A DNA stretch of 36,281 bases from Candidatus Poseidoniaceae archaeon (GTDB lineage: Archaea; Thermoplasmatota; Poseidoniia; Poseidoniales; Poseidoniaceae), in contig CALHIR010000008.1 of NCBI GenBank assembly GCA_938030705.1, positions 1 to 36,281 of the forward strand. Direction: 5' to 3'. A program made the position numbers and the translations under genes. Every line of letters begins with the position of its first letter. Position 1 is the first letter of the stretch. The notes under the pieces are model-generated. The model was not told where the DNA came from and made no database searches. It saw only the letters and a program-made list of their open reading frames with translations. Below are positions 1 to 36,281 of this stretch, piece by piece.

Positions 1-879
1 CATCGAGTGCTGATTTCCGCAATATTCTGCACAGCGAATCGGGAAGGTTCCGGGGTCGTCGGCGGTGATGGTCATGTAGGTGCCACCCTTGATACCGGGG
101 ACCAAGTCTTCCTTAACGCCCCATTCAGGGAGCCAGAAGGAATGTTGGACCCCGATGTAGTTAGGGTTGGAGTCGTCGGAGGGTGCGGAGTGCATCTCGA
201 ACACGACGGCTTCATCGCACGGGAGGATCATGTCTTCGCCAAGGGCGGAGGAGAACACATGCTGCCGTGGAATGTGCATCCAGGTGTGGATCACGTTGCC
301 GTCTGCATCGGTCACTTCGACGATGGAATGCTTGTACGGGTCAAAGGTCACCTCGGCGAGGGCCTCACCAGTTACCGTGTCGAGGGAGATACCTGGTAGC
401 GTATCTGCGCCTTTTTGGATGGAGACGTTGACCGCGGAGGGGTTGGTGCTTGACACGGTCAGGGCCGTACCGCTCCAGTCAACGTCGACGTAGGTGATAG
501 CGGGGTCGTCTTCCCACGTCAAGGCGTCTTTGTATTCGTATTCCCAGAACCACTGCTTGCCGGTGATCTTCATGTCGTGAGCTTCGGCCTCGTCGGGGAT
601 GACCCAAACGGCCGTGTTGGAGGAAAGGGCAAGCACGATGAGCCATGCCACAATCACGGTAGGCAAGACGTAAAAGAACACCTCGAGTTTGGTGTTGTGC
701 CGGTCGACGGGGAACGAACCCACCTCGATGTGGTCGATGTGTGTGGTGTCCGGCTCAACGCCGTCGCGGTAACGGAGCATGGCCAAAAACATCCAGCCGA
801 ACGTAAAGATGCCGACCAGAATGGACCAAAACATGAACTTATCATAGAGTACAGCAAAGACCGTATCTTCTGCTACCAT
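1..879 (-). CDS. coxB: Cytochrome c oxidase subunit II (3' end beyond left edge)
   Basis: The minus strand reads open from an ATG at 879 to base 1 (293 codons) with no stop, so the C-terminus lies outside the window. The translation starts with two membrane segments (about residues 10-33 and 65-85) followed by a periplasmic cupredoxin domain. The binuclear CuA site is visible: QHSFWLPEWGVK supplies the first His, and the last residues, CAEYCGNQHSM, match the C-x3-C-x3-H-x2-M ligand pattern. In the family this subunit accepts electrons from a cytochrome c or blue copper protein and passes them to subunit I of a haem-copper oxidase, so it indicates aerobic respiration. The remaining oxidase genes should lie downstream, beyond the left edge. 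A GGTGG stretch lies about 6 bases before the ATG. Only the missing C-terminus is uncertain. Confidence 0.95.
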   Translation of the reverse strand, partial: MVAEDTVFAVLYDKFMFWSILVGIFTFGWMFLAMLRYRDGVEPDTTHIDHIEVGSFPVDRHNTKLEVFFYVLPTVIVAWLIVLALSSNTAVWVIPDEAEAHDMKITGKQWFWEYEYKDALTWEDDPAITYVDVDWSGTALTVSSTNPSAVNVSIQKGADTLPGISLDTVTGEALAEVTFDPYKHSIVEVTDADGNVIHTWMHIPRQHVFSSALGEDMILPCDEAVVFEMHSAPSDDSNPNYIGVQHSFWLPEWGVKEDLVPGIKGGTYMTITADDPGTFPIRCAEYCGNQHSM

Positions 880-1114
880 GCAACCACCCTGTTCAACCGG
901 CCGTGTAGCCCCCCCTTAAGCGTTGCTTGATGGGGGTTAGAACCATCATTTGTTTCCAAGGCCACATGGGGGGCCTGTGTCCGTTTTTTTCGCGATTTTT
1001 TCGGGGTGAAATTGAACGGTTTGGCCACCATTTTCTACCTCACCGTGACCTCGCGGGCGATGCTACTTGAACCCCCCGCGGCGTACGTTATTTGTGAGCG
1101 AAGAAACTTCTCAC
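880..1114. other. Intergenic region between divergent genes, no gene seen
   Basis: This divergent upstream region holds runs of T on the plus strand near 984-1000. A CTTAAG element at about 917-922 could serve as a weak TATA-like element for the oxidase gene, about 40 bases before its ATG. A TTATTT at 1088-1093 is 25 bases before the TTG at 1115. A 45-codon plus-strand frame starting at 930 is open, but I see no protein-like features in it. Confidence 0.5.
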
Positions 1115-1135
1115 TTGCAAAGAACGGAGAAGTTT
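1104..1135. repeat. 9-bp inverted repeat around a possible start codon
   Basis: AAACTTCTC at 1104-1112 is the exact reverse complement of GAGAAGTTT at 1127-1135, with a 14-base spacer. The spacer contains the TTG at 1115 that is 25 bases after a TTATTT element. It could be an operator for a dimeric regulator or an RNA hairpin that hides the start. Confidence 0.45.
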
Positions 1136-1545
1136 TCACCTCTCTTGAGCGTTCCATCCCCTCCTATCCGTATCATTGGCGTCATCTTCATCCTCTGTGC
1201 AGTGGTCCAATTCGCTGTTCCCGAATGGATTCAAGGCCCTTCAACAGTTGAGAGCGTCGAAGAGCAAATTGATCTTCGTCTTCGCTATGCTGCCCCACTT
1301 CTTGGTTTTGGATTCTTTCTTTTCTTTGGCTTCGGTGTTCGTCATGCGTCGGCACCAGTGAAAGGGTGGGCCCTTTTGTTGGCGATGGACCTCGGCTTCA
1401 TAGTGACTCGTTTTTTGGCCTTCTGGAACATGGTTTTGACTCGGGTAGCCAACTGGGATGGTTGTTCATTGAAGCCACCTTGGCTGTTGCGTTGTTGGGT
1501 CCTCTCAACCTGCACCGTAAGCGTCTACAAGACGAACCTTCATGA
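1115..1545 (+). CDS. Small membrane protein, split by a -1 frameshift
   Basis: The first frame encodes a hydrophobic protein with membrane segments IIGVIFILCAVVQFAVP, APLLGFGFFLFFGFGV and a third around ALLLAMDLGFIV. After about 1410 this frame turns into non-protein-like sequence that runs on to 1615. The -1 frame from the T-run at 1411-1416 instead reads FFGLLEHGFDSGSQLGWLF and then a fourth hydrophobic stretch, IEATLAVALLGPL, ending with TGA at 1543-1545. That stop overlaps the ATG of the next gene as ATGA, which strongly suggests the -1 frame is the true C-terminus. One missing T in the sequence, a mutation, or programmed frameshifting would all explain it. The start is uncertain: TTG 1115 fits a TATA-like element 25 bases upstream; TTG 1067 and GTG 1094 are alternatives. 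Function not recognised. Confidence 0.6.
1411..1417 (+). other. Possible slippery heptamer T TTT TTG
   Basis: In the incoming frame the codons are CGT TTT TTG, so the bases form T TTT TTG, matching the X XXY YYZ pattern of -1 ribosomal frameshift sites. Slipping one base back here joins the upstream frame to the downstream frame that ends at 1545. A homopolymer sequencing error at the same six T's would look identical. Confidence 0.4.
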
Positions 1546-2099
1546 TGTTCGGCAACAAAAAAGGCGTGTGGGCGAAGTGCACCTGCACCTGTGGGGGTCT
1601 TGTCGCGGCGAATGACACATTCCACGGCATTGGTCGAGGTTCTTCAAACGCTGAAGAGCGGTGGCACAAAGCAGCCCAAGCTTTGGCGCATGGACGCCAG
1701 CGAAACCGGGAGGCTCGTGCAGCAGTTTTGGTTGAAGGTCGTCGGGACCGTATCGCCCTTGAACGTCTCGGCTTCACCGGTCCCATCGAAGTGTTGAACC
1801 GTGGTTGGTCGGTTGATGATGTGCTTGTCTATCTCTTGGAAACCTACGGTCGACAGAGCACCATGGACGGTGGCCCGAGCATCATCGTGTTGATGGATTG
1901 GGACCGAACAGGAGGCCGATTACAAACCACCATCCGACGAAATTTAGAATCCCTCGACGTTCGGTTTGAAGAACAACTTCGCTCAACGCTCATGCGGTGC
2001 CTCAAACCAGAAACTCGTGTGGTTGAGGGTCTTTCCGGCCTCATTGATGCGTTAGAGCCCCTCGTCGATATGTACGATGACGGCTCAATCCTTCCCTGA
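1542..2099 (+). CDS. Toprim-domain protein
   Basis: This 185-residue protein contains a Toprim fold: the conserved acidic loop VEGRRDRIALERLGF (Glu64) and the DxD motif LMDWDRTGGRL (Asp118, Asp120). Toprim domains bind Mg2+ and act in primases, topoisomerases, OLD nucleases and RNase M5. Small archaeal proteins of this kind are usually annotated as uncharacterised Toprim proteins, so the reaction is not known. The first 35 residues, including CTCTC, look unlike the rest. The start is taken at ATG 1542 because it overlaps the TGA of the preceding gene; GTG 1563 is possible. It is probably co-translated with the frameshifted membrane protein. Its 3' end overlaps the convergent Lrp gene by 15 bases. 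Confidence 0.78.
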   Translation: MMFGNKKGVWAKCTCTCGGLVAANDTFHGIGRGSSNAEERWHKAAQALAHGRQRNREARAAVLVEGRRDRIALERLGFTGPIEVLNRGWSVDDVLVYLLETYGRQSTMDGGPSIIVLMDWDRTGGRLQTTIRRNLESLDVRFEEQLRSTLMRCLKPETRVVEGLSGLIDALEPLVDMYDDGSILP

Positions 2100-2552
2100 G
2101 AGAGAAGGAAAGGCTTGCTCTTTCACCGTGTTGAGCACGACATGGGTATAGGAACGAGAAACCCCATCCAGTGTAAACACGGTCTTGGTCAAATTATCCA
2201 AATCTGCCCTGTCTTTGACCCTCGCCAGAACGATGGAATCCCAATCTCCGGTGACATCGTAAACAGCGAACACCCTTGGGTCTGCAGAAATTTTCTGCTG
2301 CACATCGATCATGCGTCCTTTCTCGATGCGCAAGCCGGCCAAGATGGTCAGCGTCCATCCGAGTTGACCGGCGTTCAGCGCAACACGGTAGCCCTCGATG
2401 ACGCCTTCCTGTTCCAGTCGACGAATTCGGTTGGTCACCGTACCTTGAGCGAGGCCAAGTTCCCGAGCGAGCTGTCGATGGCTGACACGCGCATCTTCGC
2501 CAAGCAGTTGGAGGAGGGCTCGGTCCGTCTCGTCGAGGTTCATGGTGCTCAT
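2085..2552 (-). CDS. Lrp/AsnC-family transcriptional regulator
   Basis: The protein has the standard Lrp layout: an N-terminal winged helix-turn-helix beginning LDETDRALLQLL and containing RQLARELGLAQGTVTNRIRR, followed by a RAM ligand-binding domain with GDWDSIVLARVKD. Starting at ATG 2552 gives 155 residues; starting at ATG 2543 gives 152. Both match the family's usual length of about 150. The open frame continues upstream to 2648, but that part overlaps the preceding gene and is not Lrp-like. It is the last gene of a minus-strand run beginning with the methyltransferase at 5487. Lrp proteins typically sense amino acids and bind DNA as dimers or octamers; the target is unknown. Confidence 0.9.
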   Translation of the reverse strand: MSTMNLDETDRALLQLLGEDARVSHRQLARELGLAQGTVTNRIRRLEQEGVIEGYRVALNAGQLGWTLTILAGLRIEKGRMIDVQQKISADPRVFAVYDVTGDWDSIVLARVKDRADLDNLTKTVFTLDGVSRSYTHVVLNTVKEQAFPSLSGKD

Positions 2553-2581
2553 CTCGGGGAGCGGTTGCTTCTCTTCAACCC

Positions 2582-3724
2582 TTACTCTTCTTCTTGATGG
2601 GCCGGTGCGTCCTGATTCCTCGACTTTAGCCACAGGTGTTGTTTCCACGCACCGTAGGTTTCGATTTCAATCGACACTTCGATATGGCAGTCGTGGGTGG
2701 TCGCTTCTCGGAAATCCACCGTGATGGTTTTCATCTGACCAGCAGAAAGGTTCAGTTTGGGCGGGCGACCTTTGAATCGCCATGGTGGGCTGACTTGCCA
2801 ACTCGTGATTTTGAAATCGAGTTGGCCGGCATGAACGGTGATGATGGTCCTCGGCGAATCTTCGGTACTCCAGGTCGCTTGCAATTTCGGTATGGCTTGC
2901 TCCCGCTGACGCACAGCAATGACAATGGAGACGACGATCACGGCGGTGATGGCCGAGAGCAGGAAGGGTGTCCACGCTTGGTCGATGCCAACGTGGCTTG
3001 ATGGGGCAGGCAAATCACCATGAGCGAGCGCCAAGAGTCGGGATGGCTCGCGGTCTCCCTCTTCGGTGCCAAACACGGCGACGGAATAGGACCACCCGGT
3101 GGGGTCTTCCATCAAATCTACGCCCGCCGCCGCAAGGTGGTCAGCCGGAAGCATCGATACGAGGTCAGTGGTGGTGTTCGCTTTCACGGAAAACGCCACT
3201 TCGGGTCTCATTTCACGAACGAGATTTTCTGCTTGGCGGCGGTGTTGGTCTTCAGCCTTGTTTTCGGTCAAGACCACGTAGATGATGGTGTGGTTGCTCA
3301 AGTTGACCAGCGGCGTAATGGAGAGGTCAAAGGCCACCATTCGCACGCGGTCTTCGGCTGAGACGACCTTGACCTGCCCGGAAAGCGCGACCGCGTCTTC
3401 ACCGGTGAGGGCGTGGTCATCATGAACGACCTTCGTGGAGGTTGAATTCAATGAAAGGTTGCGGTTAGAGGCCCGGTAGATGGCATCATCATCCGGCCAG
3501 TCCGAACCGGTTTCTGCGCTCCATGACCACCAGGTCCATTGGACATAGCCCTCGGGAGGAGTGTTTGCTTCTTGAAGACCCATCGGGAGATAAACTTCAG
3601 ACAACCCCCCCGTCGTTTCGGCGGTGAAATCAACCTGGGCGTGAATGGCCCATGCATCCTCCTGTGCTGCGATGGCTGGGATAAGCAGCAGCGCAACGAC
3701 CAAGGAAGGAAGCAGGGTTCGCAT
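2582..3724 (-). CDS. Secreted, single-pass membrane-anchored protein of unknown function
   Basis: The 380-residue product begins with a clear signal peptide (MRTLLPSLVVALLLIPAIAA, cleavage likely before QED). A beta-rich ectodomain of about 230 residues with several N-x-S/T sequons follows, then one membrane segment (PFLLSAITAVIVVSIVIAV, about residues 253-271) and a cytoplasmic beta-rich domain of about 105 residues ending in acidic residues. The start is set at ATG 3724 because a GAGGAG Shine-Dalgarno lies 5 bases upstream. GTG 3730, which overlaps the methyltransferase stop as GTGA, has no room for one. I do not recognise the family; a sensor or envelope role is only a guess from topology. 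Confidence 0.8.
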   Translation of the reverse strand: MRTLLPSLVVALLLIPAIAAQEDAWAIHAQVDFTAETTGGLSEVYLPMGLQEANTPPEGYVQWTWWSWSAETGSDWPDDDAIYRASNRNLSLNSTSTKVVHDDHALTGEDAVALSGQVKVVSAEDRVRMVAFDLSITPLVNLSNHTIIYVVLTENKAEDQHRRQAENLVREMRPEVAFSVKANTTTDLVSMLPADHLAAAGVDLMEDPTGWSYSVAVFGTEEGDREPSRLLALAHGDLPAPSSHVGIDQAWTPFLLSAITAVIVVSIVIAVRQREQAIPKLQATWSTEDSPRTIITVHAGQLDFKITSWQVSPPWRFKGRPPKLNLSAGQMKTITVDFREATTHDCHIEVSIEIETYGAWKQHLWLKSRNQDAPAHQEEE

Positions 3725-3726
3725 GT

Positions 3727-5487
3727 TCACTCCTCTTCATCCCGCCAAGGGAGGCCCAGTTTATGACGCAACATGTTTTGTTCGTTGATGTCGATCATCA
3801 ACGTGATACGGGCGCCTATCCAAACGGAGATGGTCTCCGTTCCCCACGGGAGGGCACTTCTCAGGAGGAAGGCTCCTTTGGGAAGCTCATCCACCTTGAC
3901 GTGTTCGTAAAACGTCTCGACCAACGGAGCCCATCCGCGCAAGAGGCGGATGAACACCTCTTCGTCAATGACCAGCACGTTTCGTTCAAATTGGTCAGCA
4001 AAAGCGTAGAGCGCCTCCTGCCTGGAGCGCCAAGAATTTTTCTTCAGCGTGAAGGCTGGCAAACCAGCATGAACAACCCGCAATGGGTGAAAGGAATCCC
4101 CGCCCCACACATCGCCTTTATTCGTAGGTGATGGCGGTTTATACAAGCGTTCATGCATCAAGGGTGGCCCGAGATTAAGCCGCTTCCCCCGTTGCCAAAG
4201 AGAATAGGGGGCCAGGGCCATGCCGTAGAGTTCCTCAAGGTGGCGCACGACCTGCTCGTTGGCCACCACCACGGAATTTGAGGACGGTTTTGGAGGGGTC
4301 TTGACGGTTGGCGTCCAACCTTCGGCTTTGCGAGTCGCACGCCGAGATCGGAAGGCTTGAGCAACGTGCTCTGAAGCTGCTTCAGGCTTATGTCGGAACT
4401 GGGCGACAAAAAATCCCCCCGTGTTGTTGTCGTCGTGCCACAGCCTCAAACAGCGAGGGAGTTGGTCAATGATGGCCCTTTCTTGGCCTTCTTCACCCTC
4501 GCCTTTTGCGATTCGTGCCACGGGGTCGAGGTGGGCATCATCAAAAAACGGCAAGTGCTCTGCATGTTGTCCGTCCACTCGAGCGCCGTTTTCATCCAGC
4601 AACGGCCATTGGGTCAATCCGGCGTGCAAGGTCAATCCATCCAGCGACATGGGGACGAGTTCAAGGTAGGGGCAACGACGCAAGATTTCGGCCACCACCG
4701 CTTCGTTTTCAACGGGGTCAACGCTGCACGTGGAGTACACCATGTGTCCACCGGGGACCAAGAGCGATGCCCCTCTCTGTGTGATTTCAACTTGCATTTT
4801 GAACATCCGCCGGCTCTCCTTCGGCGTCCAATCCCACCACACGTCCCTGTTCTTTCGCGTGGTCCCCGTCCCCGTGCATGGAACATCTGCCACCACCGCA
4901 TCAAATCCAGGGGGGGGTAAACGAGCAAAGTGCCGACCATCGTGTTGGGTGACAAGGATGTTGGCGAGGCCCAAACGGCTTCGATTGCTCACCAGCATGT
5001 TAAGGCGTCCCGAAACCGGTTCGTTGGCGACCACCACCCCGTCAGGATGGAGCGATTCCCCCAGTTGGGTGGTTTTTGAGCCCGGAGCCGCACACATGTC
5101 CAACGTCAGCATGCCTCTTGTGTGGTTCAGCAGGCGGACGGGAAGCATGCTCGCCGCTTCTTGGCGAGTGATGCGCCCGGTCTCATGCAGCAACGCCATC
5201 ATCCGTTGCGCCAACCCCTCGGGGGCTCTGCCCCTGGCAAAGGGCATGGTGAAGGCCGTTTCATGGGGCATCCAAGGAACGGGTTCAGCTCCGATGGCCT
5301 TGACCTGGTCCACCGTCCACTGACGGTCTTTACGGTGCAGCGATATGCGGAACGTCTCGGGGAGGGGTTGCAGTGCCTTTTCCAACCATGCATCAACATC
5401 TCGTCCCAAATGACCAACCAAGGCCGTGAGCGTTGATTGTTCGGCGTAGGCGCGCCGTTCTTCCTCGGCGTCCGTGGGGCCTCGCAC
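3727..5487 (-). CDS. RNA (cytosine-C5) methyltransferase, NSUN2/Trm4-like
   Basis: The 586-residue protein is a NOL1/NOP2/Sun-family m5C methyltransferase. It shows the SAM-binding motif MCAAPGSKTTQL (about 131-142), motif IV ADVPCTGTG with Cys204, and motif VI YSTCS with Cys254, the catalytic cysteine in this family. The stretch RKNRDVWWDWTPKES and the later LTQWPL resemble eukaryotic Trm4/NSUN2 tRNA methyltransferases more than bacterial RsmB/RsmF. About 280 residues follow the catalytic core, with a C-terminal part that may be PUA-like (ending around ITLMIDINEQNMLRHKLGLPW), longer than minimal archaeal members. The start is GTG 5487; nearby alternatives are not excluded. The substrate (tRNA or rRNA) cannot be told from sequence alone. 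It overlaps the next gene by 4 bases or abuts it. Confidence 0.9.
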   Translation of the reverse strand: MRGPTDAEEERRAYAEQSTLTALVGHLGRDVDAWLEKALQPLPETFRISLHRKDRQWTVDQVKAIGAEPVPWMPHETAFTMPFARGRAPEGLAQRMMALLHETGRITRQEAASMLPVRLLNHTRGMLTLDMCAAPGSKTTQLGESLHPDGVVVANEPVSGRLNMLVSNRSRLGLANILVTQHDGRHFARLPPPGFDAVVADVPCTGTGTTRKNRDVWWDWTPKESRRMFKMQVEITQRGASLLVPGGHMVYSTCSVDPVENEAVVAEILRRCPYLELVPMSLDGLTLHAGLTQWPLLDENGARVDGQHAEHLPFFDDAHLDPVARIAKGEGEEGQERAIIDQLPRCLRLWHDDNNTGGFFVAQFRHKPEAASEHVAQAFRSRRATRKAEGWTPTVKTPPKPSSNSVVVANEQVVRHLEELYGMALAPYSLWQRGKRLNLGPPLMHERLYKPPSPTNKGDVWGGDSFHPLRVVHAGLPAFTLKKNSWRSRQEALYAFADQFERNVLVIDEEVFIRLLRGWAPLVETFYEHVKVDELPKGAFLLRSALPWGTETISVWIGARITLMIDINEQNMLRHKLGLPWRDEEE

Positions 5488-5549
5488 GCTTTGGGCTTGT
5501 GCGTCTTGTCCTTTGGTCTTCCGCCATCATCAAAAGGGGCCTCGCTGTG

Positions 5550-6902
5550 ATGGGTTTCATGCTGGCCTCTTCGGTGCCGTGGTACCTGCCAGTGCTCTTT
5601 CTCTCCTGCCTTGGTTGGGTCTTCGCTTTCCATCTCGAAGGTACATTGAACCCTCGTCCACTGATTCAGCGCCTCTACCGATGGACACCGCCCCTCTTGG
5701 TCAGTGGTTTGGTCGTTTCAAGGGCGGTGGACCTCCTCTCTCTCTCGTCCACGAACCCAGAAGTGGCGTATGTCCTGGGTCAGCGCGCACCAATGGCTGA
5801 ACGGTTACAAATGTTGTTCACCGGTCAAGGGGTTCTGGAGGGAGCGCTTCTGGCCTTCCTTCTCTTTGCTCTTTTTTCACCTTCACTGCCGAGTCTTCGA
5901 GGGTGTTCTCCCGATACCTCAGACTTTGTTCGCTCCCGAATGATGACCCACGCCGGCGTTTGGGCCTTGATGGTGCTGATGTTTTTGTTTCAACAGGACA
6001 TGTACGCTTCGGTTGATACCCCCCCTCCGTCGCCGACCGTTGAGTTGGCCGATTGGTCTGTTTTCCCGATGGTCGCTTTGTTCACCTTGTTGTTGATGAT
6101 GGGCGGTGAGATGCTCACGGCCTCAGCTCACATGGCGTCGAGCGGTGAGACATCGCTCCTGTTTCAACGCGCCATCATCAAAACGTTGATCGCCGGCCTG
6201 GTGGCTTGGACGTGGTTGTTTCAAACCGACGTGTTCACCGCCGCGTGGTGGGACCGCCCTCTTCGAGACGAACGACTTGCTGTGGGCCTCATCGTTGCGA
6301 CCTATGCAACATGGATGGCGCTTTCACACGCCTTTTTGACGGTGGCTGAAGGACTTCAAGGCCCATCGGCTTCGCAGGCATCATCGTTGGCTTGGTGTTT
6401 GGGTTTGACCGCCCTCATCCTACCGCTCTTCTCAGGAAACACGGCGGAGGCCGTCCACGTATACGGGGAAGGCTTTGGGGCGTACATCATCGGTTGGAAA
6501 TGGGTGGCCATCTTGATGTTTTTTGGCGCGGTCAGCATGATTCTTCCCAACGCAGGGTTCGATGCAGCACATCATCCCGAAGCGTGGTGGTATCGGGTCA
6601 CTGTGCTGATGTTCTTCCCCCTTGGCGTGTTGGCCTCAGACCTGGTCTGGCTCCTCTTCCCGGCCCTCCTCATCGCAGGAGCCTCCTATCCTTTGGTCTA
6701 CATGGGGCTGATCGATGGACCTTCGGCCCGGACCAAACCGCCCTTCCTCATCGGGGTCTGTTGTTGGGTCATCTGCGGGGGCATGGCCTTCGCCACTGAC
6801 GACCTTGTCAGCCAACTTCTGTATTCGCTTCTCTCTCTTGCATCGGTCAGTGCAGTGGCGGCCTACTGGTTGCGCCGTGACCAACCCACTTTGGCCCGAT
6901 AA
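5550..6902 (+). CDS. Polytopic membrane protein, unknown function
   Basis: The 450-residue product is almost entirely hydrophobic, with about 11-12 predicted membrane segments from SVPWYLPVLFLSCLGWVFAF near the N-terminus to LLYSLLSLASVSAVAAYWL at the C-terminus. I recognise no catalytic motif or transporter signature. His/Trp pairs in NAGFDAAHHPEAWW might hint at cofactor binding, but that is speculative. The start is placed at ATG 5550 (GTG 5547 also possible), with AGGGG about 10 bases upstream. The frame extends back to 5433, but that would overlap the divergent methyltransferase and gives Arg-rich, non-membrane sequence. About 60 bases separate it from the methyltransferase start, so a shared divergent promoter region is likely. 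Confidence 0.82.
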   Translation: MGFMLASSVPWYLPVLFLSCLGWVFAFHLEGTLNPRPLIQRLYRWTPPLLVSGLVVSRAVDLLSLSSTNPEVAYVLGQRAPMAERLQMLFTGQGVLEGALLAFLLFALFSPSLPSLRGCSPDTSDFVRSRMMTHAGVWALMVLMFLFQQDMYASVDTPPPSPTVELADWSVFPMVALFTLLLMMGGEMLTASAHMASSGETSLLFQRAIIKTLIAGLVAWTWLFQTDVFTAAWWDRPLRDERLAVGLIVATYATWMALSHAFLTVAEGLQGPSASQASSLAWCLGLTALILPLFSGNTAEAVHVYGEGFGAYIIGWKWVAILMFFGAVSMILPNAGFDAAHHPEAWWYRVTVLMFFPLGVLASDLVWLLFPALLIAGASYPLVYMGLIDGPSARTKPPFLIGVCCWVICGGMAFATDDLVSQLLYSLLSLASVSAVAAYWLRRDQPTLAR

Positions 6903-6934
6903 ACGGGTCTGCCGCCTTTGTTTGCGTCGCGTCC

Positions 6935-6940
6935 TTTAAG
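6935..6940 (+). promoter_or_regulatory. TATA-like element TTTAAG
   Basis: TTTAAG is centred about 25 bases before ATG 6962, the spacing expected for a leaderless archaeal transcript. Confidence 0.4.
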
Positions 6941-6961
6941 TGTGAAATGAACGAGCGGAAA

Positions 6962-7351
6962 ATGAAATCTTCGGATTTCAGGGATGGGACCCTTATGGCA
7001 CGAGCATTTCGCGCAGGCGTAGAATCAAAACGGAAATTGAAAATGCCGCTGCGTCAAAGGCTATGGCGACCTGTACGAGACCTCGCTTCACTCACGTCGC
7101 GGGCCGAGCGTGTCGGCGAACAGATGGGGCCGTTAACCGAAGTCCCTGCCTTGGTGCGTATTGAGAACGAGCATTGGATTTTTGAGCGAATCGAGGCCTC
7201 AACACTCCACGAAATGACGCATCGCTTGGTGCTCCAAACATCAGACGGTGAAGAGACCTTAGGGGTCACCGAAGATCTCTCAACGGCGTTGGAAGTGGCT
7301 CGCTGTATGGCAGAAAACGACCAAAGCGTCGTGTTGATTCAAGCCCTCTGA
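6962..7351 (+). CDS. Small hypothetical protein
   Basis: This is a soluble protein of 129 residues from ATG 6962, or 134 from ATG 6947. The basic N-terminal half (KSRK-type clusters, RQRLWRPVRDL) is followed by a more acidic beta/alpha half (VRIENEHWIFERIEA ... VLIQAL). No known domain was recognised. ATG 6962 is preferred because a TTTAAG element lies 25 bases upstream. The gene ends 2 bases before the convergent Sec61-beta stop. Confidence 0.65.
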   Translation: MKSSDFRDGTLMARAFRAGVESKRKLKMPLRQRLWRPVRDLASLTSRAERVGEQMGPLTEVPALVRIENEHWIFERIEASTLHEMTHRLVLQTSDGEETLGVTEDLSTALEVARCMAENDQSVVLIQAL

Positions 7352-7353
7352 AT

Positions 7354-7545
7354 TCAAAAGAGGTTCCAAATCGCTTGGACAACACCTTGATTCACGAGGT
7401 AAAAGAATCCACCCAAGAGAATGCAGGCAAGGTAAACTTGCGCCGGTGTAATCTTCCATGAATCCTCGGATTCCTCATCGAAATAGCGAATCAAACCGGC
7501 AGCCTGCTGAATGCCGCTGCCATCGTTTTTCTTCTTCGTTGCCAT
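7354..7545 (-). CDS. secG: Preprotein translocase Sec61-beta subunit
   Basis: The 63-residue product matches archaeal Sec61-beta in size and layout: a basic, Gly-containing N-terminus (MATKKKNDGSG), the characteristic AAGLIRYFDEE segment, and one C-terminal membrane helix (AQVYLACILLGGFFYLV). It is the small tail-anchored subunit of the SecYEbeta protein-conducting channel and helps insert and export proteins at the cytoplasmic membrane. It follows the hypothetical gene at 7596-8483 by 50 bases on the same strand and may share its transcript. The window encodes several secreted proteins and a signal peptidase that would use this pathway. Confidence 0.9.
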   Translation of the reverse strand: MATKKKNDGSGIQQAAGLIRYFDEESEDSWKITPAQVYLACILLGGFFYLVNQGVVQAIWNLF

Positions 7546-7595
7546 GTGGACCGGTCTTGGCCAGCGACCTCACCCTTATGAACGCGACGCGCGGT

Positions 7596-8483
7596 TCATT
7601 CTTCTTCAGACGAGGAATTTGTCGTGAGGTCAACAAACGGGACATCATCTTCTGTTTCGTTGGTCAAAACGTTCGCAAGAGACAGTGTTGTCGGAGTGGA
7701 GATATCCATCACATCCGAGCCATCGGATACCTCGGCCTCTGGTGCCATCACGATGTCTTCGGGCGCCTCGTTCTTGAGCTGAATCAGGCTGGCCTCAACT
7801 CGGGCGAGAGCCCGTTCCACAGCGGGAGCGTTGTCTTCAGCCAGGGCGCGCTGCGCCATGTGGATGTCCTCGTCGAGAAGGCCTTGCCACGTGGCGTGGT
7901 CGATGTCTTCACCTTTGGCCTCAAGGACGGTATTGCACGTCAATTTCATTGCTTCAATCGCTTCGTTAAGGGCGGTTCGCCCTGCTTCAAAGAGGGCCTT
8001 CCACTCACGTTCGTTGTTCTTCAAATTCCTCCCTTCGAGGTGACGTTGTAACCAGCGTTGAGCAGGCCGTTGATGGGCCATCTCCCAGGGTGATTGGCCC
8101 AGTGAACTGGTGAGGTCAAGCACAAGTCGAGCGCGTTCGGACACGGGCCCTCTCAGGGTGAGGACATTGAGGTAGCCAGAGGTGAGCAAACCCCATGCCC
8201 AATACGGGCGGGACGCGATGCTGACCGTGAGGTCGCCGCTGGTGGTGGTCAGCGTCCACCGCTGTTCGTTGTACCCGGGAGGCTCCGTGAACACCGGCGT
8301 TTCTGGATGAGGGAGTTGCGAAAGAAGGGCTTTGGAAACATCGCCAAGGTACACCACTTTACTGGGTCCGTTGAAGTGGCGCCCGCGAAGCAATTGGTGG
8401 GTCGTGTCAATTTTGTGCGAGGCGTCGGCTTGGCGAACCTGGGCGATCAACACGGAAGTTGTAGCGTCCAGGACATCGTCCAT
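7596..8483 (-). CDS. Hypothetical protein with acidic C-terminal tail
   Basis: The 295-residue soluble protein has an N-terminal half that looks mixed alpha/beta (RWTLTTTSGDLTVSIASR, LLTSGYLNVLTLRGP). A helical middle follows (ALNEAIEAMKLTCN, AVERALARVEASLIQLKNE), then an acidic, low-complexity tail of about 60 residues ending SSSEEE. No family was recognised. The start is set at ATG 8483, which has GGAAG 4-5 bases upstream; the frame extends to a TTG at 8525 without an obvious ribosome site. It precedes Sec61-beta on the same strand, and diverges from the HhH-H1-like gene across about 107 bases. Confidence 0.72.
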   Translation of the reverse strand: MDDVLDATTSVLIAQVRQADASHKIDTTHQLLRGRHFNGPSKVVYLGDVSKALLSQLPHPETPVFTEPPGYNEQRWTLTTTSGDLTVSIASRPYWAWGLLTSGYLNVLTLRGPVSERARLVLDLTSSLGQSPWEMAHQRPAQRWLQRHLEGRNLKNNEREWKALFEAGRTALNEAIEAMKLTCNTVLEAKGEDIDHATWQGLLDEDIHMAQRALAEDNAPAVERALARVEASLIQLKNEAPEDIVMAPEAEVSDGSDVMDISTPTTLSLANVLTNETEDDVPFVDLTTNSSSEEE

Positions 8484-8590
8484 GATTCTTCCAAGCACAG
8501 AATGCACAAGAAGCAACCGCCTCAAGACATCATGATTGCATGGAGGGAAGGTTCAAGTTAGGTAACCATCATCGGAGAACCGGTGAAGAC

Positions 8591-9094
8591 ATGACTGGCA
8601 AAGAGAAAACTTCGGGGCTCACATCCCTTCCTGGCGTCGGCGCAGCCACGGCAAAGAAATTGCAATCAGCGAAATTAGGAACAGTTGCAAAAATCGCTAA
8701 AGCCAGTCTTAGCGATTTGAAGAACGCTGGCCTCTCGGTCGCCGTCGCCAAGAAGGTCCACACGGCCGCGAAGGCCGCAAGTGCTACAAAAACCACGGCA
8801 AAGAAGGCTACAAAGAAAGCCTCAGAAACAGCCAAAAAAGCCTCCTCAAAAGCCAAAGACGCTTCAAAGAAGGCGGGCGAGAAAGCAGGCAAAGCCTCAT
8901 CCAAGGCCGGAAAGGCAGCAAAAGAGGCCACAAAGAAAGCCGCTGGAAAAGGCCAAGAACTCGCCGGAAAAGTGGTTGAAAAAACCAAGTCGGCTGGAAC
9001 CAGTCTCAAAACGAGCAAGGACCAGGGCCGAAAAGGCACCAACATCAAGGTACCCAAGTCGGTGAAAGACATGCCTTGGTTCCGAAAGAAGTGA
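8591..9094 (+). CDS. HhH-domain protein with histone H1-like Lys/Ala tail
   Basis: The 167-residue protein has two parts. Residues about 8-60 form a helix-hairpin-helix module (LPGVGAATAKKLQSAKLGTV, then DLKNAGLSVAVAKKVHTAA) of the kind that binds DNA non-specifically. Residues about 64-145 are a low-complexity tail of Lys, Ala and Ser with repeated KKA/KAS steps, like eukaryotic H1 and bacterial Hc1/AlgP tails. A distinct end follows (VPKSVKDMPWFRKK). The likely role is DNA compaction or nucleoid organisation, inferred from composition. The start at ATG 8591 has GGTGA 5-6 bases upstream; the earlier ATG 8540 is less likely. It lies 1.5 kb from a second architectural DNA-binding protein (MC1-like). 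Confidence 0.82.
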   Translation: MTGKEKTSGLTSLPGVGAATAKKLQSAKLGTVAKIAKASLSDLKNAGLSVAVAKKVHTAAKAASATKTTAKKATKKASETAKKASSKAKDASKKAGEKAGKASSKAGKAAKEATKKAAGKGQELAGKVVEKTKSAGTSLKTSKDQGRKGTNIKVPKSVKDMPWFRKK

Positions 9095-9136
9095 ATTCAT
9101 CGCTATCTTTGAAGACCGTCGTTTCGAAGACGGTTC

Positions 9137-9319
9137 ATGCCAAGACGGAAGTACGGTCGTCTTCGTAAAACCGTGGAGCAGCCGCCTAAGGGTAATTGCT
9201 CCCGATGCCGTTCAGGCAAGCACTGTCCCATTGATGGCCATCAGGGAAACACCGTTCATCCACATCGAGAATGGACGGGGCCACAACAGGTCTCTAAGCG
9301 GAAGAAATCAACGACGTGA
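9137..9319 (+). CDS. Small basic Cys/His protein
   Basis: The 60-residue frame is rich in Arg and Lys and contains CSRCRSGKHCPIDGH, a C-x2-C-x5-C-x4-H spacing that could hold one zinc ion. It starts 42 bases after the HhH-H1 gene on the same strand, and its TGA directly abuts the stop of the convergent recombinase gene with no gap. Neatly filling the space between two genes and having an ordered metal-like motif favour a real gene, but no family is recognised. Confidence 0.5.
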   Translation: MPRRKYGRLRKTVEQPPKGNCSRCRSGKHCPIDGHQGNTVHPHREWTGPQQVSKRKKSTT

Positions 9320-10405
9320 TCAAACGATACCGTGCGTGCTCGTCGACGGCGTGGTCTCTTCCACCGGTACGGCCTCAACAGGCGTTTCGTCCATGTCCTC
9401 GCGCAACGATTGAGCGCGGTGGTAAACTTCACGCAGCGTTTGGTCTGAAATTTCAAGGTACACCCTGGTCGTGGCGATGGTGGCATGCCCCATCAAGCGC
9501 TGGATGGTCACCAGGTCAGCACCACGCTCCAACAATCCGGTGGCGAAATTGTGTCGAAGCACGTGAGGTGTCAATTTTCCTTTGGGCAGCCCCGCTTCTT
9601 GGCCCAACGCATCCATCATTCGCTGGACGCCCCGAGGTTGGAGCCGCCTTCCATGGCGGTTCACAAAACAAGCTTGTTCTTCGTGGGGGGCCAATCGTGT
9701 GCGAATGGGTATCCAGGAACGCAATCGTTCAACGGTCCGGGTTGTGAACAACACAAGACGGTCTTTGTCGCCCTTTCCACCGAGAACGCGTGCTGAACCG
9801 TCGTCGAAGTCAATGTCTTCGAGGTTCAATTCACACACCTCACTGACCCGCAGGCCCGTATCCAGCATCATCGTGACGACCAGCGAAGTCGCCGGGTCTT
9901 CGCTGCGTTCAGCGGTTTCCAAAACCGTTGTCAGCTCCCTTCGAGTCAGTGTACGTGGAAGTCGCTTTCCTGTTCGTGCACGCTGAAGGTGATCGGGCCA
10001 GAGAAGCCCAAGCCAACGGATGAGGTGGCGAGCAGCCGCAAGGCGCGCGTTGTAGGTGGTGGGTCGAAGGCCTGCGATGCTGTGAGCCCAGAGGTCCAAA
10101 CGACCTGTCATCGGCTCCATTCGTTCAGCCAAGGCTTCAATGGAGAGATTTTCGTAAACCTCTTCGCTGAGCACATCTTCTCCCGGAAGCACGGTTTCAA
10201 TGAGTGGGCGTAGACCATAGAAGTAGGATTTCTGCGTATTTTCTGATTTGTTTTCCGTTTGTAGTTGGCGCTGGTAGCAGTCCAACCACGGAAGGTGGCG
10301 AAGGTGAGTGAGGCGAGCAGGGAGCGCGAGTCGCTCTTCGGCCAAGCGCAATTGGCTTGGCTTTCGCGCCTTTGGTTGTGGCGTTCGCATCTCTCGTTCG
10401 TTCAT
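9320..10405 (-). CDS. xerA: Tyrosine recombinase, XerA/XerC/D-like
   Basis: The 361-residue protein has a SAM-like core-binding N-terminal domain (about 40-135) and a C-terminal catalytic domain carrying the full tyrosine recombinase set: Arg186 in LDTGLRVSEV, Lys211 in GGKGDKDR, His281 and Arg284 in HVLRHNFATG, His307 in LMGHATIATT, and Tyr316 in TRVYLEI. Archaeal Xer proteins resolve chromosome dimers at a dif site. The size, lack of phage-like extras and housekeeping neighbours fit this better than a prophage integrase. The C-terminal tail after the Tyr adds about 45 low-complexity residues rich in Glu, Thr and Pro. The start at ATG 10405 has GGTGA 6 bases upstream. No dif site could be identified. 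Confidence 0.9.
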   Translation of the reverse strand: MNEREMRTPQPKARKPSQLRLAEERLALPARLTHLRHLPWLDCYQRQLQTENKSENTQKSYFYGLRPLIETVLPGEDVLSEEVYENLSIEALAERMEPMTGRLDLWAHSIAGLRPTTYNARLAAARHLIRWLGLLWPDHLQRARTGKRLPRTLTRRELTTVLETAERSEDPATSLVVTMMLDTGLRVSEVCELNLEDIDFDDGSARVLGGKGDKDRLVLFTTRTVERLRSWIPIRTRLAPHEEQACFVNRHGRRLQPRGVQRMMDALGQEAGLPKGKLTPHVLRHNFATGLLERGADLVTIQRLMGHATIATTRVYLEISDQTLREVYHRAQSLREDMDETPVEAVPVEETTPSTSTHGIV

Positions 10406-10420
10406 TTGGCGTCACCGCCC

Positions 10421-10434
10421 CCCGCCGAAGCGGG
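10421..10434 (-). promoter_or_regulatory. UUCG-tetraloop hairpin in the recombinase leader
   Basis: Read on the minus strand this is CCCGC-TTCG-GCGGG, a five-pair stem closed by the very stable cUUCGg loop. It sits about 16 bases before the xer ATG, directly upstream of GGCGGTGA, its probable Shine-Dalgarno. It could limit ribosome access. Confidence 0.45.
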
Positions 10435-10443
10435 TGTGCATCC

Positions 10444-10461
10444 CATGTCCCGGAGGACATG
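10444..10461 (-). repeat. Inverted repeat upstream of the recombinase
   Basis: CATGTCC and GGACATG flank a 4-base centre (CGGA). It lies 9 bases beyond the UUCG hairpin in the 195-base gap between the MC1-like gene and xer. It could be a leader hairpin or a protein-binding operator. The rest of the gap (10462-10600) holds a minus-strand T-run near 10543-10548 that may end the MC1 transcript, and TTGATAAA near 10480 that may be the xer promoter. Confidence 0.4.
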
Positions 10462-10600
10462 CTGAAAGTAGTGGCCGTGTTTATCAACTCATCGTTGAAT
10501 GAGAGGATGGAGAAAGGGGGGGACCTTTTGGGTGCCTTGGCACAAAAAAGATCGTTGTACAACTCAGAGAGCTGGAAGAAGGGTCAGCAGCAGGCTGCAC

Positions 10601-10867
10601 TCAAAGGTGCTCGATGCCTTGCTTCTTGACGTTGGCCTTCTTGATCATGTCTGGCAGCCAGTCTGGGCCGCCAGCAGGCTTTGGAACCATCGAGATGCTG
10701 CCCGTGAAGACGTGGACCCGCTTGGTTCCACGCTCTCGTAGGCGGATGCTCGTGTGTCCGCGGGTTGCGGCCTTCAAGGCTGCACCGCGGGGTTGTTTGC
10801 TCGCAAATACCTGGCTCGTGTCTTTTCCGTTCTCCATGAGAACGAAGTATTTCTTTCCGTCTGACAT
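10601..10867 (-). CDS. MC1-family chromosomal protein
   Basis: The 88-residue product matches methanogen chromosomal protein MC1 along its length: KYFVLMENGKDTSQVF at the N-terminus, then ASKQPRGAALKAATRG and IRLRERGTKRVHVFTG, which line up with MC1's KQPRxAALKAAxRG and RLRERGTKKVHVF segments, and a C-terminal WLPDMIKKANVKKQ. MC1 is a monomeric architectural protein that sharply bends DNA, known best from Methanosarcina and haloarchaea. This copy is close to the usual 93 residues. It has its own TATA box, a full GGAGGT ribosome site and a terminator shielding it from upstream transcription, all consistent with high independent expression. Confidence 0.9.
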   Translation of the reverse strand: MSDGKKYFVLMENGKDTSQVFASKQPRGAALKAATRGHTSIRLRERGTKRVHVFTGSISMVPKPAGGPDWLPDMIKKANVKKQGIEHL

Positions 10868-10873
10868 TGGATT

Positions 10874-10879
10874 ACCTCC
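10874..10879 (-). promoter_or_regulatory. Strong ribosome binding site GGAGGT
   Basis: GGAGGT lies 6 bases before the MC1 start codon at 10867, the strongest Shine-Dalgarno match noted in the window, and confirms that start. Confidence 0.75.
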
Positions 10880-10901
10880 AAATCTGCCTTGTCCCGTTGA
10901 G

Positions 10902-10910
10902 CATATAATA
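10902..10910 (-). promoter_or_regulatory. TATA box of the MC1 gene
   Basis: TATTATATG on the minus strand is preceded by an A-rich GAAAAG that could be the BRE. Transcription would start near 10880, leaving a leader of about 12 bases holding the GGAGGT site. Confidence 0.65.
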
Positions 10911-10919
10911 CTTTTCCCG

Positions 10920-10960
10920 AAAAAAGGGGGTACTGCGCCACATATGGCGCTCAGTACCCC
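10920..10960 (-). terminator. Hairpin plus T-run, intrinsic-like terminator
   Basis: On the minus strand, GGGGTACTG (10960-10952) pairs with CAGTACCCC (10935-10927) and an inner CGCCA/TGGCG stem with a 4-base loop continues it. There is a 2-base bulge at 10950-10951. A C and six T's follow (10926-10920). It lies after the RAM-domain gene (stop 11017) and just before the MC1 promoter. The form is that of a bacterial Rho-independent terminator; archaeal terminators usually need only T-runs. Confidence 0.65.
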
Positions 10961-11016
10961 ATTCCGAAAACGCTTTTTTCGCCGATTCCCACTCAGTCTG
11001 CCGGTTTTTTGGACCC

Positions 11017-11253
11017 TTAATCGAGGTCCGCCCCAGCGAGCGTTTTTGTGTTCACGACACCTTCCACGGAACGAATGTGTTCAACCACGGCTTTGGCGAT
11101 GGTGGCGAGATCATCAGCTTCCAACTTCACGATGAGGTCATGGTCTCCAAACAGAACCGTGGCATCGGTGACGTGCGGGAGGGCTTTGACACCTTCGTAG
11201 ACCTGTTGTTCCATTCCTGGTTGAACATTGATGAGAACGTACCCAATTGCCAT
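11017..11253 (-). CDS. Stand-alone RAM (Lrp/AsnC ligand-binding) domain protein
   Basis: The 78-residue protein is a lone RAM domain with the beta-alpha-beta-beta-alpha-beta pattern: AIGYVLINVQPGMEQQVYEG, then VTDATVLFGDHDLIVKLEAD and the helix before VEGVVNTKTL. The GDHDLIVK segment corresponds to the GxYDxxxx ligand-site region of Lrp proteins. It lacks the DNA-binding helix-turn-helix. Such proteins form ring-like oligomers and may bind amino acids or modulate full-length Lrp partners, one of which is encoded at 2085-2552. It lies 33 bases downstream of the giant surface-protein gene on the same strand. Confidence 0.88.
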   Translation of the reverse strand: MAIGYVLINVQPGMEQQVYEGVKALPHVTDATVLFGDHDLIVKLEADDLATIAKAVVEHIRSVEGVVNTKTLAGADLD

Positions 11254-11286
11254 GGTGCTCGTTCATGGACAGGTGGCGCTAGCACA

Positions 11287-14200
11287 TCACCCTTCCGATT
11301 GGGCTTCGTGAGCCGATAACGTGTCTTTTGACTCCTCTACATAGTGTGCCCACTGTTCAGCCGTCCACCCTTCGGGGAGTGGACCGTTCAGCCAGGTTTT
11401 GTAATCCTCAAGCGTCCAGCCTTCCGGGACAATGTCTGGAAGGTCTTGTGCCAAAGGTTCGTCCAGAAGGCCTTCGGTTTCTTCGCTCTCAAACAGGTCT
11501 TCTGTGTTGACATAGGGTTTGTTCTCGTTCGTCGTCCACGCCGCCTCTTCATCGAGGATGGTTCGCTTTCTCACCAGCCACCCGGTCAGAGCAAGAAGCG
11601 AAGCCAGCAGGGCAATGGGCAGGACAAAACTCAGGTTCGTGGTCGTTTCTTCGCTGGAAGGACCTTGGGTATTTTGGTCGGTTGAATCGCAGGTCACACA
11701 AGCGTCGGCTCCACCGACCTCAACCGTTGCGTTGACGAAGAAGGATTGCTGCAGGTTATCCAAACATGTGATGCTGACGGTTAAACTCGAGTTGGCCAAA
11801 GCGACCGTCACGGGATATCGGTGACTCAGTTCGTTGGAAAACACACCTTCTGGCCCTGCGGGAACAACGGACTGTGAGAGCAATGCATCATCTGGGCCGT
11901 AGAGATTGAACGCACACACGACGCGGTCCAATCCGTCCAAATCGGCAACGGTGATGTTGGTGTACAAGTCCAAACCGGGCTTGGCCTCGGAGAACGTAAT
12001 TGGTTCGAAGGTGGTGGGTGCGTGTTGGAACATCAAATCCAGCGATTGAGATTTCACGAGCCCGTCCAAATCAACGGTTGAGAACACCACCTTTCCGGGG
12101 CCGTCCACGAGGGAATTGTCGAGTTTGAGTCTGAAGTAGATGAGGTCGGTTCCTTCCGGAGCTGAGCCGTTCAAGCGACAGGGTTCAGGCGTATCCCCCT
12201 GCGCCCATATCGGGGCCTCCATGCTCGGAGCGTTGATGGCCCAACCCGACTGCGTCAGTTGGGCCGTGGTGGATTGAAGCGGACGGTCGCTGGAAATGCC
12301 AACCACCAAGGTGGCGATTTGCCCGAACGTCATGTTGCGAACGACATCGGTCCGGTCGCAGGCTTCAAACAACACGATGCGGGGTGGCGTCAGGAGGAAA
12401 GGAAGGTTGAGCGTGGTGCCAGCGGTTGCTCCGTGTTGTCCACGGCCCGTAGCGGTCAACATCAATTCGCCCGCTTCGAGCGGTATCTGAATCTGTTCAA
12501 GAGGAATGACGGTGGTGTTCTCCGTCCCCGAGATGTCAAGGGGCAATTGAATTGGCTCTCCCCCGGGCCACTGGAGGGTCAGATCTCCAACAAAGGATGT
12601 CTGTGGGTCATCCACGTCGTTCACGAGAACACGAACTTGTTCGTTGCCGTCTCCTACCACGCGGTCCAGCGTTTCTCCTGATGTAGACTCCACACGAACG
12701 GTCACCTCGGGGGCTCGGTCGGCGACTCGGATGGTTCGTTGGAGGAGCAGCGAACCTTCGTGGGTACGCAGTTCAATGTCCACATCTTCCAAACTGCTCC
12801 CGATTTCAAGGGAGAACGATGCGGTGTAACAGTAGAGGTTGGCCGCTGACTGAGGGACGAAGCTGACGTTTCCAAGGGTCCCTCGTGAGGTCATGAAAAC
12901 AGGAGGCGCGGTGTTGATGTCGTAATCAGCGTCCATCACACAAACGGTCAACAGGCTGGTTTGATGCCGGTAGAGCCCAACCGGTGGCCGGTTCGGCAAC
13001 ATCGATGCGTTGTTCCAATTTGGAGGGTCAACACCCGAAACATGAGGGCCAAACCACGTTCTTGGAGCATCTACGATGCGAGTGACGTTTTCAGTCACGG
13101 TGCTCATGGTCATGTTGTTACCATCTCGAACCGTCGCCCTCAGCGTTACGGACCCTAGAGATGCATGGGTTGGAATCACGAGGGAGGTCTCCCACAGCGT
13201 GGGGTTCACCGAACCCATGAACAAGGTCGACCATCGACTGTCGTTCCAACTCTCGTTTTCTTGGACGATTTGCCATTCAAGGGTGGTGTTGGTGACGCCT
13301 TCATCATCGTTCACTTCAACCGAACAGATGGTGTATTCGCCGCGGGAAAGCGCAGGTGCACTGCAGTACACGTCCAGGATTTCCGGCGGTGCATTCACAT
13401 CCACGGAAAATGAGAGAAGATTGTTTCCGTAATTCCGTTCGGGACTCCCGTTGATGTATCGAATTCGCAGGTCGAGCAAACCGTCGGTGGTTGATACCAT
13501 GGTCAGGTTCACCGTCGCTCTGCTGCCAGCAGCATCGCCAGCAGGCAAATTCAGTTGCGTTTGGTTGAGCAGAATGTTGCCCAAGACCGTTCGGATTTCA
13601 AGGGTGCCGTTGGAGGCGGCCATGCCAAGGTTCTCAACCAACACCTCGACCGTGGTGGCTTCACCCTGGTTCACATCACCAACCGCCCGAACCTCCACGA
13701 GGTTAATGTCGTGCAGGACGTCGGTGTACGGGGCCATCTTGGGGTCCCCGACCACCACCGCCATCCAACTTGTGTACCGATTGGCCGCTGCGTGGCTTTC
13801 TGCGAGGTTGTAACCCGAGGCGTAGGTTGGAAGGAGGGCGCTTGGAAGACCGACGGCCGTCAAGTACGGTTCGTACACGTAGCCCTTCACGCCCGAAACG
13901 CCGTCTTCGAGGAGATCAGCGACCAGCGATTGACCGTAACTCGTTCCCCAGTTGAAGGACCGGCCACCAGTTGAGACGGCCGTATCGGCGATAGAACCGT
14001 TGACCCAATCCATATGAGGACGAATGGCTCGCAACAACACGGTGTCGACGTAGAGCGAACCCACGGTTGAAATTGAATCGATGTCGAGACCCACGCGAAT
14101 CGTCAACTCGGTGGCGTTGGTGTGCGGGCGCATGCGCATCGTCTGGGATGCCCAACTGGTGGTGAAGGTCTTCGTGGCAGAGGTGTTGGTTGAGAGAACC

Positions 14201-16581
14201 GTTCCCGTAGCGTCAGCGCCCTCAACGGTCAGGCGGAAGGCCCCGTTGACTTCCCCGTCCCGTTTTCCGTAAACGTAGATGTTCCACGCATGGTCCATGA
14301 GGTGGTTGGGCACGGAAAAAGTGGTCTCGAGCGTGGCGATGTCGGTACCGGCACCGGAATAGGACGTGCAGTTGTCGATAATCGTACGTCGCAAGGTCGT
14401 GATGTCATCGTCATCAAGAGCGACATCCCAAACCATCACCTCGTCGATCATGCCTTCAAAGTAGGCGCTACCGGCTCGATTCACGCCCAATTTGTACAAA
14501 TCGATGTTGTTGAATGACCCGTTGGGGTACACCTCGCTGTTGACGAGCACGCCGTCCATGTATTGGCGAAGGTCGCCATCGTCAAACACCGTGACCAAGT
14601 GGGTCCAGCGCTGAGCCACCACATCGCCAAAGGCCTTGGATTGGTTGTTATGAAGTTGCCATTTGTTGCTTGAAATCATGTGTTGGAAGGACAAATTGGA
14701 GCCGGCTTGGTCGTCCACGGCAAAGGTCGAAGCATAGGTCGCCTGAGCGGTGGTGTTGGCCCAGACCCACTGGCTGACCGTCATGTTACCATACCAGTCG
14801 TCAACATTCACCTTCGCCATGTCGTTCGTGCCATCGTACCACAAACACGAACCGTCGGGGCACGTTCTCCAATTGCTGCTGTCCATGCCGGTCAGCGTCA
14901 GGTTGGCCGCATCCGAACCGTTGTCAACCGCCGTGCTCCCCGTGCCGTCTTCAAACGCCCAATGGTGGACGAGATTCGAGGCTTGAGGGGCCAGGTCGGT
15001 AGCGACGTAAAAGGCCGATGAGGGTATGGTGGCCTTGCTCGTGTTCGGCCCCTGCCATGAGAACACGAGGCCGTGCGGGCCTCCACCTTGGAAGAACTCA
15101 ATGCGGAATTCATGGAACCCCTCACTGAGATTGAGGTAGCCCGAACGTTCGCGCATGCCGTGCATCCCGTAATTGGTCACAAGCGACTGGCCGTTGACCC
15201 AAAGTTCTGAGCCATCATCGGAATTGATGAAAAAGGTCCAATTTCCCGTTTCAGGTACATCGATCAGCCCACTAAATCGAGCACCCCAATCCGTCTTGAA
15301 ACGGTCGTCAAGGCCGGGATAGGCGTTGGAGGATGAACCTCGGTTGAGGTGCGGTTCAATTTGGACCCTGTCCGGGCTTCGGTCGATGAGGGACGGCATG
15401 CTGGAAGAACTGAAACTCACACCGTCGTTGTCAAAATATTCACCGTAAATGCCCTGCAAGCCTTTGCCACCGTCTTGGTCGCAATCTGTACGGAGGCTCG
15501 CTTCAAAGGCGCCGCTACCTCCTTGTTTGACTTCGGTTTGGTAGGACCAATTGAACTCGTCTTCCGGGGCCACGGTTGGTGAGGTATGGGTCCAGTACCG
15601 TGAGCCGCTTTGCCAAGAAGCGTCTTGTGTGTCAAAACCGCTGTTGGGGAGGTAATTTTTGTTCCAATTCCCGTCATTACTGCCCCATGAAGCATAACCC
15701 ATCACGTTGGAAATATTGGTCAGGAATTCCGTTTCTTCGTCAAAATGAACCGGCAATCCCAGGCTTTGGTTGAGCGTCGTGTTGGCCGTGTACAAGTCAT
15801 CGTTCCAAAATTTGTAGCCCGAACCGTTTCGGTTGGTTGCCAAATCAAGAACGAAGGTGCCCCGTTGGCCCAGACTTTGGTTGGCTCGTTCAATCAGTTC
15901 GAGGGCTGTCTCCACGGTGTACCCGGTTAACCGCGTTACCAAAAAGAAGCCATATTTGCTCCGGGAGAACGGCTCCATGGCCTTTCCAGCAAGAGGCCCG
16001 TAGTCGTGAGTGTCCCAGTAATTGGAGCCGATGGAACTGTTGTAGGCACCCCCCAACAAGGCTAATTCTTGGTCAAAACTTGCTTTATCGTTTCCACCGG
16101 AAACACGGAGCGGGATGCCTTTGGTCGTCACCAGATAGTTGAGCCCATTCACCGTCGTACGGTTTTGCAACATTTCAAGGAAAGGGGTTGCAAAATAGGT
16201 GTTGAACTGATTCCGGTTGATGGTCTCCCCCGTTGGTGTGCCGGAGGCGTTGAACAAGAAGACGCGATCCAAGGAGATGTTTCTCGCAGCGACGAAGGCC
16301 CAACCGATGGTGCGACTTTCTTCCGAGAGGTTGTTGATGAGCACGCCAACATCGCTGTAATCGATGACGCTGTCGTAGCTGAAGCCTTCGGGAACGGCGA
16401 TGCTCTGCCACGGTGTTTGGTTCCAGACATCCTCAGCGGCTCCGACGAGAAAACCCGAAAAGCGAGCATCTTCAAGGCGGGGCTCCTGTGATTTTTCCTC
16501 AAACATGACGTCAGGTGAACTGGGGAGAAGAGAGAGCAACAACAAGGCCACAAAAGCGATGCTGGACGCCTTCGTGGACAT
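11287..16581 (-). CDS. Giant surface protein: split TIGR03790-like domain, PA14, LamG, CARDB
   Basis: This 1764-residue secreted protein has a signal peptide (about 1-22). Residues 65-310 resemble the first part of the TIGR03790 family (GLNYLVTTKGIPLRVSGG, VTRLTGYTVETALELIERA, VMGYASWGSND). A PA14 domain follows (about 374-520; GNWTFFINSDDGSELWVNG), then a LamG/concanavalin-like domain (about 535-735; FEGMIDEVMVWDVALDDDD) and a beta-sandwich (about 750-855). Residues 860-952 then resume the TIGR03790 pattern (YEPYLTAVG, SWMAVVVGDPKMAPY). A CARDB-like domain (about 958-1055), several Ig-like repeats, one membrane helix (about 1648-1670) and a 94-residue cytoplasmic tail complete it. The tail holds two copies of a PEGWT motif 17 residues apart. 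PA14 and LamG suggest glycan binding. No enzyme activity is established for TIGR03790. Confidence 0.88.
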   Translation of the reverse strand: MSTKASSIAFVALLLLSLLPSSPDVMFEEKSQEPRLEDARFSGFLVGAAEDVWNQTPWQSIAVPEGFSYDSVIDYSDVGVLINNLSEESRTIGWAFVAARNISLDRVFLFNASGTPTGETINRNQFNTYFATPFLEMLQNRTTVNGLNYLVTTKGIPLRVSGGNDKASFDQELALLGGAYNSSIGSNYWDTHDYGPLAGKAMEPFSRSKYGFFLVTRLTGYTVETALELIERANQSLGQRGTFVLDLATNRNGSGYKFWNDDLYTANTTLNQSLGLPVHFDEETEFLTNISNVMGYASWGSNDGNWNKNYLPNSGFDTQDASWQSGSRYWTHTSPTVAPEDEFNWSYQTEVKQGGSGAFEASLRTDCDQDGGKGLQGIYGEYFDNDGVSFSSSSMPSLIDRSPDRVQIEPHLNRGSSSNAYPGLDDRFKTDWGARFSGLIDVPETGNWTFFINSDDGSELWVNGQSLVTNYGMHGMRERSGYLNLSEGFHEFRIEFFQGGGPHGLVFSWQGPNTSKATIPSSAFYVATDLAPQASNLVHHWAFEDGTGSTAVDNGSDAANLTLTGMDSSNWRTCPDGSCLWYDGTNDMAKVNVDDWYGNMTVSQWVWANTTAQATYASTFAVDDQAGSNLSFQHMISSNKWQLHNNQSKAFGDVVAQRWTHLVTVFDDGDLRQYMDGVLVNSEVYPNGSFNNIDLYKLGVNRAGSAYFEGMIDEVMVWDVALDDDDITTLRRTIIDNCTSYSGAGTDIATLETTFSVPNHLMDHAWNIYVYGKRDGEVNGAFRLTVEGADATGTVLSTNTSATKTFTTSWASQTMRMRPHTNATELTIRVGLDIDSISTVGSLYVDTVLLRAIRPHMDWVNGSIADTAVSTGGRSFNWGTSYGQSLVADLLEDGVSGVKGYVYEPYLTAVGLPSALLPTYASGYNLAESHAAANRYTSWMAVVVGDPKMAPYTDVLHDINLVEVRAVGDVNQGEATTVEVLVENLGMAASNGTLEIRTVLGNILLNQTQLNLPAGDAAGSRATVNLTMVSTTDGLLDLRIRYINGSPERNYGNNLLSFSVDVNAPPEILDVYCSAPALSRGEYTICSVEVNDDEGVTNTTLEWQIVQENESWNDSRWSTLFMGSVNPTLWETSLVIPTHASLGSVTLRATVRDGNNMTMSTVTENVTRIVDAPRTWFGPHVSGVDPPNWNNASMLPNRPPVGLYRHQTSLLTVCVMDADYDINTAPPVFMTSRGTLGNVSFVPQSAANLYCYTASFSLEIGSSLEDVDIELRTHEGSLLLQRTIRVADRAPEVTVRVESTSGETLDRVVGDGNEQVRVLVNDVDDPQTSFVGDLTLQWPGGEPIQLPLDISGTENTTVIPLEQIQIPLEAGELMLTATGRGQHGATAGTTLNLPFLLTPPRIVLFEACDRTDVVRNMTFGQIATLVVGISSDRPLQSTTAQLTQSGWAINAPSMEAPIWAQGDTPEPCRLNGSAPEGTDLIYFRLKLDNSLVDGPGKVVFSTVDLDGLVKSQSLDLMFQHAPTTFEPITFSEAKPGLDLYTNITVADLDGLDRVVCAFNLYGPDDALLSQSVVPAGPEGVFSNELSHRYPVTVALANSSLTVSITCLDNLQQSFFVNATVEVGGADACVTCDSTDQNTQGPSSEETTTNLSFVLPIALLASLLALTGWLVRKRTILDEEAAWTTNENKPYVNTEDLFESEETEGLLDEPLAQDLPDIVPEGWTLEDYKTWLNGPLPEGWTAEQWAHYVEESKDTLSAHEAQSEG

Positions 16582-16688
16582 GGTTAAGGCAGCATCGCAG
16601 CCGATTTAGCGGTATCGCCTTGGGGTACGGGTCAGCGAAGCCGGTGAGCGCGGCAGATTTTCACCCGTTTCATCAAAATGCGGGGCAG

Positions 16689-16695
16689 ATAATAT
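16689..16695 (+). promoter_or_regulatory. TATA box of the macro-domain gene
   Basis: ATAATAT is centred about 29 bases before ATG 16721, so the transcript probably starts within a few bases of the start codon. The 139-base divergent gap holds no other clear signal; CTAAAT about 30 bases before 16581 could serve the giant gene. Confidence 0.55.
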
Positions 16696-16720
16696 GTAGG
16701 GTCGCCTTCTCTTAGAACCG

Positions 16721-17359
16721 ATGGCCGAACTTTACATGGCACGAACCTGCAAACATGGCGTCCTACGCGTCGTTGGCGGTGACGTCTGGAATCACAGCGC
16801 TGATGTGCTTATCACGCCTGCCAACAACCGCCTCTCTGGACGAGAGGGCCTCGACGGCATGGTTCACCAAAAGGCGGGGAAGGAACTGACGCAAGTCACC
16901 CGAAACATCTGTTTGGAGATGCGCAAAATCAACGCACCACCCTGTGCTGTGACCAAGAATGTCATCACCGAACCGTTTGGCCTTGCTGAAAATTTCAAGC
17001 ACATCATCCACGCTGTCGGACCCGATTGTCGCCGACCAAACCAGGACGAAGCCCGTCGTGAACTCTTGGCGGAGACCTATGCAAACCTCTTTGATACCAT
17101 CGAAGATATGGGCGATATCACCTCGGTGGTTTCTCCTCCTCTTTCCATGGGCGTGTTTGCTTACCCGCACCGAGAAGGCGCCCGCCTCACCCTGCAAGTG
17201 TTGCTTGAAATGCTGGACGGGGAGAAGGACTTTGGAATCCGAAACTACACCATCGTGGTCAAGGAAAAGAACTTCATCAGCAACATGCGAACCGTGTACC
17301 GAGAAGGTGAAGACCAGTTCCCCGGCGTGGACACCACGATGCAGGATTCAGTTCGCTAA
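16721..17359 (+). CDS. Macro-domain (ADP-ribose-binding) protein
   Basis: The 212-residue protein is a single macro domain. It begins GVLRVVGGDVWNHSADVLIT, with PANNRLSGREGLDGMVHQKAG as the first ligand-binding loop, then FKHIIHAVGPDC and the second loop SPPLSMGVFAYPHREGAR. Macro domains bind ADP-ribose and can hydrolyse ADP-ribosyl groups, O-acetyl-ADP-ribose or ADP-ribose-1''-phosphate; which one applies here is unknown. The start at ATG 16721 fits the TATA box 29 bases upstream. Its stop overlaps the convergent gene by 12 bases. The C-terminal 25 residues after the domain appear unstructured. Confidence 0.9.
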   Translation: MAELYMARTCKHGVLRVVGGDVWNHSADVLITPANNRLSGREGLDGMVHQKAGKELTQVTRNICLEMRKINAPPCAVTKNVITEPFGLAENFKHIIHAVGPDCRRPNQDEARRELLAETYANLFDTIEDMGDITSVVSPPLSMGVFAYPHREGARLTLQVLLEMLDGEKDFGIRNYTIVVKEKNFISNMRTVYREGEDQFPGVDTTMQDSVR

Positions 17360-17893
17360 GCGGTTGTTGATTCGGTCGAGTTGACCGTCAAGCGATGTGC
17401 GTTCTTCAGCGACCTTGGTTAACGAAGCGCTCTCCAGGTTTCGTTCGATGGAAAGTTTGAGGCGCTTGATCTCGTTGATACGTTGCGTTCGGTCTTTGGG
17501 GCGGTTCACGGCACTGCGCATGCTGAGGAGCCATTCCTCCAAGAGAGCAGCTCCCCATTCGGGGACCCGAAGTTCGCTCGACAGGTAGATGCTTTGGCGA
17601 CGGTGCTGAAAACGCGTCTTTCCTTCGTTGGTCCGAATCCCTTGAATGGAACCGGGGTTCCATGTCTCAAGAGGGACATGGAGGTGTTGTTGGATGTTGA
17701 GTTTACCCTCGCTGTCGATCAAAAAATCAGCGATGAGGACACTCGCTGAAAGGCGAATCAGAACCTGCACGATATCGTCGTGGTTGGCCCAGTCGGAAAC
17801 GCGGACGGGACGCTCACCCCATGTTTCTTCACACCAGACCTCGATGGCCATGTTATGGGGGTGCATGGGCTTGAACGCACGCCGACCCATCAT
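17348..17893 (-). CDS. Hypothetical protein with C-terminal coiled coil
   Basis: This protein has 181 residues from ATG 17893. An N-terminal alpha/beta region (AIEVWCEETWGERPVRVSDW, VLIRLSASVLIADFLID) is followed by EWGAALLEEWLLSMRSAVNR and a charged helical tail (INEIKRLKLSIERNLESASL and on) likely to form a coiled coil. No family recognised. The frame extends to a TTG at 17932; ATG 17893 and ATG 17851 are both reasonable starts and no ribosome site decides. It diverges from the site-2 protease and overlaps the macro-domain gene tail-to-tail by 12 bases. Confidence 0.7.
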   Translation of the reverse strand: MMGRRAFKPMHPHNMAIEVWCEETWGERPVRVSDWANHDDIVQVLIRLSASVLIADFLIDSEGKLNIQQHLHVPLETWNPGSIQGIRTNEGKTRFQHRRQSIYLSSELRVPEWGAALLEEWLLSMRSAVNRPKDRTQRINEIKRLKLSIERNLESASLTKVAEERTSLDGQLDRINNRLAN

Positions 17894-17963
17894 CAAGTTT
17901 TGTCCCGTTCGGAAAGTGGGGACGCGTATCAACGTTCAAGACGGAACGGGGTTTGCGTAAACC

Positions 17964-19421
17964 ATGGTGGGGTCCTGGGGTTCGGTTCAGGCGGACTGGA
18001 CGTTGGTGTTCGCCCTCCTCATCGGTTGGTACGTGCTCATCAAGACGTGGGAGCGAAACGGAACCCTTGACCGCTGGAACGCTACCCGTGCCCTTGGCAT
18101 TGTTCTGATGGTTCGAACCCAGCGCGGCCAGCGCCTCTTGGATTGGTTAGCCCGCCCACGTCGTTTTTGGCGAGCTTATGGCGAGGTCTCCTTGTGGGTC
18201 TGCTCTGTTTCCATGCTCGTGGTGGCCCTGGTGGTCCTGCTCGCCTTCGTCACCTCGCTGATTTCGCCACCGACCGCCTCCCCCCCTTCGGCCAGTGAAT
18301 TGGTCGCTGTGCCCGGTTTGAATCCTGTGATTCCGTTGGGATGGGGCGCATTGGCGTTTGTGATCTCGCTGGTGATTCACGAATTCGGTCATGGTTTGTT
18401 GGCTCGGGGCCACGGTATGCGCGTCCGTTCCTTCGGCCTGCTCCAACTCGGCCCGCTCCCTTTGGGTGCCTTCGCTGAACCGCAATCGGATGAGTTGATG
18501 CGAGCACCTCGAAGGGAACGTCTGCGCATGTTCGCTGCGGGGCCAGCGACCAACCTCTTTGCTGCGCTGATCATGTTGCTGTTATTGGGAGGGCTCGCTT
18601 CTCAAATCGTAGCCAAGGAGGATTATATTCACGTCCAAGGTATCGTTTTGGACGGGGGGGCCGACCAAGCCGGAATGCAACCGTGGGACACCTTGGTATC
18701 CATCGATGGCGAACCGGTCCACACCACAGAAGATTTCAGAGACATCCTCCTGGGCTACCGGAGCAACGACACCGTCGACATGGTGGTCATCCATCAAGAC
18801 GGAACGCGAGAAACGCTGCAAGCCACCTTTGGCGACAAATATCAGTACTACACGGAACTGGGATGGAGCGAGGACGTCCTCGCCAACCTCGATGTTCAAC
18901 CTGGCGATGCGTTCCTTGGTGTTGAAGGCCTCTCCGAAGGCACGGCGGGGGTCGATCGTTTGGCTGGCCCCTTCTCTCCCCGTTGGGACGGAAACTTGGC
19001 CCAGCGAGCGTTGGCCCTTCCCTTCCATATACTCACGATTCTTTTGATCCCGTTTGAACTTGGAGGGGTCGCCATTCATCCCTTTGAAGAAGCGTTGATG
19101 GTCGCTGGCGACGGGGTGATTGGTACCGTTTTCGGCACCGATGTTCTGATCTTCTTGTGTCACCTGATGTTCTGGTTGATGTGGGTGAACATCCTTCTCG
19201 GTTTCACCAATTTGATTCCCATGGTGCCGTTTGATGGGGGCCACATGCTTCGGGATTTGCTCCATGCCTTCCTCAGCGGGGTGAAGCGCGTGGGTCGAAA
19301 ACTCAAGCTGTGGGACCTGCATCCGATGTGGGTGGACCATATTTCAGCGCGAGCATCGAGTTATTCGTCCCTCATGCTGTTGGTCATGCTGCTCTTCACG
19401 ATGTTCATTCCTTACCTTTGA
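17964..19421 (+). CDS. Site-2-type intramembrane metalloprotease (M50) with PDZ domain
   Basis: The 485-residue membrane protein carries the zinc motif HEFGH (139-143) inside the hydrophobic segment ALAFVISLVIHEFGHGLLA, and the third ligand in NLIPMVPFDGGHML (Asp424). One PDZ domain lies between them (about 210-300; QGIVLDGGADQAGMQPWDTL). This is the site-2 protease layout. Family members cut transmembrane substrates such as anti-sigma factors or signal-peptide remnants within the bilayer. At least five membrane segments are visible, including a leading one at about 12-27 and one at about 77-100. It starts 70 bases from the divergent hypothetical gene and overlaps the resolvase gene by 17 bases at the 3' end. 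Confidence 0.92.
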   Translation: MVGSWGSVQADWTLVFALLIGWYVLIKTWERNGTLDRWNATRALGIVLMVRTQRGQRLLDWLARPRRFWRAYGEVSLWVCSVSMLVVALVVLLAFVTSLISPPTASPPSASELVAVPGLNPVIPLGWGALAFVISLVIHEFGHGLLARGHGMRVRSFGLLQLGPLPLGAFAEPQSDELMRAPRRERLRMFAAGPATNLFAALIMLLLLGGLASQIVAKEDYIHVQGIVLDGGADQAGMQPWDTLVSIDGEPVHTTEDFRDILLGYRSNDTVDMVVIHQDGTRETLQATFGDKYQYYTELGWSEDVLANLDVQPGDAFLGVEGLSEGTAGVDRLAGPFSPRWDGNLAQRALALPFHILTILLIPFELGGVAIHPFEEALMVAGDGVIGTVFGTDVLIFLCHLMFWLMWVNILLGFTNLIPMVPFDGGHMLRDLLHAFLSGVKRVGRKLKLWDLHPMWVDHISARASSYSSLMLLVMLLFTMFIPYL

Positions 19422-20076
19422 ACAACGGAAGGACAGCGGATCGTCGTCGTTCCAATTCGGCGAGGATATCGGTCGCACTTTGTTGCCGGTTTTCCGCCAT
19501 GGTCGTGGATTGGGGGCGGTGAGCTCGCTCTTTCAGAGCGTGGAGGGGGGTCTCTTCGCCTCCGAGCGGCGAACACATCATGCCAAGGAACTGGTTCAGC
19601 GGCATACCTTGTTCCCAATCAATGAACGGTGAACCGTTGCGATTCAACGGGAGCGGGGGTATCATTTTCGCCATACGAGCCAGCGTGCCGGTCAGGCCCT
19701 CCGTCTCAACGCGAAAAAGACGCCAAGAATCGCCTCGGACCCCTTTCCGACGGTGGGCGTATAGCGGCATCAGGCCGGAACGTTCCCCTTCTCGAATCAT
19801 GGCGTTGAGTTGGTCCTTGGTGCGGCCTGAAAAATACAGTTTTTCAGCGCGTGTCGTTTTCACCTCGATTGGGAAACAGCAATCTCCCCGAAGCGCTACC
19901 AAATCACCGCTTCCCTCCATGCCCGAACCGGCGGCCCGAACAACGAGGAAGGGACGTTCCAAAACACGACGTGTTCGAGCCTTTTCCTCCGGTGTACAGC
20001 TTTTCGTCACGGCATGGACGCCTTTTTCTGTACCGGACAGAACCTCCCGAAGCTCCCGCTCATAGGCTCCTGTCAT
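19405..20076 (-). CDS. hjc: Hjc-type Holliday junction resolvase, with C-terminal extension
   Basis: From ATG 20076 the product is 223 residues. The nuclease core shows Hjc features in order: YERELREVLSG with Glu6/Glu8, FLVVRAAGSG, GSGDLVALRG with Asp58, FPIEVKTTRAEKLYFSG with Glu71 and Lys73, then QLNAMIREGERSGLMPLYA and WRLFRVE. This is the PD-(D/E)xK-like active site that cuts four-way junctions symmetrically. Compared with a typical Hjc of about 120-135 residues it has an insertion of about 20 residues before the second strand and a 100-residue C-terminal extension of unknown role. The upstream 37 codons in frame lack protein character and the start matches the family. It diverges from the RuvC-like gene across 125 bases. 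Confidence 0.88.
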   Translation of the reverse strand: MTGAYERELREVLSGTEKGVHAVTKSCTPEEKARTRRVLERPFLVVRAAGSGMEGSGDLVALRGDCCFPIEVKTTRAEKLYFSGRTKDQLNAMIREGERSGLMPLYAHRRKGVRGDSWRLFRVETEGLTGTLARMAKMIPPLPLNRNGSPFIDWEQGMPLNQFLGMMCSPLGGEETPLHALKERAHRPQSTTMAENRQQSATDILAELERRRSAVLPLFKGKE

Positions 20077-20201
20077 GGGTTGACATCGGCGTCTATCGTT
20101 CTTGATAACTTCGGAAGACAAACGCCGCAGGAACCGAGTTTCGTGGAGCCTTGATTTCGCCAACCGATAGGTTAGAACGAGGCCCATGGGTGGGGGGTGA
20201 T

Positions 20202-20948
20202 GTGAAGCCGTTGTACGTTCGAACGGACGATTTTCGTCTGGCGCATCGGCTCCTGGCCGAATTTAAACGGCGAGGACTTCCTGCCCAACAACGCTCGCTC
20301 AGCGATGCGATTGAAGCCGATGCCTATTGGTTTGGCACACCCGACGAAGTTCATCTTCTCGGTGGGCGAGGGGTGGCCGTGGAACTTGACGAAGTTACCG
20401 AGACCGTGTCAACCTGGCTTTTGTCCCGTCAGTTGAACGGGCCGCCAGCCCAACTCATCATCGGCCTTGACCCGGGTCCCCGCCCAGGTTGTGCCTTCTT
20501 TGCCGACGGTGTTCTCTTGGGCAAGCGTGAGATGGATTCCATCGATGAATCGCTTGAGAGCGTGGTGAACTTGGTCGAGCACACCAATCCTGCTCAAGTC
20601 TTGGTTCGAATCGGCCATGGCGCTCCCGTTCACCGAGATCGCTTGATCAATCGCATCCTATCGCTGGGTTATCATGTTGAAATCGTGAACGAACACCGAA
20701 CGAGCGCCGGGCAACCGCGTCATGCACACGGTTCTGCGGCGCTCAAAATCGCCATGATAGCGGGGGCACCCGTTCATGAGCAACGAGATATTCGCGCTTC
20801 AACAGGTGAACTGCGCAACCTCCAACGCATCAGTCGACAACGTTCCAAGGGGCAATTGACCATCTCCTTGGAAACGGCCATGCGCGTGAGTCAAGGCCAT
20901 CTCACGATGGACGAGGCGCTCAAAGAATCGGGTTATGACGCCTCTTGA
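20202..20948 (+). CDS. Predicted RNase H-fold (RuvC-like) protein
   Basis: The 248-residue protein contains LIIGLDPGPRPGCAFFADG, closely resembling the first catalytic strand of RuvC (GIDPGxxxxG). Acidic and His residues are spaced further on (VLVRIGHGAPVHRDRLINRI, VEIVNEHRTSAG, AHGSAALKIAMIAG), and a helical C-terminus looks DNA- or RNA-binding (NLQRISRQRSKG). This suggests an RNase H-fold nuclease, but whether the full acidic triad is present is not certain. The start is set at GTG 20202, directly after GGGGGGTGAT; the frame runs back to TTG 20151. It diverges from hjc and overlaps the signal-peptidase gene by 16 bases. Confidence 0.7.
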   Translation: MKPLYVRTDDFRLAHRLLAEFKRRGLPAQQRSLSDAIEADAYWFGTPDEVHLLGGRGVAVELDEVTETVSTWLLSRQLNGPPAQLIIGLDPGPRPGCAFFADGVLLGKREMDSIDESLESVVNLVEHTNPAQVLVRIGHGAPVHRDRLINRILSLGYHVEIVNEHRTSAGQPRHAHGSAALKIAMIAGAPVHEQRDIRASTGELRNLQRISRQRSKGQLTISLETAMRVSQGHLTMDEALKESGYDAS

Positions 20949-21916
20949 TCCAACGCTCGCTTGGCCAGTTCCGTCATTTCAGGGGACCGGTTCAACCACC
21001 AGCGAAACACCCATTCGGACATTTGAGGGGCGAGCAACACGGCTCCAAAGACAGCAAAAAGGGCGATGAAAGAAGACGACGGTACGTCTCTTGTACCGTA
21101 GGAATCCGGCCCACCCACCATGAGTTTCACGGTTCCAAGCCACGGAATCTCTCCCCCGGCAACCCCCAAGACCCAATCGTCTCGAACTGGACCGACCACA
21201 CCTGAAGGGCTGTGAACACCCGCCGAGCCGTTGGTTGCACCGGCGCCTTGGTCCACTGAGCATTTGTTGTTATCACCCAAGGTCAACATGCCTTCATGGG
21301 TGGGTTTCCACTGCCATACGACAAGGTGGGCCTCAACACCTTCGTGTGCGGGTCGTTTGCAATCGTAATACGCTGCATCCGTGCCGTCAAAATGCACGGT
21401 GACGTTAGCTACATTCTTTACCGAGGTCCCTGGAACTGTCCACGTCAGGATACAGGAGCCCCGAAGACCGTCATCTGCGACTCGCTCAGCATCGTAGGTG
21501 GCTTCCTCCGGGCACGGGGCGTCAGCCCCTCGGTCGGGGGAAACGGTTTCTTCCGCCACCACGCGCATGATGGCCCGATGGATAATGGGGGTGCCTCCCT
21601 CACCGTTCTTTGCGTAAATGATGACGTCTCCCTCGAGACCGTGTTGGCCATAGCCGTAGGCGGAGTTGCTTGGGTCGGTGGCTTCAGCGTAGGTGACGAT
21701 GGTGTCACCGGGCTGGTCGTGCACAAGAATGAGGTCTCCTGCATCGATGCTGCCCAACTCGCCGCTTTCATCGTGAATCATGGATTTGGATTCGACGACC
21801 ACCAACGGGGGCATGGAGCCGGTGTGGATGAACATCGCCCCAACCAAACAGGCGATCATGCCGATCGCAAGCGCCAACTCAAGGAGCAGGGTTCGCAAAG
21901 GGTCGTGATCCGACAT
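20933..21916 (-). CDS. Signal peptidase I, archaeal/ER type (S26B)
   Basis: The 327-residue membrane protein has an N-terminal anchor (about 12-32) and the signal-peptidase boxes: ESKSMIH with nucleophile Ser45; GDVIIYAKN then TPIIHRAIM with His113, which in archaeal and ER enzymes replaces the bacterial Lys; and LTLGDNNKCSVDQ with Asp215 and Asp222. It would remove signal peptides from exported proteins such as the large surface proteins here. An insertion of about 100 residues between the His and Asp boxes, containing three Cys and sequon-like sites, makes it larger than most archaeal enzymes. A second membrane helix (about 281-300; SFIALFAVFGAVLLAP) lies near the C-terminus. It follows the small membrane-protein gene by 15 bases. 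Confidence 0.93.
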   Translation of the reverse strand: MSDHDPLRTLLLELALAIGMIACLVGAMFIHTGSMPPLVVVESKSMIHDESGELGSIDAGDLILVHDQPGDTIVTYAEATDPSNSAYGYGQHGLEGDVIIYAKNGEGGTPIIHRAIMRVVAEETVSPDRGADAPCPEEATYDAERVADDGLRGSCILTWTVPGTSVKNVANVTVHFDGTDAAYYDCKRPAHEGVEAHLVVWQWKPTHEGMLTLGDNNKCSVDQGAGATNGSAGVHSPSGVVGPVRDDWVLGVAGGEIPWLGTVKLMVGGPDSYGTRDVPSSSFIALFAVFGAVLLAPQMSEWVFRWWLNRSPEMTELAKRALDQEAS

Positions 21917-21931
21917 ACGGTGGCCTCGGAA

Positions 21932-22324
21932 TCACCGCTTCACGCCGCGGCTATCAAGGAATGCTTTCCACTGCTCGAGGTGTCCAGCACCCAAAGCTTC
22001 TGCAGCATCATCTCCTTCCGCCTTTCGGCGACGAAGTTCGGACGTTGATTGAATCTCTTTCAACTCCTCAATCACGGCGACATAGCCCTTGAAGCGGAGA
22101 TATTCAGGAAATGAAATCAGCAAGAAGATCAACGAAAGAACGGCCCCGATGATGGCCCCTCCCGTGAAATCATTCCAGTTTGCGTGGTCTTGGAGGAAGA
22201 GAATTTGATACATGCACGCAACGAGCAGAACACCACTCAAACCTGCAGCCATGGCGCTTATGGCGAATTGTTTTCCGTGTTGTTTGGCCCAAATCCGCCC
22301 GAAGAACGTCCCCTCTTCGCTCAT
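21932..22324 (-). CDS. Small two-helix membrane protein
   Basis: The 130-residue protein from ATG 22324 has two membrane segments (AISAMAAGLSGVLLVACMYQ and GGAIIGAVLSLIFLLISF) and a charged cytoplasmic C-terminus (VIEELKEIQSTSELRRRKAE). No family recognised. The start has GGTGA upstream; the frame extends to 22402 without other support. It lies 15 bases upstream of the signal peptidase gene, so the two are probably co-transcribed, but a link in function is unproven. Confidence 0.75.
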   Translation of the reverse strand: MSEEGTFFGRIWAKQHGKQFAISAMAAGLSGVLLVACMYQILFLQDHANWNDFTGGAIIGAVLSLIFLLISFPEYLRFKGYVAVIEELKEIQSTSELRRRKAEGDDAAEALGAGHLEQWKAFLDSRGVKR

Positions 22325-22466
22325 GTCTTCACCGGTAAACACCAAAGCGTCGGAGGCCTTCAATCCTCCCCTGCCATGGTTCAAACCGGGGGCCAGTAAC
22401 ATCGGCGTGGAAGGGCATCATTCAAATGCGATGTGAACCCTCTGCGAAACGCCCCGGGTGACCACC

Positions 22467-25400
22467 ATGCAACGAGCCTTGTTTCTCACGCTTCTTTTCG
22501 TCCTCTCCGTCATGTCCCCGCTCGCCGGCGCGGCCACGACTGAAACGCAATTCAAAGACGGCACCACATCCTATGAGCACACCTTTTCTCAGAAAGGTAT
22601 CGGGCCCGCTGGTGTTGTGACTTTGCCCATCGGCGCCGATGTCCAATCCGCCACCTTCAACCTCTTGGGTGAAGCGAGCACCACCACCTACACCAATTTC
22701 ACCACCGACAGCCACTACGGGGGCGCCGGCGATACCGATTACACCAGCACTTCAACCTCGTCTCCCTCGCCGTTCACCTATGCTCGGCGAGACAATTTCG
22801 AGGTTGACAGCCAAACGGTTTCGCTGCAGGGCAACCCCACGGAATACACCCCCCGCTTCTCCTCGTCTGGTTCGGTGGCCACCCTCGGAAACGCTCACCT
22901 CAACACCACTGGACAGTTTGTGGCGCTCAGCGACCAAGGCTACACCAGTCCGACAAAGAAATTCACCGATTTGACCGCCGCCAGCAACACACCGTGGAGC
23001 TACACCGGCGTATCGGTCCCTATCAACAGTTCAGAAATTCACGTGATTCGGTATTCCAGCCAGTACATTTCCAACGCTCCCACCAGCATCATGCGCATTG
23101 ACGCTAGCACTGGAGCATACCTCGGAACGGCCTCGTGGAGTACCGGGACATGCGGTACATCAGCGACACGCAGCATCCACGATGCCGACGTGTACAACGG
23201 GGACGTCTACACGGCGCACTATTCCTACTACAAGGTCCACAAGTGGGAAGTTGGATGGAACACAGCAGGCACACAAGTACAGTGGAACTGCAAGACCACG
23301 TACAATTACAACTACCCCAACTACATCACCGGCGTTGACTTTGACGACAACACCGGAAAGATGTACATCGGCGTGTACGATACTTCTTCCCAAAACCACT
23401 ACCTCAAGGAAGTGAACCCCGCCTCACCCACGGTGGTCACCGGTACCTGGTTGATGACCTCCACGAGCTACTACTACGACCATGGCGCTGGGCTGTCCGT
23501 CAGCATGCCCAATGTCATGTACAACATCTACTACATGCAGACCGACTACAAGAGCGTACACCATCATTACACCATGGCCGGCGGGTTGCTCGCCAGTCAA
23601 GGTGAGCGCCTCATGCCCGGCGGCGGCCACTACGGCATGGTGGATACCGATGATCACAAGGTCATGTTCTCTTGCCACTGGTCGAGCACCAGCTATTGCA
23701 GCCAAGGCCTCAGAAAGATTCACACCTACGGTGACGGCGCTCATCACGATGTTCGTTCCACCAGTCAGACCTCACAACTTGTTGTGGGTCAAACGACCTC
23801 CATTTCCAGAGCCATCAACAGCATCAACGTCGAGGGCATCTTCGGCTCCATGCCAACTGGCACCAGCATCCGTGTTGATGTCTCCAACGACGGTGGTGTC
23901 ACGTGGAAGTCTGGAAGTGTCGGTCAGAAAGTCAATTTCGCCAATTCCGGTTCGTCCATTAAGTGGCGAGCCACCCTCAACGGAAGCGCTTCCAAAACAC
24001 CTGTACTGGGCGATGTCGTCTTGACCTACACCACCAACTATCAGACCAGCGGCTGGTACTACGCCTACCAGTACACCGGTTCAGGCTCAAGCAACGTCAT
24101 CGCAGCCACCGTGGACTGGAACGAAACCCGACCGGCTGGCACATCCATCTCCGTTAACGTCGGCTACAAGGCCAGTTCGTCGAGTTGTAACACCGGAAAC
24201 TCAGGCGTGCAAACGTACACTTCACCGAACACCACGAAATCCATGACCGGGTCATCGTACTATTTCTGCGTCCGGATCATGCTCTCCACGTCCTCCACCG
24301 GGGTTACTCCAAGCATCTCCGACCTGTCGATTGCGCTCCACTCCAACGCTCCAAACCAACCCGGGTTGACCATCGACGGGCAATCAGCCTACAAGCGGTC
24401 GGCCCAGGAAGGTGCGCTCATCGGGCCGCTCACCGTTTCGGGCGGGGCGATTGCGCTTGCACTGAACGATGCCATTCCAGAAACGGGTTCAGGAACGGTG
24501 GACATCCCAATTGAACTGACCTCCGAATCCGCAGGCAAGTTGTCCATCACCTCGTTTTCCATCACCTACGTGATGCAGACGGTGAACCTCGATTTGACCA
24601 TCCCCGAAGATGAAATTCTCCACGAGCGCATCACTCCTTACGAAATTGTTTCTCGCCACGTTATCGGTGAATCAGCGAACTCCATGGTCAGCGCAGAGTT
24701 GACCCTCATGACGGCGGGAAGCGCAGCCAACTGGCCGGTCATCTCGTGGCAGTACGGCGATGTTTTCCCCGACCCGAACGACCCCGCTCAATACATTGAG
24801 GTCGACCCGACCTCCTACTCGGTGGAAAGCAACGGTATTTTGGAAATTCACTGGAAGTTCTTCGTCACCAGCGAAATGCCGGACCAAGACAACGTCCGCT
24901 TCCGTGTTGGTTGTTTGGACGATAGCGGCACGGCCGGTTTCGCACCCGAGCCGCTCATTTCTGAAGAGGGGCTCCGCGTGAATCGCTCCTTCGGTCTTGG
25001 CTGGTTAAACGTCCGAGACAACGACGGCGAAATGACGTCCATGGACGTTGAAGACGGTTCTTGGGTCGCAGCGGGCGACCAAATCCACTTCGTGGGCGCC
25101 ATGTGGTTCCAAGACACGGACGACGCCCCGAAAGACAGTGCTTTTGACGTTCGCATCTCAAGAAACGGCTACGTTGAATCCACGGCCAGAGACACCACCA
25201 ACAACAACGGCTCCTTCTTTGTCTCCATTGACCTGCCAAACATCGACGTCCCCGACGGTCTGACCTATGAGGTTCAAACTTACAACGAGCGAAACCCCGA
25301 CCATGTCCAGCAGCCGAACACCGAATGGCGCCGCACCTACCTTGTGGATGCGACTCACCCCGAGCGTCTTCAAGTCGATCCGGTCGAGGACGCCTACGAA

Positions 25401-27536
25401 GCCGCCACGAACCAGCAAACCGTTCAGGTGCTCGTTGAGGACAAGGTCGGCCATCCTATGGAATTGGAACTCAACTACTGGGTCGAAGCCGACCACGACG
25501 CCAACCGAAACGGCGAGGCAGATCCCGAAGAATACGTGAGCAAGGTGGTCACCAACACCACAGAGGCCAATGCGAAGTGGTTCATCACCAACATCGACAC
25601 CTCTCGAAACCCAAACATGGGACGCGTTTCATACTTCTGGGACGGTGGCGACCAGGCGGGCAACCCACTTCACTTCACGGCCATGAACGACGACGATGAA
25701 ATCCTCTCCTTCGAATCTTCAGAAGGTTTCCTCTACGACGACGCGACCTTCCGAACTCGTAAGGATTCCTCCGCCATCTTCACCGGACTCGAATGGTTTG
25801 GCCACGAAGACAACGAAGCCGTCTTCGCCGGTATGGAACAAACGATTTCCCTCGGCTTTATCGACGCCAACACGGCCATTGACTTCGAGTTCATCTCCCT
25901 CGTCTTTGACTTTGAAGGACCCAACCCCGCTCGGGATGCTCAAGCCATCTCATATTCGGGAATCAACAACACCTTCTGGTCCGATTCACCCTACATTCAC
26001 CTCCTGCCGACCAGCAAGATGACACAAACGACCAACGAATCCGGTCTGCCATGGATCATGCTGGACTTCCACTTCAAGTTCAGTTGGGACTGGCCTGACG
26101 AAGAGATGGGCGATGTGGCCTTGTTGTACAAGGAGCTGGGCAGTTCTGACCCCTCGCGTATCCTGTTGCTTGAACATACCTTCCGCGTGGAAAACGACTT
26201 GATGCTCTCCCCGACGGACTTCAAGGTTGAGGACATTAGCGAACCACGAACCGGCTCCGTCGCAGACGGTAGCCGCGTGCGCAAGGACGACCGCTTGGCC
26301 TTCACCGGGCGCGTCGTTTACGAAGGCAGCCAAACCCCCGCTCCCCGAGATGTCGGTATTCTGGTGGAGGTCTTTGACGGTGAGAAATTGTGGTCCGACG
26401 GCTCGTTGACCGCCGATGGTGATTACGCCGTTGAAGTGCCGCTCTCCTCGGCCTCAACCCTCCAGTCTTCGCCTTCGCGTACCTGCTTGATTTCCATCAC
26501 CAACATCCCCGGGCGAGGGGAAGACATGACGGGCACCTTGGTCTCGACCACGCTTCAGGTTGTCGTCGACGACGCCGCTCCACGTGTCACCCGGCGCATC
26601 GCTCCCCTCAACGTGATCGACATCTCTGCCACCAACGACTTGACCCAAATTGAAGTTGAATTCCAAGGGACCGAAGACGCTGACTTGACCGGTTCAAAGC
26701 AAATCGTTCACTGGGTCATGCGAGACGCAACGCGAACCATGACCATCGGTGCTGGGTCAACCCTGTTGGGGATGCAACAAGATGGTCAGAACGTGAAATG
26801 GACGGGTGTTGTTGACATCACGGCGGGCGGAACGGTGATTCCAAAGGCTGGCGACTTTGTCGGTTTCTACGTGTCCGGCTACGACGCCGCCGGCAATCAA
26901 TTCCCGGTGGTTTCCAACTCCGAAGCCAGTCCAATTCCCGAACTCGCTTCGGACGATACCGACTTTGAACGCCAGTGGGTTCGCTTGGGCGCGGTCGGTC
27001 CCGAACTGCGTGTGAAGAACATCGCCATGAGCGACGATCACATCGCCCCTGGTGCCAAGATCGATGTTCGTGCTGACATCTTCAACGCCGGCGGAAACAC
27101 CTCGATGCAGTTCAAGGTCGCCTTCTACGCTGGTTCAAGCGACGAGCCCTTTGATGTGGTTCGTGTGAACGGGATTGACGCCGGAGAACTTTACTCCGTG
27201 AACGTTGTTTGGGAATCCGAGGACGTTGACCGCATCCGCGTGGTGGTCGACGCTGAAAACGAAGTCCCCGAGGCCAACGACAATGACAACTCGGCTGAAC
27301 ACGCCGTAACCATCGCCTACGGTCAATACCTCGGTTGGTTTGACTCGGTTCGTGAACAGCCACTTGCGTGGATGTTTGCGCTCCTCAGCATCTTGACACT
27401 GGCGGTTGTCTTTACCGTGGCGACCAAGACGTCCATCGATTATGGCGACGGTGCCTTCGAGGATGACGAAGCCGATTGGGAAAACGAAGAGGACTTCGAT
27501 GACGACGAGGACTTCGACGACGAAGACGACGATTGA
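22467..27536 (+). CDS. Giant secreted surface protein with C-terminal anchor and acidic tail
   Basis: The 1689-residue product begins with a signal peptide (LFLTLLFVLSVMSPLAGA). Residues of about 130-440 are rich in Tyr, His, Thr and Asn and may form a propeller-like repeat domain (YYKVHKWEVGW, GKMYIGVYDTSSQNHYLKEV). Many beta-sandwich repeats follow. A CARDB-like domain lies near the end (LRVKNIAMSDDHIAPGAKID), then one membrane helix (WMFALLSILTLAVVFTVA) and a cytoplasmic tail of about 35 residues, almost all Asp and Glu at its end. GGGTGA 5 bases before ATG 22467 selects this start over GTG 22458. The role is not known; cell-surface adhesion or envelope structure is inferred from layout only. 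Confidence 0.87.
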   Translation: MQRALFLTLLFVLSVMSPLAGAATTETQFKDGTTSYEHTFSQKGIGPAGVVTLPIGADVQSATFNLLGEASTTTYTNFTTDSHYGGAGDTDYTSTSTSSPSPFTYARRDNFEVDSQTVSLQGNPTEYTPRFSSSGSVATLGNAHLNTTGQFVALSDQGYTSPTKKFTDLTAASNTPWSYTGVSVPINSSEIHVIRYSSQYISNAPTSIMRIDASTGAYLGTASWSTGTCGTSATRSIHDADVYNGDVYTAHYSYYKVHKWEVGWNTAGTQVQWNCKTTYNYNYPNYITGVDFDDNTGKMYIGVYDTSSQNHYLKEVNPASPTVVTGTWLMTSTSYYYDHGAGLSVSMPNVMYNIYYMQTDYKSVHHHYTMAGGLLASQGERLMPGGGHYGMVDTDDHKVMFSCHWSSTSYCSQGLRKIHTYGDGAHHDVRSTSQTSQLVVGQTTSISRAINSINVEGIFGSMPTGTSIRVDVSNDGGVTWKSGSVGQKVNFANSGSSIKWRATLNGSASKTPVLGDVVLTYTTNYQTSGWYYAYQYTGSGSSNVIAATVDWNETRPAGTSISVNVGYKASSSSCNTGNSGVQTYTSPNTTKSMTGSSYYFCVRIMLSTSSTGVTPSISDLSIALHSNAPNQPGLTIDGQSAYKRSAQEGALIGPLTVSGGAIALALNDAIPETGSGTVDIPIELTSESAGKLSITSFSITYVMQTVNLDLTIPEDEILHERITPYEIVSRHVIGESANSMVSAELTLMTAGSAANWPVISWQYGDVFPDPNDPAQYIEVDPTSYSVESNGILEIHWKFFVTSEMPDQDNVRFRVGCLDDSGTAGFAPEPLISEEGLRVNRSFGLGWLNVRDNDGEMTSMDVEDGSWVAAGDQIHFVGAMWFQDTDDAPKDSAFDVRISRNGYVESTARDTTNNNGSFFVSIDLPNIDVPDGLTYEVQTYNERNPDHVQQPNTEWRRTYLVDATHPERLQVDPVEDAYEAATNQQTVQVLVEDKVGHPMELELNYWVEADHDANRNGEADPEEYVSKVVTNTTEANAKWFITNIDTSRNPNMGRVSYFWDGGDQAGNPLHFTAMNDDDEILSFESSEGFLYDDATFRTRKDSSAIFTGLEWFGHEDNEAVFAGMEQTISLGFIDANTAIDFEFISLVFDFEGPNPARDAQAISYSGINNTFWSDSPYIHLLPTSKMTQTTNESGLPWIMLDFHFKFSWDWPDEEMGDVALLYKELGSSDPSRILLLEHTFRVENDLMLSPTDFKVEDISEPRTGSVADGSRVRKDDRLAFTGRVVYEGSQTPAPRDVGILVEVFDGEKLWSDGSLTADGDYAVEVPLSSASTLQSSPSRTCLISITNIPGRGEDMTGTLVSTTLQVVVDDAAPRVTRRIAPLNVIDISATNDLTQIEVEFQGTEDADLTGSKQIVHWVMRDATRTMTIGAGSTLLGMQQDGQNVKWTGVVDITAGGTVIPKAGDFVGFYVSGYDAAGNQFPVVSNSEASPIPELASDDTDFERQWVRLGAVGPELRVKNIAMSDDHIAPGAKIDVRADIFNAGGNTSMQFKVAFYAGSSDEPFDVVRVNGIDAGELYSVNVVWESEDVDRIRVVVDAENEVPEANDNDNSAEHAVTIAYGQYLGWFDSVREQPLAWMFALLSILTLAVVFTVATKTSIDYGDGAFEDDEADWENEEDFDDDEDFDDEDDD

Positions 27537-27616
27537 CCTTCGTTGACAGGACCCTGTTCATAGCCAAATCCTCAAATGCAGTGGGCTGAGCCATTCTCCA
27601 CGAGGGTGGGGAGACG

Positions 27617-30600
27617 ATGTCACGCGTTTTTTCCCGCCTTCACCCATCGCTGGCTGACGCACTTGGTGAAAAAGGCTGGAACGCCACCCCGGTGCAAGAG
27701 CATGTCATCCCCGATGTCATGGCCGGACACGACCGCCTGATCATTGCCCCAACAGGGTCAGGGAAGACCATGGCGGGGATACTTCCGCTGTTCCACCGGT
27801 GCCTTTCAGAAGGCTGGCCCCCGCTCTCCATCTTGTACATCACACCGCTGAGGGCTCTGAACAGAGATGTTGACCGACGTTTGAGGGAATTGGCCACAGC
27901 CGTGGGCTTGCGGGTTGATGTTCGTCACGGCGACACGAGCCAAGCCCAACGAGCCAAACAAACACGGAAACCCCCCCACCTCCTCGTGACCACCCCCGAA
28001 ACCTTCCAACTCATGTTCAGCGGGAAAAATCTCAGGGCCATGCTGAGCACGGTTCAAGCGGTGGTGGTTGACGAGGTCCACGACCTGGCCGCCTCAGAAC
28101 GAGGCTGGCAACTCGGGATTGGGCTGGCTCGTCTCGAAGCGCTGGCTGGCCACGCCGTCCAACGGCTTGGACTTTCAGCGACCGTTGGCAACCCCCAAGC
28201 GGTTGCCCATTGGCTTTCACCGGGCAAGGCTCAACCGCTCATCACCACGGGACATCGCGCCACCGAGTTGATGGTTGAGTCGCCTCATCCAACACCAGAA
28301 GACGAAATTGGCAGCGTGGAAAGTGCGCTAAGCCCCAAGCAACACGCTTCTTATCGGCACCTTTGCGACATTCTGAGAACGCAAGCCCCGTGTCTGGTGT
28401 TCGTCAACAGCCGAAGCGATGCTGAGACGCTTTCCACGCGGCTGCAAGCCATGGCTCCTGACTTGAACATCGGTGTTCACCACGGCTCCCTCGCCGCCGA
28501 AACTCGACAGCAGATGGAAGACGAGCTGCGAGATGGTACCCTCGCAGGTTTAGTCTGCACGTCAAGTCTAGAACTCGGTATCGATGTAGGCAGCATTCGG
28601 CGTATCGTTCAGGTTCATTCACCTAAATCGGTGGACAGGATGTTGCAGCGTGTGGGGAGGGCAGACCACCGCCTTGGTGGTGTGGGTCGTGGTCACGTCA
28701 TCTCATGGGATATCGACCACCTGCTGGAATCAGCCGTCGTGGCCCAGCGCGCCATGCAGGGTGATATCGAACCGGTGGTGTGGCGGAAGCGTCCCGGGGT
28801 CATTGCCGCCAATCAATTGGTGCTCATGGCCCACTGTTTCAAAGCCGTCAGCATTGATGAGGCAACGAAGATGATCGCTGCAGCACCACAGTTTGAAGGG
28901 TGGCAGCGCCCCGATACCGAGGCCCTCCTGCAGGTTCTCGCCGAACGCTGGGTGCTCCGCTTTACCCCTGTGCCCAGTGAGTTACCGTGGTACCGTTGGC
29001 CAAAGGCGGTGTACGCTGAGGCCAGAGAAGCAGCGGCCGCCCGTGGAGAAGACCTTCCTGAAGACCTGCCCTTGTACAGCACACCCGATGAAGAGCTCCC
29101 ACGAACCTACACCGAGCGTACGGTTGAGGTCCCCAAGCGCTTTGCGAAGGGCTGGTTCTCGACCGCCGGAAAGACGCGCGAATGGGTATCCAATCACCTT
29201 TCCATGATACCGGATAAGAAGACCTACCGGGTTCGAGATGCCGTCACACGCCGCAGCCTTGGCAACGTGGACGAAGCCTTCGTCCTCAGCCTCAACGATG
29301 CGGGCGAGGACGACGATGGAACGCCTCGTCGCTTTGTCATCGCCGGGCGCACATGGCTCATCGTTGACGCTGACCCCGAGCAAGCGGAACTCCTTGTCGC
29401 CCCGGTGAACGACCACGGGAAAGCCCCGCAATGGTTGGGGGAACTTCCTCCCGTCCCTGAATCGGTGGCCAGGGACGTCGGTTATCTTCGTCACTTAATC
29501 GCTCATGATTTGGGCTTGCTCGAAGCCCCAAAAGCCCCGGAGTTGGACCCACTATCCCTCGTTCCTTCTCGGTCCACCTCCCTCGGGGACTATCCGCTTG
29601 ACGATGAAGCGAGGAGCATGCTCGCTGAAACCATCGCCGCTCACGTTGAGGCGACCGGTGCCCTGCCCACCGACCGCGTGATGACGCTCGAGGAGCGTGA
29701 CGACGCGTTCGTGCTGAATTGTTGTCAGGGCTCAAAGATCAACGAAGCTCTGGGGAATTTCCTCCTCGCCATGGCCTCCACGAAATCCGGAAGTTGGGGG
29801 CGGCTCATCGTTGAACCTACACGCATCGCCTTGCAGGTGAGCGGTGTCCGTCCGGAGGACATCGTTGGGTGGTTGATGGAAACACCGCCCGACGCCATCG
29901 AACAATTGTTGAGCATCACGGTGCCGAATTCACGACAAGTTCGTTGGCGGTTCGCCCAGGTCGCCAAAATTTTCGGTATTTTACGCCACGGTGTTGACCC
30001 ACGTCGCATCAACCTGCAAGCACTTCTCCGCAAGTATCGAGGGACGGTCGTGATGGAAGAAGTGCTCTCCAAGTTGTTCCACGAACGGATGGATGTTCGG
30101 GGCGCTACGGATGTGTTACGGGGCTTGCAATCCGGTGTGCTGTCCATTTCCATCACCGCTCAAGGGCCGCTTGGTCTTTCCAATCGTACCCAAGATGACA
30201 TGTTGCTGCCCAACTGGGATAACGCCGCTCTTCGGGAGCGTCTGCGGGGCCGGTTAACCAACGAACGTGCGGTATTGTGTTGTTTGCGGTGTCACGGCAT
30301 CCGTCGCTTCCGCGTCGCACGATTTGAGTCCATGGACCGGCCGGGGACTTGCCTCAAATGCGGCGGAAAACGCCTCGCTTGTGCTCGTGAAGGGTTGCAA
30401 GAGATGCTCGAGAAATGGGTCAAATCCGACGACCAAAAAGAGCAGGACCGGATGATGAAAAATGCTGATTTGGTCGCCAACAGAGGCCTTGAAGCCATCA
30501 TGTGTTTAATGGGCCGGGGCATTGCGGAAGCTACGGCTAATCGCCTCTTGGTGAAGGTCTCACCCGGCGATACTGACGGCTTGCTCCACGCCATCCATCG

Positions 30601-30643
30601 GGCCGAGGTGGAGTACGCCCGAACCCGCCGCTTCTGGGGCTGA
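27617..30643 (+). CDS. lhr: Lhr-type superfamily 2 DNA/RNA helicase
   Basis: The 1008-residue protein has the helicase motifs in order: TPVQ (24-27), Walker A APTGSGKT (44-51), TPLRALNRD, TTPETFQ, DEVH (152-155), SAT (187-189), VCTSSLELGIDVGS and QRVGRADHRLGG. The winged-helix and Lhr-core beta-barrel region follows. Near the C-terminus are two Cys pairs (CLRC and CLKC, about 24 residues apart) likely to bind zinc, then a helical end that reads like a small HhH segment (ANRGLEAIMCLMGRGIAEA). Lhr helicases unwind DNA and RNA-DNA hybrids and act in repair. The start at ATG 27617 has GTGGGGAG upstream. The 80 bases after the giant gene hold no obvious terminator. Confidence 0.92.
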   Translation: MSRVFSRLHPSLADALGEKGWNATPVQEHVIPDVMAGHDRLIIAPTGSGKTMAGILPLFHRCLSEGWPPLSILYITPLRALNRDVDRRLRELATAVGLRVDVRHGDTSQAQRAKQTRKPPHLLVTTPETFQLMFSGKNLRAMLSTVQAVVVDEVHDLAASERGWQLGIGLARLEALAGHAVQRLGLSATVGNPQAVAHWLSPGKAQPLITTGHRATELMVESPHPTPEDEIGSVESALSPKQHASYRHLCDILRTQAPCLVFVNSRSDAETLSTRLQAMAPDLNIGVHHGSLAAETRQQMEDELRDGTLAGLVCTSSLELGIDVGSIRRIVQVHSPKSVDRMLQRVGRADHRLGGVGRGHVISWDIDHLLESAVVAQRAMQGDIEPVVWRKRPGVIAANQLVLMAHCFKAVSIDEATKMIAAAPQFEGWQRPDTEALLQVLAERWVLRFTPVPSELPWYRWPKAVYAEAREAAAARGEDLPEDLPLYSTPDEELPRTYTERTVEVPKRFAKGWFSTAGKTREWVSNHLSMIPDKKTYRVRDAVTRRSLGNVDEAFVLSLNDAGEDDDGTPRRFVIAGRTWLIVDADPEQAELLVAPVNDHGKAPQWLGELPPVPESVARDVGYLRHLIAHDLGLLEAPKAPELDPLSLVPSRSTSLGDYPLDDEARSMLAETIAAHVEATGALPTDRVMTLEERDDAFVLNCCQGSKINEALGNFLLAMASTKSGSWGRLIVEPTRIALQVSGVRPEDIVGWLMETPPDAIEQLLSITVPNSRQVRWRFAQVAKIFGILRHGVDPRRINLQALLRKYRGTVVMEEVLSKLFHERMDVRGATDVLRGLQSGVLSISITAQGPLGLSNRTQDDMLLPNWDNAALRERLRGRLTNERAVLCCLRCHGIRRFRVARFESMDRPGTCLKCGGKRLACAREGLQEMLEKWVKSDDQKEQDRMMKNADLVANRGLEAIMCLMGRGIAEATANRLLVKVSPGDTDGLLHAIHRAEVEYARTRRFWG

Positions 30644-30846
30644 CATACGTCGAACAACGTCGCTGGATCAGTTCAATCGATTGAAACTGCCATCGGGCAT
30701 CATTTGCCATCGATTCCGGTGAGCCAAGCAGCGGGCTCCTCGAGGGTGGCTCCGGAGATCATCGGATTCAGAGCGGCCAACAACAGAGGTGCTACAATGG
30801 TAGTTCGCATGAGTGGATTAAAGAGCGTTGGAAAATGAACATTCGG
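30644..30846. other. Intergenic gap holding one small frame
   Basis: The 203 bases between the convergent lhr and membrane-protein genes contain the 36-codon minus-strand frame described separately. No tRNA fold or terminator hairpin was recognised. Confidence 0.5.
30700..30810 (-). CDS. Possible 36-residue secreted peptide
   Basis: An ATG at 30810 opens a 36-codon frame ending at 30700. The first 20 residues have the shape of a signal peptide (MRTTIVAPLLLAALNPMISG), followed by a short polar end (EEPAAWLTGIDGK). It lies 36 bases downstream of the membrane-protein gene on the same strand. No good ribosome site is visible and chance is a real possibility. Confidence 0.25.
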   Translation of the reverse strand: MRTTIVAPLLLAALNPMISGATLEEPAAWLTGIDGK

Positions 30847-31728
30847 TCACGCAAATGTGGCTCCTTTCTGGCCTTCTGTTGGTTCCGGCGATTCCATCAA
30901 ACTCAGGCGCAACACACCCGCCGCAAGCAGTGCAGAGAGGATGAACAGTGCTGCACCGGTGAATCCCGGCGTACCGATGCCGACGCGGATGGTTACCGTT
31001 GAGAGCACGAACCCGGTGTTGCGGGCCAGTTGTGGAAAGTCCGTGATGTGCTTGTAAGAAACGAGGAGAATGATGATGTCAGAAAGGATGAGGAAGGTGA
31101 AGAAATCAAGGAAAAACACCGTTCGACTGAGATCGCCTTCACCGTCGAGGGTGCTCAGCGTCCACGACGTGAACGAATACAGGGCCAACAGCACGTAAAC
31201 ACCGGCCAGGCCGCATGCCAAAGCCTTCTTTTGATGAACAAAGCGCGTCACGTCTTCATCGGTGTCTTCGTCGTGTTTTGACATCAAGGTCACCCGTCTG
31301 AAGTACAAGGCCGTGGTGAAGAGCACGAGGAAGGCCACGGCCTCGAGCGCAATCAGCGCTACATCACCGTCCACGGCGGTTCCGGAGGCTTGCTCAACGT
31401 CAGCCAAATTCTTGAACATATCACGCACCACGAGCAGGCTCATGACCTCAAATTGTTTTCCGATGGAGACCGAGAACGATTCGGGGATGGCTCGAATCAG
31501 CTCGTACACCTCGTAGGCGAGAATGATGGAGAAGGGCGTGTAGAGGGCGTCCAGGTAGGAGTCAAAGAAACCGTTCATGTCGGGGATGTCAAAAGACGAA
31601 AACCGATGGAGGGTGCAACCTGCGACGTGAATCAAGAAGCCTGCAATCGCTGCGTTGATGGCCCAACCCCGAAGCCGTTCATCGGTGGTATCACCGAGAA
31701 CACGTTCGTAAAGGCGACCGCCGCTCAT
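30847..31728 (-). CDS. Polytopic membrane protein, unknown function
   Basis: The 293-residue product has about six or seven membrane segments, including AGFLIHVAGCTLHRF, LIALEAVAFLVLFTTALYF, KALACGLAGVYVLLALYSF, FFLDFFTFLILSDIIILLV and GAALFILSALLAAGVLRLSL. No motif is diagnostic. The start is set at ATG 31728 because a CTTAG-containing TATA-like stretch lies about 27 bases upstream, suggesting a leaderless transcript; ATG 31746 is close by. The open frame runs back to 31845 but would overlap the divergent deacetylase gene. Confidence 0.78.
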   Translation of the reverse strand: MSGGRLYERVLGDTTDERLRGWAINAAIAGFLIHVAGCTLHRFSSFDIPDMNGFFDSYLDALYTPFSIILAYEVYELIRAIPESFSVSIGKQFEVMSLLVVRDMFKNLADVEQASGTAVDGDVALIALEAVAFLVLFTTALYFRRVTLMSKHDEDTDEDVTRFVHQKKALACGLAGVYVLLALYSFTSWTLSTLDGEGDLSRTVFFLDFFTFLILSDIIILLVSYKHITDFPQLARNTGFVLSTVTIRVGIGTPGFTGAALFILSALLAAGVLRLSLMESPEPTEGQKGATFA

Positions 31729-31813
31729 GGCTAGATTCCAGCCCATCTGCACTAAGTAGGGCTGTTTTCCGCCTATCTGCCCCAACCTTCCAACCATGCT
31801 TGTCATACAGGAG

Positions 31814-31819
31814 TTTATT
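31814..31819 (+). promoter_or_regulatory. TATA-like element TTTATT
   Basis: TTTATT is centred 28 bases before ATG 31844, pointing to a leaderless start for the deacetylase gene rather than the in-frame ATG at 31796. Confidence 0.4.
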
Positions 31820-31843
31820 GACGCCACAGCCCACCGCGGAAAC

Positions 31844-32788
31844 ATGACCCCGTCTCGGTTGTTTGGGATGTGGTATCACCCCCTCTACACCGACGGCATT
31901 CACCCCGAGGCGCGCTTTCCTCGGGACCGCTACCAACTCCTTCTCGACCGCTTTCAAGCGTCCGGGATGAATCAAGCGATGCACATCACCCGCCCGCAAC
32001 CCATCGCAAAGGCGCTGCTGCTGCTCGCTCATGACAGGGACTACGTCGACCGGTTTCTCGCCGGCGACCTCACGGACAAGGAAGAGAAACGTATCGGGTT
32101 GACGCCATGGACGCCGGCGATGATTGAACGCACGCTTGTCCTCATGGGTGGCGCCGTGGAAGCAACTGAACACGCCGTCCATACTGGCGGTTTTTCAGGC
32201 AACATGGCAGGAGGCACCCACCACGCACATCGAGATTTTGGATCGGGCTACTGCGTGTTCAACGACTTGGCTGTATGCGCGCTGCACGCGGTAGAGAACC
32301 TCGGCGTCAAACGCGTGGCGATATTGGATTTGGACGTACATCAGGGCGACGGGACAGCCACCATTCTCGCTCATGAGCCTCGGGTGTGCACCGTATCAGT
32401 CCACTGCCAAACGAACTTTCCATTTCGCAAAGCCCGCAGCGACCACGATCTCCCCCTCCCCCCGGATGCCGACGATGCGACCTTCCTTGAAACAGTGAAC
32501 AAGGCGTTGAACATCTGTCTCGATTTTAACCCCGATTTGCTGTTGTTTCAAGCGGGTGTGGACGGTTTGGCCGCCGATGCCCTCGGCAAGTTGTCCGTCT
32601 CCAGAGAAGGTATGAAAACTCGTAATCAGATGGTGTTTGACGCAGCACGCCACCACCAAATCCCCACTGTAATTTTCATGGGAGGCGGGTATGCAAAACC
32701 GATTGAGAGGAGCCTGGATGCGTTTTATGATCTCTTCACCGATGCAGCACAGTGGAACCAGAGTGGGGCTCGTTCAAATTCGATTTGA
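31844..32788 (+). CDS. Histone deacetylase-family hydrolase
   Basis: The 314-residue protein keeps every landmark of the zinc-dependent HDAC/acetoin-utilisation family, close to class IV (HDAC11-like) enzymes. Numbered from ATG 31796, these are the His pair 142-143 in GGTHHAHRDFGSGYCVFND, metal ligands Asp180 and His182 in LDLDVHQGDG, the third ligand Asp256 in QAGVDGLAADALG, and the catalytic Tyr299 in GGGYAKP. Family members deacylate lysines, acetylpolyamines or other acyl amides. With MC1 and an H1-like protein in the same window a chromatin target is tempting, but nothing shows it. Start 31844 is preferred from the TATA-like element; 31796 and 31868 are alternatives. Confidence 0.9.
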   Translation: MTPSRLFGMWYHPLYTDGIHPEARFPRDRYQLLLDRFQASGMNQAMHITRPQPIAKALLLLAHDRDYVDRFLAGDLTDKEEKRIGLTPWTPAMIERTLVLMGGAVEATEHAVHTGGFSGNMAGGTHHAHRDFGSGYCVFNDLAVCALHAVENLGVKRVAILDLDVHQGDGTATILAHEPRVCTVSVHCQTNFPFRKARSDHDLPLPPDADDATFLETVNKALNICLDFNPDLLLFQAGVDGLAADALGKLSVSREGMKTRNQMVFDAARHHQIPTVIFMGGGYAKPIERSLDAFYDLFTDAAQWNQSGARSNSI

Positions 32789-32883
32789 CAACGTCAAGAG
32801 GCCTTTGTGATCGTCAATGCCTCTATGGGTGGCGAAGAATTCGGCCCACTGCAAGCCCTTGTGATTGAACTTTGATATCACTT

Positions 32884-33231
32884 TCATTCTGAAGCACCCT
32901 CGAAATCATTGCTTCCAACCCACTCAAAAACAGATTTGAGGATTGGGCCCAACGTTCTGCCTTTTTCTGACAAATCATACTCAACTCTTGCTGGAACTTC
33001 AGCAAAAACTTCACGGGTGACGAGCCCTTGTCTGATCATCTCATCCAAGCGACGACTCAACGTGGTTGCAGTAATGCCGATTTCTCGCCTGAGATGGTTA
33101 AATCTCACGGGCCCATCATTGTGGGACATGAAAAACAGCATGTGGAGAACATAGGACTTCCCCAGGAGTTCGATGAATTCTCGGCCTTGAGTTTGCAAGC
33201 AAAGGGGTTGCTGCTGGGCGGGTGGTTGCAT
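32884..33231 (-). CDS. HxlR-family transcriptional regulator
   Basis: The 115-residue protein has the HxlR winged-helix pattern: GKSYVLHMLFFMSHNDGPVR (helix 1 and turn), FNHLRREIGITATTLSRRLD as the recognition region, then MIRQGLVTREVFAEVPARVE forming the wing and YDLSEKGRTLGPILKSVFEW as the dimer helix. A Cys near the N-terminus (position 11) could act as a redox sensor as in some HxlR proteins, but this is speculative. A TATA box 24 bases upstream implies a leaderless transcript. It diverges from the CDGSH-like gene over a 125-base gap, a layout typical of a regulator controlling its neighbour. Confidence 0.88.
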   Translation of the reverse strand: MQPPAQQQPLCLQTQGREFIELLGKSYVLHMLFFMSHNDGPVRFNHLRREIGITATTLSRRLDEMIRQGLVTREVFAEVPARVEYDLSEKGRTLGPILKSVFEWVGSNDFEGASE

Positions 33232-33250
33232 GGTGTTACCAAGTCGCTGA

Positions 33251-33260
33251 AATATATCAA
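33251..33260 (-). promoter_or_regulatory. TATA box of the HxlR gene
   Basis: TTGATATATT on the minus strand is centred 24 bases before ATG 33231. On the plus strand, CTTAAT near 33312 and AGGAGG at 33341-33346 (10 bases before ATG 33357) serve the divergent gene. Confidence 0.6.
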
Positions 33261-33356
33261 ACCTCCAGTTTCAACTCGGATACCATGGTTTCCATTCCGG
33301 GACTTTTTGTGCTTAATACGGGCGAACAATCCCCGTTCCAAGGAGGGATGAAACTC

Positions 33357-33476
33357 ATGAGTAAATGTGGATGTGGACGATCACCAACCGGAATGTGCAA
33401 AGGTTGGCACGGTCTTTCAGAAGAAGAATACGAAAAGAAACTAGCAGAATTCAAGTCAGAAAACAAGGAAGAATGA
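33357..33476 (+). CDS. CDGSH-like Cys-rich microprotein
   Basis: The 39-residue product begins MSKCGCGRSPTGMCKGWH and ends in a charged helix (SEEEYEKKLAEFKSENKEE). The C-x-C-x2-S-x4-C-x-G-x-H spacing resembles the 2Fe-2S-binding CDGSH motif (C-x-C-x2-S/T-x3-P-x-C-D-G-S-H) but is one residue shorter between Ser and the third Cys, and it has Lys-Gly-Trp-His in place of Asp-Gly-Ser-His. Iron-sulfur or zinc binding is plausible but unproven. AGGAGG at 33341-33346 supports ATG 33357; ATG 33348 sits too close. The stop overlaps ATG 33473 of the next frame as ATGA. Confidence 0.72.
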   Translation: MSKCGCGRSPTGMCKGWHGLSEEEYEKKLAEFKSENKEE

Positions 33477-33478
33477 AG

Positions 33479-33727
33479 ATGTCCAAAAATTGGAACACCA
33501 TTCTTCGTTGGATCCACCTGATTTTCGGGATGATGATTTCTGCTTATTTCGCTCGAATCACCTTCACCGGGAACACTGACGTCTGGGACGATGATCCTTG
33601 GGTCACAATGTTCGTTGGACAAGCTGTGTTAGCGATTGTTTTCTGGACTGGAATCATCAAGTGGCAACTGCCTCGTATCAAGAAATGGAATCGAAACCGA
33701 AAGAAAGCCAAAGCAGCGGAAAATTGA
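33479..33727 (+). CDS. Small two-TM membrane protein
   Basis: The 82-residue protein has two membrane segments (ILRWIHLIFGMMISAYFARI and MFVGQAVLAIVFWTGIIKW) joined by a short acidic loop (TDVWDDDPW), and ends in a strongly basic tail. AGGAAG 7 bases upstream supports ATG 33479; ATG 33473 overlaps the preceding stop. It is almost certainly co-translated with the CDGSH-like microprotein. Function unknown. Confidence 0.75.
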   Translation: MSKNWNTILRWIHLIFGMMISAYFARITFTGNTDVWDDDPWVTMFVGQAVLAIVFWTGIIKWQLPRIKKWNRNRKKAKAAEN

Positions 33728-33830
33728 TCTGAAATTGCAAGAGGTTTTCCTAAAACCCTTTGCATATTTTCCGATAAAAAGGAGAACCAGTGGGTCGATA
33801 CTAAGGCTTGCCTCGGAGTCCCATACATGC

Positions 33831-33847
33831 TCATGGGAAGCCCATGA
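33831..33847. repeat. 7-bp inverted repeat between convergent genes
   Basis: TCATGGG and CCCATGA are separated by 3 bases (AAG), in the 133-base gap after the two-TM gene and the surface-protein gene stop. It could fold as a 3' hairpin in either transcript; there is no T-run next to it. Confidence 0.4.
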
Positions 33848-33860
33848 ACACACATGATGT

Positions 33861-35537
33861 TCACAATGTCAACTTACGTTGAAATCTTGTTGCTAAGATG
33901 ATTGCGAAAATCAACAACCAGGATTCGAATCCTGGCAAGGATGCATTTGATTCACTGTTCTCATCACTCACTTCCTCCCAAAAAGATGGGTCGTTGGGAT
34001 ACACGTCTGAATTGTCCCCAACGCCATCCCCGTCCGAGTCAACTGTCTCGGTTGCATCGGTTGGGAAATCATCGAAATCATCCGCAATGCCATCCCCGTC
34101 CGTGTCAAGGTACGGAACCACGATTTCAAAAGAATCTTCATCGGTCAAGATTTTTTGATCTTGAGCATCATAGACATAAGCTTGCACATAAACAGTGTAC
34201 GACATCGTGATGTTTCCGCGCAGAGACTCAACGCTTAACCCGAGGGAGAAGGGGCTTTGCACTGACAACCCATCCGAACGATTCCATAGATGAATTAACC
34301 GAAGATCGTATTTCTCAACAGCGGATGCCTCAAAGGATGAATTTTCGAATGCCACCTCAATATAGGTCTCTTCCTGAGTGGAAGAAAGGATTGTCCCGTT
34401 GATGAAAAGGAAATCATCCTCCATCACCTCGGCTTCCACCGGTATGTCCAACGAAAACGTTGCTTCGTATTGAGGCTCGGGTTCTTCCCATGCATCCATC
34501 ACAGAATCGTAGGTCCAAGCGCCGTCCCACTGGCAGATTCCATTTTCATCAAGGATGAACTCTCCACCGGCTTCAATCGCTGCTTCGGGAGCAACGAGGC
34601 CCTGACATGCAGCAAGGGTGAATTCAAACCAATGGATGGTGGTCCACGCTTCATCAGGATACGTACCTTCGTATGTTTTGATGTAAACATACTGATTGTT
34701 TGATGTGTTGCTGTACATCTCCGCAACGGAGAGGGTGAGTGAAAACGCATCACCGTCGCTTAATGCGTCTGATCTCGCCCACAAACTCTCCACGGCAAGG
34801 TTGTACTTTGCGACAGCTGGGGCTGAGAAATCCTCTTCAAAAAAGGCTACCTCAACGTAAACTTCTCCGTTTTCAGAACCAGAAACCAGTGAGCCGTTCA
34901 CAAAAATGGTATCACTGGTAACCGTTGTGCCGTTCAGTGTCATGTCAAACTGGAACTCGGGTTCTTGGTCACCAAACCCGAGGGGCACAACCACGAAGTA
35001 CATGCGGAATTTTTCACTGAATTTTCCCGCTGTATCGTAAGTGATCAACTCAATCCGGATTTGGTTCTCCGTGGTACCGGTTGAGTCAACGGTCACGTTG
35101 GCGAAGCTGTAGGACCACAAGCCACCGCTGGCTTCGGATTGCGTGAAGGTGTGGCCGTCAAGGTCGAATGAATCGTCGCCGTACGGGGCATCAAACAGGA
35201 CCTTCCATTCGTAAGTCGCAATACCTGCATCGGTTTCGTTGGCATGGTCCTCGTCATACGAGTCACTCGCATCAAAGTTGACGATGGTCTCCCCATCATC
35301 TCCCAAAGTTACTCTGTAAACGTTCCATTCGGTGTTGGAAACCGTCTTTGTTCCTATTTGCACGATGGCCCCCTCTTCCTCAGCAACCGTAGCGTTCGCA
35401 ACAGGGGGAAATTCGTCATCTTGAGCATCGTGAGAAAATCGGATTTGGTGAGACTCGTCCAGTGTTGAGTTTTGAGAAAATTCAGAACAGGCTGTTGAAA
35501 ATAAAAGCAAGGCGAACAACACGGCAAGTTTCTGCAT
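33861..35537 (-). CDS. Surface protein: PKD-like, duplicated domain, TSP3 repeats, PGF-CTERM-like end
   Basis: From ATG 35537 the 558-residue product has a signal sequence with a Cys (MQKLAVLFALLLFSTACSEF) resembling a lipobox, though Ser rather than Leu is at -3. A PKD-like domain follows (about 60-175), then two copies of a roughly 100-residue beta domain: VYVEVAFFEEDFSAPAVAKY in the first aligns with TYIEVAFENSSFEASAVEKY in the second. Next are two calcium-binding thrombospondin-type-3 repeats (DTDGDGIADD, DSDGDGVGDNSD), and the C-terminus LPGFESWLLIFAIILATRFQ matches the PGF-CTERM archaeosortase signal. It would be exported and either lipid-anchored or sortase-processed. An AT-rich TATA region lies 29 bases upstream. 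Confidence 0.83.
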   Translation of the reverse strand: MQKLAVLFALLLFSTACSEFSQNSTLDESHQIRFSHDAQDDEFPPVANATVAEEEGAIVQIGTKTVSNTEWNVYRVTLGDDGETIVNFDASDSYDEDHANETDAGIATYEWKVLFDAPYGDDSFDLDGHTFTQSEASGGLWSYSFANVTVDSTGTTENQIRIELITYDTAGKFSEKFRMYFVVVPLGFGDQEPEFQFDMTLNGTTVTSDTIFVNGSLVSGSENGEVYVEVAFFEEDFSAPAVAKYNLAVESLWARSDALSDGDAFSLTLSVAEMYSNTSNNQYVYIKTYEGTYPDEAWTTIHWFEFTLAACQGLVAPEAAIEAGGEFILDENGICQWDGAWTYDSVMDAWEEPEPQYEATFSLDIPVEAEVMEDDFLFINGTILSSTQEETYIEVAFENSSFEASAVEKYDLRLIHLWNRSDGLSVQSPFSLGLSVESLRGNITMSYTVYVQAYVYDAQDQKILTDEDSFEIVVPYLDTDGDGIADDFDDFPTDATETVDSDGDGVGDNSDVYPNDPSFWEEVSDENSESNASLPGFESWLLIFAIILATRFQRKLTL

Positions 35538-35825
35538 GGTTAACCTATAAAATTCAACTAATTTATTTATTCTCAAAACTTGTCAATGATTTCAATAATC
35601 TGTTTTCAGGCCAATCAAGGTATTTCTGCTCAATCCCTTGTAGATGAGCTCACTATACAGAATGGGTTGCAGTCCGTCCTATACAACCCTAGGGATAAAC
35701 ACGACCCACTGCGACCCCTCGTGTACAAATCGATTGTGGACATGGGTGGTTCACATGATCCTTCGTGGATAGAAGTAAACCACTTATCCACTTTTGTTAG
35801 TCAAATCCCTATTTAACCAGATTAT
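35538..35825. other. Intergenic region with a TATA box and a doubtful small frame
   Basis: An AT-rich ATAAATAAAT element at about 35561-35571 is the probable promoter for the surface-protein gene at 33861-35537. A plus-strand frame from ATG 35586 to TAA near 35816 (76 codons) is open, and its translation looks moderately protein-like (LVDELTIQNGLQSVLYN), but I see no ribosome site or known motif. It may be a chance frame or a gene remnant. Confidence 0.4.
35561..35571 (-). promoter_or_regulatory. TATA box of the surface-protein gene
   Basis: AATAAATAAAT on the minus strand is centred 29 bases before ATG 35537, giving a near-leaderless start and supporting that ATG over 35576. Confidence 0.55.
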
Positions 35826-36281
35826 CTACTCCCAATCAACCCACTGCTCTGTCTCTGGATCTCTGTAAAACCAATTGCCCGAATCTGTTGGATATTCGAG
35901 GCACTCGTAACCGTCAATCCATTCTCCCGATGCCCCTTTGGGCGGTCGCCTTGGCCCTCTTCGCGGTTGAGAGACTTCGCTGGTTGCAGTGTTGTTGGAA
36001 AATTGGTTTACAAACTGATCATATTTTTCGTCAACTTCATCATTATCTTCGGCTTCATCGGTGCGCTTTCGCACCCACAAAACAACAGCCACAATTGCGA
36101 AAAGGAAACCAACACCAGATCCGATGATTAGACGACGTTGCTTCTTGGCTTGTTGCGCTAGTGCTTCTTCCAGAATTCGTTGCTCGTTATCACCCATTCC
36201 ATCCCCATCGCTGTCTGCGGTTTCGGATGAATCATTTGGAAAGGCATCCGAATTGTCTCCAACGCCATCCCCATCGCTGTC
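35826..36281 (-). CDS. C-terminal part of a surface protein with TSP3 repeats (5' end beyond right edge)
   Basis: The frame has no start before the right edge, so the N-terminus is missing. It opens with two thrombospondin-type-3 calcium repeats (DSDGDGVGDNSDAFP and DSDGDGMGDN) very like those of the neighbouring surface protein. A helical stalk (RILEEALAQQAKKQ), one membrane segment (RRLIIGSGVGFLFAIVAVVL) and a cytoplasmic tail follow. The tail ends in an aromatic motif (GEWIDGYECLEYPTDSGNWF, then YRDPETEQWVDWE) that looks like a small WW-type or OCRE-type module. Starting at the internal ATG 36197 would discard the calcium repeats, so the longer reading is preferred. Confidence 0.82.
   Translation of the reverse strand, partial: DSDGDGVGDNSDAFPNDSSETADSDGDGMGDNEQRILEEALAQQAKKQRRLIIGSGVGFLFAIVAVVLWVRKRTDEAEDNDEVDEKYDQFVNQFSNNTATSEVSQPRRGPRRPPKGASGEWIDGYECLEYPTDSGNWFYRDPETEQWVDWE

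Follow-up and report, generated by a model that had tools for sequence, protein, structure and literature searches.

Described systems that resemble the locus

The described proteins that the microprotein treated here most resembles are those of the CDGSH/NEET group, with which it shares a C-x-C-G-x-S start, a C-x-G-x-H end and a set of three Cys and one His, some of its viral relatives even ending in a literal CDGSH. It differs from them in a loop that is one residue shorter between its second and third Cys, in mostly carrying W or L for the S of that ending, in its form (a chain of 39 aa for which a C-terminal helix is predicted), and in not being matched by the Pfam model of the CDGSH group. 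Known NEET proteins have a beta-cap domain, which the 39-aa chain lacks, and zinc can also be held by three Cys and one His. Proteins of the DUF1289 family (PF06945) are likewise small and Cys-rich, with a W and a short helix; they differ in Cys spacing and score lower in profile comparison. DoxX and glutathionyl-hydroquinone reductase (YqjG) are grouped as bacterial operons. The same two neighbours occur with some of the bacterial microprotein genes, the microprotein being, compared with the DoxX-YqjG operons, an added part; no DoxX gene was found beside 45 archaeal copies.

The regulator that faces the microprotein gene belongs to the same domain family (HxlR, MarR/DUF24) as YodB, HypR and QsrR and has in common with them an N-terminal Cys and a divergent position over a dyad. 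It differs from them in being archaeal, in standing beside a microprotein-TM operon and, usually, in having no second Cys. PMC6943732 has the B. subtilis DUF24 regulators HypR, YodB and CatR sensing HOCl, quinones and diamide by way of a conserved N-terminal Cys, and describes B. subtilis HxlR as an aldehyde-linked regulator; quinone adducts form at Cys6 of YodB according to PMC8063818. As regards viruses, the words virus and phage do not occur in the main text of PMC5859297. Searches of a literature in which few subscription journals are covered brought up no mention of the family, by title or start of abstract, for CDGSH with phage or mitoNEET with bacteriophage, and found the literal motif CGCGRSPTG in no paper.

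The three genes

The window (the whole stretch of DNA that was analysed, 36,281 nucleotides) belongs to a Candidatus Poseidoniaceae assembly of 2.0 Mb that is 90% complete. The initial annotation placed an HxlR gene divergently from genes for a microprotein and a two-TM protein, and that is how the three ORFs lie. The HxlR/DUF24-family regulator (115 aa; Pfam HxlR, E=2.1e-18, 66.4 bits against a cut-off of 20.8) is encoded on the minus strand at 32884..33231. On the plus strand are the genes for the short-loop CDGSH-like microprotein (33357..33476; 39 aa) and for the small two-TM protein (33473..33727; 84 aa, with two hydrophobic stretches), the start of the second overlapping the stop codon of the first in an ATGA. 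As regards the translational coupling that had been proposed, an in-frame ATG overlaps the microprotein stop in 13 of 29 loci, the window among them; in the remaining loci the TM gene must begin at another point, which by eye is a few bases 3' of that stop.

The putative metal-ligand core of the microprotein, CGCGRSPTGMCKGWH (33366..33410, plus strand), contains C4, C6, C14 and H18. The gene is preceded by a Shine-Dalgarno-like AAGGAGGG (33340..33347, plus strand) and a TATA-like CTTAATA (33312..33318, plus strand), the candidate microprotein promoter; of the 35 archaeal intergenic regions compared, 28 have GGAG in the 25 nt that precede the ATG and 29 have TTAATA in the preceding 60 nt. An alternative in-frame ATG lies at 33348, and since 20 archaeal copies, the window's included, have a second ATG no more than 12 codons upstream, 33357 is the likely but not the certain start; the proteins of relatives begin MSK or MxK at its position. 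Two further genes of the window lie nearby. Upstream of the HxlR gene, 31796-32788 encodes a histone-deacetylase-family protein (PF00850, 7.2e-59), and 33861-35576 (minus strand) encodes a 571-aa protein with a lipoprotein-like start and, by eye, D-x-D-x-D-G repeats near its end, for which no Pfam family scores above cut-off.

The regulator and an operator-like dyad

The window regulator has a single Cys, at residue 11. An N-terminal PxC[LI] is present in all 28 aligned archaeal HxlR proteins (from 35 loci); its Cys is the sole one in 24 of them and aligns with the N-terminal Cys of the bacterial HxlR protein at L100. By position, the archaeal Cys would be the equivalent of YodB Cys6. The best solved-structure match of the window regulator is B. 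subtilis YybR, which we take to be HypR, with HxlR, QsrR and YodB lower among 15 matches, in PDB alignments that, as shown, do not cover the Cys. Because the aldehyde-linked B. subtilis HxlR ranks between YybR and QsrR, the class of inducers could extend to aldehydes. The best NCBIfam matches, the redox regulators RrpA and RrpB, stay far below cut-off (50.1 and 40.1 bits, where 185 and 175 are required). The earlier suggestion that the regulator is possibly redox-sensing gains support from the conserved N-terminal Cys (28/28) and from kinship that includes HypR, QsrR and YodB; the Suf, NifU-like, DoxX and glutathionyl-hydroquinone reductase genes beside some other copies, described below, also point to redox function.

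Between the two divergent genes of the window lies an operator-like imperfect dyad, AGTTTC-AACTCG-GATACC (33267..33284, unstranded), at two mismatches from the consensus AGTATC-N6-GATACT. That consensus, which was derived from the same 35 intergenic regions on which it was scored, is found with at most two mismatches in 31 of them and with at most three in 34, compared with 0.7% of mononucleotide-shuffled regions at the two-mismatch level; other spacings from 0 to 14 are found in 0-3 of the 35. The one failure is L057, which has a tandem duplication of the microprotein gene (L057:4001-4242) and in which, by eye, a dyad with a single mismatch precedes the first of the two copies. Exact matches to the dyad were found in three of 38 family genomes (a reversed control pattern in five of 38), and of their three places two, including that at L055, are promoters of the microprotein. 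To the extent that exact sites are a guide, the regulator thus looks local in its action.

Neighbourhoods in archaea

A scan of 84,980 species genomes yielded 198 relatives of the microprotein. The contexts described here are those of the window locus and the best 80 of the 198 relatives, making 45 archaeal and 36 bacterial loci; in this set, the closest relatives are on Poseidonia or Poseidoniaceae contigs, and we accordingly take the window for DNA of Marine Group II archaea. A conserved neighbourhood, the lack of which, together with a lack of metal binding, the initial annotation would have counted as refutation, does exist in archaea: profile searches find a divergent upstream HxlR gene at 35 of the 45 loci and a downstream TM gene as well at 29, all 29 with HxlR, these counts not being independent, since many of the archaeal loci are closely related. 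An HxlR gene was not found at nine archaeal loci that have at least 400 bases of flank, and at L055 the flank is too short to tell. The whole home genome has four HxlR matches. Within the same archaeal family, 28 of 145 genomes match the microprotein at E<=0.01, or 27 after removal of one false match, and three carry two copies. (The match in G142, where the first two Cys are missing and a stop interrupts the sequence, was dropped, as was that at L002, for like reasons.)

The two-TM protein had been presented as part of the module and proves to be optional: it was not found at 16 of the 45 archaeal copies, and in other Poseidoniales members of its family occur by themselves. It is predicted to form a helical hairpin (pLDDT 81.2, pTM 0.45), and the DoxX Pfam model does not match the window protein. 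Of the 29 TM loci, 27 have RW[IV]HLxFG, and the other two, L045 and L068, retain its His-Leu. The family is present in 48 of 145 same-family genomes, and at none of 14 TM loci taken from genomes whose copies are diverged in sequence or lie away from a microprotein, some of them at contig ends, was an HxlR gene found at E<=1e-3; the TM proteins are thus a family of Poseidoniales, and part of that family has entered the microprotein operon. A divergent TM paralogue family (L377-L390, WSAEVDKFVSTTFVFLVMWTGLAKWP...) lies away from HxlR in Poseidoniales, and L045 has such a form beside its microprotein.

A second type of archaeal neighbourhood is seen at five of the 45 copies, downstream of which clustering places sufC, sufB, sufD and sufS. 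In one suf set that was compared with NCBIfam models, SufC and SufB exceed their cut-offs; SufD and SufS score too low, SufS as a sequence truncated where the locus ends. A NifU-like gene (PF01106, 27.8 bits, the cut-off being 27) is divergent from four of these five copies. Copies of the HxlR-TM type and of the Suf type coexist in three genomes (L033/L034, L036/L042 and L058/L041).

Bacterial and viral relatives

Among the best 80 of the 198 relatives, bacterial copies come from surface-ocean groups of several phyla: from SAR86, Luminiphilus, Halieaceae, Woeseiaceae, Rhodobacteraceae, Puniceispirillum and Rickettsiales, and further ones from Verrucomicrobia, Cryomorphaceae, beta proteobacterium KB13 and others; beyond these the microprotein is rare in the genomes covered, and within the SAR86 class the one positive genome of 369 is the query genome itself. 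An upstream HxlR gene was not found at 30 of the 32 bacterial loci with enough flank. DoxX genes are downstream of the microprotein at L078 and L108 and upstream of it at L100 and L106, there with an HxlR gene divergent from DoxX; at L082, microprotein and DoxX share one reading frame, an apparent in-frame fusion. YqjG-type glutathione transferase genes are downstream of three of the four SAR86 loci (L079, L081 and L094) and of L078 and L082, and another is divergent from the archaeal L072. The protein at L079 has YqjG and a glutathionyl-hydroquinone reductase among its PDB matches, and the other YqjG-type genes fall in the same cluster. LysR-cluster genes face L078, L108 and L091. DoxX and YqjG-type neighbours are a minority at the 36 bacterial loci, and the rest are varied, among the matches listed. 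An in-frame join of microprotein and cytochrome b561 at L091 (named by eye) is not counted as a fusion; it is in a low-coverage MAG and looks frameshifted.

In uncultured viral contigs, the motif was confirmed in at least 577 stretches of the 600 listed. Neighbours were counted at 75 of 80 viral loci, L121, L142, L152, L158 and L179 being left out as lacking the motif by pattern, and no redox operon was recognised in the surroundings of viral copies. The exonuclease of one viral contig is nearest to that of 280-kb phages such as PA5oct (53%). In cultured phages, tblastn with five microprotein queries gave nothing at E<=1, short queries being weak, and a single search extended to E 10 gave one chance-level match (E=8). 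Since a positive control with a phage gene from the neighbourhood matched 442 records in the same collection, the family seems to be absent from that collection at tblastn sensitivity. Plasmids gave four chance-level matches in one microprotein search and none in another. Of the small redox module as originally conceived, the conserved neighbourhood is there and the redox angle finds support; the microprotein is not confined to such a module, its family being wide, with many viral members and other neighbours.

Other features of the viral loci deserve mention. An omega/Rpb6-like protein cluster is present at 15 of the 75 viral loci analysed, and the one protein scanned, of 83 aa at L131, matches the RNA polymerase omega/Rpb6 family (PF01192, 5.5e-12). 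The phage protein encoded at L275:7439-9013, of 525 aa, contains an XkdF-type protease domain and bears CACGLSATGMCDGSHNKK at its C-terminal end. The GLH variants of the motif at L269, L313, L309, L355 and L273 have Lys/Pro/Ala-rich, histone-H1-like tails, with a weak HC2 match for L269.

Conservation of the microprotein and its possible kinship with CDGSH

Minority letters fall at codon positions 1, 2 and 3 in the numbers 118, 61 and 914 in 194 distinct core sequences (protein beginning CGCGRSPTG, and only cores with RS at core positions 5-6), and pS is 0.71 against a pN of 0.13 over the first 33 codons of ten archaeal genes. By these comparisons of sequence, the core is under strong purifying selection and the motif is not there by chance. 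Invariance in the alignments is partly selected: the scan was seeded with CGCGRSPTG or a helix pattern, which bears on the archaeal alignment A1 (19 sequences) and on the wider A2 (64 archaeal and bacterial), whose rows were also cut by a strict motif, and in A4 (98 of 162 listed sequences) restriction to RS at core positions 5-6 makes R8 and S9 invariant by choice. A looser pattern, C.CG.S.TG.C.G.H, gives 82 matches in 81 cellular loci (the window locus and the best 80 of the 198 relatives), and all 82 read CGCGRSPTGxCxGWH; the ligand residues are fixed in that pattern, and longer-loop members lie outside what the gathering of the family could catch. A freer viral scan, with just C-x-C-G-x3-T-G-x-C-x-G-x-H fixed and R8 and S9 free, gave 121 matches in at least 120 stretches. 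Among these 121 listed matches, the free positions are R in 120, S in 121 and P in 113; the residue before the His is W in 96, L in 18, S in 6 and M in 1, and five (L275, L291, L305, L312 and L322) have a literal CDGSH with the same short loop.

L20, E23 and E24 are conserved at the predicted C-terminal helix, which occupies residues 22-37 of an AlphaFold2 model (mean pLDDT 90.5, pTM 0.59). Foldseek with this 39-aa model found no PDB match, and a PDB sequence search with the microprotein profile returned two chance-level matches and no CDGSH entry.

That the motif is one residue short of CDGSH, as had been noticed in the window, is borne out: the window has C-x-C-x7-C-x3-H, against C-x-C-x8-C-x3-H in 42 collected CDGSH domains, which were chosen by that spacing. 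The zf-CDGSH spacing is likewise not that of any of the 82 cellular matches, in a family gathered by the shorter one. In hhalign comparisons of microprotein and CDGSH profiles, all four ligands align with one gap (probability 60 and 76, the latter with a score of 24.0). None of 100 full column shuffles scores as well; three of 100 shuffles that keep Cys and His in place do. The Pfam model zf-CDGSH (PF09360) does not match the window protein or its place in the home genome and, at E<=0.1, reaches two of 98 family members (best E 0.025). The profile match and the relatives with a literal CDGSH, set against the failure of zf-CDGSH to match the window protein, lead us to call the microprotein CDGSH-like and not a member; the link to CDGSH is supported, not proven. 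The family is apparently unnamed, lying outside Pfam and NCBIfam with no convincing model: the 98 members give only weak Pfam matches (best E 0.0089) and a single NCBIfam match (E 0.081), and Pfam DUF1289 does not match the window protein. In PHROGs, the unannotated phrog_27090 is matched by one of the 98 (E 0.00034), cellular members match 16 families at E<=1 (best 0.0091) and ten viral proteins match none.

A proposed redox module and its rivals

From gene content, conservation, the dyad and the families of the neighbours, we infer a metal, a cluster type, repression, an inducer, a membrane partnership and a physiological role, in the following form. HxlR, sitting on the dyad between the two promoters, would keep the microprotein-TM operon repressed; quinones, other electrophiles or disulfide stress would modify its single N-terminal Cys and so free the promoter. 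The shortened loop of the one-domain microprotein would hold a redox-active metal, most likely [2Fe-2S], by three Cys and one His. The protein would work at the membrane, next to its two-TM partner here and to DoxX in some bacteria, and would handle electrons or clusters when the quinone or thiol pool is oxidised, or serve in Fe-S care. To this stress-induced redox module, an HxlR-repressed, Cys-released operon of a CDGSH-like, most likely [2Fe-2S], microprotein and a TM protein, we give an even chance.

The ligand set itself could also suit a mononuclear zinc knuckle, in a structural or adaptor protein that binds a macromolecule through its C-terminal helix, or in a phage adaptor for host takeover or assembly. 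Three Cys and one His, the helix with its conserved L20, E23 and E24, the Lys/Pro/Ala-rich tails of some viral versions and the placement of one version at the end of the XkdF-type phage protein all speak for zinc, which is a possible reading but a rather doubtful one in view of the relatives with literal CDGSH endings and of the quinone-reductase, Suf and NifU-like genes that some copies have near them. The Suf genes in particular argue for iron-sulfur over zinc, and do not prove it. It is unlikely that the resemblance to CDGSH is convergence and that the microprotein goes back to a different small Cys protein, for example DUF1289. In favour of this reading are the three of 100 ligand-preserving shuffles that reach the CDGSH score. 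DUF1289 is weakly matched by 11 of 64 members (best E 0.011) and by six of 98, and one profile alignment lines up two of the cysteines; another has no Cys in the aligned part, and the DUF1289 profile score is 19.7 (probability 38, elsewhere 19-20) against the 24.0 (probability 76) of CDGSH, of which the latter was the one controlled by shuffles, so that DUF1289 would rank below CDGSH as kin.

A toxin-antitoxin or defence cassette, with the small membrane protein as toxin, is suggested by a TM protein encoded in an operon with its own regulator and by patchy distribution (27 of 145 family genomes). We hold it to be very improbable: neither microprotein nor TM protein has a PADLOC match at E<=0.01, HxlR matches just the helix-turn-helix part of the CARF/Csa3 models there, the TM relatives lie away from HxlR in 14 of 14 loci, and the 16 archaeal copies already referred to do without the TM gene.

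Wider meaning

If the redox module exists as proposed, it would provide a first testable function for microproteins that are shared by archaea, bacteria and many viral contigs. A broader and distinctly more speculative conjecture is that the CDGSH-like proteins with a short loop form a branch carried by viruses, essentially without a name in present family libraries, which is common among uncultured large tailed phages and has spread between archaea and bacteria of the surface ocean. This branch may be a minimal, transferable iron-sulfur redox element that phages use on the redox or Fe-S metabolism of their hosts, and that cells have placed under redox-sensing regulators or before a Suf operon. 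We know of no smaller CDGSH-like unit than the microprotein would be, and the family would be a natural design on which to test how little protein can hold a 3Cys-1His cluster. The archaeal locus, with one Cys and one dyad, would offer a concrete and testable redox switch in uncultured ocean archaea.
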